A DNA stretch of 64,000 bases, from positions 124,001 to 188,000 of the forward strand of contig NZ_BMXI01000011.1 of the NCBI RefSeq assembly GCF_014651675.1. Direction: 5' to 3'. A program made the position numbers and the translations under genes. Below are positions 1 through 64,000 of this stretch, in pieces. The notes under the pieces were generated by a model that was not told the DNA's origin, did not search any database, and saw only the letters and a list, made by a program, of their open reading frames with translations. Within the stretch, counting starts at the first letter, position 1; each line of letters begins with the position of its first letter. Source of the DNA: Roseibacillus persicicus (GTDB lineage Bacteria; Verrucomicrobiota; Verrucomicrobiia; Verrucomicrobiales; Akkermansiaceae).

Positions 1-2
1 GA

Positions 3-1337
3 CATAGAGTAACATCCGCGGATATTCCGGTTAACGGCGAGCAACTGCCGAAGAGCAAGGTTCAAATAGTGATGTTCTTCACTGGGGCTATCGCTCTATT
101 GGGACTGATTACCAGTGCGATTTTTCTCTGGGGCAACCCCGAGAAGGCGAGCGAGCTGAAGGGCAACTATTCATTCTCTTGGCTCTTTGCCGTCTTCTAC
201 TTTTTCACCATCGCTCTTGGTGGTTGCTTTTGGACTCTTCTTCACAATGTTTCGAACTCCGGATGGGGGACCTCTATTCGTCGTTTGATGGAGAATGTTG
301 GATTCGTTTTCCCATTCATCTTTGTGTTTGCGATTCCTTTGCTCTTCCCAAGCGTTCAGGCCTACCTCTTCGAATGGATGACTGAGCATCGTGACGCTAT
401 TTCCGAGGCGAGTGACAAGTCTGCACCGATTAAGGATATTCTCAACGAGCGTGGTCACCAACACGACGGTCTGCTGGCGAACAAGGCATGGTATATGAAC
501 CTTGAGTTCTGGCATGGTCGGTTTCTCGTCTTTTTCCTCGGTCTGAGCTTCGTCATTTGGAAGCTGCGCAAGCTCTCCGTCGACCAAGACACGTGCACCT
601 CACCGGGCACAACCCGTCTCTTCAAGGCTCGTGCCATGTCTTCATGGGGGATCGCGGTCTTTGCGGTGACCTTAACTTTCATCGCTGTCGACTGGGTGAT
701 GGGCCTCGATTACACTTGGTTTTCCACCATGTGGGGAGTTTACGTCTTCGCTGGAAGCGCCTTGAACTCGATGGCAGTCATCGTCATTGTTAGTATCCTT
801 CTGCGCAAAGCTGGCTATCTGAAGAAAGTGGTTGGCCCCGAGCATGACCATTTGATGGGTAAGCTCATGTTCGCCTTCACGATCTTCTGGGCTTATATTT
901 CTTTCTCCCAGTTCTTCCTTTACTGGTATGCCAACGTTACTGAGGAGACTCGTTACTTCATTCTACGGAACACTGAGAACTGGAACATCCTGAGTTACGT
1001 GTTGGTCTTTGGCCACTTCGGTGCTCCTTTCCTTCTCCTCCTTCGTTCCGACGTGAAGAAGAAGAACATCTTCATGCTCATCATGGCGGTCTATCTCTTG
1101 GGGATGCACTTCCTGGATGTCTACCACATGATTATTCCTGAGCGTGGACCTTCCGTGGGCAACATCGTGAACCACGATCCGAAGCTCTGGATGCCCGGTG
1201 CTTGGATTGGAGACATTATTGCCTTCATCATCGTTGGATGTGGCTTCGTCTTCTTCCTTCTTCGTAATCTCACTTCGGTTTCGCTCTATCCGCACCGCGA
1301 TCCCCGCATTCTTGAATCTGCCAACGTTCACAACTAA
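3..1337 (+). CDS. actF: Alternative complex III membrane subunit ActF (5' partial)
   Basis: Polytopic membrane subunit of alternative complex III, the bc1-like quinol oxidoreductase that passes electrons to a periplasmic acceptor. The protein has about ten hydrophobic segments and the family-like stretch HNVSNSGWGTSIRRL after the second helix, followed by long helices to the C-terminus. A GTG at 69 and an ATG at 72 are possible starts, but the frame stays open to position 3 and encodes a plausible hydrophilic N-terminus (ADIPVNGEQLPKSK). The gene therefore most likely begins upstream of the window. It is the first visible gene of a + strand respiratory operon and its TAA directly abuts the next ATG. 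The family assignment is by recognition; the other Act subunits should lie just upstream. Confidence 0.83.
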   Translation, partial: HRVTSADIPVNGEQLPKSKVQIVMFFTGAIALLGLITSAIFLWGNPEKASELKGNYSFSWLFAVFYFFTIALGGCFWTLLHNVSNSGWGTSIRRLMENVGFVFPFIFVFAIPLLFPSVQAYLFEWMTEHRDAISEASDKSAPIKDILNERGHQHDGLLANKAWYMNLEFWHGRFLVFFLGLSFVIWKLRKLSVDQDTCTSPGTTRLFKARAMSSWGIAVFAVTLTFIAVDWVMGLDYTWFSTMWGVYVFAGSALNSMAVIVIVSILLRKAGYLKKVVGPEHDHLMGKLMFAFTIFWAYISFSQFFLYWYANVTEETRYFILRNTENWNILSYVLVFGHFGAPFLLLLRSDVKKKNIFMLIMAVYLLGMHFLDVYHMIIPERGPSVGNIVNHDPKLWMPGAWIGDIIAFIIVGCGFVFFLLRNLTSVSLYPHRDPRILESANVHN

Positions 1338-1784
1338 ATGTCCGCTACGAACGATACTCCATTAAAGCGTTTTACAGCCTTTTGGGTCGTGCTGGGAGCC
1401 TTCCTGCTCTTTGGCATCATCGCCCTGATTCTGGCTCCTTTGACCAATACTCCTGAAGTCACTGCCGCCGATGAGGCCGGTGCGACCCGCCGACTTGCAA
1501 TTCGCGAGCTGGTTGAGGAGGAGCAAGCCAAGAACCTGGCGATGGTTGAGAATGGAGACAAGATTCAAGCCCCTCCGGCTGAAATCTTTGGAAAGGTCGG
1601 GGCCCAGTTGGCTTCGATCAAGCCCCAGGCCGTGAAAGAGGATCGCTTCCGTGACCCTGCTCTCGTCGCCGAGGAAGCCCCCGCCGAACAGGAGGATGCC
1701 TCAGACGCTCCTGCTGCAACTGAAACCGCCGCGCCAGCCGAATCCGAAGCTGCGCCTGAACCTGCTGATTCTTCCGACCAATAA
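1338..1784 (+). CDS. Small single-span membrane protein of the ACIII/oxidase operon
   Basis: A 148-residue protein with one transmembrane helix near residues 13-33 and a long, acidic, Ala/Glu/Pro-rich C-terminal tail that looks disordered. There is no CxxCH heme site and no metal motif. It starts on the base after the actF stop and ends 3 bp before the CcoN-like gene, so it is certainly co-transcribed. I do not recognise the family. Its position between ACIII and the oxidase-like subunits suggests an accessory or assembly subunit of the respiratory supercomplex; that is inference from location only. Confidence 0.7.
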   Translation: MSATNDTPLKRFTAFWVVLGAFLLFGIIALILAPLTNTPEVTAADEAGATRRLAIRELVEEEQAKNLAMVENGDKIQAPPAEIFGKVGAQLASIKPQAVKEDRFRDPALVAEEAPAEQEDASDAPAATETAAPAESEAAPEPADSSDQ

Positions 1785-1787
1785 GTC

Positions 1788-3281
1788 ATGTCTGCCACTG
1801 TCCAGAATTCCGATCCCAAGGACGCCAAGTTGCGTGCCGATATCGACCGCTCGCTGCGCCATCCCGTGATGTTTTTCTTCACGAGTGGAGCGCTCTGGCT
1901 GCTGGTCGCGGTGCTGCTCGGTTTTGCTTCATCCTTTAAAAGTCATTCACCTGATTTTCTTGGTGATGCTGCTTGGGCGACCACCGGTCGTCTCTCTCTC
2001 GCTCACCAGAACATCCTGATTTATGGATGGGCTTGTCAGGCAGCTTTCGGCGCCATTATTTGGTTAATGGCCCGGCTTTGCCGAAAAGAGAGTAAAAATA
2101 GTATCCTGATTTTGGTTGCAGGGCACGTTTGGAATCTCGCCATCACTTTCGGCCTGTTCGGTATTCTTCTTGGTGGGAGCACCGGAGTCACTTGGATGGC
2201 TTTCCCGACCGCTGTTTGGCCGGTCCTATTGATTAGCTACATCTTGATCGCCATTTGGTCTGCGATTCAGTTTCAGGTTCGCGAAGGAGGACATATCTTT
2301 GTTTCCCAATGGTATCTTCTCGCTGCAATCATTGCGTTTCCCTGGGTATTCTTTAGCTCGCACGTTTTCGTATTTGTTCTGGATGGTCACCCCCTCATGA
2401 AAGCCGCCGTTTCTGAGTGGTATCGTGCAGGATTGGTTTTCCTTTTCCTTGCTCCGGTAGCGATTTCGGCAGCTTACTACCTGGCTCCCAAGGTGACCGG
2501 GCGTCCCGTTCACAGCTATCACTTGGCAATGTTTGGTTTCTGGTCGCTGATGGCAATCGCACCTTGGGCCGGCTTCCAGAAACTCGCAGGAGCTCCTATC
2601 CCGCGCTTCCTTCCTTACATCGGGGCCGCCGCCACTATTCTTTTCCTCATTCCTGCTTTGGCAGTAGCGGTCAATATTCTTCGCACTATTCTACAGGATG
2701 AGACCAGCGCTTCTCGCAATAGCCCTTCTCTCCGGTTCACGATGGGCGGAATGGCTGGCATGCTGATTCTTGGAGTTCTCGGTCTTTTCCTCAATACCAG
2801 CGGCACCTTGGCGATGACCCAGTTTAGCTTGACTGGATATGGAATGGATATCCTGGCAATCTACGGATTCTTCAGCATGTGTGCCTTTGGCCTCATCTAC
2901 TTTGTTGTTCCTCGGGTGACCCGGCGTGAGTGGTTGTCCAAGCGCTTCATCACCAGCCACTTTTTCCTTTCTCTCTACGGGGTGGCAGCGGTTGTTCTTT
3001 TCTCCATCATGGGAGGTCTTTTCCAAGGGCAGGCTCAAAATGATTCGAACGCCCCGTGGGCTGATGCGGCCAGCTTTGGGCGAGCCTACGCGGTCGGCAC
3101 GACTCTCGCATGGCTCTTCATTGCTTTCGCAAACACAATCTTCCTTTCACACCTCCTTCTTATGTGGGCACGTCTCGGACGTCGCAGCACTCATCCGACT
3201 TTGCTCGATAGTGGACATCACGCTAGTTCTCCCCACGGTCCAGAGGGAGATATCGACGAACTTCAAGCAGCCAAGGCATAA
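1788..3281 (+). CDS. CcoN-like protein lacking active-site ligands
   Basis: A 497-residue polytopic protein that aligns along its length with cbb3 oxidase subunit I. Shared features include the TM2 stretch GRLSLAHQN with His73, WY at 211-212, YYLAPKVTGRPVHSY, and a C-terminal VVPRV. The residues that make CcoN an oxidase are gone. The CuB His of WYGHN is Ala214 (WYRAG). The CuB His pair of AGPHH is Gln264-Lys265 (AGFQK). The heme ligands of GHVH become Met353 and Ile355 (GMDI). Only the first low-spin heme His remains. It cannot reduce oxygen in the usual way and is probably a structural or membrane-anchor subunit. It lies directly before CcoO- and CcoP-like genes, with a 0-bp gap to the former. 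Confidence 0.8.
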   Translation: MSATVQNSDPKDAKLRADIDRSLRHPVMFFFTSGALWLLVAVLLGFASSFKSHSPDFLGDAAWATTGRLSLAHQNILIYGWACQAAFGAIIWLMARLCRKESKNSILILVAGHVWNLAITFGLFGILLGGSTGVTWMAFPTAVWPVLLISYILIAIWSAIQFQVREGGHIFVSQWYLLAAIIAFPWVFFSSHVFVFVLDGHPLMKAAVSEWYRAGLVFLFLAPVAISAAYYLAPKVTGRPVHSYHLAMFGFWSLMAIAPWAGFQKLAGAPIPRFLPYIGAAATILFLIPALAVAVNILRTILQDETSASRNSPSLRFTMGGMAGMLILGVLGLFLNTSGTLAMTQFSLTGYGMDILAIYGFFSMCAFGLIYFVVPRVTRREWLSKRFITSHFFLSLYGVAAVVLFSIMGGLFQGQAQNDSNAPWADAASFGRAYAVGTTLAWLFIAFANTIFLSHLLLMWARLGRRSTHPTLLDSGHHASSPHGPEGDIDELQAAKA

Positions 3282-3914
3282 ATGAACTTCAAAACTTTTT
3301 TACTCGGCCTCACAGCGGCCTTCGGTCTTCCCTGGGTTCTCGCAGTCGCGATTCCGTATACTCAAATGGCTCATCTCGAGCCGGCACGCTTCGTGGAAGC
3401 TGCCGACGGCTTCGATGGAGTCTATGAGTTTACTCGCAGCGGGAGAACGGACGGTGCCTCGATTTACGCCTCGAATGGTTGTGCTCTTTGCCACACCCAG
3501 GTGATTCGCCCCAGTTATGCCGGCACTGATATGTATCGCAAGGATTGGGCTGGTGTTCCTGCCAATGCGGCAGAGGGAATCGCCGATTCCCGCCGGGAGA
3601 CCAATCCTTACGACTTCGAGGGTGAGAAGTTTGCCTATGTTGGTCAGACACGGGTGGGACCGGACTTGAGCAACGTTGCTATTCGTGCCGCTCGGCGCGG
3701 AGCAGAGAAGGGGATTGGTGCGGAGCAGTGGTTCTTGGAACACCTCTACAATCCCCGCGACTACGACTACAACTCGGTTTGTCCTTCGGTCTCTTTTCTC
3801 TTTGACGGTAGTGCTGCGAAGCCCAAATCAGACGCGAAGGCTCTCGCCGCCTATCTGATGTCCATGCGGAAGGACAACGTCATCCCTTCCTCTCTCAATC
3901 CCCGTAAACCCTAA
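3282..3914 (+). CDS. CcoO-like membrane cytochrome c, axial Met replaced by Cys
   Basis: A 210-residue homologue of cbb3 oxidase subunit II. An N-terminal membrane anchor (about residues 5-25) is followed by the heme c site GCALCHTQVIRP (Cys67, Cys70, His71), which matches the CcoO signature, and the family-like stretch TRVGPDLSNV. In CcoO the sixth heme ligand is Met in an SxMPxYxFL context; here the equivalent is NSVCPSVSFLF with Cys167. The codon is tgt and I see no other Met nearby in the right context. The start ATG abuts the stop of the CcoN-like gene. Probable role: periplasmic electron relay between ACIII and the oxidase. Confidence 0.85.
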   Translation: MNFKTFLLGLTAAFGLPWVLAVAIPYTQMAHLEPARFVEAADGFDGVYEFTRSGRTDGASIYASNGCALCHTQVIRPSYAGTDMYRKDWAGVPANAAEGIADSRRETNPYDFEGEKFAYVGQTRVGPDLSNVAIRAARRGAEKGIGAEQWFLEHLYNPRDYDYNSVCPSVSFLFDGSAAKPKSDAKALAAYLMSMRKDNVIPSSLNPRKP

Positions 3915-3931
3915 GCGTTTTTTATTGAATC

Positions 3932-4714
3932 ATGTCTGAACAAGACCCCAATGCGCGGCTGCGGCCCGACCTCGACGAGGAAATGAACGTGGCTGAGACC
4001 CACGCTGTTTTCGAAGGAGCCACTGCGGCTACTATCCGCGAGCGCCGTCTTCATGAAAACGGGATGGAACCCGTTCCACTCTGGTTATTTCTTTGTGCGG
4101 GTATCTCCCTTCTCGTTGGGGGAGCCGTCTTGGGCAAAGGGGGAGCGCTTTTCAACTACGGTCAGGATTCCATGTGGGCCAATGAGTGGACTGAGGACAC
4201 TTCCGGGGGTCCGGAAGAAATCACCGAAGGCGAGGTTCTCCCGTTCTTCGTCAAGCAGGGAGCCAAGACGTATGGCAAATGTGCCGGTTGTCACGGAGCT
4301 GACGGAAAGGGAGACGGAGCCAATTACCCGCCTTTGGCTGGTTCTGAATGGGTGACAGGTGAGAATACTGAGGCCTTGGGAATGATTATTCTGAATGGAT
4401 TGAGTGGCCCAATTGAGGTGGCTGGAAAGACTTGGAATAGCGTGATGCCCGCCCAAGGGCCGATCTCCGCAAAGGACTTGGCACCTTTGATGACCTACTT
4501 GCGAAATGGGCTCAACGATGTTGGAGATGTTGTCACTGTCGAGATGGCTCAAAAGGCTGTTGATGCCTACGAAGCCCGTGGACCAGGCAAGACCGTAACG
4601 GCCGCCGAACTTCAGGGCGGACACATGAATCTCCTTTCCGGAGAAGCAATGGACCCCACCACTATTATTGATTTCGAAACCTACCAACCAGTTGGAAATG
4701 CTGGTGGAAATTAA
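3932..4714 (+). CDS. Membrane-anchored mono-heme cytochrome c (CcoP-like)
   Basis: A 260-residue protein with a cytoplasmic N-terminus, one transmembrane helix (about residues 49-68) and a periplasmic cytochrome c domain. The heme site is CAGCHGADGKGDG and the axial Met lies in SVMPAQGP; YPPLAGSEW is typical of cytochrome c class I domains in oxidases. CcoP normally carries two hemes; only one CxxCH is present here. The last 70 residues (after TYLRNGL) have no recognised domain. Gaps of 17 bp upstream and 25 bp downstream place it in the operon between the CcoO-like protein and coxA. It is a plausible direct electron donor to the CuA site of the oxidase. Confidence 0.85.
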   Translation: MSEQDPNARLRPDLDEEMNVAETHAVFEGATAATIRERRLHENGMEPVPLWLFLCAGISLLVGGAVLGKGGALFNYGQDSMWANEWTEDTSGGPEEITEGEVLPFFVKQGAKTYGKCAGCHGADGKGDGANYPPLAGSEWVTGENTEALGMIILNGLSGPIEVAGKTWNSVMPAQGPISAKDLAPLMTYLRNGLNDVGDVVTVEMAQKAVDAYEARGPGKTVTAAELQGGHMNLLSGEAMDPTTIIDFETYQPVGNAGGN

Positions 4715-4739
4715 CTGAATTTTACTTAGATTCCCCACG

Positions 4740-6644
4740 ATGAGCGCAGCAGCACCAACCGCCGACCACGACCACGGTCATGATGATCATCACCACGATG
4801 ACCACCACCCCAATTTCCTGCAGAAGTATTTCTTCTCGACGGACCACAAAACCATCGGCATTCAGTATGGATTGGTCTCACTGATTTTCCTACTCATTGG
4901 TTTTTGCCTGATGATGGTAATGCGGTGGTCGATTGCCTATCCACACGAACCGCTTCCCGAGTGGATGTCGTTTTTCTTCAGTGAGGATTGGAAAGCGCGT
5001 TGGTTACAAGACGGCATGGTGAAGGGGGAGACCTACAATATGTTTGGAGCCATGCATGGAACTATCATGGTATTCCTTGGAGTGGTGCCTCTGGGATTTG
5101 CCGCCTTCGGCAACTACGTAACCCCACTCCAGATTGGAGCCATCGACATGGCTTTTCCAAAGCTGAACATGATGAGCTTCTGGCTCTACTTCGTAGGGGG
5201 CTTGCTCATGCTGGCGAGTTTCTTCCTTAATACCGGGGCAGCTCAATCGGGTTGGACAAACTACTCTCCTCTCGCGGGCATCCAACAGTCCGGAGCGCCG
5301 AATCAGTGGATGACCGGGCAGACTTGGTGGCTCCTGGCGATGGTATTCCTGATTTCGTCTTCGCTTCTCGGCTCGGTGAACTTCATCACCACAATTATCA
5401 ACCTTCGCGCGAAGGGTCTCACATGGATGCGTTTGCCGTTCTTTGTCTGGGCCATGTTGGTCACCGGTTTTCTTCTTCTCTTGGCCTTCCCACCCCTCGA
5501 AGCCGCTGCATTGATGCAGTTGAGCGACCGGGTGTTCGGTTCCTCTTTTTTCATGCCTTCCGGTTTGGTGACTGGGAATGGAGCGCTCGAAGTTGCGGGT
5601 AGTGGTAGTCCTCTCCTTTACCAGCACCTGTTCTGGTTCCTTGGCCACCCCGAAGTATACGTTCTTCTCTTGCCTGCCATCGCATGTGTCGCTGAGATTA
5701 TTCCCTGCAATACCCGCAAGCCTCTTTGGGGATATCGACCCATGGTTTGGTCGGTTTTGATTCTCGGTTTCCTCAGCTTCATCGTTTGGGCTCACCACAT
5801 GTATCTCACCGGAATGGGACCTGTCATCTCGACATTCTTCCAGACCACCACCGTTCTGATTTCGATTCCCTCGGTGATTCTCCTGACCTCCCTGATCATC
5901 TCGATGTGGGGTGGCTCGATCCGTTTCACGGTCCCGATGCTTTGGGCGACAGCTTTCATTCCGATGTTTGGAATTGGAGGTCTGACTGGATTGCCTCTGG
6001 CTTTCAACTTGGTTGGCCTTCACCTCCATGACACCTACTATGTGATCGGGCACTTCCACTACGTGGTGGCTCCCGGAATTCTCTTCGGTCTCTTTGCCGG
6101 CGTGTATCACTGGTATCCGAAGGTTACAGGGCGGTATATGAACAACCTTTTGGGGCACCTTCATTTTTGGCCGTCATTGATCTTCATCAACCTCTTGTTC
6201 TTCCCGATGCTGATTCAGGGCATGGCTGGTTTCCACCGTCGTTGGTATAATGGGGGAGATGCCTACCTCGCACAGGCCAGCGAAAGTGCTAACGTCTTTG
6301 GTAATACCGTTGAGCAGTATCTCCCGCTGAATATCTTGATGTCCAATGCTGCTTTCTGGTTGGCCCTTGCCCAGCTTCCGTTCATCATCAACGTTTTCTT
6401 TGCATGGCGTCGCGGCAAGAAGGTTGAGAACGACAATCCTTGGAACGCTACCACCCTTGAATGGGCGACTCCAACCCCTCCTGGACACGGCAACTTCACC
6501 TTTGAGCCTTCAGTCTATCGTGGTCCTTATGAGTATTCTCGTCCGGACAGTGAGGAAGACTATATGCCACAATGGCATGAGCCCTCTCAATCCGAGCCAT
6601 CTCCGGCTCCCGTCGAAAAGGAGTCTGACGCCACTGTGGCCTAA
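4740..6644 (+). CDS. coxA: Cytochrome c oxidase subunit I (aa3 type)
   Basis: Catalytic heme-copper subunit that reduces oxygen to water and pumps protons. About 12 membrane helices are visible. The CuB/Tyr region GHPEVYVLLLP includes the Glu-His-Tyr set of A-type oxidases, HHMY supplies the other CuB histidines, and HDTYYVIGHFHYV holds the heme a3 and heme a ligands. At 634 residues it is longer than many CoxA proteins because of extended termini. The N-terminus begins with a cluster of His and Asp (residues 8-23, DHDHGHDDHHHDDHHP). The gene is intact, unlike the CcoN-like gene upstream, so this is the working oxidase of the operon. Confidence 0.97.
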   Translation: MSAAAPTADHDHGHDDHHHDDHHPNFLQKYFFSTDHKTIGIQYGLVSLIFLLIGFCLMMVMRWSIAYPHEPLPEWMSFFFSEDWKARWLQDGMVKGETYNMFGAMHGTIMVFLGVVPLGFAAFGNYVTPLQIGAIDMAFPKLNMMSFWLYFVGGLLMLASFFLNTGAAQSGWTNYSPLAGIQQSGAPNQWMTGQTWWLLAMVFLISSSLLGSVNFITTIINLRAKGLTWMRLPFFVWAMLVTGFLLLLAFPPLEAAALMQLSDRVFGSSFFMPSGLVTGNGALEVAGSGSPLLYQHLFWFLGHPEVYVLLLPAIACVAEIIPCNTRKPLWGYRPMVWSVLILGFLSFIVWAHHMYLTGMGPVISTFFQTTTVLISIPSVILLTSLIISMWGGSIRFTVPMLWATAFIPMFGIGGLTGLPLAFNLVGLHLHDTYYVIGHFHYVVAPGILFGLFAGVYHWYPKVTGRYMNNLLGHLHFWPSLIFINLLFFPMLIQGMAGFHRRWYNGGDAYLAQASESANVFGNTVEQYLPLNILMSNAAFWLALAQLPFIINVFFAWRRGKKVENDNPWNATTLEWATPTPPGHGNFTFEPSVYRGPYEYSRPDSEEDYMPQWHEPSQSEPSPAPVEKESDATVA

Positions 6645-6665
6645 ACAGCTGATTTTCCTGATATC

Positions 6666-8435
6666 ATGGATATTCCCTATACCGTTACTGCTCGCAAGGA
6701 TACCGGCCTTTACAATGCCAAGGTCGGAATCTGGCTCTTTCTCGCTTCCGAGGTCATGCTCTTCGGTGGATTGTTTTCTGGTTACGTTTTCCTGCGTGTC
6801 TACGCGGACTTCCCTTGGCCGGAGCGTGCTCTTCCCGTCGTACCGGGATTGATCAACACCTTCATTTTGATTGGTTCCTCAGTGACCATCGTTTTTGCTT
6901 GGGCTGCGCTTAAGATGCGTAAATGGCGCCAGTTTCAGGTGTTCATGATCATTACTTTGCTTTGTGCGGGTCTCTTCATGGTTTTGAAAGGGATTGAGTA
7001 TAAAGCGAAGTGGAGTCACCAAGCAGTCCGCATGAAGGACTTCGTCGTTATCGAAGGACACACTCACAAGGCGACGATTGATAACACCGGTCACATCCAC
7101 CATTACCATCCCGAAGGGGAACATGGGGAAAAGGGACATGCCGCAATCGGAGATGAAGCGAACGGAATGATTCTTGTTGCTGCAGAGGGAGATTCCCATG
7201 GCGAAGAGGGTCACCATTCTGACGAGGGGCTAACCCAAAGCGAACCGTTTGAATTCAATCGCGTTGTCTTCAAAGCCGATAGCGTCACCGTAGATTTGGA
7301 AAAATTCTACGACCCTGTGATTCGCGACTTGATGAAGCAAGCCCAGGATCAGGGCAAGAGTATTGTTCTCACAGGGGACTTATACGGCCGGAGCACTCAC
7401 GAAGTGGATGAAAAGTTGCTTGCGAGCAAAGGGGACCTGCTCTCGTTGGGAATGCTGAAGAAGCTCCGAGCGGTTCATTTGGATGCCAAGGCACACAACG
7501 CTGCCATCAAGACCAAGCAGAATCGTAAGGCATGGGCTCAACTTCGGGGAAGTCTTCCTAAAGATCAAAAGGGTGCGCCAAGTTACAAAATCAAAGGGGA
7601 TTTGGTCCTCGATGAGGAGTTCAACAAGTTCTTGGTGAGTGCCCCGTCCTCGGTCCGGTTCGAGATTATGGATGCTGCTGAAGAAGGGACTGAGAAGACT
7701 GCCGCTTCTGCAACCTTCGTCCTTAAACCTCGCGAAGTTCGTGAAGGTGCAGAGTCTTCTTCGCTAAGAGATGGAACCTTGCTAGAGGGGGAACTTGATG
7801 CCAAGCACAGCCAGATTGAGATGGCTGCCGACGCCATTGATTTCCGCTTCGTTGCTCAGCGGGCAGTTGAGAAGGGAATCGACCCCGAAGTTGCGATTCA
7901 GAACACTTGGCTCATTAAAAACAACCCTGAGGTCAAAGAGCTTTGGGCAGAGCACAAATCTCATATCGACAAGTTGGCCAAAGAGCTCGAGAAGCATGGC
8001 TTCGACAAGAATGGCAAACCCAAGCAGTTCCCGACAGATACAGAGCGCTATCGCATGGGCTGGCAGGAACTGGTTAATATGGGTGAAGGCAAGGAAGTGA
8101 TGGGCGTGTTTAGCGGTTTTGCTGGTCCCAATCACAAGAAAGATTACGCGAAGCACTTCCCGGAGATTGTCGTTCCTCGGGAGGAGACTAACTTGGAGTC
8201 CAAATTTACTCCTCGCTGGAACAACTACTATGCGATCTATTTCCTAATTACCGGCCTACACGGTCTCCACGTGATTGGTGGGGCTCTCGTCCTGGGTCAC
8301 TTCCTCTTCTGTGGCAAGAAGATGTATCTCAACAATCCCGAGCGCCTCGCGAATCGCGTTGAGGTGGGGGGGCTGTTCTGGCACTTCGTTGACCTCGTCT
8401 GGATCTTCCTTTTCCCAATTCTTTACTTGATGTAA
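6666..8435 (+). CDS. coxC: Cytochrome c oxidase subunit III with a ~395-residue insertion
   Basis: Residues 1-115 and 513-589 together make a normal five-helix CoxC. The first part has GIWLFLASEVMLFGG with the conserved Glu29 and the helix ending in LKGIEYK. The second has FLITGLHGLHVIGG and the last helix WHFVDLVWIFLFP. Between them lies an insertion of about 395 residues, more than doubling the usual length of about 200-270. The insertion opens with a His/Glu-rich stretch (GHTHKATIDNTGHIHHYHPE and onward, to residue 185) and continues as a soluble, charged, mostly helical domain that I do not recognise. The reading frame is continuous with no sign of frameshift. It sits 21 bp after coxA and 6 bp before subunit IV. 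Confidence 0.93.
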   Translation: MDIPYTVTARKDTGLYNAKVGIWLFLASEVMLFGGLFSGYVFLRVYADFPWPERALPVVPGLINTFILIGSSVTIVFAWAALKMRKWRQFQVFMIITLLCAGLFMVLKGIEYKAKWSHQAVRMKDFVVIEGHTHKATIDNTGHIHHYHPEGEHGEKGHAAIGDEANGMILVAAEGDSHGEEGHHSDEGLTQSEPFEFNRVVFKADSVTVDLEKFYDPVIRDLMKQAQDQGKSIVLTGDLYGRSTHEVDEKLLASKGDLLSLGMLKKLRAVHLDAKAHNAAIKTKQNRKAWAQLRGSLPKDQKGAPSYKIKGDLVLDEEFNKFLVSAPSSVRFEIMDAAEEGTEKTAASATFVLKPREVREGAESSSLRDGTLLEGELDAKHSQIEMAADAIDFRFVAQRAVEKGIDPEVAIQNTWLIKNNPEVKELWAEHKSHIDKLAKELEKHGFDKNGKPKQFPTDTERYRMGWQELVNMGEGKEVMGVFSGFAGPNHKKDYAKHFPEIVVPREETNLESKFTPRWNNYYAIYFLITGLHGLHVIGGALVLGHFLFCGKKMYLNNPERLANRVEVGGLFWHFVDLVWIFLFPILYLM

Positions 8436-8441
8436 TTCACC

Positions 8442-8825
8442 ATGGCTGACTCTGTTGCTGAAATCCAAAAAGCTAAAAAGCTCTATCTATTTATTGGGCT
8501 TACTCTCTTCTTTTTCACCGTTGTTACTGTTGCAGTAGCTACTGTCGAGATACTCGACTTTGGTGGACGGGGATTTGACCACGTCGATGCGGTCATTGGT
8601 CTCATCATTGCCTCCATCAAGGCGTCGCTGGTGATGCTAATCTTCATGCACTTGAATCATGAAAAAAAGCTGGTCTACCAACTCTTCATTATGGGGATTG
8701 TTCTAGGCGTTTTTCTTATGGTCCTTACCGCATGGGCGTTCTCTGATCCGATTCGCTACGGAAAAGGAACCACCGAAGCCAACAAATCCGGGTTCTACGA
8801 TCCGGAGAAAGCACCTCAAGACTAA
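8442..8825 (+). CDS. coxD: Cytochrome c oxidase subunit IV (prokaryotic type)
   Basis: A 127-residue protein with three membrane helices. The middle helix carries IIASIKASLVMLIFMHL, a hallmark of the prokaryotic subunit IV family, in which a conserved Lys and a MHL motif occur. It lies 6 bp after coxC and is followed by two small membrane proteins. It is a small structural subunit of the aa3 oxidase. Confidence 0.9.
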   Translation: MADSVAEIQKAKKLYLFIGLTLFFFTVVTVAVATVEILDFGGRGFDHVDAVIGLIIASIKASLVMLIFMHLNHEKKLVYQLFIMGIVLGVFLMVLTAWAFSDPIRYGKGTTEANKSGFYDPEKAPQD

Positions 8826-8837
8826 CCTTCATCTGCC

Positions 8838-9041
8838 ATGTCACTCCGCGGTTTTCATCTCGTCTTCATCACTTTCGCTACCCTTCTTTGTTTGGGGCTT
8901 TCGGTATGGTGTTTTGGATTTGCTCCGCGTGGTAGTGGGTGGGGAGTGACGGCAATGGGAGTGGTCATGGCGGTTGCCAGCGTTCTTCTTCCATATTACG
9001 GCTTCCGTTTTTATAAGAAGGCTAAAAATCTCATTCTCTAA
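8838..9041 (+). CDS. Small two-helix membrane protein in the oxidase operon
   Basis: A 67-residue protein with two predicted membrane helices (about residues 8-26 and 36-55) and a basic C-terminus (KKAKNLIL). There are no cysteines in metal-binding spacing. It starts 12 bp after subunit IV and ends 4 bp before the next small gene, so it belongs to the operon. I do not recognise the family. Small hydrophobic proteins at this place in verrucomicrobial oxidase operons are usually annotated as hypothetical. Confidence 0.65.
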   Translation: MSLRGFHLVFITFATLLCLGLSVWCFGFAPRGSGWGVTAMGVVMAVASVLLPYYGFRFYKKAKNLIL

Positions 9042-9045
9042 TTTT

Positions 9046-9255
9046 ATGAATCTCACCCTTGCCTGCACTACTTGCGCAAAAGCGTTTCATGCAGCCGGCG
9101 GCAACGCGGCTGGCCTCGCGATTCTTTTTCTTCTCGTGGTGATCGTCGCGGTTCTGGCTATGGTCGGTTTTATCATGGTTCGGATGGCCCGTCGCGAGCA
9201 GGACAACCTTGATCCGCGCTACAAGGACGATTTCAACCCTCAAAGCTCTCACTAA
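9046..9255 (+). CDS. Small membrane protein with N-terminal CTTC motif
   Basis: A 69-residue protein. I chose the ATG at 9046, just after the previous stop, because the longer in-frame version (from 8974) would overlap the preceding gene. The N-terminus has CTTC (residues 7-10), then one strong helix (about 23-46) and a charged tail. The CxxC placed just outside the membrane could be redox-active or metal-binding, for example in CuA assembly, but that is conjecture. It lies 3 bp before coxB. Confidence 0.6.
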   Translation: MNLTLACTTCAKAFHAAGGNAAGLAILFLLVVIVAVLAMVGFIMVRMARREQDNLDPRYKDDFNPQSSH

Positions 9256-9258
9256 ATT

Positions 9259-10047
9259 ATGAACGAACTTCTCGGAGTAACCGAAAACTTTTCCGAACAC
9301 GGTGGCGGTGTCGATCACATGATCGCGGTCGTCCATTGGTTCATGCTGATCCTATTCATTGGCTGGACAATCTTCTTCCTTTACTGCTGTTGGCGTTTCA
9401 ACGCCCGCCGTAATCCGAAGGCTGATTACACCGGCGTGAAGAATCACGTTTCCACGCACCTCGAGGTAGGAGTGGTGATTATTGAAGCGGTGCTGCTGCT
9501 TGGCTTTGCATTTCCTCTCTGGCGCGAGCGGACTGACAAGTTCGAAGACATTCAAAAGCAAGATCCAGTTCGAGTTCGTGCGATTGGATATCAGTTTGCT
9601 TGGAATTATCATTATCCTGGTGAGGATGGTAAGTTTGGTCGTATTGACCGTCATTTGGCCTCCAATGTGGGGGACCCTTGCATTGACCCGGACGATCCGA
9701 ATGGTTGGGACGACTTCACCGCTTCCACACTGAAGGTTCCTGTCAATAAGCCAACAATCGTGATGGTGACTGCTACAGATGTGATTCACAACTACGCGAT
9801 CGTTCCAATGCGTGTTCAGCAAGACGCTATTCCCGGGCAGGATATTCCGATGTGGTTTACTCCTACGGAAACTCTCGAAACCTATGTTGTTTGCGCCCAG
9901 CTTTGTGGCGACCAGCATGGAAACATGCGCGGGCTGATGGAGGTTGTGAAGCAGGGGTCTTTCGACACTTGGGCTGCGGAGCAGTCTGCTGCTTCCCTCA
10001 AGCGGAACTCCAAGACCGAGGGTACGACTGAGGTTGCAGTCAACTAG
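9259..10047 (+). CDS. coxB: Cytochrome c oxidase subunit II (CuA subunit)
   Basis: Electron-entry subunit of the aa3 oxidase. Two N-terminal membrane helices are followed by a periplasmic cupredoxin domain. The aromatic electron-entry patch reads QFAWNYHYP, the first CuA His lies in TDVIHNYAI, and the remaining ligands are in CAQLCGDQHGNMRG (Cys, Cys, His, Met). The Glu usually found between the cysteines is Gln; that position uses its backbone carbonyl, so CuA should still form. There is no fused cytochrome c domain, so the separate cytochromes upstream are the likely donors. It is the last gene of the operon, which is unusual because coxB normally precedes coxA. Confidence 0.96.
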   Translation: MNELLGVTENFSEHGGGVDHMIAVVHWFMLILFIGWTIFFLYCCWRFNARRNPKADYTGVKNHVSTHLEVGVVIIEAVLLLGFAFPLWRERTDKFEDIQKQDPVRVRAIGYQFAWNYHYPGEDGKFGRIDRHLASNVGDPCIDPDDPNGWDDFTASTLKVPVNKPTIVMVTATDVIHNYAIVPMRVQQDAIPGQDIPMWFTPTETLETYVVCAQLCGDQHGNMRGLMEVVKQGSFDTWAAEQSAASLKRNSKTEGTTEVAVN

Positions 10048-10078
10048 AGCGACCGACAAAAGTTTAGCAGATTTCGAA

Positions 10079-10106
10079 AGGGCTCCTCTCAGGAGCTCTT
10101 TTTCTT
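10079..10106 (+). terminator. Rho-independent terminator of the respiratory operon
   Basis: The stem GGCTCCT / AGGAGCT with a CTC loop is followed by TTTTTCTTTT, 32 bp after the coxB stop. It closes the + strand operon ahead of the convergent radC gene. Confidence 0.85.
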
Positions 10107-10122
10107 TTGGAGCGGGGGTTAG

Positions 10123-10824
10123 CTAAAGGAGTTTTCCGCTTTCCGCGTAGGAGTAGTAGGGCTGGGAGTTGGAGGATGGTCGCCCCACAATGACATGATC
10201 TGTTAGAGTGAGATCGAGAAGTTCGGCGCCTTCAGCCAATGATTTTGTAAAGCGGTCGTCAGCCCGGCTTGGGCTGGAATCACCGGAAGGGTGGTTGTGC
10301 ACGACCGCAAAGTTGTTAGACTGGTTGAGAAGAACGGGCCGAAGGACATCACGAATCAGAGCGACCGTTTGATTGCTACTTCCGTGGGAAACTTCCTGGA
10401 CGGTCAGGCAGCGAAGACGTGAGTCCAGTACGATGACCCGAAGTGATTCGGTGCGTAAGGACTGCATCTGGGGTGCCATGAAGTGATAGATTTTTTCCGG
10501 GCTCGTGAGCTCCACCAAATCCAGTTTGCGACGAGCCAGGCGATTCCCGAGTTCAAATGCGGCTGCGAGCTGGCAGGCCTTGGCTGGTCCGAGTCCATGT
10601 TCTTTGGCCAAAATTTGAATCTCGGTGCGAGCTAGCCCGGGGAGGCCGCCATGATTGTCCAAAAGGCGTCTTCCAATCGCAATTGCATTTTCACCGGGTA
10701 CTCCGGTGCGCAGAAAAATTGCGATGAGTTCGTCGTCCCCGAGCGACCCGGTACCGAGACGAATCATTTTCTCGCGAGGCTTTTCTCCATCGGGCAGGTC
10801 GTTAATCAACTTGCCGTTTTTCAT
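10123..10824 (-). CDS. radC: RadC-family JAB/MPN-domain protein
   Basis: A 233-residue protein with an N-terminal helix-hairpin-helix region (GLGPAKACQLAAAFELG) and a C-terminal JAB1/MPN-like metal site: HNHPSG with the downstream D (SRADDRFTK). The family is named RadC but its role in DNA repair is not established. I chose the ATG at 10824. The longer frame would start at 10884, inside the tRNA-Phe gene. No good Shine-Dalgarno is visible before the chosen start. The gene lies just 3' of tRNA-Phe on the same strand and may be read through from it. Confidence 0.92.
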   Translation of the reverse strand: MKNGKLINDLPDGEKPREKMIRLGTGSLGDDELIAIFLRTGVPGENAIAIGRRLLDNHGGLPGLARTEIQILAKEHGLGPAKACQLAAAFELGNRLARRKLDLVELTSPEKIYHFMAPQMQSLRTESLRVIVLDSRLRCLTVQEVSHGSSNQTVALIRDVLRPVLLNQSNNFAVVHNHPSGDSSPSRADDRFTKSLAEGAELLDLTLTDHVIVGRPSSNSQPYYSYAESGKLL

Positions 10825-10849
10825 GGGGAAAGGGGAGAGAGGAAAGAAG

Positions 10850-10925
10850 TGGTGGCCCGTCCCGGAATCGAACCAGGGACACAAGGATTTTCAATCCTCT
10901 GCTCTACCAACTGAGCTAACGGGCC
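10850..10925 (-). tRNA. tRNA-Phe (GAA)
   Basis: A complete cloverleaf on the minus strand. Acceptor GGCCCGT pairs with ACGGGCC; the D arm is GCTC-AGTTGGTA-GAGC; the anticodon loop TTGAAAA gives anticodon GAA; the T arm is CCTGG-TTCGATT-CCGGG. The discriminator A is followed by an encoded CCA. Total length is 76 nt including CCA. Confidence 0.98.
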
Positions 10926-11059
10926 TTCAAGTGGGGGGCGGGGATTTAGGCTGGAAGTGTGTATCTTGACAAGAGGAAAGTGATTCGAAATGCACACTTT
11001 TTTAGTCAGACGCGGACTTTGACCTTGGACCACTTCAATGTGGGGCTAGAACTAACGGT

Positions 11060-12697
11060 ATGAAGAATGCAATTTTTCCCTTAACGATTGCCGCCAGCTT
11101 GAGTCTTTCGAGCTGTTTGGAGGAAGACAGTGGTCCGAGTCAGGAAGATTATGATTACCTTCAGGATGAGCATGATTCTCTGAAGGAGGAGCTGGAGAAA
11201 GTATATCTCGAGCTCGATGACTTCGACGCCAAGATGGAGGAATTCAAGGCGGTTGAAGAAAAGGCCAAGAGCGCGGATGAGAAGGCCAAGGAATTGAAGG
11301 AGCTCCAGAAAGTGAAGGAGGAGACCGAAGAGGAGATGCGCAAATTGCGAGAAGAGTTCGAGGCCTATCAGAAGAAGTATGAGGCGAAAGTTCGCAAGGC
11401 TGGAGAAGGGGAAGAGTTTGCGACCTTGGAGGTTGGAGGACGAACGTTGAGTTCGGTGGTCATCAGCTCGGTGAGTGAGACTGCGGTGAAAGTTCGACAC
11501 GCCGATGGGTTTGCCACGTTGGATAGCGCTACGGCTCCGAACGAATGGAAAGAGCGTTTTTTTTTGCGTAGTGAACAAGAGGTTGAAGAACGAGCCCGGG
11601 AATTGGCGGCCTTCTTAAATCCTCCCGAGGAAGTCGAGGCTGTAGAGGGTGAGCCGGAGAAGAAGGTCTCTAGCTACCAACAGCGACGGCAGGAGCGCGA
11701 GCAGCAGGAAGAGGCTCTCAAGTCGCTGGGTGGTAAAGTCGAGAAGGCGATTGTTTCCATAAACGGGAGTTCAGCGCAGGGCAGCGGCTTTTTTGCACAG
11801 GACGGAATCACTACTTATCTCTATACGAGTGGGCATTTGTTAGATTCCAACGGTGACCTCAAAATCACGGACTTGAGCGGCAAAGAGTGGAAGAGCTTTG
11901 GTGAGCTGGAGGTTGCCGAGGGGACTAACATAGTGCGATTGGCGGTGACGGATCCGGTGGAAAATCTTCTTGAGCTTCGTCCTTCCGGTGACGGGCTGGG
12001 TTCCAAGACTTTAGTTGCGGCTTTTGGGCTGCAAGCCGGAGCCAATGGAGCTTCCAAGGATGACGCGCGACTCAGAGGACCACGGGATGGTCGCTACGAT
12101 GTCTCGGGTGCTCTCAAGGAGTCGGTGGGAGGACCTTTGGTAACGGCCGAGGAGGAAGTGATTGGGCTGGTGACGCAAGATGCGGCGCCGCGGAAAGATA
12201 TTTGGAGAGAGGATGCTCGTCACTCGCGGGTGATCCAATATGTTGCTCGTTTGGATGTCCCTTTGACTTGGAAAAAGATTCCGCTTGGACAATTTCTGAC
12301 GGCAACGGAATCTCTCCAGCGATTTGATCAGGTAACAAAATTGATTGCGGCGATGGGTGCCTTGGAGCCCAGCCCCGAGGGATTGAATCTCGATGTGCGA
12401 GTCGGGGGAGGAGCTACCGTTCGAACCATCTTCGAGGACAACAAGGACCTCAATGTCGTGATGCAGGTGATGAAGGTGGAAAAGGATATGGCTGGCTCGA
12501 AAATGAAGATCAGTGAGCGTGATCTGAATCGACGATTCCGTTCTTTCTACGAGACCGTGATGCGGGGAGCCGAGAATCAGGCTCTTTCGGAAGGCGACTT
12601 TTCCTCGTATCATCAGAACGAAGTCGCAATCTCTCTAGAGGCCAGAAAGGCTGCGGTGGATTCTTTGCGAAAGGCGCATTCCGCAGTGACAGAATGA
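11060..12697 (+). CDS. Lipoprotein with coiled coil and degenerate trypsin-like domain
   Basis: A 545-residue protein. A lipoprotein signal ends in LSLSSC (Cys19). Residues 28-115 form a Glu/Lys-rich coiled coil. Residues about 225-375 resemble the HtrA/trypsin fold: QGSGFFAQDG, then YTSGHLL (His259 at the catalytic His position), then GTNIVRLAV where DIALLKV is expected (Asp replaced by Asn290), and SVGGPLVTAEEEVIGLV where GNSGGPLV is expected (nucleophilic Ser replaced by Val356). Two of three catalytic residues are lost, so it is probably a scaffold or binding protein. The C-terminal 150 residues are unassigned. It overlaps the next gene by 4 bp. Confidence 0.75.
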   Translation: MKNAIFPLTIAASLSLSSCLEEDSGPSQEDYDYLQDEHDSLKEELEKVYLELDDFDAKMEEFKAVEEKAKSADEKAKELKELQKVKEETEEEMRKLREEFEAYQKKYEAKVRKAGEGEEFATLEVGGRTLSSVVISSVSETAVKVRHADGFATLDSATAPNEWKERFFLRSEQEVEERARELAAFLNPPEEVEAVEGEPEKKVSSYQQRRQEREQQEEALKSLGGKVEKAIVSINGSSAQGSGFFAQDGITTYLYTSGHLLDSNGDLKITDLSGKEWKSFGELEVAEGTNIVRLAVTDPVENLLELRPSGDGLGSKTLVAAFGLQAGANGASKDDARLRGPRDGRYDVSGALKESVGGPLVTAEEEVIGLVTQDAAPRKDIWREDARHSRVIQYVARLDVPLTWKKIPLGQFLTATESLQRFDQVTKLIAAMGALEPSPEGLNLDVRVGGGATVRTIFEDNKDLNVVMQVMKVEKDMAGSKMKISERDLNRRFRSFYETVMRGAENQALSEGDFSSYHQNEVAISLEARKAAVDSLRKAHSAVTE

Positions 12698-13905
12698 ACG
12701 CAGGTTCTTTGGCGCAAGAGTTGGAGGACTTCAAAGAATTTGGAGCTAAGACTCGCCAGCTGACCCGCGAGTTCTCGGGGGTAAGGGTGCCATACTTTGT
12801 GAACGAGTTCTGGACGTCAAAGCAGCGGGCCGCCCATTCCTTGCACGAGGTTTCGTATCGGGCCTGTTTCAAGCCCCAGTTGCCCCGCTTTTTCATCGAA
12901 CGTCTCACCCAAATTGGAGACCTTGTTTACGATCCCTTCATGGGGCGAGGCACGACCTTGTTAGAAGCCGCATTGCTAGACCGTGAGGTTGCGGGATGTG
13001 ACATCAATCCTTTGGCCCCGATCCTGTGTGGCCCTCGTTTGGAACCGCCTCTATTGGAAGAGGTAGAAGCCCGCCTCCAGCAAATCCCTTTCCAAGGGAA
13101 TGCCCTGCGAACAAAGGAAGAGCTCAACGTCTTTTTTCATCCCAAGACCTTGGCCCAGCTGAGGGATTTGCAGGATTATTTGGGTGGCAAAGGGTTGTTA
13201 TTAGATGCAGTTGATCGCTGGATCCGGATGGTCGCCACAAACCGTTTGACTGGTCATTCATCGGGATTCTTTTCGGTTTATACGCTCCCTCCAAACCAAG
13301 CGACTTCGCTGGCGGCTCAGAGGCGGATTAATGAGAAGCGCCAACAGTCACCTCCGGTCCGGGATGTCCCCGCGATTATTCTCAAGAAGAGTAAGGCTTT
13401 ACTCAAGAAGCTTGACCGTGGGGATGACGCGCTGTGGAGGAGAGGTCGGAACGCCCAGCTGATCACCGCTTCGGCTGCTGCGACTCCCACCTTGCCTGAT
13501 TCCAGCGTGGACCTTGTGGTGACCTCGCCGCCTTTTCTGGATGTGGTGGACTACAACGGGGACAACTGGCTGCGGTGCTGGTTCAATGGTTTTGACGCGG
13601 CACAGGTTCCGATTTTGAAATTGAGTAAGCCAAGTGCGTGGCAGGAAGCAATGAGCGAAGTTCTGACGGAGTTGGCGAGGGTTTTAAAGCCGGGGGGCTT
13701 CATTGCCTTTGAGGTTGGAGAGGTGCGCAAAGGGGCGATCTTGTTGGAGGAATTAGTGGTGCCGGCCGGGTTGAACGCGGGACTGCACCCCGAGCTCGTC
13801 CTCGTCAATGAGCAAGAGTTCACCAAAACGGCCAATTGTTGGGGGGTCGAAAATCTTGGCAAAGGAACCAACACCAATCGGATCGTGGTTTTTTCCAAAC
13901 CTTAG
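12694..13905 (+). CDS. DNA methyltransferase (N4/N6 family), solitary
   Basis: A 403-residue S-adenosylmethionine-dependent amino-methyltransferase. Motif I is DPFMGRGTTLLEA (from Asp80), followed by CDINPLA, which fits cofactor binding. The catalytic motif is TSPPFLDVVDY (from Thr277), and SPP followed by an aromatic is common in N4-cytosine methylases. PGGFIAFEVGEVR then follows. Motif I comes before motif IV, with a region of about 170 residues between them that could recognise the target. No restriction endonuclease or specificity subunit is adjacent, so it appears to be an orphan modification enzyme. The ATG overlaps the preceding stop by 4 bp, and the 3' end overlaps the convergent RDD gene by 4 bp. 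An RNA substrate cannot be excluded. Confidence 0.8.
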   Translation: MNAGSLAQELEDFKEFGAKTRQLTREFSGVRVPYFVNEFWTSKQRAAHSLHEVSYRACFKPQLPRFFIERLTQIGDLVYDPFMGRGTTLLEAALLDREVAGCDINPLAPILCGPRLEPPLLEEVEARLQQIPFQGNALRTKEELNVFFHPKTLAQLRDLQDYLGGKGLLLDAVDRWIRMVATNRLTGHSSGFFSVYTLPPNQATSLAAQRRINEKRQQSPPVRDVPAIILKKSKALLKKLDRGDDALWRRGRNAQLITASAAATPTLPDSSVDLVVTSPPFLDVVDYNGDNWLRCWFNGFDAAQVPILKLSKPSAWQEAMSEVLTELARVLKPGGFIAFEVGEVRKGAILLEELVVPAGLNAGLHPELVLVNEQEFTKTANCWGVENLGKGTNTNRIVVFSKP

Positions 13906-14435
13906 CCTTCGCGAATCGGGATGGGCTTGCCTTCGGCGGGATTGATTTTCGGCGAAGAGTATTCTTTGGATTTGAAAAAGACGGCAGGCTTGGACGTGTC
14001 GACGACGCGGGTGTTGGATAGGGCGTCATGAAGGCCTTCTCCGGTCGGTCCGAGAAAAGTGAAGAGTTCGAAAGGGATGAACCGGGCGAGAGTCCGGATG
14101 TTGATTTGAGCCAGGCTTGGTTTGGTTCCCTCAATGCTTTCCACGAGTGTGTTGGTGAGAATCTTTCCCAAAGTGCGCCGGGCTAGTAGTTCCATGACGA
14201 AGTAGTAGGTAAAGGCTATCAGCACTAAGGCGAGAGGGCTCCAAGTGGCAAGGAAAGCGCCACTCCAAATGGCATTGAAAGAGCTGGCGAAGAGGTGGGC
14301 TCCCACTTCCAGTCCAAGAGTCAATGCGGAGCAGACTGTGAAATCGATGAAGAAGTTGAGTAAGCGCTTCTCTCCGCTGGCTCGCGGATAGACGGGGTTG
14401 GGAATGCTGGTTGGATGGCTTCCCGACGAATTCAT
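13902..14435 (-). CDS. RDD-family membrane protein
   Basis: A 177-residue protein with the RDD-family pattern: a basic residue before the first helix (GEKRLLNFFIDFTVCSALTLG), a second helix (SPLALVLIAFTYYFVMELL) followed by RRTLGK, and a third Arg-containing amphipathic segment (INIRTLARFIPFELF). RDD proteins are small polytopic membrane proteins, some proposed to transport ions or stress solutes; the function here is unknown. I chose the ATG at 14435 over a TTG at 14441. The C-terminus overlaps the end of the convergent methyltransferase gene by 4 bp. Confidence 0.72.
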   Translation of the reverse strand: MNSSGSHPTSIPNPVYPRASGEKRLLNFFIDFTVCSALTLGLEVGAHLFASSFNAIWSGAFLATWSPLALVLIAFTYYFVMELLARRTLGKILTNTLVESIEGTKPSLAQINIRTLARFIPFELFTFLGPTGEGLHDALSNTRVVDTSKPAVFFKSKEYSSPKINPAEGKPIPIREG

Positions 14436-14533
14436 GGGCAATCGCTATGAAGGGGGACCAGTCTGGCTGGGAAAAGAAAAAATTCTGCGAATATTCTCCC
14501 TTTCCCCAGCGTCTTAGTGGAGTAGAATTTCCA

Positions 14534-15253
14534 ATGATGAACCATCTGCTAGTTTCTATCCTGCTCGGGTCGGCCGTTTTTGTCTGCTCGGAAGAGGACC
14601 GAACGACGGGAGGTGCTCGTCGTTCTCTCATCGATTCCGATCCATCGGTGGTCTATGTCGCGGACCTCTTGCCGGAGGATGAGAAGGTCGAGTTGAGGGT
14701 CACGGAGGCGACACAGGTCTACGCAACCAAGACTGGCGGGCGGAAGCTGGGACCGATCAAGGAGGGCAAGGTGACCCTCATAGGTTTCGATGAGCGGGCT
14801 TGTAAGGTTCAGGGCCAAGGTAAAACTGGTTGGGTGAAGCCCTCGGTCCTTTCGGCGGAGAACGGAAATATCCAAGAGTTGCTCAAGACCGTTTACCAGC
14901 GCGAGATGGATGTTCGGAAGCTGATCGAAGCTGGAGAAGTGGCTTTGGGGATGACCCGGGATGAAGTCTGCCGGGTATTGGGAAAGCCTACGAAGCAAAC
15001 CCTTCGCCGCACCAAGGAGGGCATCGGTGGTTCGATGGAATTCGCCGAGTATGAAGAGGTGAAGCATTATGAGCCCGTCGTGGACCCTTACACTGGAGCT
15101 GTTTATCGGCGCTACACGCATACTACCCAGGAGGAGAAAGGAAAGGTAGTGGTCGAGTTCGAGGACGGTGTCGCCTCTGCAATTGAAGAAAGTGAACAGG
15201 AAACTGGCGGGGATGTGAAGGTGGTGGTGCGGCCCGTGGTCTGGATTTGGTAA
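14534..15253 (+). CDS. Secreted SH3-like/BamE-like protein
   Basis: A 239-residue exported protein of unknown role. From the ATG at 14534 it has a normal signal peptide (MMNHLLVSILLGSAVFVCS); the longer frame from 14411 would add a hydrophilic extension and overlap the divergent gene. Residues about 55-110 look like a bacterial SH3 domain (ending in KTGWVKPSVLS). Residues about 140-170 have LGMTRDEVCRVLGKPTK, the GMT-x-x-x-V-x-x-x-LG-x-P signature of the SmpA/OmlA (BamE) fold. It probably acts in the periplasm or envelope. Confidence 0.7.
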   Translation: MMNHLLVSILLGSAVFVCSEEDRTTGGARRSLIDSDPSVVYVADLLPEDEKVELRVTEATQVYATKTGGRKLGPIKEGKVTLIGFDERACKVQGQGKTGWVKPSVLSAENGNIQELLKTVYQREMDVRKLIEAGEVALGMTRDEVCRVLGKPTKQTLRRTKEGIGGSMEFAEYEEVKHYEPVVDPYTGAVYRRYTHTTQEEKGKVVVEFEDGVASAIEESEQETGGDVKVVVRPVVWIW

Positions 15254-15317
15254 AGATTAGCTCCGTAGGTTCGACTTCCGGATTGCAAATTCGTGCCTGC
15301 TGTTGTCCTTTCGGCCA

Positions 15318-15893
15318 ATGCGCAAGAAAAGTGGTGAAGCACGGGAGAACCGTCATGTGCGGGGACGACCCGGAGGATCCGTTCGGGGAAATTCTCTGGC
15401 GGAGGAGGACCTCGTGGCCAAGGTCAGGGAAGGCTCGATCAATTTTCTGCTCATACTTGATTGTGTGCAGGATCCCCACAACCTGGGGGCAATTCTGAGA
15501 ACCGCCGATGGTGCCGGAGTGCAGGCTGTGATTGTGCCCAAGGACAAATCCGCCGGCATCACCGATACCGTCCGACGCATTTCGGTAGGGGCTGCAGACT
15601 CGGTTCCTTTTGTCCGCGTCACCAATCTTTCCCGCGCAATGAAGTCTTTGCAGGAGGCGGGGATGTGGTTGGTGGGAACAAGTGATAAGGCGGAAAAGAC
15701 TCTTTTCGAAACGGATCTGAAGGGAAGTCTGGGGTTGGTGATTGGAGCGGAGGGAGACGGGCTTCGCCGGTTGACCGAAGAGAGTTGTGATTTCCTCGTG
15801 AAGCTTCCGATGCTTGGAAAGGTTCCGTGTCTGAATGCAAGCGTTGCGACCGGAATCTGTCTCTACGAAGCGGTGAGACAACGGATGGGCTGA
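15318..15893 (+). CDS. TrmH/SpoU-family RNA 2'-O-methyltransferase (SPOUT)
   Basis: A 191-residue protein consisting of the SPOUT domain with all three motifs: DPHNLGAILRTADGAG, LGLVIGAEGDGLRRL and VPCLNASVATGICLYEA. These make the trefoil-knot cofactor site of 23S rRNA G2251-type (RlmB) and related enzymes. The N-terminal substrate-binding domain of RlmB is reduced to a short basic tail (KKSGEARENRHVRGRPGG). An upstream TTG at 15303 is possible, but the ATG at 15318 is more likely. Its TGA overlaps the ATG of the next gene (TGATG), indicating translational coupling. The exact RNA target is not predictable from sequence alone. Confidence 0.88.
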   Translation: MRKKSGEARENRHVRGRPGGSVRGNSLAEEDLVAKVREGSINFLLILDCVQDPHNLGAILRTADGAGVQAVIVPKDKSAGITDTVRRISVGAADSVPFVRVTNLSRAMKSLQEAGMWLVGTSDKAEKTLFETDLKGSLGLVIGAEGDGLRRLTEESCDFLVKLPMLGKVPCLNASVATGICLYEAVRQRMG

Positions 15894-16684
15894 TGGTGAC
15901 CTCGACTATCGCTGAGTTTTCCGAAGGGCCGCGAGAGCTGGCGCTTCCGGTGCGGATGGTTTCCGATTGGCATCTGGGTCATCCGGGGGCCGCAGTGCGG
16001 AACGTTGCCCAAGTGGAATCTGTTTTGGCTGGCGCGGGGACTCTGGTGATGGTTGGGGACGGTCGCGAAGAGTTGGTGAAAGGGTGGCGGGCGGAAGCCG
16101 ATCGTTTGTGGGATGAGCTCAGGACGGCCTGCGAGAGACAGGGTGTCGGATTGATTGCCCTCACCGGGAATCACGATCCGGATGCGTCCAGCGACGGTTG
16201 GTTGAAATTGGGACAGGGACGGATTCTGGTGACTCACGGGGATATGATTTATGAGACCTCCTCGCCTTGGAGCCGGGAGCTTTTCGATAAACGAAGGGAA
16301 GTGATGGCCCTGCTGGAAAGCCGGAAGACTGAAAGCTTGGACGAGAGGTGGGATTGTGCCCGGGAGGTCGGTCGGTTACTGAGGCCCCGGGGAAAGACTC
16401 CCGAAGGACTCGTCGGCTATTTGAAGCTCGCCTTTTGGCCTCCGGAACGGCTGGTGGAGATTGGAAAAGTTTGGACAGGCTTCGCCGCAGAGGGGAACCG
16501 TTTTCTCGAGGCTTTTGCTCCGGACTGCGAACACTTGGTGTGTGGGCATTTTCATCGCCCGGGACGATTTCACGTTGGTCATCGCACGATTTGGAACACG
16601 GGATCTCTCATGAAGATGTGCAAGGGTCTGGCCATTGACTTCGACGGGGAGTCTTTGGCTGCGCAGCGGGTGATTTTGAAATGA
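15893..16684 (+). CDS. Calcineurin-like metallophosphoesterase
   Basis: A 263-residue protein with most blocks of the two-metal phosphoesterase fold: SDWHLGH (motif I), GDGREE (motif II, usually GDxxD), TGNHD (motif III), THGD (motif IV) and CGHFHRPG (motif V). The general layout is that of UDP-2,3-diacylglucosamine pyrophosphatase-like and related enzymes, but the substrate is unknown. The second Asp of motif II is replaced (GDGRE), which may weaken one metal site. Start ATG at 15893 overlaps the previous stop. A hairpin follows the stop codon. Confidence 0.82.
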   Translation: MVTSTIAEFSEGPRELALPVRMVSDWHLGHPGAAVRNVAQVESVLAGAGTLVMVGDGREELVKGWRAEADRLWDELRTACERQGVGLIALTGNHDPDASSDGWLKLGQGRILVTHGDMIYETSSPWSRELFDKRREVMALLESRKTESLDERWDCAREVGRLLRPRGKTPEGLVGYLKLAFWPPERLVEIGKVWTGFAAEGNRFLEAFAPDCEHLVCGHFHRPGRFHVGHRTIWNTGSLMKMCKGLAIDFDGESLAAQRVILK

Positions 16685-16691
16685 AGCCAAT

Positions 16692-16747
16692 CCGGACGGG
16701 GAAGTAGCTCTGCGGTCGCCCGTCCGGCTTCGCCTTCGGGCTGTTTT
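16692..16747 (+). terminator. Probable terminator after the phosphoesterase gene
   Basis: The 9-bp inverted repeat CCGGACGGG / CCCGTCCGG (16692-16700 and 16719-16727) is followed by a GC-rich stretch that can also fold and by TTTTT at 16743. It lies just downstream of the stop at 16684. The loop is rather long (18 nt). Confidence 0.55.
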
Positions 16748-17208
16748 TGCACTTTCTTAAGAGGTCTCCAATAATCAGAATTCCCTGAATGAACTAGAGA
16801 CTCCAATAGTCATGATTTCTTGATTATTGGGCGTGACGAAGGGGGAGGTCAGGGGGGCGATTGACTTGTTAGATGGCGCGACTGCAAAATTTTTCCCGTG
16901 GTTGTCAGGATAAGCGGTTCTTCGGCTTTTCTTGTTTATGGGTGATGGGTGATAACTAGCTGTGCTGAATTAGCGAAGCTCCCTGAAAAGTTAAATGCTC
17001 CTGATTATTTGTGAGGAATAAGGAACTCGGCAAGGTTTGTCGAAATGCGGTGGGGATGGTTTTCTCTACTCATCAAAGCGACCCGTGAGGCGGTAACCTC
17101 ACGTTCTTGGTTTAGCTTTCATTATTCGGAAAATTTGTTTGGGCCGCTGGAGAAATCCAGCGGCTTTTTCCTTTTCTGCCCACTCGGTAAAGAGGATTGT
17201 CGGTCGAG
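16748..17208. other. Non-coding stretch with conserved-looking dyads; candidate small RNA or leader
   Basis: About 460 bp without a convincing gene. It contains a perfect 10-bp inverted repeat, CCAATAATCA at 16768-16777 and TGATTATTGG at 16821-16830; a 7-bp hairpin CGTGAGG / CCTCACG at 17084-17103; and a strong intrinsic terminator at 17143-17170. Local AT content is higher than in the flanking genes. The terminator has no gene upstream on the + strand within 450 bp, which suggests either a small RNA ending there or a transcription-attenuated leader for the gene starting at 17209. I could not match it to 6S RNA, tmRNA, RNase P RNA, SRP RNA or a known riboswitch by eye. Confidence 0.4.
17143..17170 (+). 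terminator. Strong intrinsic terminator without an upstream gene
   Basis: Perfect 8-bp stem GCCGCTGG / CCAGCGGC with a 6-nt loop AGAAAT, followed by TTTTTCCTTTT. It lies 39 bp before the start of the transferase-like gene, so it could be an attenuator. Confidence 0.85.
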
Positions 17209-17946
17209 ATGTCAGTGAAAACAGATAGCGCGGACTTCTGGCCCTTGATCAATGAGCTTGGCGAAGCGCAGGTGATTGCGCGTGAGCGGATGGATGAACT
17301 GTGGGGCGAGGGGTGGAGGCATTTCGGTCCCCGTTTTTTTCGCTATAGTCTGATGTGGCAAGAGGAACAGTGGAAAAGAGTTCTCAATCTTCGGGTTCCA
17401 TTGGCGGAATGGAAGCCGTCGAAGAGCCAGCGGCGCACCTTGCGGCGGAACGAGGACTTGCAAGTTGAGTTCGGGCCCGCTGAGCCCGGGGAGGAAGAGG
17501 AAGCCTTGTTCCAAGCCCACAAGAGTCGCTTTCGGGAGAACGTTCCCGATGCCTTGTCTGATTTTCTAGGGGAAGAGCCGAACGGGGTTCCATTACCCTG
17601 TATGCAGCTGAGCGTGAGGTCTGGTGATAGGCTGGTAGCAGCTAGTTTTCTCGATATTGGACTGAAGGCGTGTTCGAGCATCTACGGCATTTTCGACCCA
17701 GCGGAAAGCCAGCGACGGCTCGGTATTTTCACCATGCTTATGGAGATGCAATACGCCCGGGAAGCGGGGCTGGATTTCTACTACCTTGGCTATGCCTGCA
17801 TCGAGTCTTCGCCCTATGACTACAAGAAGGAGGTCAAGCCCGCTTGGGTCTGGGACTGGCGGCAGTGGCGCCCCTTCACGCCCGACGATTGCTCCAAACA
17901 AGCCCTCCCAATACCAGAAGGCCTGATGGCAATAAAAAGAGGATGA
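17209..17946 (+). CDS. Arginyl/leucyl-tRNA-protein transferase C-terminal-domain protein
   Basis: A 245-residue protein matching the catalytic C-terminal half of ATE1/Bpt aminoacyl-transferases, which add Arg or Leu to protein N-termini for the N-end rule. Visible blocks are GWRHFGPRFFRYS, QRRTLRRNEDL, SIYGIFDPAESQRRLGIFTM and FYYLGYACIESSPYDYKKEV. The N-terminal domain with its Cys motif is absent; the frame starts with a short unrelated segment. I chose ATG 17209 over TTG 17197 because AAGAGGA at 17190-17196 would touch the TTG directly. The last 71 bp overlap the end of the convergent gene. Substrate and activity are uncertain without the N-domain. Confidence 0.75.
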   Translation: MSVKTDSADFWPLINELGEAQVIARERMDELWGEGWRHFGPRFFRYSLMWQEEQWKRVLNLRVPLAEWKPSKSQRRTLRRNEDLQVEFGPAEPGEEEEALFQAHKSRFRENVPDALSDFLGEEPNGVPLPCMQLSVRSGDRLVAASFLDIGLKACSSIYGIFDPAESQRRLGIFTMLMEMQYAREAGLDFYYLGYACIESSPYDYKKEVKPAWVWDWRQWRPFTPDDCSKQALPIPEGLMAIKRG

Positions 17947-19369
17947 GGTTGTTGAGGAAGGTCACCTCGGGCCCCACCAAATTGAGTTTGTAGGTGCGGA
18001 GACCACGAGGGCCGACGCCGACCAATTCCTCGCGGCCAATCAGCCAGTTGACCGAGTTTTTGACGAAATCGATCTGTTCCTCACGAGCCCGTTCGGGATG
18101 GAGAAAGTGACTGTTGGAAATGACGACCATGCGGCTGGCTGCTTCCGCCGCTTCGTCCGAAGTGGCGTCGCCGACGATGACGGCCGCAGCCACGGGGAGG
18201 CCCTGCTCATTGCGAAGGTCTTCAGCTGAGTTGAACTCGGGGAGAACTCCGACTTCCTGATAACGGGTTTCGCCCCAGAAGCTGGGGCTGGCTTGCAGGA
18301 GGTTGATGGGAAAGATGTTCTGCGAGTTGAGGTCCTCGGCGCTTTCCCGCACAGAGAGGGAGCAAGTGGGGCCGTCAAAGGTCGTCGACTGGCCACCGAG
18401 CCCCTCGTTGACTCCCTCGAAATCGGTAAAGATGGCGGACACCTGATTGATGCTGCGACCATTTTGCACGGTGACGAGTCTGTCGTTGTTCGGAGTGATG
18501 CCGTGTCGCCGGAGAAAGGCGCGGAGCTTGGCAGGGCGGTGCTTGGGATCGAGAATAGCGAGGATCGAAGCCTTGGGTCGCTCCCAGTAATCATCCAGAA
18601 TCGCCAGCTCGCGGTCTTCCAAATCATAGCTGGGTGCCACAAGAACGACGGCTTCCGCGTCGGCGGGGATGGACTGGGTGTCCGACAAGTTAATGGGCTC
18701 GAGAATGAGATTCTGGCGAAGAAGTGTCTCGGCCAGCATGGTCCATGGCGACTCGGTGCTGCCGGATTCCACTGGTGATTTGTCGGCGAGAAAATAGAGC
18801 TTGCGGGGCGCTCCTTCCACGATGCTGAGGAGAGCGGTGGCGATGCGATCCTCGATTTGGAATCCGATGGGGCGCCGTTGGTTATTTTGATCCGTCTGGA
18901 AAATCACAAGATCCTCCACCGCAAGATAGCGTGTGAGATTGGGATCGGGAGCGGCACTACCTTTTGGTCGGGCATCGATGAGAATGAGGTCGGTGTTGAG
19001 AGTGAGATTGTAGGCGCTGGCAAACCGGGAGGCCGCGTCTGGTTCGCGCACCGGGTCGAGGAACTTGGCTTTGATTTTGCCCCTGGACTCACGTTCGAAT
19101 TCCTCAACGGAGCGGCGCACGCGCTGGTAGTAGGGAGAGGTCTTTCGGAAGGCTACGGTGACGAGGACTGGATCCTCGCGCTGGGCGAGAGCCTCCTTGG
19201 AAAGGATCTTCTGAGTGAGGTCGGAGAGGGTGTAATCTTGATCTTTGCTCAGATCCCAGACCTTGAAGTAGTTGGCGGAGAGGTAGGCGGCGGCGAGAAA
19301 AATCACCGTGGCCAGAATCAACTGGATCACGGAAAGGCTACCAATACCGAGACGGGAAATAGGTTTCAT
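17876..19369 (-). CDS. GldG-like ABC transporter auxiliary protein
   Basis: A 497-residue protein with one N-terminal membrane helix (about 13-33), a large periplasmic region of the ABC_transp_aux/GldG type (QDYTLSDLTQKIL, RDPV-like repeats, IGFQIEDRIATALLSI, LDPKHRPAKLRAFLRRHGI) and a C-terminal helix (LNNLILFLLPSGLLVLGGLV). In gliding bacteria GldF and GldG pair with the ATPase GldA; homologues in non-gliding bacteria are of unknown substrate. The permease gene lies directly upstream on the same strand (15 bp gap). No ATPase gene is adjacent. Its 3' end overlaps the convergent transferase gene by 71 bp. Confidence 0.83.
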   Translation of the reverse strand: MKPISRLGIGSLSVIQLILATVIFLAAAYLSANYFKVWDLSKDQDYTLSDLTQKILSKEALAQREDPVLVTVAFRKTSPYYQRVRRSVEEFERESRGKIKAKFLDPVREPDAASRFASAYNLTLNTDLILIDARPKGSAAPDPNLTRYLAVEDLVIFQTDQNNQRRPIGFQIEDRIATALLSIVEGAPRKLYFLADKSPVESGSTESPWTMLAETLLRQNLILEPINLSDTQSIPADAEAVVLVAPSYDLEDRELAILDDYWERPKASILAILDPKHRPAKLRAFLRRHGITPNNDRLVTVQNGRSINQVSAIFTDFEGVNEGLGGQSTTFDGPTCSLSVRESAEDLNSQNIFPINLLQASPSFWGETRYQEVGVLPEFNSAEDLRNEQGLPVAAAVIVGDATSDEAAEAASRMVVISNSHFLHPERAREEQIDFVKNSVNWLIGREELVGVGPRGLRTYKLNLVGPEVTFLNNLILFLLPSGLLVLGGLVWSNRRA

Positions 19370-19384
19370 GGCGAAAGAAGAAGA

Positions 19385-20137
19385 TCAGTTGCGCCAGCGG
19401 CGGAAGTCCACGAGGTGGTGGGTGAGAAAGACGACAAAGGAGGCCGAGAGCAGATAGAAGGCAATCGCTCTGGTATCGATGAGACCGGTAGTGAAATCGG
19501 AGAGGTGCTGCTGCGAAGAGAGGTATCGGAAGAGACCGGCAGCCTGAAAGCTATCCCCCCAAATGACCGGCACATAGCCGAGGAAGTAGTGGAGAACGAG
19601 GAGGCCGACGGTGATAATGCCAGCGACGATTTGGGAGGACGTGAGGGCCGAACCCAAGAGCCCCAGGGCGGTGAAATAGCAGCCCATTAGGACGAGCACC
19701 AGCATCCCGCCAAAAAAGGAACCTTTGGAGAATGGAGCGGGGATGTCAGTGAGAATGGGGAAGAGAATGAAGTGCAGTAGAGATGGGATGAGGAGGACGA
19801 GGTAAAAGGTCAGCGCGGCCCCGTACTTGGCGACGACGACTTGCCAGGTCTTTACCGGCGCGGTCATCAGGGTTTCCAAGGTGCCGGAGCGCTCTTCCTC
19901 GGCAAAGAGGCGCATGGTTATGAGCGGAAAGATGAAGAGAAAGTAGAACCAGAAGTTCGGGGTGTGATAGGTCACGTAGACCAGGGATTGGGCAACGGGG
20001 GCGTCGGCAAAACCCTTCATTGCGGTCGATAGGGAGAGCCCCTGCATCAAAGCCACAAAGGCCAGCACGACCCATCCGAAGAGGGTGTAAAAGTAGGTTT
20101 TAAGCTCTTTGCGATAGAGGTTGAGAAGAAGTCGCAT
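19385..20137 (-). CDS. ABC-2 type permease (GldF-like)
   Basis: A 250-residue membrane protein with six hydrophobic segments and the ABC-2 signature region TMRLFAEEERSGTLETLMTAPV, in which the Glu-rich loop precedes the third helix. Sequence such as NLYRKELKTYFYTLFGWV at the N-terminus is typical of GldF-like exporters. It forms an operon with the GldG-like gene 15 bp downstream. The matching ATP-binding subunit is not in the vicinity and must be supplied from elsewhere or lie outside the window. Confidence 0.85.
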   Translation of the reverse strand: MRLLLNLYRKELKTYFYTLFGWVVLAFVALMQGLSLSTAMKGFADAPVAQSLVYVTYHTPNFWFYFLFIFPLITMRLFAEEERSGTLETLMTAPVKTWQVVVAKYGAALTFYLVLLIPSLLHFILFPILTDIPAPFSKGSFFGGMLVLVLMGCYFTALGLLGSALTSSQIVAGIITVGLLVLHYFLGYVPVIWGDSFQAAGLFRYLSSQQHLSDFTTGLIDTRAIAFYLLSASFVVFLTHHLVDFRRWRN

Positions 20138-20296
20138 GCGATGTGTCCGTGGGACAAGAAACTAGGCAGGGAGAGCGGGGGAAGGCAATGGGGGATTTTT
20201 TGAGAAAGTAGTCCTTTTGGATTTTCGCTTTGTTTGGAGTTCCGATCTGCTCCGGGGGCTGCCGTGCTGAAACTGCATTTCCAAATTCACGTTCAC

Positions 20297-20587
20297 CTAA
20301 TCTCCCGGCTTCCTGCGAATTCTTCCGAACTTGTTTTTCGAATTTTTCCAGTAAGTCAGCCCCTCTTCAAAACAAGTCCCGCCCAAGTCCTCACTCTTCA
20401 GAATCAGGAACTTCTGGGCGTCTTTGATCCCTTGATTGTAGGCCAAGGGAGCCAGCTCCTTCTGGAAAAAATCGAAAAGAAACTCGGCCTGCATCTCGCT
20501 GATGTCGACTTCGATTTCTTCCGATAAATACCTTTGTATCGATTCGAGAGCCTCCGCTTTCTGGTGTGAGGGCAGATCGATCTTCAT
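20297..20587 (-). CDS. DUF2164-family protein
   Basis: A 96-residue protein from the ATG at 20587; a longer frame to 20656 would overlap the neighbour. It shows the DUF2164 pattern: SIQRYLSEEIEVDISEMQAE, LFDFFQKELAPLAYNQGIKD (compare xxLLDFFxxxxGPxxYNxxVxDA) and a C-terminal acidic segment. Function unknown; members are small cytosolic proteins. It lies 13 bp downstream of the DUF2959 lipoprotein gene on the same strand and is likely co-transcribed. Confidence 0.8.
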   Translation of the reverse strand: MKIDLPSHQKAEALESIQRYLSEEIEVDISEMQAEFLFDFFQKELAPLAYNQGIKDAQKFLILKSEDLGGTCFEEGLTYWKNSKNKFGRIRRKPGD

Positions 20588-20600
20588 TCCGCTGAATCCT

Positions 20601-21242
20601 CTACCGCATTTCGGAAATGAAGCGGTCGGCCTCTTCAATCGAGCGTTCCATGTCACGGATCAGGCGAGCGACGTCGACCTTGACCTGCACGACTTGGCTT
20701 TCCAGGGCGCTAATCGCTTTCGCATTGAGATTGTGTTTGAGAAAGAGAGTCTGGTCGCGGAATTTCTTTAACACCGGATCCAGCTTGGCTTCTGCGCTGC
20801 GCATCGCGGTCTGAAGCTCATCGAAGCGATCTTGGGCCGCGTTGTATTGGGTGCGGGAGGCGGAAGCGAGTTCCGGATCGCTGAAGGTTTTGATCTCTTT
20901 GTTCCACTCGCGGAAGAGAGCTTTGCCAGTGCTTTCAACGGCGTTATTGCGACCGCGCACGTCCTTGGCGCGAGCTTCCGACTTGCCGTAGGCGCTCTCG
21001 ATACGACGATACATTTTCTCCAGCTCGCCGCCCTTGTAATTGGAGACGGCGATGAATTCGTCGAGAGCGGAGGAGAATTGTTCCTTGGCTTCGATTTGGG
21101 AGGATTTCGCTTTCTTCACGCGATTCACGAGGATATGCCGCTTTTCGAAGCCCAACTTGTCCATCGCGCCATAGTAGGCGGTGGAACAGGAGCCGAGGCC
21201 AAGGGCGAGAACAAGAAGGGTGAGGGGGAAGAGTCGCTTCAT
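20601..21242 (-). CDS. DUF2959-family lipoprotein
   Basis: A 213-residue lipoprotein: signal peptide ending in LGLGSC, then YYGAMDKLGFEKRHILVNRV, which is characteristic of the DUF2959 family, followed by an all-helical, coiled-coil body. Family function is unknown. Probably anchored in the outer or inner membrane facing the periplasm. It forms a pair with the DUF2164 gene downstream. Confidence 0.82.
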   Translation of the reverse strand: MKRLFPLTLLVLALGLGSCSTAYYGAMDKLGFEKRHILVNRVKKAKSSQIEAKEQFSSALDEFIAVSNYKGGELEKMYRRIESAYGKSEARAKDVRGRNNAVESTGKALFREWNKEIKTFSDPELASASRTQYNAAQDRFDELQTAMRSAEAKLDPVLKKFRDQTLFLKHNLNAKAISALESQVVQVKVDVARLIRDMERSIEEADRFISEMR

Positions 21243-21309
21243 GAGGGGGAGGATTTTTGAATCAATTCCTGATGATGGATAGTTTTTTTCGTGACTGGAT
21301 TTTTTCCAA

Positions 21310-22632
21310 CTAAAGCTTCTCGAGCCGGAAAACTACCGGGCGTTCGGTCACCGAATCCAAGGCTTCTACTTGGGCCAGGGTTTCTTTGAGGTGGCCGAAA
21401 GGAGTCTTGTGGAGAAGAAAGACCATATCGACGAAATCGGCGTCGGGGTCCTCGGGGTTGGAGGGCGAGTGGGTTCCGGAAATCCCGACTCCAGCCTCCG
21501 CCAGAACGGTTGCGATTTCGGCAATCACACCAGGACGGTCGGTGACCTTGAAGCGAACGTAATAGGGCGTCGCGGTGTCCTCGATGGGCATCAGTTTGGG
21601 GGATTCTTCCGCTGGGAGGAAGCCGCGGTGAGTGCCTCCGTGTTCCATCAGGCGGGCTGCTTCCACGAGGTCTGCGACCACAGAGCTACCAGTGGGTTCT
21701 TGTCCCGCACCCCGGCCATAGAAGAGGGATTCGCCAGCGGCATCACCCTTCACCGCGATGGCATTGAAGACCCCGTTGACCGAGGCGAGAATGTGTTTCG
21801 CGGAGATGAAGGAAGGCTGGGTGCGGATCTCGATGCTGCCGTCTTCGTGCTGGCGGACGAGGGAAAGGAGTTTGACGACGTAGCCCAGTTCCTTCGCGAA
21901 GCGGATGTCGAGGGGGGTGACCATCTCAATGCCACGGACATAAACATCCTCGTAGTTGATGAGGGTGCCGTAGGAGAGGGAGGCGAGTAGAATCGCCTTG
22001 TGGGCCGCGTCCCAACCGTTGACGTCGAGGGTCTCGTCGGCTTCGGCGTAACCGAGTTCCTTGGCCTCACCCAAGGCTTCGGGGTAGCCGAGTCCGGCTT
22101 CCGTCATGCGTTGGAGAATGTAGTTGGAGGTGCCATTGATGATGCCGGTCAGAGACTCGATGCGATTGCCGATAAAGGACTCTTGAACGGCTTTGATAAC
22201 TGGGATGGCGCCGGCGACTGCGGCTTCAAAGTGAATCGGGGTTTTGTGTTCGGCGGAAAGGGCGAACAGTTCTTTCCCGCGCTCGGCGAGAAGTGCCTTG
22301 TTACCAGTGACCACTGGTTTGCCGGCCTTGAGCGCTGCGGCCACCAGATGAAAGGCAGCCTGGGTGCCGCCGATCAACTCGACTACGATGTCGATGGAGG
22401 GGTCCTCGATTAGCAGGGCCAAGTCGGTGTCGAAGATCTCATCGGGAGCGTCCGCTTCTCGAAATTTATTGAGGTCGCGAACGATGACCTTGCGGATCTC
22501 CAGATTGACCGAGCCGTGCGTTCTGTCGGTGATCAGCTCGCCATTGCGGGCGAGAATATTCCATACGCCGGAACCAACAGTTCCGAATCCTGCCAAGCCA
22601 ATTCCAAGGGTTTTGCAACTCACGGAGGCCAT
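21310..22632 (-). CDS. hom: Homoserine dehydrogenase
   Basis: A 440-residue enzyme that reduces aspartate-semialdehyde to homoserine in Thr/Met synthesis. Residues 9-24 hold the Rossmann motif GIGLAGFGTVGSGVW. The catalytic region includes VTGNKALLAERG, GIINGTSNYILQRM and GYAEADETLDVNGWDAAHK (substrate-binding Glu/Asp/Lys). A C-terminal ACT domain begins near residue 350 (YYVRFKVTDRPGVIAEIA), which suggests allosteric feedback, usually by threonine. It is full length and stands alone, with about 145 bp of non-coding DNA upstream. Confidence 0.97.
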   Translation of the reverse strand: MASVSCKTLGIGLAGFGTVGSGVWNILARNGELITDRTHGSVNLEIRKVIVRDLNKFREADAPDEIFDTDLALLIEDPSIDIVVELIGGTQAAFHLVAAALKAGKPVVTGNKALLAERGKELFALSAEHKTPIHFEAAVAGAIPVIKAVQESFIGNRIESLTGIINGTSNYILQRMTEAGLGYPEALGEAKELGYAEADETLDVNGWDAAHKAILLASLSYGTLINYEDVYVRGIEMVTPLDIRFAKELGYVVKLLSLVRQHEDGSIEIRTQPSFISAKHILASVNGVFNAIAVKGDAAGESLFYGRGAGQEPTGSSVVADLVEAARLMEHGGTHRGFLPAEESPKLMPIEDTATPYYVRFKVTDRPGVIAEIATVLAEAGVGISGTHSPSNPEDPDADFVDMVFLLHKTPFGHLKETLAQVEALDSVTERPVVFRLEKL

Positions 22633-22777
22633 TTAGCCCTAAGTCGGCAAAAGGCCAAGTGTCGCGGTGGAAAAAGTGCGGATGTGAACCGTCACCTTTG
22701 CGGAACGAGCTCCGAATTAGGCGAAAGAACCGTGAGCCGCTTCCTGTGGTGTATGAAAAAGGCCGTTTGAGCCCAAA

Positions 22778-24691
22778 CTAGTCCGTGGCAAGGCGGACAA
22801 ACTTGTAGGGATGATTATTCAGGAGGAGGGGGTTCCAGTTTTCCACCTCTGGCCGGATCAGGTAATTGGTCGCATACCAATAGATCGGGAAGGCAGGAGC
22901 TTCGGTGGAAATCAGGCGATCGGCCTCGGCCAGGATGGCGAGCTTCTTCTCTTGCTCCACTGCTTGTTCCGCGTCGTAGAGCAATTTCTCGAACTCTTCC
23001 GAACTCCATCCGGTATTGTTGTTGCCTCCCCCCTTGATCCACATGTCGAGGAAGGTGCTGGGGTAGAGATAGTCTCCGATCCAGCCCGCGACGCAGAGGT
23101 CGAAGTCCGCATCATACTGCTTTTGCAAATAGGTGGTCCACTCACGCTGAACAATGCGGACCTTGATTCCCAAGTGCTTCTCCCACATTCCCTGCAGGGC
23201 GACGGCTTCGACAATCGCGGAGTCGGAGCTGGTTGTCAGCAAGGTGATGGTTGGGAAGCCGGTGGTGGAGGCATAGCCGGATTCCGCGAGCAATCGCTTC
23301 GCTTCCTCGGGGTCGAACTTGATGACCTCCGGCCCTTCATAACCTTCGAAAGGCGGCACAATTCCCGAGGCCGGTTGCTGACCACCCCCCAGAATGTCTT
23401 CGCAGATGGCGCGCTGGTCGATGGACAAGGCAAAGGCTCGCCGGACCTTGGGGTTGTCGAAAGGAGGGCGACGAATATTCGAGCGCAGGAAGCGGGTTCC
23501 AACATAAGGCTCCTGCCTGAGCTCCTTCTTGAAATTCTTTTTGGCGTAAGGGATGAGTTCCGAGGGAAGGGTGTAGGTGACATGCAATTGGTCGTCCCCG
23601 AACATCCGGGACTCGGTGTAGTAGTTGGAGATTGGCAGATAACGGATTCCGTTGAGATGCACTTTCTCAATATCCCAATACTCAGGGTTGCGCTCGACCT
23701 CCAGAACATGGTTGGTGCGCCAGGTCTTGAGCTTGAAGGGGCCGTTTGACACGATGTTGCCGGGCTTGGTCCACTTGGAGGCGAAGGCGGTGTTGATTTT
23801 GCCATGCTTCAAGATGATGTGACGGGGCACGGGATACCAAGTGTAGTGCTTGGTGATTTCGGGGAGGAAAGGAACCGGGCCGCGCAGCTGAATCTCTAGT
23901 GTGAAGTCATCGATGGCGTTCACGCCCACTCGGGCCTTGTTCCAGAGGTCGATGCCGACATTCTCGAGCAGTCGGGTGACGGTGGCGAGCTGGACCTCTT
24001 CGGAAATCGAATCGGGCCAGTCGAAAACGGAGAGGTTGTCTCGGAGGTAGGTTAGTTCTTTCTCATTCAGCTTATCGAGCCCTTTGCTGGCGAGACGCTT
24101 TTTTCGTTGGTCTGGAGTGAGTTCGTCGAATGTTTTGTTGGCAAAGGCCGAAACGTCGACCTTTTCATTTCCTCGGAAGTTCGCTTGGGAAAGTGTTTCC
24201 CAACTGGTTGGGAAGGAGGAATCACGAGCCATAAGGATTTCGCCCCGACGGTTCTTGGAGTAGTTCTCGGCGTTCTCGATGAAGTAGAGCATCTCCGCAT
24301 ACTTGGCCGGCCAGTTCGGATCTGGCGAGAGGAGGCGGCGATAGGAGAAGGCGAAGTCATGGGCTGTGACGGGGATGCCATCTGACCATTTTCCCTCGGG
24401 TTGCAGATGAAAGGTCCAAGCGGTGAAGTCCTCGCTGGCTTCCCAGCTCGCAGCTGCTCCCGGGAGGGGGATGCCGTCGTTCTGATGGTCTTCCACACAG
24501 AGTCCTTCGAAGAGGGCGCGAATGATGTTTGATTCCAGAACGCCGGAGACTAAATGGGGATCCAAGCCCTTGGGTTCATTCGAATTTCCTATGATGAGGA
24601 TCTTCTCTTCGTTGGCGCGCTCGACGTCACTTCGGGAATCGCAAGCGGCGAGAAAAAGCAGAAAGGGCAAAAGAGCAATGAATCGAACCAT
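22778..24691 (-). CDS. oppA: Oligopeptide ABC transporter substrate-binding lipoprotein
   Basis: A 637-residue SBP family 5 protein. Lipobox LFLAAC at the N-terminus; EPKGLDPHLVSGVLESNIIRALFEGL is the usual family start, and KWSDGIPVTAHDFAFSYRRLLSP is the SBP5 signature. The rest continues to QQVPxIPLxxY-like sequence near the C-terminus (APAFPIYWYATNYL). It is longer than the average OppA (about 540) because of an insertion around residues 140-220. No permease or ATPase genes are next to it. A terminator separates it from the aldolase gene upstream. Confidence 0.93.
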   Translation of the reverse strand: MVRFIALLPFLLFLAACDSRSDVERANEEKILIIGNSNEPKGLDPHLVSGVLESNIIRALFEGLCVEDHQNDGIPLPGAAASWEASEDFTAWTFHLQPEGKWSDGIPVTAHDFAFSYRRLLSPDPNWPAKYAEMLYFIENAENYSKNRRGEILMARDSSFPTSWETLSQANFRGNEKVDVSAFANKTFDELTPDQRKKRLASKGLDKLNEKELTYLRDNLSVFDWPDSISEEVQLATVTRLLENVGIDLWNKARVGVNAIDDFTLEIQLRGPVPFLPEITKHYTWYPVPRHIILKHGKINTAFASKWTKPGNIVSNGPFKLKTWRTNHVLEVERNPEYWDIEKVHLNGIRYLPISNYYTESRMFGDDQLHVTYTLPSELIPYAKKNFKKELRQEPYVGTRFLRSNIRRPPFDNPKVRRAFALSIDQRAICEDILGGGQQPASGIVPPFEGYEGPEVIKFDPEEAKRLLAESGYASTTGFPTITLLTTSSDSAIVEAVALQGMWEKHLGIKVRIVQREWTTYLQKQYDADFDLCVAGWIGDYLYPSTFLDMWIKGGGNNNTGWSSEEFEKLLYDAEQAVEQEKKLAILAEADRLISTEAPAFPIYWYATNYLIRPEVENWNPLLLNNHPYKFVRLATD

Positions 24692-24771
24692 CGCGAAGAG
24701 CTTTACAGTAGGAAAAGAGCTTGGGCAGTACTTTTTGCGTGTTCACGGCAAGCTTCTGGCTTCTTTGCACA

Positions 24772-24806
24772 AAAAAGCCTCTCGGGAGTGAACCCGAGAG
24801 GCTTTT
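24772..24806 (-). terminator. Bidirectional terminator between fba and oppA
   Basis: Perfect 10-bp stem GCCTCTCGGG / CCCGAGAGGC with a 6-nt loop. TTTT follows on the + strand and TTTTTT on the minus strand, so it should stop the minus-strand aldolase transcript 20 bp after its stop codon. Confidence 0.9.
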
Positions 24807-24826
24807 CATTAAAGATTTTCGATGAT

Positions 24827-25855
24827 CTAAGCCGAGTAGATGGTGTTGCCGCTGGACTTGAGCTCATCACAAGCTTGCACCAGACGCGCGGCGACGGAGG
24901 CTTCGGCTTTTTTGAGGTAGCCGCGTGGGTCGTAGACTTTCTTGTTGCCGACTTCGCCGTCGATCTTCAGCACGCCCTCGATGTTCTCGCACATGTGAGT
25001 GACGATGGGGCGGGTGAAGGCGTATTGGGTGTCGGTGTCGATGTTCATCTTGATGACACCGTAGTCGAGAGTCTCCTGAAGGTCTTCGGCGGAGGTACCG
25101 GAGCCCCCGTGGAAGACGAGGTCCATTTCCGCTTCGGCGCCATACTTGTCCATCACGACTTTCTGACCGTCGCGCAGGATGGTGGGCTTCAGTTTGACGG
25201 AACCGGGCTTGTAGGCACCGTGAACGTTACCGAAAGTGGCCGCGAACATGAAGCGACCGATGGGGTTGAGGGTCTCGTAGACCTGAAGCATGTCGTCGGG
25301 AGTGGTGTAGAGCTTTTCAGCAGGGAGGCCCGAGGTGTCGTGACCGTCTTCTTCGCCACCGACGCAGCCGGCCTCGATTTCGAGAATGATGTCGAGCTCG
25401 ACGCATTCCTTAAGGAGTTCCGCCGAGATCTTCATGTTCTCGTCAAGGTCGACGACCGAGCCGTCGAACATGTGGGAGTTGAAGAGTGGTCCCAAGCCCT
25501 TTTCCTTGCGAGCACGGGACTCGTCGAGGAGGGGACGGAGGAAAGAATCGACTTTCTCCGGGTGACAGTGGTCGGTGTGAAGAGCGACGAGAATATCGTA
25601 TTTTTCGGCAAGACGATGAACCGCTTCCGCCAGAACGATGGCACCGAAAGCGGCATCGTTGACATTCAATCCGGAGGCAAACTGGCCGCCACCGGTGGAA
25701 ACTTGGATGATTCCATCAGACTTGGCATCTGCGAAGGCCTTGAGCGCGGCATTGGCAGTGACGATGGAGGTGATGTTGATGGCCGGATAGGCATAACCGT
25801 TCTTCTGAGCGGCATCGAGCATGTCCCGGTATTGAGCAGGTGTTGCAACTGGCAT
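24827..25855 (-). CDS. fba: Fructose-bisphosphate aldolase, class II
   Basis: A 342-residue zinc-dependent aldolase of the longer (E. coli FbaA-like) type. Start ATG at 25855 gives the usual beginning MPVATPAQYRDMLDAA; a TTG further upstream is less likely. Zinc and catalytic residues are seen in LHTDHCHPEKV, LEIEAGCVGGEEDGHD, FGNVHGAYKPG and FHGGSGTS. It acts in glycolysis and gluconeogenesis in the cytosol. It is monocistronic, ended by a strong bidirectional terminator. Confidence 0.97.
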   Translation of the reverse strand: MPVATPAQYRDMLDAAQKNGYAYPAINITSIVTANAALKAFADAKSDGIIQVSTGGGQFASGLNVNDAAFGAIVLAEAVHRLAEKYDILVALHTDHCHPEKVDSFLRPLLDESRARKEKGLGPLFNSHMFDGSVVDLDENMKISAELLKECVELDIILEIEAGCVGGEEDGHDTSGLPAEKLYTTPDDMLQVYETLNPIGRFMFAATFGNVHGAYKPGSVKLKPTILRDGQKVVMDKYGAEAEMDLVFHGGSGTSAEDLQETLDYGVIKMNIDTDTQYAFTRPIVTHMCENIEGVLKIDGEVGNKKVYDPRGYLKKAEASVAARLVQACDELKSSGNTIYSA

Positions 25856-25960
25856 GAAGGCGGCATTAACGGAAAAGTGCCCCTCGTGCAAGAGTGATGA
25901 ATTTTGGAAAGAATGAGAGCGAGCCAGACATCAGGTGACTGAGCCTTCCCCAACAGGCCG

Positions 25961-26239
25961 ATGCTTGCGCAGCCCATGAGAAAGAGCTATCAAGGTGGGG
26001 TGTGGGTGAGGGCGCTTTGCTATTTTGGACTTGGGGCTTTGTTGGGAGGTTTTCCGGCCTTTCTCCTGTGGATTCTCGTATCCTCCAGCTTTGAGTTGGA
26101 GATGACTCTTCTTGTCTGGTGGCTCATCCTTTCCGCTCCCATCGGATTGGGGTTGCTCTTCACCTTGATTGGGCTTTCTGGCAAGGGATGGCTCTTGCGG
26201 CGTCTACTCGAATTTTTGGGAAAAGAGTCCCATTGGTAG
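25961..26239 (+). CDS. Small two-helix membrane protein
   Basis: A 92-residue hydrophobic protein with two long membrane segments (about residues 17-42 and 49-70) and a basic C-terminal end. An ATG at 25976 is an alternative start. No recognised domain; genes on both sides point the other way. The coding status rests on length, composition and absence of another gene on either strand, so it is moderately supported. Confidence 0.5.
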   Translation: MLAQPMRKSYQGGVWVRALCYFGLGALLGGFPAFLLWILVSSSFELEMTLLVWWLILSAPIGLGLLFTLIGLSGKGWLLRRLLEFLGKESHW

Positions 26240-26322
26240 GGCCTTTGCGCAGCAGGGAATTCATGCCCGGCCAATCAACCAGGCATAAATGTTTACGATG
26301 AAAACTTGGCGTTTGGCTGGGA

Positions 26323-26829
26323 TTAATCGTCGCCAACCAGCTTTTTACTAACCAGGCGTTGGGTTCCTTCTTCCTCCAACCAGACTGAGGAGGAGTCCTT
26401 GCCGGTCGTTCCCTTCACGACGTAAGTTTTGTCAGCCTTGGGGATGAAGATGATATCTCCGGAAACGGACTTGCGGCGCTTGCCTGCCATGGAGTCGATC
26501 AGCGCAGCCCCGTCGGCAGCGTAAGAATCGCCGCCTCCAATGGTGAGGGTGATAGGTTCCCCGGCAGGGATTTCACGCTGGGAGGAGCGCAATACGACCC
26601 CCATCCCTCCACCGTAAGGAGTGGCCATGGGGGTGTTGCCGTCGGTTTCGCCATTGATCTTCTGAACCCGGAAGATTTCGGCCTTGAGAGGGGTGACCTG
26701 AGTGGCGGTGTCTTTCACGGTCGCGCGTGGGCCGGTGTAACCATCAGGCAGGCGGTAGTAGGAAACGCAGTTGGAGAGCAGCGTGGCGGAAGCTAGCGCG
26801 AGGAGGGAAAGAGAGCAGGATCGTTTCAT
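26323..26829 (-). CDS. Small lipoprotein
   Basis: A 168-residue protein with a lipoprotein signal (LLSNC) followed by YYRLPDGYTGP. The remainder is rich in beta-type sequence with Gly-rich loops (PYGGGMGVVLRSS, ITLTIGGGDSYAADG). No recognised family. Likely attached to a membrane in the periplasm. It stands alone between convergent and tandem genes. Confidence 0.75.
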   Translation of the reverse strand: MKRSCSLSLLALASATLLSNCVSYYRLPDGYTGPRATVKDTATQVTPLKAEIFRVQKINGETDGNTPMATPYGGGMGVVLRSSQREIPAGEPITLTIGGGDSYAADGAALIDSMAGKRRKSVSGDIIFIPKADKTYVVKGTTGKDSSSVWLEEEGTQRLVSKKLVGDD

Positions 26830-26898
26830 TATAAGATGAGTTTGTTGTCTGGTTTGTTAGATAGATATTGAGAGGGCCGAGATGAAGGTTGATTCTTG

Positions 26899-27660
26899 TC
26901 AGCTACATCTTGCAATCGCATCTGCCAGCGATTCGACGGGTTCTCGCGTTGGGATGAATTCTTGTCCGAAGAAGCCCTCGAATCCCGTTTCACGAACCGC
27001 CTTCACGATCGCGGGGTAGAAGAGCTCTTGGCTCTCATCGATTTCGTTGCGCCCCGGGTTTCCGGCAGTGTGATAGTGCGCGATGTGTTGATGATAGTCG
27101 CGGATGTTGCGGATGACGTCCCCCTCCATGATCTGCATGTGATAGATGTCGTAGAGGAGCTTGAAGTGCGGATGGCCCAGCTTTTCGCAAAGGGCGGCCC
27201 CCCATGCGGTGTGGTCGCATTGGTAGTCGGGATGGTCGACTTTGGAGTTGAGCAGCTCCATGAGGAGGACAATGCCATGCTCCTCCGCGAGAGGGAGCAG
27301 TGGTTCGAGCCCGCGAGCACAATTGTCCAGGCCCGTGGCGTCATCGAGTCCCTCGCGATTGCCAGAAAAGCAGATGACCTGCTGGACGCCGGCTTCGGCT
27401 GCCGCAGGGATGAGCGCACGGTAGATCTCATGAAGAGTCGCGTGGTGTTCGATGCGGTTGAAAGCGCGCTCGATGCAGCCCAATCCCGAAGCGTGCTCGG
27501 GTGCGGCAGTGACGGAACAGCAGACTCCTGTGCCTCTTATTTCCTTGGCCTGTTCGGGATGCAATAAGTCGATTCCCTCATAGCCGAGAGGGGCAATCTT
27601 CTCAGCAAAATCGACCAGAGGAATGTCGGCAAAGGGCCAGTAGGAGACAGAGTGTTTCAT
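26899..27660 (-). CDS. Hydroxypyruvate isomerase-like TIM-barrel protein
   Basis: A 253-residue sugar phosphate isomerase/epimerase-type TIM barrel. The N-terminus MKHSVSYWPFADIPLVDFAEK and the metal-binding carboxylates and histidines (LLMELLNSKVDHPDYQCDH, KLLYDIYHMQIMEGD, HYHTAGNPGRNEID, GQEFIPT) match the hydroxypyruvate isomerase (Hyi) family, which interconverts hydroxypyruvate and tartronate semialdehyde. Verrucomicrobia carry many paralogues with unknown sugars, so the exact substrate is open. It lies 59 bp downstream of the gpgS gene on the same strand. Confidence 0.85.
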   Translation of the reverse strand: MKHSVSYWPFADIPLVDFAEKIAPLGYEGIDLLHPEQAKEIRGTGVCCSVTAAPEHASGLGCIERAFNRIEHHATLHEIYRALIPAAAEAGVQQVICFSGNREGLDDATGLDNCARGLEPLLPLAEEHGIVLLMELLNSKVDHPDYQCDHTAWGAALCEKLGHPHFKLLYDIYHMQIMEGDVIRNIRDYHQHIAHYHTAGNPGRNEIDESQELFYPAIVKAVRETGFEGFFGQEFIPTREPVESLADAIARCS

Positions 27661-27719
27661 GACGGTGCACGCCCATTCCTGTCTTTCTAACTGGCTCTGT
27701 CAATGCAGGACCAGGGCCG

Positions 27720-28682
27720 CTACCTTGGAAACTTTTCCAGATACTCGGGGATGGTATTAATCGGCGGACGTTCTTCCTCGAGAATCTCTTTCTCGATTTG
27801 CTCATACTCGGTGCCAGTGGCTTGCAGGGAGCGGTAGACGGAAGAGAGTTCGGCCAGGTCGCTGACCTTGCCGTGATCTTGAAGTCGTCCCAAGAAGCTC
27901 TGCAAAATCCCGAAGGACATCTTGCCCAAAGCGTTGGTATCCTGATTGCGGTGAACCCTTTGATCGAGGTCGACTTGCGCAAAGGCTTTCATCCCGTCTT
28001 CCTTATAGACATCGAGGATGTGAGAGGTCTCAACTCCATAGCCGATCGGGAACGGGATTTTCTCCAAAGTCTCGCGACGAACCGCGTATTCGCCGGAGAG
28101 CGGTTGGAAAAGTTGGGTGAGTTCAGGGTAAAAGAGACTGAAAAGCGGGCGCACCAAAATCTCGGTCACCCGACCTCCACCAGTGGGGCGAATCCCTTGC
28201 GAAAAGGCGAGGGGACGCTCATAGAAGGCCTTCACATAACTGACTTCGGGTTTTTCCAGCAGCGGTCCGATCAGCCCGTAGACGAAGCGGGGGTGAATGT
28301 TTGCAATGTCGGCGTCCACGTAGGCGATGATATCGCCCTTCAGCTGATGAATAGCTTTCCAGAGGTTTTCGCCCTTGCCCCGCTTGAATCCGGTGGAGGA
28401 CATGATGTCGCCGGAGTAGTAGAACTCCGCGCCAAAGGATTTGGCTACTTCGCCTGTCTTGTCAGTTGAGCCGGAGTCGATGACCGCGATTTCATCGATC
28501 AGCGGAAAGCGGTCCATGAGTTCACTCTTTAGAATGACGACCACCTTGCCGATGGTGGCCTCTTCGTTGAGGGTGGGGATGCAGAGGGAAATCTTAAGCC
28601 CGCTCTCGGCCTTCTCTTTGCAAAGGGCCTCGAGGTCAGCGAAATCGGAGTGATGGTAGGTGTTGGTTTTAAGCCAGGACAT
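27720..28682 (-). CDS. gpgS: Glucosyl-3-phosphoglycerate synthase
   Basis: A 320-residue family 81 glycosyltransferase that joins glucose from NDP-glucose to 3-phosphoglycerate, the first step to glucosylglycerate-type solutes. Evidence: GT-A nucleotide site SLCIPTLNEEATIGKVV, IDSGSTDKTGEVAKSFGAEF, YVDADIANIHPRFVYGLIGPL (metal-binding DxD) and PLSGEYAVRRETLEKIPFP. I chose the ATG at 28682 (MSWLKTNTYHHSDF), which is the typical family start; the longer frame to 28820 overlaps the upstream gene. Within 2 kb there is a GT4 gene on the other strand that could extend the product. Confidence 0.93.
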   Translation of the reverse strand: MSWLKTNTYHHSDFADLEALCKEKAESGLKISLCIPTLNEEATIGKVVVILKSELMDRFPLIDEIAVIDSGSTDKTGEVAKSFGAEFYYSGDIMSSTGFKRGKGENLWKAIHQLKGDIIAYVDADIANIHPRFVYGLIGPLLEKPEVSYVKAFYERPLAFSQGIRPTGGGRVTEILVRPLFSLFYPELTQLFQPLSGEYAVRRETLEKIPFPIGYGVETSHILDVYKEDGMKAFAQVDLDQRVHRNQDTNALGKMSFGILQSFLGRLQDHGKVSDLAELSSVYRSLQATGTEYEQIEKEILEEERPPINTIPEYLEKFPR

Positions 28683-28711
28683 GGGGTTCTGTTTGATTGG
28701 AAATTGGGAAG

Positions 28712-28981
28712 TTAGGAATGGGTGGGTGGCAGCGCGGGCGGATTCTTGGCCTGATGCAGGATGCTGGCAGGCGACTCTCCATCGATGGAAAGAACGCGGA
28801 TTTCTTTCGCATCGATCCACATCACCTCGCCGTTGAAATCGGAAAGGGCAATTTGATGGGATTGACCTGAGTTCGTTCGCACGGAAAAGCCACTCTCGCT
28901 CTTGGATTGATACATGCCATAGCCGGTGCCAAGAAAGATGGCGACCTGTTTGGTTTTCTTAATCTCGACGAGGGTAGCCAT
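28712..28981 (-). CDS. Small protein between gpgS and the M20-like gene
   Basis: An 89-residue protein, mostly beta-type, with an ending rich in Pro and Ala (NPPALPPTHS). No family recognised. It lies 29 bp upstream of gpgS and 14 bp downstream of the M20-like gene, in the same direction, so the three probably form one transcript. The region VKK-GTGYGMYQSKS and VRTNSGQSHQIALSDFNGEV has no catalytic motif. Confidence 0.6.
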   Translation of the reverse strand: MATLVEIKKTKQVAIFLGTGYGMYQSKSESGFSVRTNSGQSHQIALSDFNGEVMWIDAKEIRVLSIDGESPASILHQAKNPPALPPTHS

Positions 28982-28995
28982 GATTGGGAGGCAGG

Positions 28996-30144
28996 TTAGA
29001 TGGCAAGAATGGACTCGAGAGTGTCGACCGATTGGAGGATTCCAAACACTTGGGCGAGGCCGGTCAGGAGAGGTGGGAGCGCTACCGTTTCGTCGGACTC
29101 GTTTAGGTTCGTTGCTGTTGTTAGGCCGATGGTGAGGGCGGGGATTTCGTGTTCGATGAGAATGGAAAGATCGGAATAGCTGGGCCCTGTCGTAGTCTTG
29201 AGCCCCAACTCCTCTTGCACCTCACGGGCGGCGGCAACGAGGGGATGGTTGAAGGGGATTCCTCCTGGCTTGCGAAGGGCGGGGAAAGTGATGGAGCAGT
29301 CCGAAGCGGTTTCGGAGGAAATCTCGTCCAGAATGTCGGAGATTTGATAACGGATTTCGCGAGCTTTGCCAGGTTCCTCGGACCGGATTTCGAGCTTCAA
29401 ACGCGCAAGTTCAGGAGGTCGATTGAAAGTCTTGCCGGCGCGGAGGGAGCCGAGGATCACCGAGGTGCGGGGTTCTTGGGGAATAGGAATCTCCAGGATG
29501 CGGCGAATGATGCGGTGCATGATGATCATCGCATTTTCCGCTGCCTCCCAGCGGGTGCCGGGCTCTTGGTGGACCCGGCAGATGACATCCGCTTGCACCA
29601 TGCCGAGACAAGAGTGGTTGAGACGCCCCAAGGTGATGCCCTCGAGCACGAGTCCGGCATGGATTGGGCGCTTGAAGTTCTCGAGGAAGAAGCGCAGGCC
29701 GGCCAAGTCGTGCGAGTTTTGCGACTTGGTATGGGCAAGCAGAATGATGTTGGCCTCGGGCTGGATGCCGAGCTTCTCGAAGAGGTCGGGAATGGTTGCG
29801 AGAGTCGCCAGGCCGATGGTGTTGTCCGCCATCCCTGGTCCGGTAATGCTCTCGGGCCCGACATTGATGGTGAGCCTTTGGTCGGCCTTGTTCGTCAACA
29901 AGGTGTCGGCATGGGCGGCGATGAGGACGTTGAAATTGGGGTTCTTGCCCGGGATGATGGCTTGCAGGTTGCCTTGCTCATCAATGGAAACATCCTGAAG
30001 GGTGGAAAAGCGCTCGGCGAGGAACTTGATGCGGTCTTCTTCGCCCCCGGAAGGGGAAGGGAATTCGCCCAGGAGGAGGGCGTTGGCGAGGACGAGTTCT
30101 TGATGGGCTTGAAGGAGTTCGAGGAAGTCAGTTGGGGAGGGCAT
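28996..30144 (-). CDS. M20-family peptidase-like protein with missing catalytic residues
   Basis: A 382-residue protein with the M20 fold outline: VLIAAHADTL (His78, Asp80), GPGMADNTIGLA (bridging Asp107), and a lid domain in the middle. The Glu-Glu pair that supplies the catalytic base and a zinc ligand should follow LLAHTK; instead the sequence is LLAHTKSQNSHDLAG. Near the C-terminus the zinc ligand His of the pattern xNxHxxDExV is Asn (TNLNESDETV). It may therefore be inactive as a peptidase, or use a different site. It is the first gene of a probable transcript with the 89-residue protein and gpgS. Confidence 0.75.
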   Translation of the reverse strand: MPSPTDFLELLQAHQELVLANALLLGEFPSPSGGEEDRIKFLAERFSTLQDVSIDEQGNLQAIIPGKNPNFNVLIAAHADTLLTNKADQRLTINVGPESITGPGMADNTIGLATLATIPDLFEKLGIQPEANIILLAHTKSQNSHDLAGLRFFLENFKRPIHAGLVLEGITLGRLNHSCLGMVQADVICRVHQEPGTRWEAAENAMIIMHRIIRRILEIPIPQEPRTSVILGSLRAGKTFNRPPELARLKLEIRSEEPGKAREIRYQISDILDEISSETASDCSITFPALRKPGGIPFNHPLVAAAREVQEELGLKTTTGPSYSDLSILIEHEIPALTIGLTTATNLNESDETVALPPLLTGLAQVFGILQSVDTLESILAI

Positions 30145-30305
30145 AGTGTGTCGTGAGCTTGAATCAGAGTCGATGTTGAGAGGGGGTGGGAAAAGTTTTT
30201 TCGTGTGAAAATGGTTGATGGTGGCGGGGTTCTGAACGGATGAACCTAGTATGAATTGGTTTTCTCAAAATTGGAACGCATGATGCGTGCCGTTTTTGTA
30301 GGAAG

Positions 30306-31544
30306 ATGAGATTAGGATTTGTTTCGACACGATTTGCAGGCACCGATGGCGTGTCACTGGAAGCTCTGAAATGGGCTGAGGTTCTGGAAGAGATGGGGCA
30401 CGAGATTTTCTGGTTCAGCGGGCTGAGTGACAGGCCGGAAGAGGTCTCGATGTGCGTGCCGGAGGCCTTCTTTGGCCATCCGGAAAATCAGTGGCTGGCC
30501 AAGCGAATTTGGGGGCATACCCAACGCGACCCGACGGTGACCGAGCGAATCCAGGATGTGGCGGGCTATCTCAAGGAGATGCTGCGGCGGTTCGTTGACC
30601 GCTTTCAGATCGATGTCCTCGTTCCCGAGAACGCGCTGACCATTCCGGTTCATCTCCCCTTGGGGGTCGCGATTACCGAGTTTCTAGCGGAGACCAATAT
30701 GAAGGCGGTCGCCCATCACCACGACTTCTATTGGGAACGCGACCGCTTCGCAGTCAATGCGGTCCCGGATTTTCTCGATATGTCCTTTCCTCCCCGACTC
30801 CCGAACCTGCGACATGGCGTGATCAACCGGCAGGCAGGAGAGCAATTGGCGAGGCGAAAAGGGGTGAGCTCGATACTGGTGCCGAATGTCTTTCAATTTG
30901 AAAAAGAGCCACCTGGAATTGACGATTATTCGAGGGATGTCCGCAGTGAGCTTGGTCTCGCCGACGACGATATCTTTATCCTGCAACCGACTAGAGTGGT
31001 TCCGCGAAAAGGCATCGAGATGGCGATCAAGCTGGTGGCCCGGTTGAAGGATCCCCGCTGCAAGCTGGTGATTTCCCACCAGGCGGGAGATGAGGGCTTC
31101 GAGTATGTTGAGATGCTCAAGCGTCTGGCTGCCGAGGAGCAGGTGACCCTGCTGTTAGTCGGCGACCGCGTAGGTGAGAATCGTCAGCGGGATAAACAGG
31201 GGCGGAAGGTTTATACCTTATGGGATCTTTATCCTCATGCGGACCTGGTAACTTATCCCAGCACCTACGAAGGCTTTGGCAACGCGCTCATCGAGACCTT
31301 TTACTTCCGGAAGCCCGTGGTGGTGAACCGCTATTCCATCTTCGTGCAGGATATTGAGCCCAAGGGCTTTGATACCATCACGATGAACGGCTACGTGACC
31401 CACGACGTGGTCGAGCGCACACGCATGCTCTTGGCCGACGAGGATCGCCGAGACGAGATGGTCCAGACCAATTACGAGCTCGGCAAAAAGCATTACGGCT
31501 ATGAGCACCTTAAAAAAGAGCTCGCCGCATTGTTCGCTTTTTAA
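30306..31544 (+). CDS. GT4-type glycosyltransferase, candidate MGG synthase
   Basis: A 412-residue GT-B glycosyltransferase. The N-terminal domain begins MRLGFVSTRFAGTDGVSLEA; the C-terminal nucleotide-sugar domain has LQPTRVVPRKGIEMAIKLVA and the EX7E motif in STYEGFGNALIETF. In bacteria that make mannosylglucosylglycerate a GT4 enzyme adds mannose to glucosyl-3-phosphoglycerate; the divergent gpgS transcript 160 bp away makes that role attractive but unproven. It is followed by a 106-bp gap and the convergent arsC gene. The start ATG directly follows GGAAG. Confidence 0.8.
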   Translation: MRLGFVSTRFAGTDGVSLEALKWAEVLEEMGHEIFWFSGLSDRPEEVSMCVPEAFFGHPENQWLAKRIWGHTQRDPTVTERIQDVAGYLKEMLRRFVDRFQIDVLVPENALTIPVHLPLGVAITEFLAETNMKAVAHHHDFYWERDRFAVNAVPDFLDMSFPPRLPNLRHGVINRQAGEQLARRKGVSSILVPNVFQFEKEPPGIDDYSRDVRSELGLADDDIFILQPTRVVPRKGIEMAIKLVARLKDPRCKLVISHQAGDEGFEYVEMLKRLAAEEQVTLLLVGDRVGENRQRDKQGRKVYTLWDLYPHADLVTYPSTYEGFGNALIETFYFRKPVVVNRYSIFVQDIEPKGFDTITMNGYVTHDVVERTRMLLADEDRRDEMVQTNYELGKKHYGYEHLKKELAALFAF

Positions 31545-31650
31545 AGAGAAAGTTTAATAGTAGCGACTTGTTATCAGAGACGCTCGGAAGGAAGGCGCCG
31601 CCAGCTCGGCCGCAACGGCTTGGTCTCTCCAAGCACCTGAACGCGGGGAT

Positions 31651-32082
31651 TTATTGAGGAGCGCTTTCGCGATAACCGTTCAAATAGGCAGTCAGCGTCA
31701 GTTCTATGGCATCACGTACTTCGCGGAAAACCCGGCGAACTTCCTCCGGTGTTCCTGTTGCGTGAGCAGGGTCGGGAAAACCCCAGTGGTATCGATTCAC
31801 TTGCCCGGGAAAGGAGGGGCAAGCTTGGTCGGCGTTTCCGCACACTGTCACTACGGTGTCGATTCCTTGATCGAGAAACTCGTTGAGATGCTTTGACTGA
31901 TGCTGCGAGATATCGATACCCAGTTCGGCCATCACTTCGATCGCGATGGGATGCACGTATCCAGCAGGGTTGGAGCCCGCGCTGTGGACTTCGAAAAGGT
32001 TAGAAGCCATGTGGCGAAGTAGTCCTTCGGCAAGGTGAGAACGACAAGAATTTCCGGTGCAGAGAATGAGAACTTTTTTCAA
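31651..32082 (-). CDS. arsC: Arsenate reductase (LMW-phosphatase type)
   Basis: A 143-residue thioredoxin-coupled ArsC of the low-molecular-weight phosphatase fold. P-loop CTGNSCRS (Cys8 nucleophile), [13 protein letters not shown], and the redox cysteines in [19 protein letters not shown] in the acid-base loop is FPDPA. It starts at a TTG (32080-32082 on the minus strand); no better start exists in the divergent gap before pyrC. It reduces arsenate to arsenite for export. No arsR, arsB or acr3 lies next to it. A dyad at 32107-32130 is a candidate operator. Confidence 0.92.
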
Positions 32083-32106
32083 AACAAATGAAGTATGGAT
32101 TAATCT

Positions 32107-32130
32107 TTCGACAATTCTTGTATTGTTGAA
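32107..32130 (-). promoter_or_regulatory. Candidate ArsR-type operator upstream of arsC
   Basis: Dyad TTCGACAAT - 6 nt - ATTGTTGAA with one mismatch, centred about 36 bp upstream of the arsC TTG start. ArsR/SmtB-type repressors bind AT-rich imperfect dyads of this general form. A regulator gene is not present nearby, so binding would be in trans. The assignment is inference. Confidence 0.4.
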
Positions 32131-32289
32131 ATGTTGGTTGCGGTCAAACGAATTCAGGTGACAGTTGTAAGAGTGGGTTGAGGGGGGGCGGGGGAAAAGC
32201 CACGAGAGAAAAAGTGATGCCACAGTCAGAGGCGATCGTGGCGCTGGATTCTGGACTCTCTTCCCTGATTCGCGTTCAATGTCCAGCAG

Positions 32290-33570
32290 ATGAGCGAAGC
32301 ATTGTTTTTTCAGGGGGGCGAGGTCGCCGCGGAGGATGGTCCATTGATGGCGGCAGATGTCTGGGTGGTTGATGGAGTCGTTAAGGCGGTGGGGCAGATG
32401 TTGACCGTTCCAGAGGGTGCGCGTGTGATAGATTGCACGGGGAAGGTGCTCATGCCCGCGATGTTCGATGCCCATGTCCACTTTCGCGAGCCGGGTCAGA
32501 CTCACAAGGAGGACATTGCCAATGGGACCGAAGCTGCCATCAACGGCGGGATCACCGGGGTGGTGATGATGCCGAACACTAATCCCGCTATCGACTCGGC
32601 GGCAGTGGTGAAAATGGTTTTGGACAAGGCCAAGGCGGTTTCGCGCATTCCGGTCTACACCTCGGGCTGCATTACTAAAGGTCGCGAAGGCAAGGAGTTG
32701 GCTGCTATCGATGGCATGCGCGAAGCGGGGGTGCTGATGTTGACCGATGATGGCGATGCGGTGCCGGACTCGAATCTGTTGCTGCAGGCGATGCGCTATG
32801 CGAAAGAGTTCGGAATGTTCTTCGCGAGCCATTGCGAGGACCCCGCGCTCGCTGGGCCGAGGGCGATGAATGAGGGCAAGAAGAGCTACGAGCTCGGCAT
32901 CGATGGCACGCCTGCGATTGCGGAAGAGCTTTTCATTGATCGCGATATTCGCATCGCCCATGCGGCGGGAGCCCATGTTCATATTCAGCACGTTTCCTCA
33001 CGCTTGGGGATGGAGACCATTCGGTGGTGGAAGGAGATGGGGGCGAAGGTCACTTGCGAGGTCGCGCCGCATCACCTGATGTTTAATGAGGAGGACATCG
33101 CAGACTACGACACTAATTATAAGATGAATCCACCTCTGCGTCTGGCTTCGGACAATGCGGCTCTTTTGCAGGGGTTGAAGGATGGGGTTTTCGACCTCAT
33201 CGCGACGGACCACGCTCCGCATACCGAGTTCGAGAAGTCGCAGGATTTTGTGAGCGCCCCCAATGGATTGAGCGGGTTGGATACCGCGTTGGTTTCTTTG
33301 TTCGACCGCTTCGTCGCTGCCGGGGAATTGACTTGGGATGTCATCGTGAAGCGATACTCCGCGGAGCCCCGTCGCATGATGAATTTGGAGCCGGTTCCAA
33401 TTGAAGAAGGCAAGCGCGCCGAGCTTCTGGTTTTTGATCCGAATGGAGAGACGACGTTCAGCCGTGAGTTTATGAAGTCCAAGAGCGTGAATACCCCGTT
33501 CTTTAACAAGACTTTGAAAGGCCGCATCGACCTTCTGCTAGCTGGCGAAGAATTGCTGTTAGAGCGGTAG
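32290..33570 (+). CDS. pyrC: Dihydroorotase (class I)
   Basis: A 426-residue zinc amidohydrolase that cyclises carbamoyl-aspartate to dihydroorotate in pyrimidine synthesis. It shows [21 protein letters not shown] (His-x-His metal site), [46 protein letters not shown] and [13 protein letters not shown], all typical of class I enzymes. Full length. Its stop codon TAG (33568-33570) lies inside the first bases of the downstream repeat array (GGTAGGGCTG). Confidence 0.97.
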
Positions 33571-34850
33571 GGCTGTTTTGACAAAACCGCAGCGAATGAT
33601 GGGGGCCCCTACCGGAGCATGGACATTCCTGTCCATGAGCAGAACCCCGGTGAGTCAGCGCTTGCGTCTAAACGACTACGCGGGACTGACGGAATGACGT
33701 GGACGGACCGTCCCAGGGACAGAAATGTCCCTGCTCCGACGGTAGGGCTGTTTTGATGAAACAGCCGCGAATGATGGGGGAAGGTCCCAGGGCTCTCGCC
33801 CTTTGTTCGTTTATAGAGCCTTCGACTATCTCCGACCACTCGCGGACCTTTTGTCAAAAGGACCTTACTGGAGCATGGACATTCCTGTCCATGTGCAGAG
33901 CCCCAGTGAGTCAGCGCTTGCGTCCAAACGACTACGCGGGACTGACGGAATGACGTGGACGGACCGTCCCAGGGACAGAAATGTCCCTGCTCCGACGGTA
34001 GGGCTGTTTTGATAAAGCAGCCGCGAATGATGGGGGCTGGTCCCTAGGCTCTCGCCCTTCGTTCGTTTATAGATCCTTCGATTTTCTCAGACCACTCGCG
34101 GACCTTTTGTCAAAAGGACCTTACTGGAGCATGGACATTCCTGTCCATGTGCAGAGCCCCGGTGAGTCAGCGCTTGCGTCCAAACGACTACGCGGGATTG
34201 ACGGAATGACGTGGACGGACCGTCCCAGGGACAGAAATGTCCCTGCTCCGACGGTAGGGTTGTTTTGAAAAAACAGCCGCGAATGATGGGGGCAGGCCCC
34301 TGGGCTCTCGCTCTTTGTTTGCTTGTCGATTTTTTGGCAGCCCCAGACCACTCGCGGTCCTTTTGTCAAAAGGACCCTACCGGAGCATGGACATTCTTGT
34401 CCATGAGCAGAACCCCGGTGAGTCAGAGTCCTCGTCAGAACTTCGAGGCGGGATTGACGGAATGACGTGGACGGACCGTCCCAGGGACAGAAATGTCCCT
34501 GCTCCGACGGTAAGGCTGCTTTGATAAAGCAGCCGCGAATGATGGGGGAAGGTCCTTGGGCTCTCGCCTTTCGTGCGCTCATTGATGTTTCGGTTATCTC
34601 CGACCACTCGGGGTCCTTTTATCAAAAGGGCCCTACCGATGCGCATCGATGGTGCGGTGTGGTCTTTGGGAGTTTGGATGTCTTCGCTCCTCGATTCGTA
34701 GTGACCATCTGGTCGAGCAAGCAAGCTTTGCTCTTCCCGTGGGGGATAAAGAACGAAGCCATCCACCCCACAAAGCGGTAGCAAGCGGCGCGCACTCCAA
34801 AAAGACCCATGGCCGGACAGCGAGTGCCCTCACTCGTCTTGGCGAACCGT
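33566..34850. repeat. Tandem repeat array 1: REPIN-like modules a and b, ending in module c
   Basis: Fills the gap between the convergent genes pyrC and polX. A 256-bp unit recurs: GGAGCATGGAC starts at 33614, 33870, 34126 and 34382, exactly 256 bp apart. Each unit is module b (about 127 bp) plus module a (about 128 bp, starting GGTAGGG at 33741, 33997, 34253, 34509). Module a is bounded by GGTAGGGCTGTTTTG..CAGCC on the left and an inverted GGTCCTTTTGTCAAAAGGACC..TACC on the right. Module b is bounded by GGAGCATGGACATTCCTG and the inverted CAGGGACAGAAATGTCCCTG. A deleted copy of module a (33566-33613) opens the array, and a 213-bp segment of module c (34638-34850) closes it. Because 256 is not a multiple of three, no frame runs through. 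Confidence 0.95.
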
Positions 34851-34855
34851 CCTCT

Positions 34856-36586
34856 CTATTTCTTCAAATACGCCTTTACTTCATCCAAGGTCCGCGTATT
34901 CAAAAAGTCCTTCCGCCGCAACCACCCCTTCTGTGCGACCTTGATGCCAAAGTGAAGAGCTTGCAGGCCGTCGGTGCTGTGGGCGTCGGGATTGAGGGAG
35001 CAGAGCACGCCTTTGTCGCGGGCGCGCTTCCAGTATTTCCAATCCATATCCATGCGTTTGGCGGAGCAGTTCAGTTCGATGATGGTGTTGTTGGCCGCTG
35101 CGGCATCGATGACTTTGTCGAGATTGATGGGGTAGGGATCGCGGCGGAGAAGGAGGCGGCCGGTGGAGTGTCCTAGCATCGTGACGTGGGGGTTCTCAAT
35201 GGCGCGAATCACACGCGCAGTCATTTCCTCTTCCGGAAGTGAAAACGAGTTGTGGACCGAAGCGACCGTGAAATCGAGTTTCGCCAGCATCTCGTCGTCA
35301 AAATCGAGGCTGCCATTGCGGAGGATATCGACCTCCGATCCGGCAAAGAGATGAATCGCTCCATCCAGCTCCTGGTTCATCGCGTGGATGTCGTCGATCT
35401 GCTGGAGCAATCGCTCCTCATCGAGTCCACGCGCCTGCGGCGAGGACTTGGAGTGGTCGCTGATGCCGAGATAGTCGAGACCGAGGTCGATCGCCGCCAT
35501 CGCCATTTCGCGCAAAGTGTTGCGGCCATCGGACTCGGTGGTGTGGCAGTGGAAGGTGCCGCGCAGGTGCTCCTGTTTGACGAGATCGGGCAGCTCGTTC
35601 TCGGCCGCGGCTTCGATTTCGCCGCGATTTTCCCGCAGAGCCGGGGGAATGTAAGCGAGATTGAGCGCGGCGTAGAGTTCGGCCTCGGTGGTGATTTCGG
35701 GAAGCTCTTCCGCATCATCGCGGGTGGGGGAGAGGTCGTATTCGTTGAGAGACCAGCCCTTTTTCAAAGCGCGGGAACGGATGGCCACGTTGTGCTCCTT
35801 CGAGCCGGTGAAGTATTGCAGGGCAAAGGGAAATTGAGCGGTCGAGACCGCACGGAGATCGCATTGAAGGCCATTTTCCAAACGGATGGCCGCCTTGGTG
35901 TCTCCTTGGGCAATGGTCTCGATGCTGCCGACGTAGGCGGTGAAGTATTTGGTTAGCTCCGCCGGTTTGTCAGTGGCGACGAGGAAGTCGACATCATGCA
36001 CCGTCTCTTTGCCGCGACGATACGAGCCCGCGACTTCGAGTTGGTGGGTGGCGGGATGGAGCAGGAGGTAGTCACGCAAAGGCTCTGCTTCGTGAGCCGC
36101 GACGGAGAGAAGGTAGCGTCCGGAGAATTTTTCTTTGGTCTCGATAGCGGCGAGAATTTTCTCGGCCGTCTTTTTGCCAAAACCTTTGAGTCCAGCGACA
36201 GAACCATCTTCGCAGGCGCGCTTGAGACCTCCCAGAGTCGAGATTTCAAGCTCATCATAAAGCGCCTTGATTTTTTTGGGTCCTAGGCCTTGTAAGTCGA
36301 AGAGCTCGAAGAGGGTCTCGGGGAATTCGTGCTTGAGGTCGAGGTGATATTGCAGGCGGCCAGTAGAGGCGAGTTCGTGCAGTTTCTGTTGGAGGGCATC
36401 TCCAATCCCTTTGATGCCCTTCAGCTCATCGTCTTTGGCCAGTTGGAGAAAGTCCCCTTCGAAATCGCGGATGATGTCCGCCCCGTTGCGGTAGGCGCGG
36501 GTCTTGAAGGGGTTCTCGCCCTTGAGCTCGAGGAGCAGGGCGATTTCTTCCAGGGTCGAGGCAAGGTCTTCGGTTGTCAGAGGCAC
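34856..36586 (-). CDS. polX: DNA polymerase/3'-5' exonuclease PolX
   Basis: A 576-residue bacterial family X polymerase for gap-filling repair. Residues 1-200 hold two helix-hairpin-helix regions (GIKGIGDALQQKL, LQGLGPKKIKALY, GLKGFGKKTAEKI). The polymerase core has GSYRRGKETVHDVDFLVA (catalytic DxD) and GLQCDLRAV (third Asp). The C-terminal PHP domain has FHCHTTESDG, GISDHSKSS, VASVHNS, GHSTGR and NPDAHS, a complete metal set for the exonuclease. The start codon is GTG. Its 3' end faces repeat array 1. Confidence 0.96.
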   Translation of the reverse strand: MPLTTEDLASTLEEIALLLELKGENPFKTRAYRNGADIIRDFEGDFLQLAKDDELKGIKGIGDALQQKLHELASTGRLQYHLDLKHEFPETLFELFDLQGLGPKKIKALYDELEISTLGGLKRACEDGSVAGLKGFGKKTAEKILAAIETKEKFSGRYLLSVAAHEAEPLRDYLLLHPATHQLEVAGSYRRGKETVHDVDFLVATDKPAELTKYFTAYVGSIETIAQGDTKAAIRLENGLQCDLRAVSTAQFPFALQYFTGSKEHNVAIRSRALKKGWSLNEYDLSPTRDDAEELPEITTEAELYAALNLAYIPPALRENRGEIEAAAENELPDLVKQEHLRGTFHCHTTESDGRNTLREMAMAAIDLGLDYLGISDHSKSSPQARGLDEERLLQQIDDIHAMNQELDGAIHLFAGSEVDILRNGSLDFDDEMLAKLDFTVASVHNSFSLPEEEMTARVIRAIENPHVTMLGHSTGRLLLRRDPYPINLDKVIDAAAANNTIIELNCSAKRMDMDWKYWKRARDKGVLCSLNPDAHSTDGLQALHFGIKVAQKGWLRRKDFLNTRTLDEVKAYLKK

Positions 36587-36660
36587 GGGGGGAGCTTGGC
36601 GGGTTCTGTCCCTTCATCCAATCCCGAAGGCTAAAAATCTGATTGTTCCGTTTTTGTGGC

Positions 36661-37176
36661 CTAGCGGGAGCGAGCTTTCTTGGCATTCTTCATTGCTGCT
36701 TTGCGAAGCTTGAACTCTTCTTTCAAGTCACCGTGACGGTAACGATTTGGTCCAAAGAGTTGGGGCGAGCCGAAGCAGGCAAAGAGTCCGGCCAATCCAA
36801 TGAGTAGGCCTAAAATATTGAGGCCAAGGATTGTGAGGACAGAAAGAATGCAGAAGATTATGCAGAGAATGCGCCCCCATTTTGTTCTTTTGAAGATTCC
36901 CACGCTTGAAACGAGAAGGAGGAGGGGAACTGATAGCGTTCCGATGACGTAACCTACGGATTCGGGACCTTCCAGCGCGGACGAGTTTGGGCGGAGAGCC
37001 GGTAGAAGGCTCACGCAAATCAGGACGATTCCAAGCAACTGCAGCACCGCAATACATGAAAGATTGCATGAGCGGTAATAGAGTTTTTTCACTTGCTCGA
37101 AGTCCAAGTGGGCGAAAGGGGAGTTCGCATCGATTGCAAGTGGCTCGCTGGTTTCAGGTGCAGAGTAGGGATTCAT
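36661..37176 (-). CDS. Hypothetical membrane protein
   Basis: A 171-residue protein with a soluble N-terminus starting MNPYSAPETSEP, four predicted membrane helices (about 42-62, 78-96, 105-120, 122-138) and a very basic C-terminus (KLRKAAMKNAKKARSR). The N-terminal NPYxAP motif is common in small planctomycete/verrucomicrobial membrane proteins of unknown function. It lies between polX and the sulfatase on the same strand with gaps of 74 and 51 bp. Confidence 0.7.
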   Translation of the reverse strand: MNPYSAPETSEPLAIDANSPFAHLDFEQVKKLYYRSCNLSCIAVLQLLGIVLICVSLLPALRPNSSALEGPESVGYVIGTLSVPLLLLVSSVGIFKRTKWGRILCIIFCILSVLTILGLNILGLLIGLAGLFACFGSPQLFGPNRYRHGDLKEEFKLRKAAMKNAKKARSR

Positions 37177-37227
37177 GCGCGTGGGGGGAATACTGCTGGC
37201 TCCCGACCTGTTAGGTCGAGCCGGAAT

Positions 37228-38748
37228 CTATTTTTTCAGGCGTGGAGCGGAGTATCCCTGTTCCCGGATTTTTTTCATCTCAGCCTTCATCTCGGCCACT
37301 TTCTCTGGATTCTTGGCCGCCAGATTGTGGCGCTGGGCGATGTCTTCCTTTAGATTGTAGAGCGCGACCTTCTGGTCGTCTTCCGGGTAGTTGCGTCGTT
37401 TCTCGAAAGCGAGCGCTTTTCTGCCGTTGTGGTTTCCGGAGGGCTGGTCGATGTAGAGCCAATCCCCGACCCGAATGGCGTATTTGCCTTTGGCGGTATT
37501 GTGGATGTGGAAGTCGCGAACTTTCTCCACGGATCCATCTAACAATGGCACCAAATCGTGGGAGTCTTCGGCGGCATCCGCAGGCAGTGGGAAGTCGAGG
37601 TAGCTCGCAAGGGTGGCCATGATATCGATTTGCGACACAAGGGCGTCTTCCACCGTGCCGGCCTCCGTCTTGCCGGGCCATTTGATCAGGAAAGGGACGT
37701 GATGCCCTCCTTCGTAGATGTCACGCTTGAGACCGCGAAAGGGCTCGGCCGACCAGTGCCCGAACCTTTCGTCGCGGGCGTAGGCATAGTGCTCGGGGCC
37801 GTTGTCGGCGGAGAAGATGATGATGGTGTTCTCGTATTCGCCACTTTCCTTCAACGCTTTGATGAGGCGTCCCACGATGTCGTCGGTTTGCACCACGAAG
37901 TCCCCGTAGGCACCGGCCCCGGATTTGCCATCGAACTCATCGGTGGGAATGATGGGGGCGTGTGGGCTGGGGAAGGGAAAGAAGAGGAAGAACGGCTTGT
38001 CCTGCCCCTTGCGGCCGCGCAGATACTTTTCGCCCTCATCGGCCAGGGTGGGCAGGACTTGATAAAAGTCCCAGTCCGCCATTGCTGGACCAGGGCGAAC
38101 TTCCCAATTTCCTTCCTTGGTCTTTTGCTTGATGTTCTTGGGGAGCAGGGTGCTGTCGGGGACGGTGACCACCTTGTTGTCGCGAATCCAGCAGTAGGGA
38201 GGAAAGTTGATGACGCTGTCTCCAAAGTAGTGATCGAAGCCGTGGGCCAGAGGACCGTCGGGGATCTCCTGAGACCAATCGAAGTCGGTGTGCTCCCAGA
38301 CTTTCTTCTGCTTGGCGTGAGTGGCATCGCCAGTGTGGATGGCCATCCAATCCCAGCCCAAATGCCACTTGCCGATGCAGGCGGTGTCGTAGCCGGATTG
38401 CTGCATCATCTCGGGGAGGGTCAGTCTTTCCGATGGAAAAACCGAAGCGCCCATCGCGTTGACGATGCCGTGAAAATCGCGCCAATGATGACGTCCGGTG
38501 AGGAGCGCGTAGCGGGAGGGGGTGCAGATCCCCGAGGAGGAGTGTCCATCGGTGAAGCGGGTTCCCTCTTTGGCGATTTGGTCGAGGTGGGGAGTGGGGA
38601 TTTTGCTGTTGTCCTGATAGCTGGTCAGGTCGCCATAGCCAAGGTCGTCCGCATAAAGAATGAGGACATTCATCTTGTCCGCCCCCGAGAGGGTTGGGAT
38701 CAGGCTGGCGGCCAGCAGGCCGAGGGCAGGGAACAGGCTCAATTTCAT
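37228..38748 (-). CDS. Sulfatase (arylsulfatase, Cys type)
   Basis: A 506-residue exported type I sulfatase. Signal peptide to LIPTLSGA, then NVLILYADDLGYGDL (metal-binding Asp pair) and ICTPSRYALLTGRHHWR, where the CxPSR Cys becomes formylglycine. GKWHLGWDW, the DNGPEHY metal site and FRGLKRDIYEGGHHVPFLIKWP complete the core. Substrate cannot be assigned; verrucomicrobia use many such enzymes on sulfated polysaccharides. No sulfatase-maturing enzyme, carbohydrase or transporter is adjacent. I chose ATG 38748 over TTG 38751. It diverges from the MscK-like gene with 105 bp between. Confidence 0.94.
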   Translation of the reverse strand: MKLSLFPALGLLAASLIPTLSGADKMNVLILYADDLGYGDLTSYQDNSKIPTPHLDQIAKEGTRFTDGHSSSGICTPSRYALLTGRHHWRDFHGIVNAMGASVFPSERLTLPEMMQQSGYDTACIGKWHLGWDWMAIHTGDATHAKQKKVWEHTDFDWSQEIPDGPLAHGFDHYFGDSVINFPPYCWIRDNKVVTVPDSTLLPKNIKQKTKEGNWEVRPGPAMADWDFYQVLPTLADEGEKYLRGRKGQDKPFFLFFPFPSPHAPIIPTDEFDGKSGAGAYGDFVVQTDDIVGRLIKALKESGEYENTIIIFSADNGPEHYAYARDERFGHWSAEPFRGLKRDIYEGGHHVPFLIKWPGKTEAGTVEDALVSQIDIMATLASYLDFPLPADAAEDSHDLVPLLDGSVEKVRDFHIHNTAKGKYAIRVGDWLYIDQPSGNHNGRKALAFEKRRNYPEDDQKVALYNLKEDIAQRHNLAAKNPEKVAEMKAEMKKIREQGYSAPRLKK

Positions 38749-38853
38749 CAAGGGGCATACTCGGCGGCAGAGGGAGCCTTTTCAAACTCCTTTGCGAACA
38801 AGACGATTCCGGTATTTGCCTTCCTGCTGGTCTGCCTTACTCTCAGCGGGTCT

Positions 38854-41800
38854 GTGAAATTTTTGATTCTTGTTCTGCTCCTCTTTGCGAGCCCCGTCTG
38901 GTCCCAAGGTCTTTCCTCTGAGGAGATCGATAAGCTGGTGAAAAGTGAGGAGGCCGCGGGAGAAGATGCGACTTCGCAGGCTGCCCTTGCCGCTTGGAAG
39001 TCGGCACTTTCTCTGGCGCAGCAGTTGGAGGAACTCAATCGGCAGACCAAGGAACTGCGGCAAAAGATCGAGGCAGGCCCTTCCCAGCCGGATTTGACCC
39101 TTCCCGATCCTTTGCCCGAGAGCGCGGGGTTGACGGAGCAAACCGCTCGTCTGGCCGAGATCAACTCCGCCATCGAAGCTTCCCGATCCCGCATCGACCA
39201 GTCCACCTCCGAGCTGGATGGTTCGACTGCTCGCATCACGGAGCTATCGGAACAGATTGCGAAAAACCGTGACCTGCTGAGCGATGTGCAAATCCCGGCG
39301 GAAGGAACGACTTCACTCCAGAAAGCGGAGTATCAAAAGGCGGTCCTGGCCAAGGCTCTGCTCCAAGCTCGGATCGAAAACTTTCAGGCGGAACAGGATT
39401 TTCAGCAGATGGAGATGGTGAGCCTACCTGAGCGGTTGAGAGTGAGAAAAGAGCATCTCGCCCAGCTCTTGCAGGTTAAGGATCGTCTCCAGGCGTCCAT
39501 TGCGGGATTGCGAAAGGAGGAAGCGCAGAGCACCAGTGAATCTCTCGATGCTTCCTTCCAGAAGCTCGCTCACATTCCCGAACTGGCCACCGTCATCAAC
39601 GACATCAGGCAGTTCAATGAAAGGCGAACGGGTGAGAACGGCTTGCAGAGTCAAATCAAGTCGGCTGCTTCTTACGAGAAATCAGTCAACGCGCTGTGGG
39701 ACCGCATCAAGAATCAGAAGGAGCTGGCGGATCAGAAGATCAAGTTATTGGAGTCGGTCGAGATCGGTATCGATACCAAGACTGGACTCCTGCTGCGCGA
39801 ACAACGGGCGGAATTGCAGAGCACCGATTCCTTGCAGCGCACCATGCGCGAAAAGGTCGAGCAGGTTGCCCAGAATCAGATCTCTTTGTTAGATCTTCTC
39901 GATGAGCTCAAGCAGGCTCCCTTGAAGACCAGCGTCATCAATCGCTTGGTGAAGGAGAATCCCGAACTCACAAAGAACGAAGTGAACGAGCTGCTCGCTC
40001 AGCGAAAGTCACTTTTGGAAGCGCTGACTGTCGATTACCGCAGTCTCAATGACACTTTGACACGCACGAATTCCAAGGCTGCACGGACCATCGAAGCCAT
40101 CGAAAGTTATTCCACCTTTCTCGACAAGCGGTTGCTCTGGATTCGCAGCACCACGCCTCTCCAGGCTTCCGAGCCTTTGGATGAATGGAAACGGGTCGTG
40201 GGCTTGTTCCATCCGGACTACCTGAAAATGGCGTTGAGGAGCATGGGGGACAATTGGCCTTCGCGGCTGATTCCAACTTTGCTTCTGGTGACGACTTTTC
40301 TCTTTACCCTCATTCGGCGCAGGAAATTGCGTGAGTTTCTGAAGTCGTCGAGCGAACAGGCGGCGCGCCGGAATTGTCTCAGCATTCGTCCCACTTTGGT
40401 GACTATCGCTTGTTCTTTTCTGATGGCCTTTACTTGGCCTTCTTTGCTGTTCCTGCTGGCGCTGTTGATTAGCGAGCCTGAGCCGCTGCGGGTCGGCCTT
40501 CTCAATTCGGGTGTTTTTCTTCTCGTCGGCCTGCTGCTGATGAGATTTGCCAAAAAGGAAACTCTCTTTGAGGCTCACTTTCGGTTCTCGTCGGAGAAGG
40601 TGGAGCGAGTTCGGTGGGTGCTCCGTATTTTCGTTCCCGCCATGTTCTTCTTCGTCTTCGGCATAGGAGCTCTCACGGCAGAGCGTGGGGAAGGTGATTC
40701 CGGACGATTGGTATTCATTCTGGGGATGCTGCTCGTGACGGGGCTGGCCCATTTCCTCTTTCATCCCAAGCACTCCATTGTGCGGGGTGAGGAGAAGGCT
40801 GGCTGGGTCGCGAGACTGAGCTACCCACTGGCGATTGGCTTGCCCGTCAGCTTTGCGGTGGGAGCGGCCTTGGGATTTTTCGCTTCCGTATTGACCCTGC
40901 GGGCGCAGGTGCTGGCTTCGGCAGGGGTCTTGTTGGCGGCCTTTCTAATTATTCGTTTCTTTACCCGATGGATTCTGGTCTCGCGTCGTCGCTTGGCGAT
41001 TTCGCAAGCGCTTCAACGGCGCGAAGCGACCCTTGCTCATCGCAATCGGGAGGAAAAAGGGGAAACCGACAAGGAGATGGACCTCCCCAGCCTGGAAGAG
41101 GTGAAGGCCCAAGCCATCGATGTCGTTGAGGTGGAGGAGCAGACCAGCCGCTTGGTTCGGTTCTGTGTGTATTTCTCTGTTCTCTTTGCGATTTGGTCGA
41201 TTTGGTCCAGCTCGCTGGTTGCCTTTTCCAAGCTTGATACCATTCCGGTGAATCCTTTCCTCAAGGCCAAACAAGAGGAAGTCTCTAAACCGGCTCCTGT
41301 AATCGACAGTCTGCTCACGGGGGGAACTTCCACCGGCGAAGCAGAGGCGAAGAGCTCCGAGCCAGAAGTGGACGAGGAGTTCAGTGCCTTGACTGAAATC
41401 GTGGGGCCTTCGAAAAACTTTATCAGTTGGCAGGACCTGATTCTGGCTGTTTTCATCGCGGCTTTGACCGTGGTGGCCGCGCGGAATATTCCCGGATTGC
41501 TCAGTCTGGCCGTTTTCAACCGCTTGAACCTGGGGCCTGGCGGAAACTTCGCGTTTACCACGGTGGTGCGCTATGTGATCGTAGTGACGGGATTGGTTGT
41601 CGGCTTGGGGAAGGTGGGCATCACTTGGGACAAGGTGCAATGGTTGGCTGCGGCCATCACCTTGGGTATTGGTTTTGGTTTGCAGGAGATTTTTGCGAAC
41701 TTTGTGGCCGGTCTGATTCTTCTTTTCGAGCGGCCGATTCGCTTGGGTGATGTCGTAACGGTGGGTGACGTCTCGGGGAAAGTGACGGAGATTAAGATCC

Positions 41801-42240
41801 GGGCGACCACCATCCAGCAGTTCAACAATCGTGAACTGGTTGTGCCCAACAAGGACTTCATCACAAGCCAATTAATCAACTGGACGCTGCGTGATACGGT
41901 ATTGCGTTTCGAGATCGCGGTGGGAATCGCATATGGATCCGACACACGGAAGGCGAAGGAGATTCTTTCCCGACTCGTCAACGAGCATCCCAACGTTCTG
42001 GATGACCCAGCTCCGGGAGTCATTTTCAATGCCTTTGGCGCGAGCACGTTGGACTTCTTGATTCGAGCCCACGTCGGTCGGGTGGAGAATTTGGTGGATA
42101 CTCAAAGCGAGCTCCACTTCCAGATCGACGACGCGTTCCGTGAAGCTGGGATTGAGATTTCTTTCCCACAACAGGATCTTCACATTCGGTCTCTACCGGA
42201 GGGAGTGAGTTTGCAGCCGACACCTCCTGCGGAAGGATAG
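38854..42240 (+). CDS. Large mechanosensitive channel (MscK/KefA-like)
   Basis: A 1128-residue protein in the layout of MscK. A signal peptide (GTG start, MKFLILVLLLFASPVWSQ) is followed by a long periplasmic coiled-coil region (about residues 20-440), about 11 membrane helices, and the MscS core at the C-terminus. The core has AAAITLGIGFGLQEIFANFVAG (pore helix) and LGDVVTVGDVSGKVTEIKIR, ATTIQQFNNRELVVPNKDF and the cytoplasmic vestibule. It protects cells from hypo-osmotic shock. The open frame reaches far upstream to 37558, but that part is antisense to the sulfatase gene; the GTG at 38854 gives the signal peptide. Confidence 0.92.
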   Translation: MKFLILVLLLFASPVWSQGLSSEEIDKLVKSEEAAGEDATSQAALAAWKSALSLAQQLEELNRQTKELRQKIEAGPSQPDLTLPDPLPESAGLTEQTARLAEINSAIEASRSRIDQSTSELDGSTARITELSEQIAKNRDLLSDVQIPAEGTTSLQKAEYQKAVLAKALLQARIENFQAEQDFQQMEMVSLPERLRVRKEHLAQLLQVKDRLQASIAGLRKEEAQSTSESLDASFQKLAHIPELATVINDIRQFNERRTGENGLQSQIKSAASYEKSVNALWDRIKNQKELADQKIKLLESVEIGIDTKTGLLLREQRAELQSTDSLQRTMREKVEQVAQNQISLLDLLDELKQAPLKTSVINRLVKENPELTKNEVNELLAQRKSLLEALTVDYRSLNDTLTRTNSKAARTIEAIESYSTFLDKRLLWIRSTTPLQASEPLDEWKRVVGLFHPDYLKMALRSMGDNWPSRLIPTLLLVTTFLFTLIRRRKLREFLKSSSEQAARRNCLSIRPTLVTIACSFLMAFTWPSLLFLLALLISEPEPLRVGLLNSGVFLLVGLLLMRFAKKETLFEAHFRFSSEKVERVRWVLRIFVPAMFFFVFGIGALTAERGEGDSGRLVFILGMLLVTGLAHFLFHPKHSIVRGEEKAGWVARLSYPLAIGLPVSFAVGAALGFFASVLTLRAQVLASAGVLLAAFLIIRFFTRWILVSRRRLAISQALQRREATLAHRNREEKGETDKEMDLPSLEEVKAQAIDVVEVEEQTSRLVRFCVYFSVLFAIWSIWSSSLVAFSKLDTIPVNPFLKAKQEEVSKPAPVIDSLLTGGTSTGEAEAKSSEPEVDEEFSALTEIVGPSKNFISWQDLILAVFIAALTVVAARNIPGLLSLAVFNRLNLGPGGNFAFTTVVRYVIVVTGLVVGLGKVGITWDKVQWLAAAITLGIGFGLQEIFANFVAGLILLFERPIRLGDVVTVGDVSGKVTEIKIRATTIQQFNNRELVVPNKDFITSQLINWTLRDTVLRFEIAVGIAYGSDTRKAKEILSRLVNEHPNVLDDPAPGVIFNAFGASTLDFLIRAHVGRVENLVDTQSELHFQIDDAFREAGIEISFPQQDLHIRSLPEGVSLQPTPPAEG

Positions 42241-42255
42241 GTCAGGCCCGGCTTG

Positions 42256-43479
42256 CTATTGGCTACTAGCGAGGTGTTCGCTCTCTTCTAACAGTGCTTT
42301 GGTTTCGCCGACGAGAAAGGCTGAGCCCGTCACGAGAACGAGAGGTGCTTTCTCACAGGCCAAAAGTGCAGCCTTCACATTCGAGTGCTGACGGCATCTT
42401 TCTTTCCCTTGTTCGGGAGTGTGTTCGAAGAGGGTGTCGGTCTGGGTGCTGCGAGGGCTGTTGATTGGCGTGAAGTGAATCTCGCCAGCTACCTCCTCCA
42501 GCATCTCCAGCATGGGGTCGATTTCTTTCGAGCCAGCCGCTCCAAAGATGAGGGCGGGTTTCTGCTTGGGGAAATGCTTTCGCAAGCTGGCTACTAAACT
42601 TCTAGTAGCATGCGGGTTGTGGGCGATATCGAGGATGATGCTTTGGTCCTCGTTGGGGGAGATGATCTCGAAGCGGCCGGGATGAGTGGCCTTGGACAGG
42701 CCGGAGAGGACGACGTCGTAGTTCATCTCAAAACCCGCCGCGTAAAGTGCCTCGAGGGCCACGGCGGCATTGCTGGCCTGGTGCTCGCCCAGCAAGCCGA
42801 GGGGGTAGCCTCGTAGAGGCTCGCTGATCCAAGTCAGGGGGGAGCGGGTTTGGTTGGCGGTTTGTTCGATGACGCGGGCGGCTTCCGGGGCCTGGGGAGC
42901 GCTGATGGCGGGCTTGCCTTCCCGAAAGATGGCTGACTTTTCCCCGGCAATTGCAGTCAAGGTGTCTCCGAGCCATTGCTGGTGGTCGAGGTCGACTGGG
43001 GTGAGCACTGCCACGTCGGAGGGGACCACGGTGGTGGCATCGAAGCGCCCTCCCATCCCGACTTCCAGCACGATGAGCTCGCATTCTTGTTCGTAGAAGT
43101 AGCGCATGGCCAGGGCCAGGGTCAGCTCGAAGAAGGTGGGGTGATGCTCCCAGTCTTTCACCAACTCGCGCAGTTCGCTAAGCCCCTTTGCGATCGTTTC
43201 CTCGGGCATCTGCTGACCGCTGACCTGAATGCGTTCGCGATAGCTGACGAGATGGGGAGAGGTGAAGAGCCCCGTGCGTGATCCGGTGGCACGGGCGAGC
43301 GAATCGATGAAGGCACAGGTGGAGCCCTTGCCATTGGTACCCGCGACTTGAATGACCTTCGTGGTGTGGCGGGGGAAGGCGAGATATTCGCGGAGCAGGC
43401 GGGTCGGATTTTCCAAGCCAAGTTTGATTCCAAAGGTCTGGGTGGAATAGAGCCAGGAAATGGCTTCGGAGTAGTTCAT
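42256..43479 (-). CDS. folC: Folylpolyglutamate/dihydrofolate synthase
   Basis: A 407-residue Mur-ligase-type enzyme that adds glutamate to folates. The P-loop is VAGTNGKGSTCAFI, then GLFTSPHLVSYRERI, MGGRFDATTV and DLDHQQWLGDTLTAIAGEKSAIFR; the C-terminal part has ILDIAHNPHATRSL. Start is ATG 43479 (MNYSEAISWLYS), the normal family start; the longer frame to 43557 adds an unrelated extension. It diverges from the panE-like gene. Confidence 0.95.
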   Translation of the reverse strand: MNYSEAISWLYSTQTFGIKLGLENPTRLLREYLAFPRHTTKVIQVAGTNGKGSTCAFIDSLARATGSRTGLFTSPHLVSYRERIQVSGQQMPEETIAKGLSELRELVKDWEHHPTFFELTLALAMRYFYEQECELIVLEVGMGGRFDATTVVPSDVAVLTPVDLDHQQWLGDTLTAIAGEKSAIFREGKPAISAPQAPEAARVIEQTANQTRSPLTWISEPLRGYPLGLLGEHQASNAAVALEALYAAGFEMNYDVVLSGLSKATHPGRFEIISPNEDQSIILDIAHNPHATRSLVASLRKHFPKQKPALIFGAAGSKEIDPMLEMLEEVAGEIHFTPINSPRSTQTDTLFEHTPEQGKERCRQHSNVKAALLACEKAPLVLVTGSAFLVGETKALLEESEHLASSQ

Positions 43480-43608
43480 GACAGTCGGTGCTCCGCAATC
43501 TTGAACAGCGAGGGGGTTCCGTCCACTCTGGAAGAGGTGTTTTTTCAGCTTCGGCAAAAGCCCGGTTAGAGGTTTGATTATTGCATTGCGGTCGTCTTTC
43601 CTACCGGC

Positions 43609-44520
43609 ATGAAAATTGGTTCAATTGCCATCGTGGGGGCAGGAGCAGTCGGAAGCTATTACGGTTGCCGGATTGCGCAGGCGGGTCATGAGGTTCGGTT
43701 TCTCTTGCGATCGGATTACGAGGTGGTGCGGGAGAAGGGGTTTGTGCTCGAGAGTTCGGCGGGCGATTTTCAAATTGCCGAGCCTGCGGTCTTTCGCGAT
43801 TCAACGGAGCTCGGTCCGGTAGACCTCGTGATCGTGGCGTGGAAGGCGACAGCCAATGCCCATGCCGAAGAGGTGATTGCGCCCCTCCTGCACGAGGAAA
43901 CCCGTATTCTGACTTTGCAAAATGGGCTGGGGAATGTGGAGCTGTTAGAGGGCTTGTTCGGTAGGGGGCGGGTGTTGGGTGGGATCTGCTTTGTATGCAT
44001 CAATCGTTTGGCGGCGGGACACATTTCCCATACGGGTGGCGGGCTGGTGACCATTGGAGAGCCAGCGGAAACAGGGGTCTTGCAGGAGGTGGCGAGCCTG
44101 TTTGGCGACTTGGTAGAAATGACAGTGGTTGATGATCTCGCCTTGGCCCAGTGGCGCAAGTTGGTCTGGAACATTCCGTTCAACGGTCTTTGTGTCACGG
44201 AGGGGGGAATTGATACCGAGGAGTTGCTGTCCAGACCCGGCAAGGAAGGTGAGGTATTGGCGACTATGAAAGAGGTTCAGCTGGCGGCGCGGGCCCTGGG
44301 GCATGAGATACCGGATGACTTTTTGAGCAATCAGATTGAGCGCACCAAGCCGATGGGCCCCTACAAGCCCTCCAGTATGTTGGATTACGTCAACGGTCAT
44401 CCTCTGGAGGTCGAAGCCATTTGGGGCGAGCCCATGAGACGGGCGGAGAAGGCGGGGGTGGCCGTGCCGCGCATCTCCGCACTTTACCACCGGATTCTAG
44501 AGCTGGACCGCCAGAGGTAG
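43609..44520 (+). CDS. 2-dehydropantoate 2-reductase family protein
   Basis: A 303-residue KPR/PanE protein that would reduce ketopantoate with NADPH for pantothenate synthesis. Nucleotide-binding motif IAIVGAGAVGSYYGCRIAQAG, VDLVIVAWKATAN, LTLQNGLGNVE, catalytic Lys in LAQWRKLVWNIPFN, and PYKPSSMLDYVNGHPLEVEAIWG near the C-terminus with the conserved Ser and Glu. Several paralogues of this family act on other 2-keto acids, so panE is likely but not certain. Confidence 0.88.
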   Translation: MKIGSIAIVGAGAVGSYYGCRIAQAGHEVRFLLRSDYEVVREKGFVLESSAGDFQIAEPAVFRDSTELGPVDLVIVAWKATANAHAEEVIAPLLHEETRILTLQNGLGNVELLEGLFGRGRVLGGICFVCINRLAAGHISHTGGGLVTIGEPAETGVLQEVASLFGDLVEMTVVDDLALAQWRKLVWNIPFNGLCVTEGGIDTEELLSRPGKEGEVLATMKEVQLAARALGHEIPDDFLSNQIERTKPMGPYKPSSMLDYVNGHPLEVEAIWGEPMRRAEKAGVAVPRISALYHRILELDRQR

Positions 44521-44578
44521 AAGAATCTCTGCCACCTTTTACCATTGCGGGTAAGGCAAAGAGTGGAAGACTACCGCC

Positions 44579-45553
44579 GTGGAAATTCTGATAAATAGTG
44601 GCTGGGTAATCCTGGGTCTGGTGTTGCTCTATTATGGAGCGGAGTGGCTGGTAAAAGGAAGTGGTGAGTTGGCCCTGCGGATGGGCATCTCGCCCCTCAT
44701 TGTCGGGTTAACGGTAGTGGCCTTTGGGACCAGTGCGCCCGAACTACTGGTGAGCGTGAGCGCCAACATGAAGGACCCGCCGCAGGGCGACATTGCGCTC
44801 GGCAATGTCGTAGGCTCGAATATTTGCAACCTTGCGCTGGTGCTGGGGATTGCGGCTTTAATGCGTCCCTTCTCCATTCACAAGCAGGTCTTGCAGCGGG
44901 AGATGCCCATTCTGCTCATTGCCACCGGGGTCTTTGTCGTGATGTTGCTGGATGGCCATGTCGCCCGTTGGGAAGGGGCTCTTCTCGCCCTGGGGGTCGT
45001 GCTCTACACTGTGAGTAGTATCTGGCGGGGCAAAAAAGGGGAGGACGTCGACATCGACATCGACCTTTCGGAAGAAGAAATCGCGGCGTTGAAGTCTGGA
45101 GGAAAGATTCTCCTTTTAAAGGATCTCGCCTTGATTGCTGTCGGCTTGGCGGCCTTGGTTTTTGGAGCCAACCGTCTGGTGGCTGGCGGAAGTAATATTG
45201 CTCTGGAGTTGGGGGTTCCCGCAGCGGTCATCGCCCTGACCCTCGTTGCCTTTGGAACATCCTTGCCGGAGGTTGCAACCGTGGTGGTTGCAGCCTTGAA
45301 GGGCGAGGGAGACCTCGTGGTGGGAAATGCGGTCGGTTCGTGCATCTTCAACCTTTTGGCGGTGGTTGGCATCACGGCCTCGATAGCTCCTTTGGCGGCT
45401 GGCTCATTGGAGATGACGGATTTGGCGGTGATGACCGGGGTGACGGTGCTGCTCTTTCCCTTCATGCTCACGCGGCGGGCCCTCTCTCGATTGGAAGGGG
45501 GAATCCTTCTGGGAGGTTACCTCGTTTATGTCGTCTTGCTTTTCTTCCGTTAA
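44579..45553 (+). CDS. Ca2+/Na+ (or H+) antiporter, CaCA family
   Basis: A 324-residue membrane protein with ten helices and two inverted alpha repeats: VVAFGTSAPELLVSVSA (about residues 45-62) and LVAFGTSLPEVATVVVA (about 220-236), followed by GNVVGSNICNLALVLG and GNAVGSCIFNLLAVVG. These hold the ion-binding Glu and Ser/Asn residues. An acidic loop (DVDIDIDLSEEE) links the halves. It is YrbG-like. The start codon is GTG at 44579. Confidence 0.94.
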   Translation: MEILINSGWVILGLVLLYYGAEWLVKGSGELALRMGISPLIVGLTVVAFGTSAPELLVSVSANMKDPPQGDIALGNVVGSNICNLALVLGIAALMRPFSIHKQVLQREMPILLIATGVFVVMLLDGHVARWEGALLALGVVLYTVSSIWRGKKGEDVDIDIDLSEEEIAALKSGGKILLLKDLALIAVGLAALVFGANRLVAGGSNIALELGVPAAVIALTLVAFGTSLPEVATVVVAALKGEGDLVVGNAVGSCIFNLLAVVGITASIAPLAAGSLEMTDLAVMTGVTVLLFPFMLTRRALSRLEGGILLGGYLVYVVLLFFR

Positions 45554-45598
45554 GATTGACAGAACGGAAGGAGGTCGCTTCGTATAGCCCCCTCGATT

Positions 45599-46012
45599 AT
45601 GAAAAAATTATTTTGCGCAATCCTTCTAGGTTCTTTTCTCGCTACCGGCTCGAGTTCCGCTGACGATACTCCTTTGGCCGAGAAGATGGATGAGGTGAGC
45701 GGTAGCCTCAAAATGCTTCGCCGGGCCAAGGACGACTATGCGCAGTGCCTCAAGCTGGTTCGGGAAGCGCAGAGCAAGCTCTTGGAATGCTTTGCCTATG
45801 TTCCCGTGCTTGTGGAGAAAATGCCGGAGGGCAAGGAGAAGGAAACCGCGATCGCCAATTACAAGAAGACTTTGGCTGCTTCCTATCAGACTCTCTGCGA
45901 CCTCGAAATTGCGTATCTCTCCGAAGATGTGGATAAAATCGACGATGCCATGGATGCTGTGAAAGCTTCCCGCAAAGACGGCCACGAAGTCTACATCGAA
46001 GAAGAAGGTTAG
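45599..46012 (+). CDS. Cytochrome b562-like periplasmic protein
   Basis: A 137-residue secreted four-helix protein. After a signal peptide (about residues 1-21) it reads LAEKMDEVSGSLKMLRRAKD, which matches the N-terminal helix of cytochrome b562 with the axial Met at position 30. The last helix has ASRKDGHEVY with His129; the R-x3-H spacing (Arg125, His129) is that of the second heme ligand in E. coli cytochrome b562. Similarity is otherwise low and it has two free cysteines (Cys50, Cys64) but no CxxCH, so a non-covalent heme b is likely. Partner unknown. Confidence 0.65.
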   Translation: MKKLFCAILLGSFLATGSSSADDTPLAEKMDEVSGSLKMLRRAKDDYAQCLKLVREAQSKLLECFAYVPVLVEKMPEGKEKETAIANYKKTLAASYQTLCDLEIAYLSEDVDKIDDAMDAVKASRKDGHEVYIEEEG

Positions 46013-46087
46013 ACCTTGATTCTTTTTGAGCGGGTTTCTTCACAAAGAAGAATGAAGGAACCCGCTCCTTCCAACCGTTCCTTAGGA

Positions 46088-46966
46088 ATGGTTTCACGCA
46101 TTCTGTATTTATTTTTACTGGGCTCTCTGGCCTTATCCGCCGCCGATCCTGTGCCGACGGCGGATACTTTGGGACGACTGGACGGGGCTCCTGAGGGAAA
46201 GGTGAGCCGTTTGGTTTGCCAGTCGAAAGTCTATCCGGGCACAATTCGGGAGTATTTCCTCTACGTTCCCGCCCAGTATGACGGCAGCAAAGAGGCGGCA
46301 GTGATGGTTTGTCAGGATGGGCACACTTTCCTGAAGCCCGATGGTGATTTCCGGCTCCCCCTGGTCTTTGACAACCTGATTCACAAAGGCGAAATGCCCG
46401 TCACGGTGGCGATTCTGATCAATCCGGGGGTGTTTGCCGAGGAGCTGACCGAAGCTCAGACTTGGAAGACTCCTAAAAATGCCCGATCCAATCGCAGCGT
46501 CGAGTACGACACCCCCGATGGGACTTACGCCAGATTTCTGGAGACTGAGATTTTTCCTGAAGTGGCGAAACACGTGAAGATTTCGTCCGACCCGGCTCGC
46601 AGGGCCATTTGCGGCAACAGCTCCGGAGGAATTTGCGCCTTTACCGCAGCATGGGAGCGTCCGGATCTATTCGGAAAGGTGGTTAGTCACATTGGTAGCT
46701 TCACCAACATTCGCGGAGGCTACCACTATCCCTCCCTCATCCGGAAAACTGAGAAGAAGCCCATTCGCGTTTTCCTGCAGGATGGGAGTGGTGATTTGGA
46801 TAATGCGCACGGGAATTGGTGGCTCTCCAATCTTCAGATGGAAGCGGCCTTGAAATTCGCGGGCTGGGATTACAAAACAGTGTGGGGTGACGGCGGCCAC
46901 AGCGGGCAACACGGTGGGGCGATCTTTCCCGACACCCTCCGCTGGCTTTGGCGAGATGTCCGTTGA
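46088..46966 (+). CDS. Esterase D/IroE-type alpha/beta hydrolase
   Basis: A 292-residue exported alpha/beta hydrolase of the enterochelin-esterase-like family. Signal peptide MVSRILYLFLLGSLALSAA; strand-turn REYFLYVPAQYDG; oxyanion region VMVCQDGHTFL; nucleophile elbow ICGNSSGGICA (Ser in GNSSG); Asp in LQDGSGDLDNAHG; His in GGHSGQHGG. Verrucomicrobial members often act on plant or algal polysaccharide esters, but the substrate is unknown. An in-frame ATG at 46052 is an alternative start. Confidence 0.83.
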   Translation: MVSRILYLFLLGSLALSAADPVPTADTLGRLDGAPEGKVSRLVCQSKVYPGTIREYFLYVPAQYDGSKEAAVMVCQDGHTFLKPDGDFRLPLVFDNLIHKGEMPVTVAILINPGVFAEELTEAQTWKTPKNARSNRSVEYDTPDGTYARFLETEIFPEVAKHVKISSDPARRAICGNSSGGICAFTAAWERPDLFGKVVSHIGSFTNIRGGYHYPSLIRKTEKKPIRVFLQDGSGDLDNAHGNWWLSNLQMEAALKFAGWDYKTVWGDGGHSGQHGGAIFPDTLRWLWRDVR

Positions 46967-47043
46967 AAATTGGATTTTTCTCCTATGTTTCGGGAGGGGT
47001 AGCGAGCTTAGAATCAGACGATTGGAAAGGAGGAGCTCAGAGA

Positions 47044-47061
47044 CGGATGCGATTGCATCCG
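47044..47061 (+). promoter_or_regulatory. Perfect hairpin upstream of the TPR gene
   Basis: CGGATGC-GATT-GCATCCG, a 7-bp stem with a 4-nt loop, 105 bp before the start at 47166. It has no T-run, so it is not an intrinsic terminator. It could be an operator or a 5' UTR structure; function is unknown. Confidence 0.3.
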
Positions 47062-47165
47062 GAGTGGAGTAGGGGGTGGTAGTGCTGAAAACAGATTTTC
47101 AGGAGCGTTTTCTTGCCATGATCACTGGAGTTGTCATCATAGCGGGAGCACACAAAAATACATTC

Positions 47166-48590
47166 ATGCAAGAAGCTACCCAAGAGAACGCATTTGGCGA
47201 AGTCAGCGCCGCAGAACTGGCCCCCGCCGTCCAAGGCTACTGGAAAAAGGCGCAAGAGTCTTTGCAGATTGGAAACCACAAATATGCGGTAACCCTTTTA
47301 CAGGCGATTATGAAGGAGGCCCCCGGCTTCCTGGATGGGCGAAAGGCTCTTCGTCTCGCCGAAGGTGAGCTGACGGGAGGCCCCAAGAAGAAGCGGGGAC
47401 TTTTCGGTTCCAATGTCGGCGCGGGAAGTCCTTCCGTGTCCAAGAAGTATCTTGCGCAAGCGGACAAGGATGGCAACGCGGCCCTGCAGGCGATTGAGAA
47501 GGAATTGGAGAAGGATCCCTACAGCGTTTCGTTCAACGAGGCTCTCCACGATGTCGCGGCCAAGTTGGGCATGAGCGAGACTGCGGTATTCGCCTTGGAA
47601 ACCGTCCGCAAGGTCTTTCCTGAAGAGGGAAAAATGATGCACAAGTTGGCGGAGTTTTATCTTTCCCAAGAGCGTGCCTTGGAAGCCGCCGCAGTTTACG
47701 AAGATATCGTGAAGGCAAATCCTGCTGACATCGATGCGGTTAAGTTGGCCAAAGACTGCACCGCGCGGGCGTCCATGCTTTCCAATCGGAACGAAGCTGG
47801 TGAACTGGAGCTGAAGCAAAAGGATTCCGGTGAGACCCTTGCGCTCGAGCAGGCCAATCGCACGGCTCTGACCCGTGAGCAGACCGAGGCCAAGCGTGAT
47901 GACCTCGCCGCCAAATATGCCGCGGATCAAAATAATCTGGCCGTGGTGCGTGACTTGGCTGCAGTCTACGAAAACCTGGAAGATTGGGAGAACGCCCATG
48001 TGTTCTACGACTGGGGTTACCAGATCAGCAACAACGACGTCGCGTTAAAGGCGAAGGCTGGCAAGATGAAGGACAAGGCTGCCGAAGCGCGGTTGGATGA
48101 CCTTCGGAAGAGAGTGGCGGCCAATCCCGACGATGCTGCTGCGGTCCAGGAGTTGGAGGAATTCCAGAGCGCGCTCAGCGCGGCTCAGGTTGAAGAGCGG
48201 ATGGCTCGGGTTGAAGAGAACCCGACGGATCCAGCTCTCCGCTTTGCCTTGGGTGAAGCTCTTTACCACGCCGGGCAATACAAGGAGGCAATCAAGCACC
48301 TTCAGCAGGCGACTCGCAACCCACACATCCGGACCAAGGTTCTAGTGATGTTGGGACGGACTTTCGACCAAATGGGAATGGCGGACATGGCTATCAACCG
48401 CTTTGCCGAGGCCAATGCCGAGCTCAAGCAGATGGATGCGACCAAGAAGGAAGTTCTCTACGAATTGGGCCTGATTTACGACAAGCAGGATCAAAAGGAC
48501 AAAGCGATCGAGTCCTTCAAGCAGATTTACGAAGTAGACTACGGTTATCGCGATGTCGCGGAACGAGTCGAGTCGGCCTATGGCAGTTAG
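47166..48590 (+). CDS. TPR-repeat protein
   Basis: A 474-residue cytosolic protein built of helical tetratricopeptide repeats (AVTLLQAIMKEAPGFLDGRK, ALEAAAVYEDIVKANPADID, NAHVFYDWGYQISNND, ALRFALGEALYHAGQYKEAI, ALGLIYDKQDQKDKAIESFK-like). A basic GGPKKKRGLFGSN segment follows the first repeat. I chose ATG 47166 (MQEATQENAFGE) because earlier in-frame starts lead into sequence without the usual features. It probably scaffolds protein contacts; partners are unknown. A terminator follows. Confidence 0.8.
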   Translation: MQEATQENAFGEVSAAELAPAVQGYWKKAQESLQIGNHKYAVTLLQAIMKEAPGFLDGRKALRLAEGELTGGPKKKRGLFGSNVGAGSPSVSKKYLAQADKDGNAALQAIEKELEKDPYSVSFNEALHDVAAKLGMSETAVFALETVRKVFPEEGKMMHKLAEFYLSQERALEAAAVYEDIVKANPADIDAVKLAKDCTARASMLSNRNEAGELELKQKDSGETLALEQANRTALTREQTEAKRDDLAAKYAADQNNLAVVRDLAAVYENLEDWENAHVFYDWGYQISNNDVALKAKAGKMKDKAAEARLDDLRKRVAANPDDAAAVQELEEFQSALSAAQVEERMARVEENPTDPALRFALGEALYHAGQYKEAIKHLQQATRNPHIRTKVLVMLGRTFDQMGMADMAINRFAEANAELKQMDATKKEVLYELGLIYDKQDQKDKAIESFKQIYEVDYGYRDVAERVESAYGS

Positions 48591-48631
48591 ACCATTGGCA
48601 GAGTGAAGAAAATCAAACCTTGAAACCACAA

Positions 48632-48660
48632 GAGGCTCCGTTCGCGGAGCCTCGTTTCGT
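48632..48660 (+). terminator. Intrinsic terminator with UUCG tetraloop
   Basis: Perfect 9-bp stem GAGGCTCCG / CGGAGCCTC closed by TTCG and followed by GTTTCGTTT, 41 bp after the TPR gene. Confidence 0.88.
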
Positions 48661-48711
48661 TTGGGGTGGAGTCGAAAGGCTGGCTTCCCGGGAAGCTGGG
48701 CCGTCCGCAAG

Positions 48712-49434
48712 TTAGGCCGAGGGCTTCTTGGAAGGAGGATTGGTGAGCAGGTGCTCGATGTCCTCCTTGCGGAGCTCTTCGGTTTCTCCCATAGGCAGTT
48801 CTCCCATGGTTAGAGAGCCGACCCGGGTGCGCACCAGTTTGGTGACTCGCAATCCGAGGGTTTCCAGCATGAGGCGGATCTGGCGCTTCATGCCGCTCTC
48901 GAGAATGATGACCATGCGGCGCGCCGAGTGACGACGGGCAAACTTGGCCTTGGCTTGCCCTTCGGGGGTGTGAACTCCCTTGACGAGTTGCAAGAGAACC
49001 TGGGGTTCGAAGTTCTGGTCGACGGTGACGAGATATTCTTTTTCCAGTTTTTTGGAAGGGTGGGTGAGCTTTTGCGCCAGGTCACCATCGTTGGTCAGGA
49101 TGAGCAGGCCCTCGGAATCAAGGTCCAGTCGTCCCACGTGCTTGAGATGGTGATACTTGTAGGGCAGCAGGTGATAGATTGTGCGTCGGTCGCGCTCGTC
49201 GCTGCGGGAGCAAACGACTCCCCGGGGTTTGTGGAAGGCCACAACCAGAATAGACCGGCGGGAAAGAACCTTGCGTCCCAGTCGAACGGTGTCCTCGTCG
49301 GTTACCCGGGTAGCGGGGCTCTCCGTGATGGAACCGTTCACACTAACCTGACCCTCCTGAATGATCCGGTCGGCCTCGCGGCGGGACAGATCGGTGCATG
49401 AGGCAACAAACTTATTGAGGCGAATTTCTTCCAT
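48712..49434 (-). CDS. rRNA pseudouridine synthase (RsuA/RluB family)
   Basis: A 240-residue protein with an N-terminal S4 RNA-binding domain (IRLNKFVASCTDLSRREADRI, GQVSVNG) and the catalytic block HVGRLDLDSEGLLILTNDG, whose Asp attacks the uridine. The C-terminal part has GMKRQIRLMLETLGLRV and LVRTRVGSL. It converts a single uridine in 16S or 23S rRNA; RluB, RluE, RluF and RsuA cannot be told apart from this sequence alone. Confidence 0.93.
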   Translation of the reverse strand: MEEIRLNKFVASCTDLSRREADRIIQEGQVSVNGSITESPATRVTDEDTVRLGRKVLSRRSILVVAFHKPRGVVCSRSDERDRRTIYHLLPYKYHHLKHVGRLDLDSEGLLILTNDGDLAQKLTHPSKKLEKEYLVTVDQNFEPQVLLQLVKGVHTPEGQAKAKFARRHSARRMVIILESGMKRQIRLMLETLGLRVTKLVRTRVGSLTMGELPMGETEELRKEDIEHLLTNPPSKKPSA

Positions 49435-49446
49435 CTACGTAGCGAC

Positions 49447-49474
49447 AAAAAAGCGGAACCACTCGGGTTCCGCT
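49447..49474 (-). terminator. Terminator of the small basic protein gene
   Basis: On the minus strand a perfect 9-bp stem AGCGGAACC / GGTTCCGCT is followed by TTTTTT. It lies 29 bp after the stop of the 51-residue gene and before the pseudouridine synthase start. Confidence 0.88.
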
Positions 49475-49502
49475 CAGATAATTTAAAATCAAGATTAGAG
49501 AA

Positions 49503-49658
49503 TTAAGCTTCGCCCTTGGTCTTTGGAAGACCGATTGGGCTTTGACCTTCTTTCCATTGGCCGCGCTCGCGCAAAACTTTAATACGTTCGAAACGCTTCA
49601 TTACGGAGCGTTTTCCACCTGCGGTACTGGCTGCTTTAAGACTGTTGTGCTTGGACAT
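49503..49658 (-). CDS. Chlamydiae/Verrucomicrobia small basic protein (TIGR04137 type)
   Basis: A 51-residue, very basic protein beginning MSKHNSLKAASTAGGKRSVM and containing KRFERIKVLRERGQWKEG, then SPIGLPKTKGEA. This is the pattern of the small basic protein family seen only in Chlamydiae and Verrucomicrobia, thought to associate with the ribosome or another nucleic acid complex. It is shorter than usual gene-finding limits. It has its own terminator, which supports it as an independent, expressed gene. The family match is by memory of its signature. Confidence 0.88.
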   Translation of the reverse strand: MSKHNSLKAASTAGGKRSVMKRFERIKVLRERGQWKEGQSPIGLPKTKGEA

Positions 49659-49765
49659 GAGAGATTCGGGCTGTTCTGGGGGGCGGGAAACTAAGAGCTT
49701 TGTGCGCGCTTGGCAAGAAGGAATCTTGTCGATATTTGACAGGCCTCGAGAAGGGCCAAAAGCCC

Positions 49766-50968
49766 CTAGTTGAGGGATTTGAGGTAGGCGAGGAGCTGAT
49801 CCACCTGTTCGTCACTCAGAACGGTGGCGTAGGGAGGCATCGCCGGGGCGTAACCCTTCACCACTTTGGCGGTGGAGTGCAGGATGCTTTCGCGAAGATA
49901 GTTCTCATCTGCCACCAACGAGGAACCATCCTCGAAGACGCGCTCTTTCCCCATGATTCCATGCAGGCTGGGGGCAATGGTGCCGTCTTGCGGAAGGTGG
50001 CAGGCGTTGCACCCGGTGGAGGTGAAGACCTTTTGGCCGGCGGCCGCTTCGGGAGTCATTGACTGGGCCTCGCTGGCTTTCCCCTGATTGATGAGAAGCG
50101 CGACGAGACCCGCGCCCACGACGAAGGTGACACCGAGCAGTTCTTTCCAGCGGGGAAGGGAGTGGTAGCAGTTCATCAGGTGCTTGATGAGCGCCAGCGT
50201 GATGATGGCCACTGCCGCGATGGCAATCTTGTTGGGGCTTCCGTAGGTGGAGGGGAAGTGGGCGCTTAGCATCAGGAAGATGACGGGGAAGGTGATGTAG
50301 TGATTGTGGGTGGAGCGAATCTTGGCCTGCTTGCCGAGTTTGAGGTCGTGCGGTTTTCCTTCCTTCAGGGCAGTCATCATCTTGTCCTGATTGATCATGA
50401 TGTGGAAGAAGACGTTGGCGCTCATCATCGTTCCCATCATGGCTCCCATTTGGAGGAAGACCGCGCGCCCGTTGAAAATGGTGTCGAGCCAGAATCCGTA
50501 GGCGATGAGCCCGGCGAAGGAGATGATGATGCCGAGCAGTTCCTTGTTTCGGACCGGGCTGCGCCAGAGGAGATCGTAACAGAGCCAGCCGCCCACCAAA
50601 GATGCGAAGCTGATGACCCCGCCCATGTAACCCGGCAGGTCGGTCTTGACTGGGTCGAGAAGCAAACTGCCGCCACGCGTGTAGAAGAGGGAGACGAGGA
50701 GGATAAACCCGCTGAGCCAAGTGGTGTAGGACTGCCACTTGAAGATGTGGAGGCGCTGCGGGATCTCCTTGGGGTCGATGATGCGCTTTTGCAGGAAGAA
50801 GATTCCGCCCCCGTGCAGCATGTTCATGGAACCCAAGGACTCATCACCGTCTTCCTCGTTGCGCCTCAGATTGAGTTCAAACCAGGTGAAAAGAAGCGAG
50901 TTGCCGATCCACATGATGGCCGCCACGACATGAATCATGCGAAAGGTGATGTTAAAGAACTCAATCAC
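49766..50968 (-). CDS. puuD: Urate hydroxylase PuuD with cytochrome c domain
   Basis: A 400-residue membrane protein. Eight or so helices hold the urate-oxidase N-terminal type domain (FFNITFRMIHVVAAIMWIGNSLLF, several conserved His), and the C-terminus has a cytochrome c domain: GCNACHLPQDGTIAPSL and axial Met in PAMPPYATVLSDEQVDQLLAYLKSL. PuuD oxidises urate to 5-hydroxyisourate and passes electrons to the heme. No other purine-catabolism gene (hydroxyisourate hydrolase, OHCU decarboxylase, allantoinase) is nearby. The start is GTG at 50968. Confidence 0.9.
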   Translation of the reverse strand: MIEFFNITFRMIHVVAAIMWIGNSLLFTWFELNLRRNEEDGDESLGSMNMLHGGGIFFLQKRIIDPKEIPQRLHIFKWQSYTTWLSGFILLVSLFYTRGGSLLLDPVKTDLPGYMGGVISFASLVGGWLCYDLLWRSPVRNKELLGIIISFAGLIAYGFWLDTIFNGRAVFLQMGAMMGTMMSANVFFHIMINQDKMMTALKEGKPHDLKLGKQAKIRSTHNHYITFPVIFLMLSAHFPSTYGSPNKIAIAAVAIITLALIKHLMNCYHSLPRWKELLGVTFVVGAGLVALLINQGKASEAQSMTPEAAAGQKVFTSTGCNACHLPQDGTIAPSLHGIMGKERVFEDGSSLVADENYLRESILHSTAKVVKGYAPAMPPYATVLSDEQVDQLLAYLKSLN

Positions 50969-51202
50969 GGGAATGATTCTGCCCGTTTTCTTGCGGAAAA
51001 GAAAGCCTGCAAGGCGTCGGTGATTTCGGAAGTGAATAGGGAGCGCTCCGAATGAGAAGAGGTCCAGTTAGACGGGAAAATCAAAGAAGGGTTGGAAGTG
51101 AGAAAGGTGGCGGCGAAGGAAGGTGCTCGTGGTCCCTGTTAGGAGCATGGCTCTAGGTTTTTTCCTCTTTCCAAGAGAGGGGGCGATGGTCAGAAGTAGG
51201 TC

Positions 51203-51919
51203 ATGGTGAGCTTGGAACTGAGGAACGTCTGGAAGCGCTTTGGAAAGCAGGATGTTTTGAGCGGCGTCAATTGGCAGGCTTCGGGAGGGGAATTGGTTGC
51301 TCTCATGGGAGTGAACGGGGCGGGAAAAACCACCATGCTGCGGGTGATGTCAGGAATGGTGGGGGCCGAATCCGGTGAGGTCTTTATCAATGGAAAGCAC
51401 TTCACCCGCGATGATGTCGAGCTGCGGAGACAATTCTTTCTTCTCGGCGATGAGCCCGCGCTCATTCCCCAGGGCAGCGCCATCATGAACCTCGCCACGA
51501 TGGCGAAGCTCTGGCAAATCGATAGACCTAATCTGGAAGAGGTCGCCGCCGAGTGGATGGATCGCTTCGGTGTTCTCTCTCTGCGGGAAAAGCCGGTGAG
51601 CGAGCTCTCGCGTGGTCAGCGATATAAGGTCGCCCTCGTCATCCTCGCGACTTTACGTCCACCGATTTGGTTGATGGACGAGCCCTTCGCTTCCGGCATG
51701 GACGCCCAGGGTTTGCGGACTTTGCGCCAGCTGATTCGGGAAGGTCTGGAGGAAGGGGTGTTGGTGGTCTTTTCGACCCAACTCATTGAGATGGTGCGGG
51801 GCTTTGCCGGTCGCGTGACGGTGGTGAGCGGAGGAGTGATTCTCCACAATGGCACCGTGCCCGAGCTGGAGGAGAAGGCGCGCGCAGGGGATCCCTATCT
51901 CGCGATGCTGATGGATTGA
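51203..51919 (+). CDS. ABC transporter ATP-binding protein
   Basis: A 238-residue ATPase. Walker A is GVNGAGKTT, the signature is ELSRGQRYKVAL (LSRGQ in place of LSGGQ), and Walker B is PIWLMDEPFASGMD. The H-loop His is replaced: VVFSTQLIEM stands where a switch His is expected (Gln). The protein is followed 7 bp later by two paralogous membrane proteins, making a three-gene exporter operon. The substrate is unknown. Confidence 0.92.
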   Translation: MVSLELRNVWKRFGKQDVLSGVNWQASGGELVALMGVNGAGKTTMLRVMSGMVGAESGEVFINGKHFTRDDVELRRQFFLLGDEPALIPQGSAIMNLATMAKLWQIDRPNLEEVAAEWMDRFGVLSLREKPVSELSRGQRYKVALVILATLRPPIWLMDEPFASGMDAQGLRTLRQLIREGLEEGVLVVFSTQLIEMVRGFAGRVTVVSGGVILHNGTVPELEEKARAGDPYLAMLMD

Positions 51920-51926
51920 AAACGGG

Positions 51927-53648
51927 ATGTTTGGCTATCTCACATTGCGAGACAACGAGCGCGAAAAGCGGTTTCGGCGGGCCATGGTGATTCGGGGGCA
52001 AGGGGTACCTGCGGAAGGCGAGCCTTGGATTCGGGTGATACCTTGGATCCGACTTTTGCTGGGGATTCCGTTTTCAATCTTTCTTGGACTGATTTGCATA
52101 GGATTGGTTCCCGCCTGGATTTGGGGAGGGGGAGCGGCCCTTTCAGATTTTCGCCTGACCGCGCTTGGCGTGTTTGTGGCGGGCTTCCTTGTCAATTGGG
52201 TCGGGCACCGCATGCTTCAGCCGAGGGAGGGAGAAATCCTGGCTTCGACTCCAGCGCGGGACATTCTCGTTTGGCGGCATAATTTTTGGTCTCTTCCTCG
52301 AATCCTATTGGGTCTTTGGGCTGGGATACTGATTGTTTATCTCTTCCGTGATTCGGATTTGCGAACTACCAATACGTTTGGCGGGCTCTTGGTAGATTCC
52401 CTTTTTAAATCCACTGCTTGGATCCTGCTTCCGCTTTTCGGCGTGGCTTGGCAGTTCTTTCGCCGGGGAGGTGCGGGATCGGCTATGTTGTTCACTGGCA
52501 TCCTGTTTGGGGTGGCTCTTTTGCTCGCGCCATTGCTGAGCCTTTTCATCAAACCAGGGTCATCTCTTGAGAGCTGGAATTTTGAGGCAATTCGGAAGCT
52601 GCTTCCGGTTTCGTGGCTGTCAGAGGGCCCTGCGGGATGGATTTTGTTCTCACTTGGCAGTGCCTGGGTTGCGATGCAGTGGCGGAACGCCCGAGCGTGC
52701 TTTCGGCTGCGAGATACCTGGGCGGCGGTGATGGCAGCCCCTGCAATTTCGCATGCTGAGCCCAGCGCATCCGCACCTCAAGCTGCTCGTCTCCAGGCTA
52801 CGAGCGAGCAGAAAAGACCGCGAGTCTTGGGCAATTTTCCCGATCGTTTCTTTTCTCTCTTGTGGACTCAAGAAGAGAAAGCAGTGGCAAGAGCCTTGGG
52901 TTTTCGGGTGCCGGTGAAAAGTATTGCGAAGCCGTTTCTCGCGCTCTTGCTACTTCCGGTTCTCGGTTGGCTTGCCGAGTTCTCTACTTTGTCAGAGAAA
53001 TACCCTGAATTCGTTCTTCCGCTCACTCTCACCGTTCTCGGCGTCATCTGGTTGCTCTTGTTGCGGGGATGGCAGAGTCGCGTGATCGCCTGCGCTTTTC
53101 AGAAATTCTCCGGGGGAGGACCTCGGCGAGTGATGGCGATGGGTGCTCTTCCCATTGCGGAGCCTCAGATGTTCTGGATGTATTGGAAGGAGTTTCTCCT
53201 TTCCCGGGTGCTGGTGATTCCGGTGCAGGTTCTGGTGCTGTTGCTTGCAGCCAAGGTGCTAAATGCTCAGCTCCAGGCGCGGGAGGGGTTTGTGATCTTC
53301 GTGATGTTAGGGCCGGCTCTGTTTCTCAATAGCCTGACCACTTGGGCCGGATTGCTCTGGCAAGGAATCGAACTGTTTCCCGACACGCTGTTAGGAATCA
53401 TCAAATCGTTTGCGACGAAGTTTGCCTACTCCATCCCCTTGATTGCGCTGGTCATTCTTTCTTTCTGGACCGGGGGCGAGTGGCTTTACGGGGATCACAG
53501 TGCCACGGGCTTTGTGTTGTCGGCGAGTTTTCTCACCGCATGGTGCTTCGGGGCCTGCTGGTTGATGCGCCGCGTGTATGCGCAGGGCAAAGGCAGCCTC
53601 ATGGTGGTTCCTCCCAAGCGAAAGTCGTTCACCATCACTCTGAAGTAG
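51927..53648 (+). CDS. ABC exporter membrane protein, paralogue 1
   Basis: A 573-residue polytopic protein with about 12 membrane helices. It shares a common plan with the next gene: an N-terminal amphipathic segment (REKRFRRAMVIRGQGVPAEGEPW), a first block of helices, a soluble middle, and a second block with FQKFSGGGPRRVMAMGALPIAEPQMFWMYWKE. It follows the ATPase gene by 7 bp and is probably one half of a heterodimeric permease. No Pfam-type signature was recognised with certainty. Confidence 0.75.
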   Translation: MFGYLTLRDNEREKRFRRAMVIRGQGVPAEGEPWIRVIPWIRLLLGIPFSIFLGLICIGLVPAWIWGGGAALSDFRLTALGVFVAGFLVNWVGHRMLQPREGEILASTPARDILVWRHNFWSLPRILLGLWAGILIVYLFRDSDLRTTNTFGGLLVDSLFKSTAWILLPLFGVAWQFFRRGGAGSAMLFTGILFGVALLLAPLLSLFIKPGSSLESWNFEAIRKLLPVSWLSEGPAGWILFSLGSAWVAMQWRNARACFRLRDTWAAVMAAPAISHAEPSASAPQAARLQATSEQKRPRVLGNFPDRFFSLLWTQEEKAVARALGFRVPVKSIAKPFLALLLLPVLGWLAEFSTLSEKYPEFVLPLTLTVLGVIWLLLLRGWQSRVIACAFQKFSGGGPRRVMAMGALPIAEPQMFWMYWKEFLLSRVLVIPVQVLVLLLAAKVLNAQLQAREGFVIFVMLGPALFLNSLTTWAGLLWQGIELFPDTLLGIIKSFATKFAYSIPLIALVILSFWTGGEWLYGDHSATGFVLSASFLTAWCFGACWLMRRVYAQGKGSLMVVPPKRKSFTITLK

Positions 53649-53655
53649 AAATCGT

Positions 53656-55359
53656 ATGAGCCAGCCATCCCGAATAAAAGATTCAGCGCGCGAGGGGCGC
53701 TTGCGGCGGGCGATGTTGCAGGTCGCTCAGGGAATTCCTGCAGAAGGGGAACGTTGGATGCGCTTTCGCTCGGTGGTTCGATTCCTCATCTGGACGCCGT
53801 TTGTCCTGTTGTTTGGGGGGCTGCTTTTGGCTCTGGGTCCCCAGAATTTTTGGATGGTGAATCCGGTCTTGGGCGAGCTTCGCATCCTTTCCTTTGGGGT
53901 GCTCATTGCGGGGATTCTCATTCTTTGGGTCGGTTCCCGGCTCTTGCTCCCACGTGATGGGGCGACCCTGCTTTTCACTCCGGTCTCGGAGGACTTGGTC
54001 TGGCGTCATTCCTTTCGGGCATTTCGTTACGTCGTTCTGGGACTGTGGCTGTTGGGGACTTGGATTTTTGTCTCGGGTGATCTGGGATGGTTTCAATCGG
54101 CTCAGATGTCGGCGGGGTGGCTGCTGATTCCTTTGGCTGGGGTGTGCTGGCAGTTGCAGAATCGCGGGCGGGCAGGGAAGTCGGTGCTGTTGTGGGGGAT
54201 CGTTCTTTTGGTTCTCTCATTTGTTTTTCCGCTCGCGGATTTTTCGTTGCCGGAGATTGAGTTGGAAGAGGTTCTTGGTTTCGACGCCCTGATTCCTTTT
54301 CTGCCCAGTGCCTGGCCTCAGCTGGGGGTCTTCTATTACCTGTTTCTTGCGGCAGCTTATGGTTTCACGGTTTGGGCCTGGTGGCGCACTCGAACACATT
54401 TCCGTTTTCGCCAAACCCAAGTAGCGAGAGTGCTGTTGACCGCAAGACCCCCGGATGAGGATGTTGTGGAAACCACAAACTCGCCGCCACTCCCTCTCGA
54501 GAAATCAGCTCCGCGCACACATGCCTTTTTTGCGCGAATCTTTAATGAGAAAGAGCGCGACTTGGCAGAGACCTTGGACCTGCGGTGGCCAGCGAGCTTT
54601 TTTCTCAGTCCTCTTCTTTGGTTTCTGGCTCTCACTGCGCTGGCCGTGGGGTTGCTCAGCTCAGGATGGGTCTTGCAAGATATCGTGCCTTGGTTCGAAC
54701 CTTCAAAAATGATTGAGGGGATCGAGAGTGGTTCTCTCTGGTGGGTGGTTTATATCCTTCTTTTTGTTTTTCCCGCTGCGGATTGGAGCCGGGTGGCGCT
54801 GGTTGCTTTCCACAAGTTTTCGGCGGGCGGCCCTCGCCAAGTGGCTTTGCTGGGCGTCTTTCCCGTGTCGGAACGTCGGCTCTACACGATGTTGTGGAAA
54901 GAATGGCTATTGCTTCGCTCTCTCAAATTTCCCGCTCTCATTGCCCTGTTGTTTGTGCTGAAGATTGCTTTGGAGCTGTCTTGGGATGGGGTCTTCGCGA
55001 GTTTGTTGGGAATGGGCTATTTGATCTACCTCTTCGTCGGGCCGTGGGTGAAGTGGACGATGTCGCTTTGGCAAAGTCTGGAGCTGTTTCCGAAGGACCC
55101 GGTTGGAGAGGCTAAGAAATTCTGGAGTCACCTTTTCTACTGGGGGCCGCTCGCGCTCTTCGCTTTTGCGACGGTGGCGATGAGCGAGAAGTTTCTAGAC
55201 GGGCGAACTCATCTGGCGTGGGTGATTCTGCCTGCGCTCTCTCTTCTGGTCTGGGCGGCGGGTTCCTGCTGGTGGGTGCGACGTCTTTATAATCAAAGCC
55301 GGGGCAGTCTCATCACCCTGCCTCAGGAGAAGAAGTCCTTTAGCTTTTCGAAGCGGTAG
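53656..55359 (+). CDS. ABC exporter membrane protein, paralogue 2
   Basis: A 567-residue polytopic protein clearly related to the preceding gene: both have RRAM...QGxPAEGExW near the N-terminus, and FHKFSAGGPRQVALLGVFPVSERRLYTMLWKEWLL aligns with the sister protein, as do the C-terminal ends (GSLxxxPxxKKSFxxxxK). It starts 8 bp after the sister's stop. The gene pair probably arose by tandem duplication. Together with the ATPase it likely forms an exporter of unknown substrate. Confidence 0.75.
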   Translation: MSQPSRIKDSAREGRLRRAMLQVAQGIPAEGERWMRFRSVVRFLIWTPFVLLFGGLLLALGPQNFWMVNPVLGELRILSFGVLIAGILILWVGSRLLLPRDGATLLFTPVSEDLVWRHSFRAFRYVVLGLWLLGTWIFVSGDLGWFQSAQMSAGWLLIPLAGVCWQLQNRGRAGKSVLLWGIVLLVLSFVFPLADFSLPEIELEEVLGFDALIPFLPSAWPQLGVFYYLFLAAAYGFTVWAWWRTRTHFRFRQTQVARVLLTARPPDEDVVETTNSPPLPLEKSAPRTHAFFARIFNEKERDLAETLDLRWPASFFLSPLLWFLALTALAVGLLSSGWVLQDIVPWFEPSKMIEGIESGSLWWVVYILLFVFPAADWSRVALVAFHKFSAGGPRQVALLGVFPVSERRLYTMLWKEWLLLRSLKFPALIALLFVLKIALELSWDGVFASLLGMGYLIYLFVGPWVKWTMSLWQSLELFPKDPVGEAKKFWSHLFYWGPLALFAFATVAMSEKFLDGRTHLAWVILPALSLLVWAAGSCWWVRRLYNQSRGSLITLPQEKKSFSFSKR

Positions 55360-55473
55360 CTGGCTTGCTCAAGCACCCTTTTTGAACTAATTCGGCCCCG
55401 AGTTCTGTCCCGAATTTTGGTAAAAGGGGAAAGAATCCGGAATCAAGGGTTGAAAGCTTCGTGAAGATTCGCA

Positions 55474-57105
55474 ATGTCACGGGACTCAATGCTGACGATC
55501 AAAAACCTCACCAAGGCCATGGGCGGGCGCACGCTCTTTCGCGAAGCCAATTTGACCGTAAACTGGGGCGAGCGCGTGGCTCTGGTTGGACCCAACGGCG
55601 CGGGCAAGTCGACCCTCTTTAAAATCATTCTCGATGAAGAGACCATGGACGAAGGCACCGTTGAGCGTGATGATTACGCCATCACTGGATTCCTCGCGCA
55701 GGAGGCGGGCGAGCCTACCGACGAGACGGTCCTGGAGATCGCGATGGGCATTGACGACGAGATGGTTTCCATCTTGCGCACCATCCGGGAGGGGGAGAGC
55801 ACCGGGAAGATGGATACCCCCGAGTTTGCAAAAGCTCAGGACCGTTTTACCGAGTTGAATGGCTACGCGCTCGAGCCCAAAGCGAAGAAGATTCTTGCCG
55901 GTTTGGGCTTCAAGCAGGATGAGTTCGAAAAGTCCGCGCGTGAGTTCTCCGGCGGTTGGGTGATGCGTGCTCACATTGCCCGTCTCCTTGTCATGGAGCC
56001 CGACCTCCTGATGATGGATGAGCCGACCAACCACCTCGACCTCATGTCTTTGCTCTGGTTCCAGAAGTATTTGTCCAATTACCCGGGCGCGATTCTGATG
56101 ATTTCCCACGACCGGGATTTCATGGATGGCCTGGTGGAGCAAGTGGTCGAAATCGACCCCGATGCCATGGAGTTGATTAGCTACACCGGCAACTACTCCA
56201 ATTACCAGGAGCAGCGTCAATTGCGCTACGACCAAAAGGTGCAAGCCTGGCGCAATCACAAGAAGGAGATGGATCGCGTGCAGGAGTTCATCGACCGTTT
56301 CCGCAACGTGGGGTCAAAGGCCTCGCAGGTGCAGGACCGGATTCGTCAGCTGGAGAAGATGAAGGAGAAGATGCAGAAGCCACGTGCGCCACGTAAGGTC
56401 TTCAAATTCAATTTCCCCGAGCCGCCACGTTCGAACCAGAAGGTCGTTGAGTTAGAGAAAATCAAACAAGCCTATGGCGAGAAGGTGATTTATGACGGTC
56501 TCGACCTGACCCTGGAGCGGGGTGAGAAGATTGTTCTGGTGGGGCCGAACGGGGCGGGTAAATCGACTTTGCTGAAAATCATTTCCGGTCACCTCGAGTT
56601 TCAGGGCGGTGAGCGTAAGGTCGGGTATGCGACCAAGATGGGTTACTTTTCCCAGCACCGGATTGATTCCCTCAATGAGGACAATACCGTGCTCGATGAG
56701 GTCATGGCGGCGAACAAGACTTTGGCAGAAGATGAGGTGCGGGCTGTGCTCGGTTCCTTCCTTTTCCGTCGCTCCGATGTCGACAAGCGGATTCGCGTTT
56801 TGTCTGGGGGAGAGAAGTCCCGCTTGAACCTGGTGAAGTTTCTCGTCGACCCGCCCAACTTGCTGCTGATGGATGAGCCGACGACCCACCTCGATATCAA
56901 CTCGATTGATGCTTTGGTGCAGGGCTTGAAGAAATACACGGGGACTCTCGTTTTCATCTCGCACGATGTTCACTTCATTCGCTCGCTGGCGGAAACGACG
57001 CTGCACATTAACAATGGAACAGTCACTCGTTACACGGGTGGTTACGACTACTTCATTGAAAAGAGCGGTCTCGATGACGACCGCGCCGCAGTGACTGCGG
57101 AGTAG
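55474..57105 (+). CDS. ABC-F family ATPase
   Basis: A 543-residue soluble protein with two ATPase domains and no membrane helices. Domain 1 has GPNGAGKST, REFSGGWVMRAHIARLL and LLMMDEPTNHLDL; the linker (KMEK-type, DRVQEFIDRFRNVGSKASQVQDRIRQLEKMKEKM) is the ribosome-contacting P-site linker; domain 2 has GPNGAGKST, RVLSGGEKSRLNLV and LLLMDEPTTHLDI. It acts on the ribosome, in the manner of EttA/Uup/YbiT; YbiT is my best guess for the subtype. An internal ATG at 55489 is an alternative start. The TAG stop (57103-57105) abuts repeat array 2. Confidence 0.9.
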   Translation: MSRDSMLTIKNLTKAMGGRTLFREANLTVNWGERVALVGPNGAGKSTLFKIILDEETMDEGTVERDDYAITGFLAQEAGEPTDETVLEIAMGIDDEMVSILRTIREGESTGKMDTPEFAKAQDRFTELNGYALEPKAKKILAGLGFKQDEFEKSAREFSGGWVMRAHIARLLVMEPDLLMMDEPTNHLDLMSLLWFQKYLSNYPGAILMISHDRDFMDGLVEQVVEIDPDAMELISYTGNYSNYQEQRQLRYDQKVQAWRNHKKEMDRVQEFIDRFRNVGSKASQVQDRIRQLEKMKEKMQKPRAPRKVFKFNFPEPPRSNQKVVELEKIKQAYGEKVIYDGLDLTLERGEKIVLVGPNGAGKSTLLKIISGHLEFQGGERKVGYATKMGYFSQHRIDSLNEDNTVLDEVMAANKTLAEDEVRAVLGSFLFRRSDVDKRIRVLSGGEKSRLNLVKFLVDPPNLLLMDEPTTHLDINSIDALVQGLKKYTGTLVFISHDVHFIRSLAETTLHINNGTVTRYTGGYDYFIEKSGLDDDRAAVTAE

Positions 57106-57106
57106 A

Positions 57107-58547
57107 GGAGCATGGACATTCCTGTCCATGAGCAGAGCTCCGGGGAGTTAGAACTTACTTTGAGACTCTTCGGTTCTTACGATTCGATGTGGACGGACCG
57201 TCCTAGGGACAGAAATGTCCCAGCTCCAGCAGGTAGGGCTGTTTTGCTAAAACAGCCGCGAATGTTGTGGGAAGGTCTTTGAGCTAACGCCTTTCGTCCG
57301 CGGGAGAGCTGTTCGAGCACGCCAGAACTCTCGCGGTCCTTTTGTCAAAAGGTCCCTACCGGCGTGGGTCGAGGGTTGTTGAGTGGGGCTTGATTTTGGT
57401 TGGGGGTCTTCACTCTTCGATTCGAGGTGGCTGCGAGGTTGAGCAAGCAAGCTTTGCTCTTCCCGTGGGGGTGAAAGAACGAAGCCATCCACCCCAGAGC
57501 GGCAGCAAGCGGCGCGCACTCCAGAAGGACCCTTGGCCGGACCGCGAGTGCCCCCACTCGCCCCACCGAATCGTCTCGTCCAAGCAATGAAATGTCGTTG
57601 AGCCAATCGAGAGACGTCACGCGGTAGGGCTGTTTTGCTAAAACAGCCGCGAATGTTGTGGGAAGGTCTTTGAGCTAACGCCTTTCGTCCGCGGGAGAGC
57701 TGTTCGAGCACGCCAGAACTCTCGCGGTCCTTTTGTCAAAGGGTCCCTACCGGCGTGGGTCGAGGGTTGTTGAGTGGGGCTTGAGGTGATTGGGCATCTT
57801 CACTCTTTGCTTCGAGGTGGCTGCGAAGTTGAGCAAGCAAGCTTTGCTCTTCCCGTGGGGGTGAAAGAACAAAGTCATCCACCCCAGAGCGGCAGCAAGC
57901 GGCGCGCACTCCAGAAGGATCCTTGGCCGGACCGCGAGTGCCCTCACTCGCCCCACCGAATCGTCTCGTCCAAGCAATCAGATTTCGTAGAGCCAATCGA
58001 GAGACGTCCCGCGGTAGGGCTGTTTCGCCGAAACAGCCGCGAATGTTCGGGGAAGGTCCTTGAGCTAACGCCCTTCGTCCGCGGGAGAGCTGTCCGAGCA
58101 CGCCAGAACTCTCGCGGTCCTTTTATCAAAAGGACCCTACCGGTGTGGGTCGAGGGTGGTTGGGTGGGGCTTGAGTTGGTTGGGGGTCTTCACTCTTTGC
58201 ATCGAGGTGGCCGCGAGGTTGAGCAAGCAAGCTTTGCTCTTCCCGGGTGGGTGAAAGAACGAAGTCATCCATTCCAAAGCGGCAGCAAGCGGCGCGCACT
58301 CCAGAAGGATCCTTGGCCGGACCGCGAGTGCCCTCACTCGCCCCACCGAATCGTCTCGTCCAAGTAATCAGATGTCGTTGAGCCAATCGAGAGACGATTA
58401 GCGGTAGGGCTGTTTTGCCAAAACAGCCGCGAATGTTGGGGGAAGGTCCTTGAGCTAACGCCCTTCGTCGGCGGGAGAGCTGTTCGAGCACGGCAGAACT
58501 CTCGCGGTCCTTTTATCAAAAGGACCCTACCGGCGTGCCTCGAGGGC
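57107..58547. repeat. Tandem repeat array 2: module b, then 3.5 copies of a+c
   Basis: Fills the gap between convergent abcF and moxR. It opens with one module b (57107-57227, GGAGCATGGACATTCCTG to GGGACAGAAATGTCCC). Then a unit of 390-391 bp recurs: GGTAGGGCTG begins at 57232, 57623, 58013 and 58403. Each unit is module a (129 bp) plus module c (about 261 bp). Module c contains GAGCAAGCAAGCTTTGCTC, CGAGTG-CCCT-CACTCG and AGCGGCGCGCACTCC. The fourth unit stops 16 bp into module c. The GGCTGTTTYG..CRAAACAGCC arm changes T-A to C-G in the third copy, keeping the stem. Open frames inside are repeats of the same DNA, not genes. Confidence 0.95.
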
Positions 58548-58555
58548 TGAATCCC

Positions 58556-59554
58556 TTATGGCACGGGGACTTTGGAGAGGAGGCGGGTGACGAGGGTGTC
58601 GGTCGAGATGTTTTCGGCTTCGGCCTCGTAGGAGAGCAAAATCCGGTGGCGCAGAACCTCGGGCGCGAGGGTCTTGACGTCCTGCGGAGTGACGTAGGCC
58701 CGGGAGTTCATGAAGGCGTTGGCCCGGGCGGTGAGCGCGAGGTTGATGGTGGCTCGGGGGGAGGCACCTGCCCGAATCAAGGGCGTGAGACCTTGGTCAT
58801 ACTTTCCGGGCGAACGGGTGGCGTGAACGAGGTCCACGATGTATTCCCGAACGGCAGGATCGATGTAAATCTTGTCTAACAAGGCCCTGCTGGCGGCCAG
58901 TTGATCCGGGTGGGCCACTGCGCTGACGGCAGGGGGCTTGGCAGTGTTGGCCATCAGGTCGAGGACTTTCATCTCCTCTTCCTTGCTTGGATAATCGACG
59001 AGAACTTTCAGGAGAAAACGGTCCAACTGTGCCTCGGGAAGAGTGTAAGTCCCTTCTTGGTCGATGGGGTTTTGGGTGGCAAGGACGAGGAACGGTTGGG
59101 GCAAAGGATAAGTGGTGTCGCCGAGGGTGACCTGGCGCTCCTGCATCGCTTCCAAGAGTGCGGCCTGCACCTTGGCTGGGGAGCGGTTGACCTCATCGGC
59201 CAGCACCAGGTTGGCAAAAATGGGTCCGAGCTTGGGATCGAATTGCTGGGCCTGTTGGTTGTAGATGAGGGTTCCCAACAAGTCGGCTGGCAGGAGGTCG
59301 GGCGTGAACTGAATCCTCGAGAATTGAAGCTGAAAACAGGAGGCGAGAGTGTTGACGGCCAAAGTTTTTGCCAAGCCGGGCAAGCCTTCCAGAAGGATGT
59401 GGCCATTGCAGAGGAGGCCGAGAAGGAGGCGGTCCACTAGTTGATGTTGTCCGATCAACACGCGGGACATTTCCTGCCTGACATCCGCGATCCAGCGGGA
59501 GGACTCGGCAATTTCGGTAGAGAGTTTCTGGGTGTCGGTATTCGTTTCAGACAT
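58556..59554 (-). CDS. MoxR-type AAA+ ATPase
   Basis: A 332-residue AAA+ protein: Walker A GLPGLAKTLAVNTL, Walker B NLVLADEVNRSPAKVQ, sensor region FLVLATQNPIDQEGTYTLPEAQLDRF and a C-terminal helical lid ending SPRATINLALTARANAF. MoxR proteins act as chaperones for maturation of partner proteins with vWA domains, and usually head an operon with a DUF58 gene. Here the 3' side is repeat array 2 and no partner gene follows. Confidence 0.93.
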   Translation of the reverse strand: MSETNTDTQKLSTEIAESSRWIADVRQEMSRVLIGQHQLVDRLLLGLLCNGHILLEGLPGLAKTLAVNTLASCFQLQFSRIQFTPDLLPADLLGTLIYNQQAQQFDPKLGPIFANLVLADEVNRSPAKVQAALLEAMQERQVTLGDTTYPLPQPFLVLATQNPIDQEGTYTLPEAQLDRFLLKVLVDYPSKEEEMKVLDLMANTAKPPAVSAVAHPDQLAASRALLDKIYIDPAVREYIVDLVHATRSPGKYDQGLTPLIRAGASPRATINLALTARANAFMNSRAYVTPQDVKTLAPEVLRHRILLSYEAEAENISTDTLVTRLLSKVPVP

Positions 59555-59622
59555 TTCGTTGCGGTATGACTACAGGGAATCAGCGGCTACGTGAATCGGG
59601 AATGTCTGGAAATTTTGACAAC

Positions 59623-59654
59623 AAAAAAGGCCGCCCGGTCGGGAACGGCCTTTT
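59623..59654 (-). terminator. Terminator of the BamE-like lipoprotein gene
   Basis: Stem AAAAGGCCG / CGGCCTTTT with a GC-rich loop; on the minus strand it is followed by TTTTTTG. It lies 33 bp after the lipoprotein stop codon. Confidence 0.82.
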
Positions 59655-59686
59655 AGGAGAAATTTGCTTGGCAGCTAGTCGCAGGG

Positions 59687-60127
59687 CTATCGCACCCGCT
59701 CCCACGAACGGACCTTGTCATTTTCGAACCAAACCGTGCTGGAGCGAACGGGGACGTAGTCGATAGTGGGCCCAATCCCGAAACTACCGTAGCGACCATA
59801 TCGGCCGTAACGCCCATAGCCGGAGCCAAAGTGACCGTAGAAAGAATTGCTGTAGACGGGATAAAGGCCGGTGTAGTCCCAGCGCATGGTGCTCTTGCCC
59901 TCGCTCTGGCCTTCCAGACGTCGGTCGGGTTCGCCAAGGGCCAGGAAGACGGCTCCGGGTGGCATTCCTTCTTCAATCTGACCCTGTGAGACCAGTTCTT
60001 GCTCCCGGGTGGTCAGGCTATTGTAGATTTGAGGGTTCTTTTCGATTCTGCCCGCAGTGTTGGTGGACCCGCAACTGGTAAGGAAAAGCACGGTTAGAAG
60101 AGAGGCTAGGGGAAGGATGAATTTCAT
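59687..60127 (-). CDS. BamE-like lipoprotein with YGR repeats
   Basis: A 146-residue lipoprotein with a lipobox LFLTSC. Residues about 50-85 have QIEEGMPPGAVFLALGEPDR and WDYTG, the pattern of BamE/SmpA-fold domains. A short tandem GYGRYGRYGRYGS lies before the C-terminal strand. The rest of the family is not recognised. It may interact with the cell wall or outer membrane. Confidence 0.72.
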   Translation of the reverse strand: MKFILPLASLLTVLFLTSCGSTNTAGRIEKNPQIYNSLTTREQELVSQGQIEEGMPPGAVFLALGEPDRRLEGQSEGKSTMRWDYTGLYPVYSNSFYGHFGSGYGRYGRYGRYGSFGIGPTIDYVPVRSSTVWFENDKVRSWERVR

Positions 60128-60249
60128 AACAATAAACTAGACTGGATCCGGGTTCTGAAAAGTCAGAAAAAAGTGAGGCAAGACTTGGGAAAGATTCTTG
60201 CCAAAGTGCGTAAGAGAGGCGCTATTTACGCTCCAACCCCAAAAGAACA

Positions 60250-60540
60250 ATGTCAGACGTACTCAAAGATAAGGAACTCGACCAAGCTCTCAAAAAATGT
60301 CCCGAATGGGAAGTGAGTGAGGATGGCAAGGAGATCAGCCGCACCATCGAATTCGAAGAGTTCACCGAAGCCATCGACTGTGTGAACGATATCGCGGAAA
60401 TCGCGGAGGAAGCTCAGCATCACCCCGATTTCGACATTCGTTATTCCAAGGTCATCCTTCGTCTAACAACTCATGATGAAGGTGGAGTCACTCCGGCTGA
60501 CATCGAGATGGCTGGCCGAATTGACAACCTGGTCGATTAA
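60250..60540 (+). CDS. Pterin-4a-carbinolamine dehydratase
   Basis: A 96-residue protein with the family signature EEAQHHPDFDIRYSKVILRL and TTHDEGGVTPADIEMAGRID, including the catalytic His pair and the second His. It dehydrates 4a-hydroxytetrahydrobiopterin, mostly in concert with phenylalanine hydroxylase; in bacteria without that enzyme its role is often unclear. It stands alone. Confidence 0.92.
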   Translation: MSDVLKDKELDQALKKCPEWEVSEDGKEISRTIEFEEFTEAIDCVNDIAEIAEEAQHHPDFDIRYSKVILRLTTHDEGGVTPADIEMAGRIDNLVD

Positions 60541-60631
60541 GATTCGGCTGCGCATACGAACTTTTTTTAAAGGCAGGGAGTAGCGACTCTGCCATACCCT
60601 TTTCGTCAAGGGGTGCAACGCCAGGCGAACA

Positions 60632-62419
60632 CTAAAACGCGTTTTGCTGACGGGCGATGTCGTTTGCGGTGAGCCAGCCTAACAGCTTTTCCGGATCAGC
60701 GGGGCTGACCACGGGCACTTGCTGATAGTCGTTCTCGATCATCCGGTGGGCGGCGTCCCGAATCGTGGTCACCGGGGTCACCGAGAGAAGCTTTTGCCCG
60801 GTCAAGAGGGTGCTCAATTCGACTTCGGGTTCATTCTCGCGAAGCTCGTGATGGGTGATCACGCCGAGAAGTTTTTTCCCTTTGCCCACCACGGGATAGC
60901 CATGGAATCGTTTGTCCGCCTCACGAATCCGGCTCAGGCATTCGCCCACGGTATGAGACGCTTTCAGCTGAAAAACGTCGTGGGTCATGATGGCCTGCAC
61001 GGGTAACTCGCGATAATCGCGCACCCCACGGTAGGCCGGAAGGGCGCGCAGGGTGATTCCGTCCTGCAGGAGGAGAGAGTTGTAGATCTCGATGGGGCGC
61101 AGTTTTTTCGAGATTTGCCAAGCCAGCATGTTGCCGGCCATCAAGGGCAGGATGAGGTCGTAGTTTCCGGTCATCTCGAAGATGATGATGAGCGAGGTGA
61201 AAGGGCAACCGATTACGGAGGCAAACATCGCTCCCATTCCTAACAAGACGCAGGCCCCAATAACCTTGTCGTCGGCGGGAAAGTGAGGAACCCAATTGCC
61301 CACGTGATGAAGGTGGGTGAAGCCGATGCCGACCAGCGCGCCTAACAGCCCGCCGAGAAAGAGGGTGGGGGAAAAGAGTCCGCCCGAGCCGCCGCTGGCA
61401 TAGTTGAGAACGACTGCAAGGAACTTGAAGAGAAGCAGGGTGGCTAGAATCGGAACGGTGAGCTCGTTCTCGAAGGCCGCTTCGAGGCTTTCGTAGCCAA
61501 TGCTGAAAACCGAGTGTTGGGCGTTGCCGAATCGACTGGTGAGAAAGTAGGCGCCGACCCCGAGAATCCCGCAACTGAGTCCGCCACTGGCTGGAAGCAA
61601 CCACTTGGGAAAGGACTTTCGCCGTTTGAAAAATCCACGCAGCGCGAGAGTGGAAGAGGTGAAAATATGTCCGAGAAGCCCAGCTGCAATTCCCAAGGGC
61701 AAGGCAATCAGCATCCAGGCCGAGGTTTGGTAATCGGTCCGAAGATGGGCGGCGAGGATGGGGTCTTCGCCCAAAATACTGCGCGAGACGGCAGCAGCCA
61801 CCACCACTGCAATGACCATCCCGCCGAGGGCCTTCATGGAAAAGTTGTCGAGCAATTCCTCGAACACGAAGGTGAGGGCCGAGAGCGGAGCGTTGAACGC
61901 GGCGGCGATCCCTGCCGCCATCCCCACCGGCAACATCGACTGCACCCGGCTGGCATCTTGAAAACCCCAACGACCCAGCCGCGAAGCAATCGCGGCGCTG
62001 ATATGGACGGTCGGGCCTTCCCTCCCCAGGCTGTTGCCCAAACCAATATAAAGACTGCCCAAGATTAAGCGCAGGAGGCCCACGTAGCTGCGGATTTTTC
62101 CCCCCTTATTATAATAGGCGTATTTCGTCTGCGGAATGCCGCTGCCGATGGCTTCGGGGACGAATTTCTGACTGACGATGCCCACCAGCAAGCCGCCCAG
62201 AGTGGGGGCCGCGATCATCACGGCGATGAAAGTCTTGGGGTCCCGGCCTTGGGCAAAGTTCCAGAGAGCAGAGAAGAGGTGCTCGATGGCAAAGTGAAAA
62301 ACAACCGCCGCCAAGCCGCAGAGAAGACCTGCGACGAGGCAAAGAATCAGGAAGCGTTGATTCACATTCAGACGGGCCCGCATCCAATCGGGAACTGTCT
62401 TTCGTGTCGCGTCTGCCAT
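60632..62419 (-). CDS. ClC-family chloride/proton antiporter with CBS domains
   Basis: A 595-residue ClC transporter. Selectivity filter parts are GSGIPQ, GREGPTVH (gating Glu) and GGLFSPTLFLG. A FVFEELLDNF motif holds the internal proton Glu, which favours an antiporter over a channel. Two CBS domains follow the membrane region (VQAIMTHDVFQLKASHTVGECLS and TPVTTIRDAAHRMIENDYQQVPVV) and may bind nucleotides to regulate activity. The gene diverges from the ABC ATPase gene. Confidence 0.95.
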   Translation of the reverse strand: MADATRKTVPDWMRARLNVNQRFLILCLVAGLLCGLAAVVFHFAIEHLFSALWNFAQGRDPKTFIAVMIAAPTLGGLLVGIVSQKFVPEAIGSGIPQTKYAYYNKGGKIRSYVGLLRLILGSLYIGLGNSLGREGPTVHISAAIASRLGRWGFQDASRVQSMLPVGMAAGIAAAFNAPLSALTFVFEELLDNFSMKALGGMVIAVVVAAAVSRSILGEDPILAAHLRTDYQTSAWMLIALPLGIAAGLLGHIFTSSTLALRGFFKRRKSFPKWLLPASGGLSCGILGVGAYFLTSRFGNAQHSVFSIGYESLEAAFENELTVPILATLLLFKFLAVVLNYASGGSGGLFSPTLFLGGLLGALVGIGFTHLHHVGNWVPHFPADDKVIGACVLLGMGAMFASVIGCPFTSLIIIFEMTGNYDLILPLMAGNMLAWQISKKLRPIEIYNSLLLQDGITLRALPAYRGVRDYRELPVQAIMTHDVFQLKASHTVGECLSRIREADKRFHGYPVVGKGKKLLGVITHHELRENEPEVELSTLLTGQKLLSVTPVTTIRDAAHRMIENDYQQVPVVSPADPEKLLGWLTANDIARQQNAF

Positions 62420-62607
62420 CGGGCCGCGGCTTTATCACAGCCCCGCAGCGAGTTCTAGCGGAGAACGGGGCTTTTTTTGTAGCGGTGGACTGGCCTCCTG
62501 TTGCTTGGGGGAAGCCGCGCATTTTTCGATTGAGGGAGAAGAATGGGGGACGCACTTCTCTTGACCTTACGCTTGAGAAGCTGGGAAATGGCGGCAGTAT
62601 CGGTCTT

Positions 62608-63609
62608 GTGAGTGAGGCGATTTTGGCAAATCAGGTGGTGAAAGAGTTCGGCGAGGTTCGGGCTCTGAAAGGAATCACCGTCGGGATTGAGAAGGGGGAG
62701 CTCTTTTTCCTGCTGGGAGGAAGTGGCTGCGGAAAGACGACCTTGCTCCGCTGCATTGCCGGATTGGAGTCTCCCACGTCGGGCGAGATTCGCTTCGATG
62801 GCGAGGATGTGACGAGTTTGCCGACCCACAAGAGGGAGGCTGCGATGGTTTTTCAAAGCTACGCCCTGTGGCCTCACATGACGGTGGGGCAGAATGTGGC
62901 CTTTGGTCTGGAGGAGCGCGGAGTCTCGAAGGACGAGGTGAAGCGTCGGGTGGGAGAAGCCCTGGAGATGGTTCGCCTGGAAGGGTACGGAGTGCGTGGC
63001 ATCGACCAAATGTCCGGCGGGCAGCAGCAACGGGTTTCGCTGGCGCGCGCGCTGGTGGTTCGCCCCAAGGTTCTTTTGTTGGACGAGCCTCTTTCCAATC
63101 TGGACGCCCGCTTGAGGGTGGAGATGCGGACCGAGATTCGACGCATCGTGAAGGAGAATGACCTGACTGCAGTCTACGTGACCCACGATCAGGAGGAGGC
63201 TCTGTCAGTCGCCGACCGGATGGCGGTGATGGACTTTGGCGAGGTGATGCAGGTGGGCACGCCGGAAGAAGTTTACCGACGCCCTACCTCGCGCATTGTG
63301 GCGGAGTTCATCGGGGAGACGAATATTTTCGAGCAGGGTCAGTTGGGCGAGTTTCGTGGTGACGGTCAGGGACAGTTGATTTCGGTCCGGCCCGAGGCCT
63401 GGCGCTTTGTCGATTCGGCCGCCGGGGAATCCAATAGCATCGCCGGGCGGGTGGTGCAGACTGCTTATTTGGGAGCTCTCGTGCAATACGAGGTGGAGGT
63501 CGCGGGCGGTCTGCGGCTGAAAGTTGCGGAGATGAATCCACGGGTAGTCAGACAGGGAGAAGTGGTGCTGCGTGCAGACGAATCCGATGTGGTGTTGTTA
63601 GAAAAATAA
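62608..63609 (+). CDS. ABC transporter ATP-binding protein (Fe3+/polyamine type)
   Basis: A 333-residue ATPase: Walker A GGSGCGKTT, Q-loop VFQSYALWPHMTV, signature MSGGQQQRVSLARAL, Walker B VLLLDEPLSNLDARL, switch VTHDQEEA, then a TOBE domain (ISVRPEAWRF). The GTG at 62608 is the likely start; the frame is open upstream to 62404 but that part runs into the region divergent to the ClC gene. The substrate-binding protein follows by 12 bp. Confidence 0.92.
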   Translation: MSEAILANQVVKEFGEVRALKGITVGIEKGELFFLLGGSGCGKTTLLRCIAGLESPTSGEIRFDGEDVTSLPTHKREAAMVFQSYALWPHMTVGQNVAFGLEERGVSKDEVKRRVGEALEMVRLEGYGVRGIDQMSGGQQQRVSLARALVVRPKVLLLDEPLSNLDARLRVEMRTEIRRIVKENDLTAVYVTHDQEEALSVADRMAVMDFGEVMQVGTPEEVYRRPTSRIVAEFIGETNIFEQGQLGEFRGDGQGQLISVRPEAWRFVDSAAGESNSIAGRVVQTAYLGALVQYEVEVAGGLRLKVAEMNPRVVRQGEVVLRADESDVVLLEK

Positions 63610-63621
63610 AATCCTCCCACG

Positions 63622-64000
63622 ATGAAGCTTTGGCAAAAATTAGCAGCGGTTCTGGTTCCTCTCGGAATCGTGGTCGCTCTCCCCTTGGTGCTGCGGCGAG
63701 ACGTGGAGGTGGCTCCCGGAGCCGGGGTCTTGAGGCTGGAAGTCATCACTCCTCATAACGAGACGATTCAGCGCGAATTCGGGGAAGCATTTGTCGAATG
63801 GTATCAGGAAAAACATGGGCGTGAAGTTTATGTTAACTGGCTTGTTCCTGGAGGGACCAGCGAGATCAAGCGGGTACTCGACTCCGGTTTCGATGCCGCG
63901 GCGGAGGGAGGCCGGGAGGGAATCGGAATCGATTTGTTCTTCGGTGGCGGGGAATACGATTTCTCGGCCCAATCCAAGCTGGGACGTTTTGCGAAGCTTG
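63622..64000 (+). CDS. ABC transporter substrate-binding protein (3' partial)
   Basis: The first 126 residues of an exported protein with a short hydrophobic segment near residues 7-23 and the class-typical start VITPHNETIQREFGEAFVEWY, as in extracellular solute-binding proteins of the iron/putrescine/spermidine (family 1/6) type. DLFFGGGEYDF follows. The gene runs past the end of the window. With the ATPase 12 bp upstream it forms the beginning of an importer; the permease should be next. Confidence 0.85.
   Translation, partial: MKLWQKLAAVLVPLGIVVALPLVLRRDVEVAPGAGVLRLEVITPHNETIQREFGEAFVEWYQEKHGREVYVNWLVPGGTSEIKRVLDSGFDAAAEGGREGIGIDLFFGGGEYDFSAQSKLGRFAKL

Follow-up and report, generated by a model that had tools for sequence, protein, structure and literature searches.

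Two tandem arrays of Roseibacillus persicicus as probable composites of three REPIN families, presumably mobilised by RAYT transposases

Within the 64-kb window analysed here (the whole stretch of DNA, G000:C11:124001-188000, from a genome of 5.28 Mb in 92 contigs), Tandem Repeats Finder reported two tandem arrays and no others, and the second of them (array 2, 57107-58547) raises the question of what its modules are and how it relates to array 1. Array 2 occupies the gap between converging ABC-F-like and MoxR-like genes. As the original prediction stated, module b opens it and a unit of about 390 bp follows, which we found as 3.4 copies of a/c material (57232-58546, period 390, 93% matches). 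The unit itself had been read as a+c. However, across the genome, module c consists of an X end and a Y end, so that "a+c" is an X-a-Y array read out of phase and the true unit is X-a-Y, 374 bp in length. The module order is b-a-Y, X-a-Y, X-a-Y, X-a. REPINs, to which these modules are assigned below, are non-autonomous elements with REP hairpins at either end.

57107-57228, + strand: b element, a GGAG-tagged REPIN (GGAGCA-hairpin ... hairpin-GCTCC) with covarying arms, whose family flanks the RAYT at C2:129241
57232-57360, + strand: a element, copy 1, a GTAG-tagged REPIN (head-to-head dimer)
57361-57522, + strand: Y part of an X..Y element, copy 1 (hairpin GAGCAAGCAAGCTTTGCTC, then AGAGCGGCAGCAAGC..GCACTCC)
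57539-57912, + strand: complete X-a-Y unit 1 (X 57539-57622, a 57623-57751, Y 57752-57912)
57929-58302, + strand: complete X-a-Y unit 2 (X 57929-58012, a 58013-58141, Y 58142-58302)
58319-58547, + strand: partial unit 3, truncated beside the MoxR gene (X 58319-58402, a 58403-58531, then the first ~15 bases of Y)

Array 1 (33563-34851) is made of the same parts in the order a'-(b-a)4-Y-X and likewise fills a gap between converging genes, here dihydroorotase-like and PolX-like. Tandem Repeats Finder resolved its b+a portion as 4.0 copies at 33607-34638 (period 256, 89% matches), followed by c once; the single diverged c that had been predicted to close the array at 34638-34850 was recovered at 34638-34851.

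33563-33613, + strand: internally deleted a, whose GGTAG foot gives a TAG stop codon (33568-33570) to the upstream dihydroorotase-like gene
33614-34637, + strand: four copies of the 256-bp b-a unit
34638-34851, + strand: Y (34638-34798), then X (34815-34850), the end of array 1

The dihydroorotase-like gene terminates at the TAG within the GTAG foot of the deleted a (33566-33570), which suggests that insertion reset the 3' end of this gene. CRISPR arrays were ruled out because the units (256-390 bp) are too long and unique spacers are absent, and integron cassettes because, by inspection, the palindromes enclose no gene. No Rfam match to a known structured RNA was obtained in the 30-62 kb portion of the window. 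An assembly artefact was also rejected, since the copies differ by 5-15%, which is not expected of collapse or duplication errors.

The similarity between the two arrays is homology and not a matter of a few shared palindromes. After removal of both hairpins, the modules of the two arrays still shared 68% of their interior positions in a, 71% in b, and 75% in the Y part of c, a level reached by none of 500 shuffles; the claim of shared modules thus withstood the check that likeness might be confined to the palindromes. That array 1 was copied directly into array 2 is ruled out by the identity of their copies (73% for a, 76% for b, and 68% for c) together with mostly closer relatives elsewhere. 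Only the c of array 1 finds its best match (69%) in array 2, while a, b, and the c of array 2 have closer relatives at other loci: array 2 is matched best by one on contig C14 (82% over 1220 bp), and the a and b modules of array 1 match best on C5, C6, and C2. The notion that the arrays are different shuffles of the same three parts therefore holds, but not as a private relation between two loci, as they are 2 of about 40 such loci in the genome. In the same way, the proposed copying or recombination between loci is borne out elsewhere, with b copies 99.3% identical in two arrays 3 kb apart on C5 and arrays on C2 and C6 94% identical, and not between arrays 1 and 2.

This census rests on loci fetched piecewise and is not exhaustive. 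A blastn-type search of the genome with a b+a+c query returned 108 places, profiles run over 31 fetched regions matched a 63 times, b 48 times, and c 52 times, and further X, Y, and c-type loci came from pattern searches. All of the roughly 40 module-bearing loci were judged intergenic, and a, b, and c are each dispersed, mainly intergenic, and multi-copy, as REPINs are. Genome-wide, the modules occur either as single pieces or in one of the orders (b a)n, X-a-Y, and (X-a-Y)n.

The original prediction attached neither a REPIN identity nor a RAYT link to the modules; both came from the anatomy of the hairpins and the flanks of RAYT genes. Modules a and b have REPIN anatomy, each being a short element bounded by two inverted REP hairpins. 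Module a starts with GGTAGGG and ends with CCCTACC, and at both ends a GTAG foot directly precedes a perfect stem-loop (9-bp stem, 3-nt loop), as in the GTAG REP superfamily; its two arms differ in stem (GGCTGTTTT versus GGTCCTTTT). Module b starts with GGAGCA and a hairpin of the GGGACA..TGTCCC type and closes with the inverse. Double-sided changes were found in 5 of 9 stem pairs of the a arms and 3 of 8 of the b arms, and in both families pairing exceeded that of all 1000 shuffles; such covariation indicates selection on the hairpins. The feet are well conserved (GGTAGGG in 96 of 103 a arms, GGAGCA in 81 of 89 b arms), and conservation in a and b reaches 1.5 to 1.9 bits at the outer 20 to 30 positions versus 0.6 to 1.3 in mid-element. 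The GTAG foot is absent from b and c, whose feet are GGAG or GGAC, and these two were thus not filed as GTAG REPs.

Module c corresponds to an X..Y element with GGAC/GGAG-tagged ends and a hairpin near each end. Homology of X, the right half of "c", always begins at GGACC-GCGAGTG..CACTCGC, and that of Y, the left half, always ends at AAAGCGGCAGCAAGC..GCACTCC. Single loci begin with X and end with Y, spanning 214 to 321 bp without a and 366 to 374 bp with one a; at locus L023, a-b-a-b-a lies inside an X..Y of 907 bp. The interiors of X..Y elements with and without a do not align, which counts against nesting; that a inserted into X..Y, rather than being enclosed by assembly from the sides, is therefore only the presumed course. 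Amplification of b-a units took place next to a, and at one locus it lies within X..Y. Y holds two hairpins, the inner of which covaries by eye (GAGC/GCTC, GGGC/GCCC, GGAC/GTCC). The X and Y arms are unlike in sequence, and inverted hairpins of the REPIN kind are found in the Y-Y forms (L014, L175); such symmetrical Y..Y elements form a tandem on C9 and inverted pairs on both C3 and C6. The C9 example (L175, C9:2286-3383) is a c-class Y..Y REPIN in three tandem copies with a period of about 380 bp.

Fourteen matches to Y1_Tnp (PF01797) are present in the genome. One of them, at C2:129241 (hereafter b-RAYT), has b copies on both sides in the order b b RAYT b b b and encodes an intact HUH/Tyr protein (motifs NHVH and YIRKNP) that scores above the Pfam cut-off; 20 homologues retain NHVH and Y176 with few or no exceptions. 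Its score against NCBIfam REP_Tyr_transpos (NF047646) is 53 bits, below the cut-off of 80, yet this is still its best family. A profile of 20 proteins of this type placed the solved TnpA-REP 4ER8 first (E 1.8e-7), and 4ER8 was also the best match of the predicted structure, a model of moderate quality (pLDDT 77; E 1.1e-5, TM about 0.5). Around homologues in the family (30 loci), 86 of the 110 flanking hairpins carried a GGAG foot, 12 a GGGG foot, and none a GTAG foot, compared with 9 hairpins in total in 52 control windows; GGAG-foot hairpins lay on both sides at 20 of the 30 loci. A 54%-identical RAYT with b-type hairpins on either side is found in relative G014.

The c family is linked to a second class. 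The right arm of c matches repeats flanking RAYTs of the C8 class, of which the genome has a single member (C8:221213) that passes the NCBIfam RAYT model (87.8 bits) and has no REPs beside its gene. The Y-type REP is present in 42 of 289 genomes of the order, and c-type REPs lie 75 to 520 bp from C8-class RAYTs in 11 of these (G003, G015, G055, G066, G114, G116, G121, G131, G149, G171, and G204), on both sides in at least six; further homologues of this class have GGAGTGCGG-hairpins. For a, the analysis found no RAYT. GTAG REPs built like it are present in Coraliomargarita sp. SDUM461004 and in five relatives, with no RAYT beside a-type REPs in any of these genomes (within 1.5 kb on either side, or up to 8 kb in Coraliomargarita locus L086). 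At L086 (51-480), a GTAG REPIN with unlike arms belongs to a tandem pair of 296 bp, and the repeated unit seems to take in the 3' end of the neighbouring gene, possibly the first step in the birth of an array. Two other RAYT-like genes of the R. persicicus genome carry hairpins of their own: the gene at C12:147347 (L054, 3461-4176) has GGTGGACGTCTCGTCCACC on both sides, and that at C10:208501 (L060, 4615-4633) has a GTAG-type CTGAGGCGTCTCGCCTCAG on one side.

Copies inside an array are homogenised. After orientation correction, identity within versus between arrays was 0.888 versus 0.779 for a, 0.923 versus 0.677 for b, and 0.903 versus 0.564 for c, and none of 1000 label shuffles reproduced the excess (run with locus L033 reverse-complemented). 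The choice offered by the original prediction, concerted evolution or ongoing exchange, was answered by both patterns: within-array copies are closer for all three modules, yet 13 of the 48 a copies and 7 of the 36 b copies are nearest to a copy in a different array. Many but not all arrays form single groups in trees in which the L033 rows were mis-oriented. Divergence across arrays, orientation-corrected, was correlated between a and b (Mantel r 0.44, p about 0.001) and not between a and c (r 0.08, p 0.29), and the junctions are near constant at nearly all loci (a|b 0 nt, b|a 3 nt), which together suggest that a-b partly moves as one unit.

The two arrays of the window are probably composite, BIME-like arrays of three REPIN families that became nested and were amplified in place, presumably after mobilisation by RAYT (TnpA-REP) enzymes. 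Each family (a, b, and X..Y) would have spread singly into intergenic DNA beside stop codons. The a element would then have come to sit within X..Y and b to adjoin the 3' foot of a, probably through a preference of REP insertion for existing REP ends, after which slippage or unequal recombination would have multiplied the composite in tandem where it stood, into (b-a)n or (X-a-Y)n. Finally, crossing-over in the shared a may have joined the two kinds, so that array 2 came to read b-a-Y-X-a-Y... and array 1 (b-a)4-Y-X. Since each array holds both neighbour kinds of a, recombination through a would be the simplest reading of their orders.

Alternatively, the arrays could be regulatory features maintained by the host, with hairpins serving as terminators, mRNA 3'-end stabilisers, or gyrase sites in the gaps of converging genes, copy number under selection, and mobility as history only. 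Both window arrays do occupy convergent gaps, many arrays in the genome begin 0 to 100 bp past a stop codon, and of the 40 loci classed with a crude gene call, 15 lie between convergent genes, 22 between genes in tandem, and 3 between divergent ones. The same placement is nevertheless expected of insertion that merely avoids damage, and conservation falls on the transposase-type feet and stems, with the interiors varying freely. In addition, a genome-wide DNA search detected no modules in three congeners (G001-G003), so that the arrays are no conserved regulatory feature, and we regard this explanation as unlikely. The 1.5 kb that follow the ABC-F orthologue in these congeners were likewise free of modules; the MoxR neighbour is also missing there, and as synteny is not conserved the site does not provide an empty/occupied pair. 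In one of them (G001 C66, L158), the ABC-F orthologue is followed by an ORF resembling another IS200-type Y1 transposase, with different repeats and no array. That the arrays are plain satellite-like repeats, spread by homologous recombination or segmental duplication alone, is very improbable: strong homogenisation within arrays, the near-identical C5 arrays, and the apparent inclusion of a gene end in the L086 unit would fit, but isolated b, X..Y, and a copies with sharp ends occur at unrelated sites, in several genomes the matching repeats lie on the flanks of their cognate RAYTs, and stem covariation requires selection on the hairpins.

Composite REPIN tandem arrays and RAYT enzymes are known already. 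In Pseudomonas fluorescens SBW25, tandem arrays alternate REP families GI and GIII at fixed spacings of 112 and 72 bp, some arrays are near-identical at distant sites, ordered clusters include flanking sequence, and each REP family also clusters by its own RAYT (Bertels & Rainey 2011, PMC3116915). The arrays described here resemble these clusters as composite tandem arrays of REP families, but involve three families rather than two, with a within X..Y and b-a amplified beside a; the elements are also longer (122-374 bp), and a GTAG family is mixed with GGAG-tagged ones. Opitutus terrae, a member of the phylum, is rich in GTAG REPs (Di Nocera et al. 2013, PMC3733652). Module a shares with GTAG REPs, of which there are 24 families, and with BIMEs (PMC3733652; for E. 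coli BIMEs, PMC8266576) the GTAG foot, 9-bp stem, 3-nt loop, head-to-head dimer, and tandem dimer clusters, but its two arms have different stems. Similarly, b-RAYT and C8-class RAYTs resemble TnpA-REP/RAYT subclasses in their HUH and Tyr motifs and in flanking repeats that make them REPtrons (Quentin et al. 2018, PMC6006769). The feet reported for RAYTs are GT[AG]G and, in class 3, CnGA (PMC6006769), unlike the GGAG/GGAC feet of b and c. The string GGAG is missing from the main texts of the REP/RAYT papers searched, supplements and subscription papers aside, and a literature search for RAYTs with GGAG returned nothing relevant; three-family nesting and the GGAG tag would thus appear to be undescribed in the accessible REP/RAYT literature.

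The growth of bacterial REP clusters is poorly understood, and this genome displays candidate intermediates side by side, namely, bare X..Y, X-a-Y, X-a-b-a-b-a-Y, (b-a)n, (X-a-Y)n, and chimeras joined at a. Tentatively, a large RAYT clade of the Verrucomicrobiota type might use a GGAG foot instead of GTAG as its cleavage guide, and in the present genome REPINs of three transposase classes might have fused around a shared GTAG core to amplify and spread jointly. A GGAG-tagged clade would be a natural test of the guide rule established for GTAG enzymes, in which the foot sets the cleavage dinucleotide. A different type of array was seen beside the RAYT of a relative (L104, 1127-2310), where GGAG hairpins form direct repeats in runs of 7 and 4 to 5, spaced by 38 and 26 bp.
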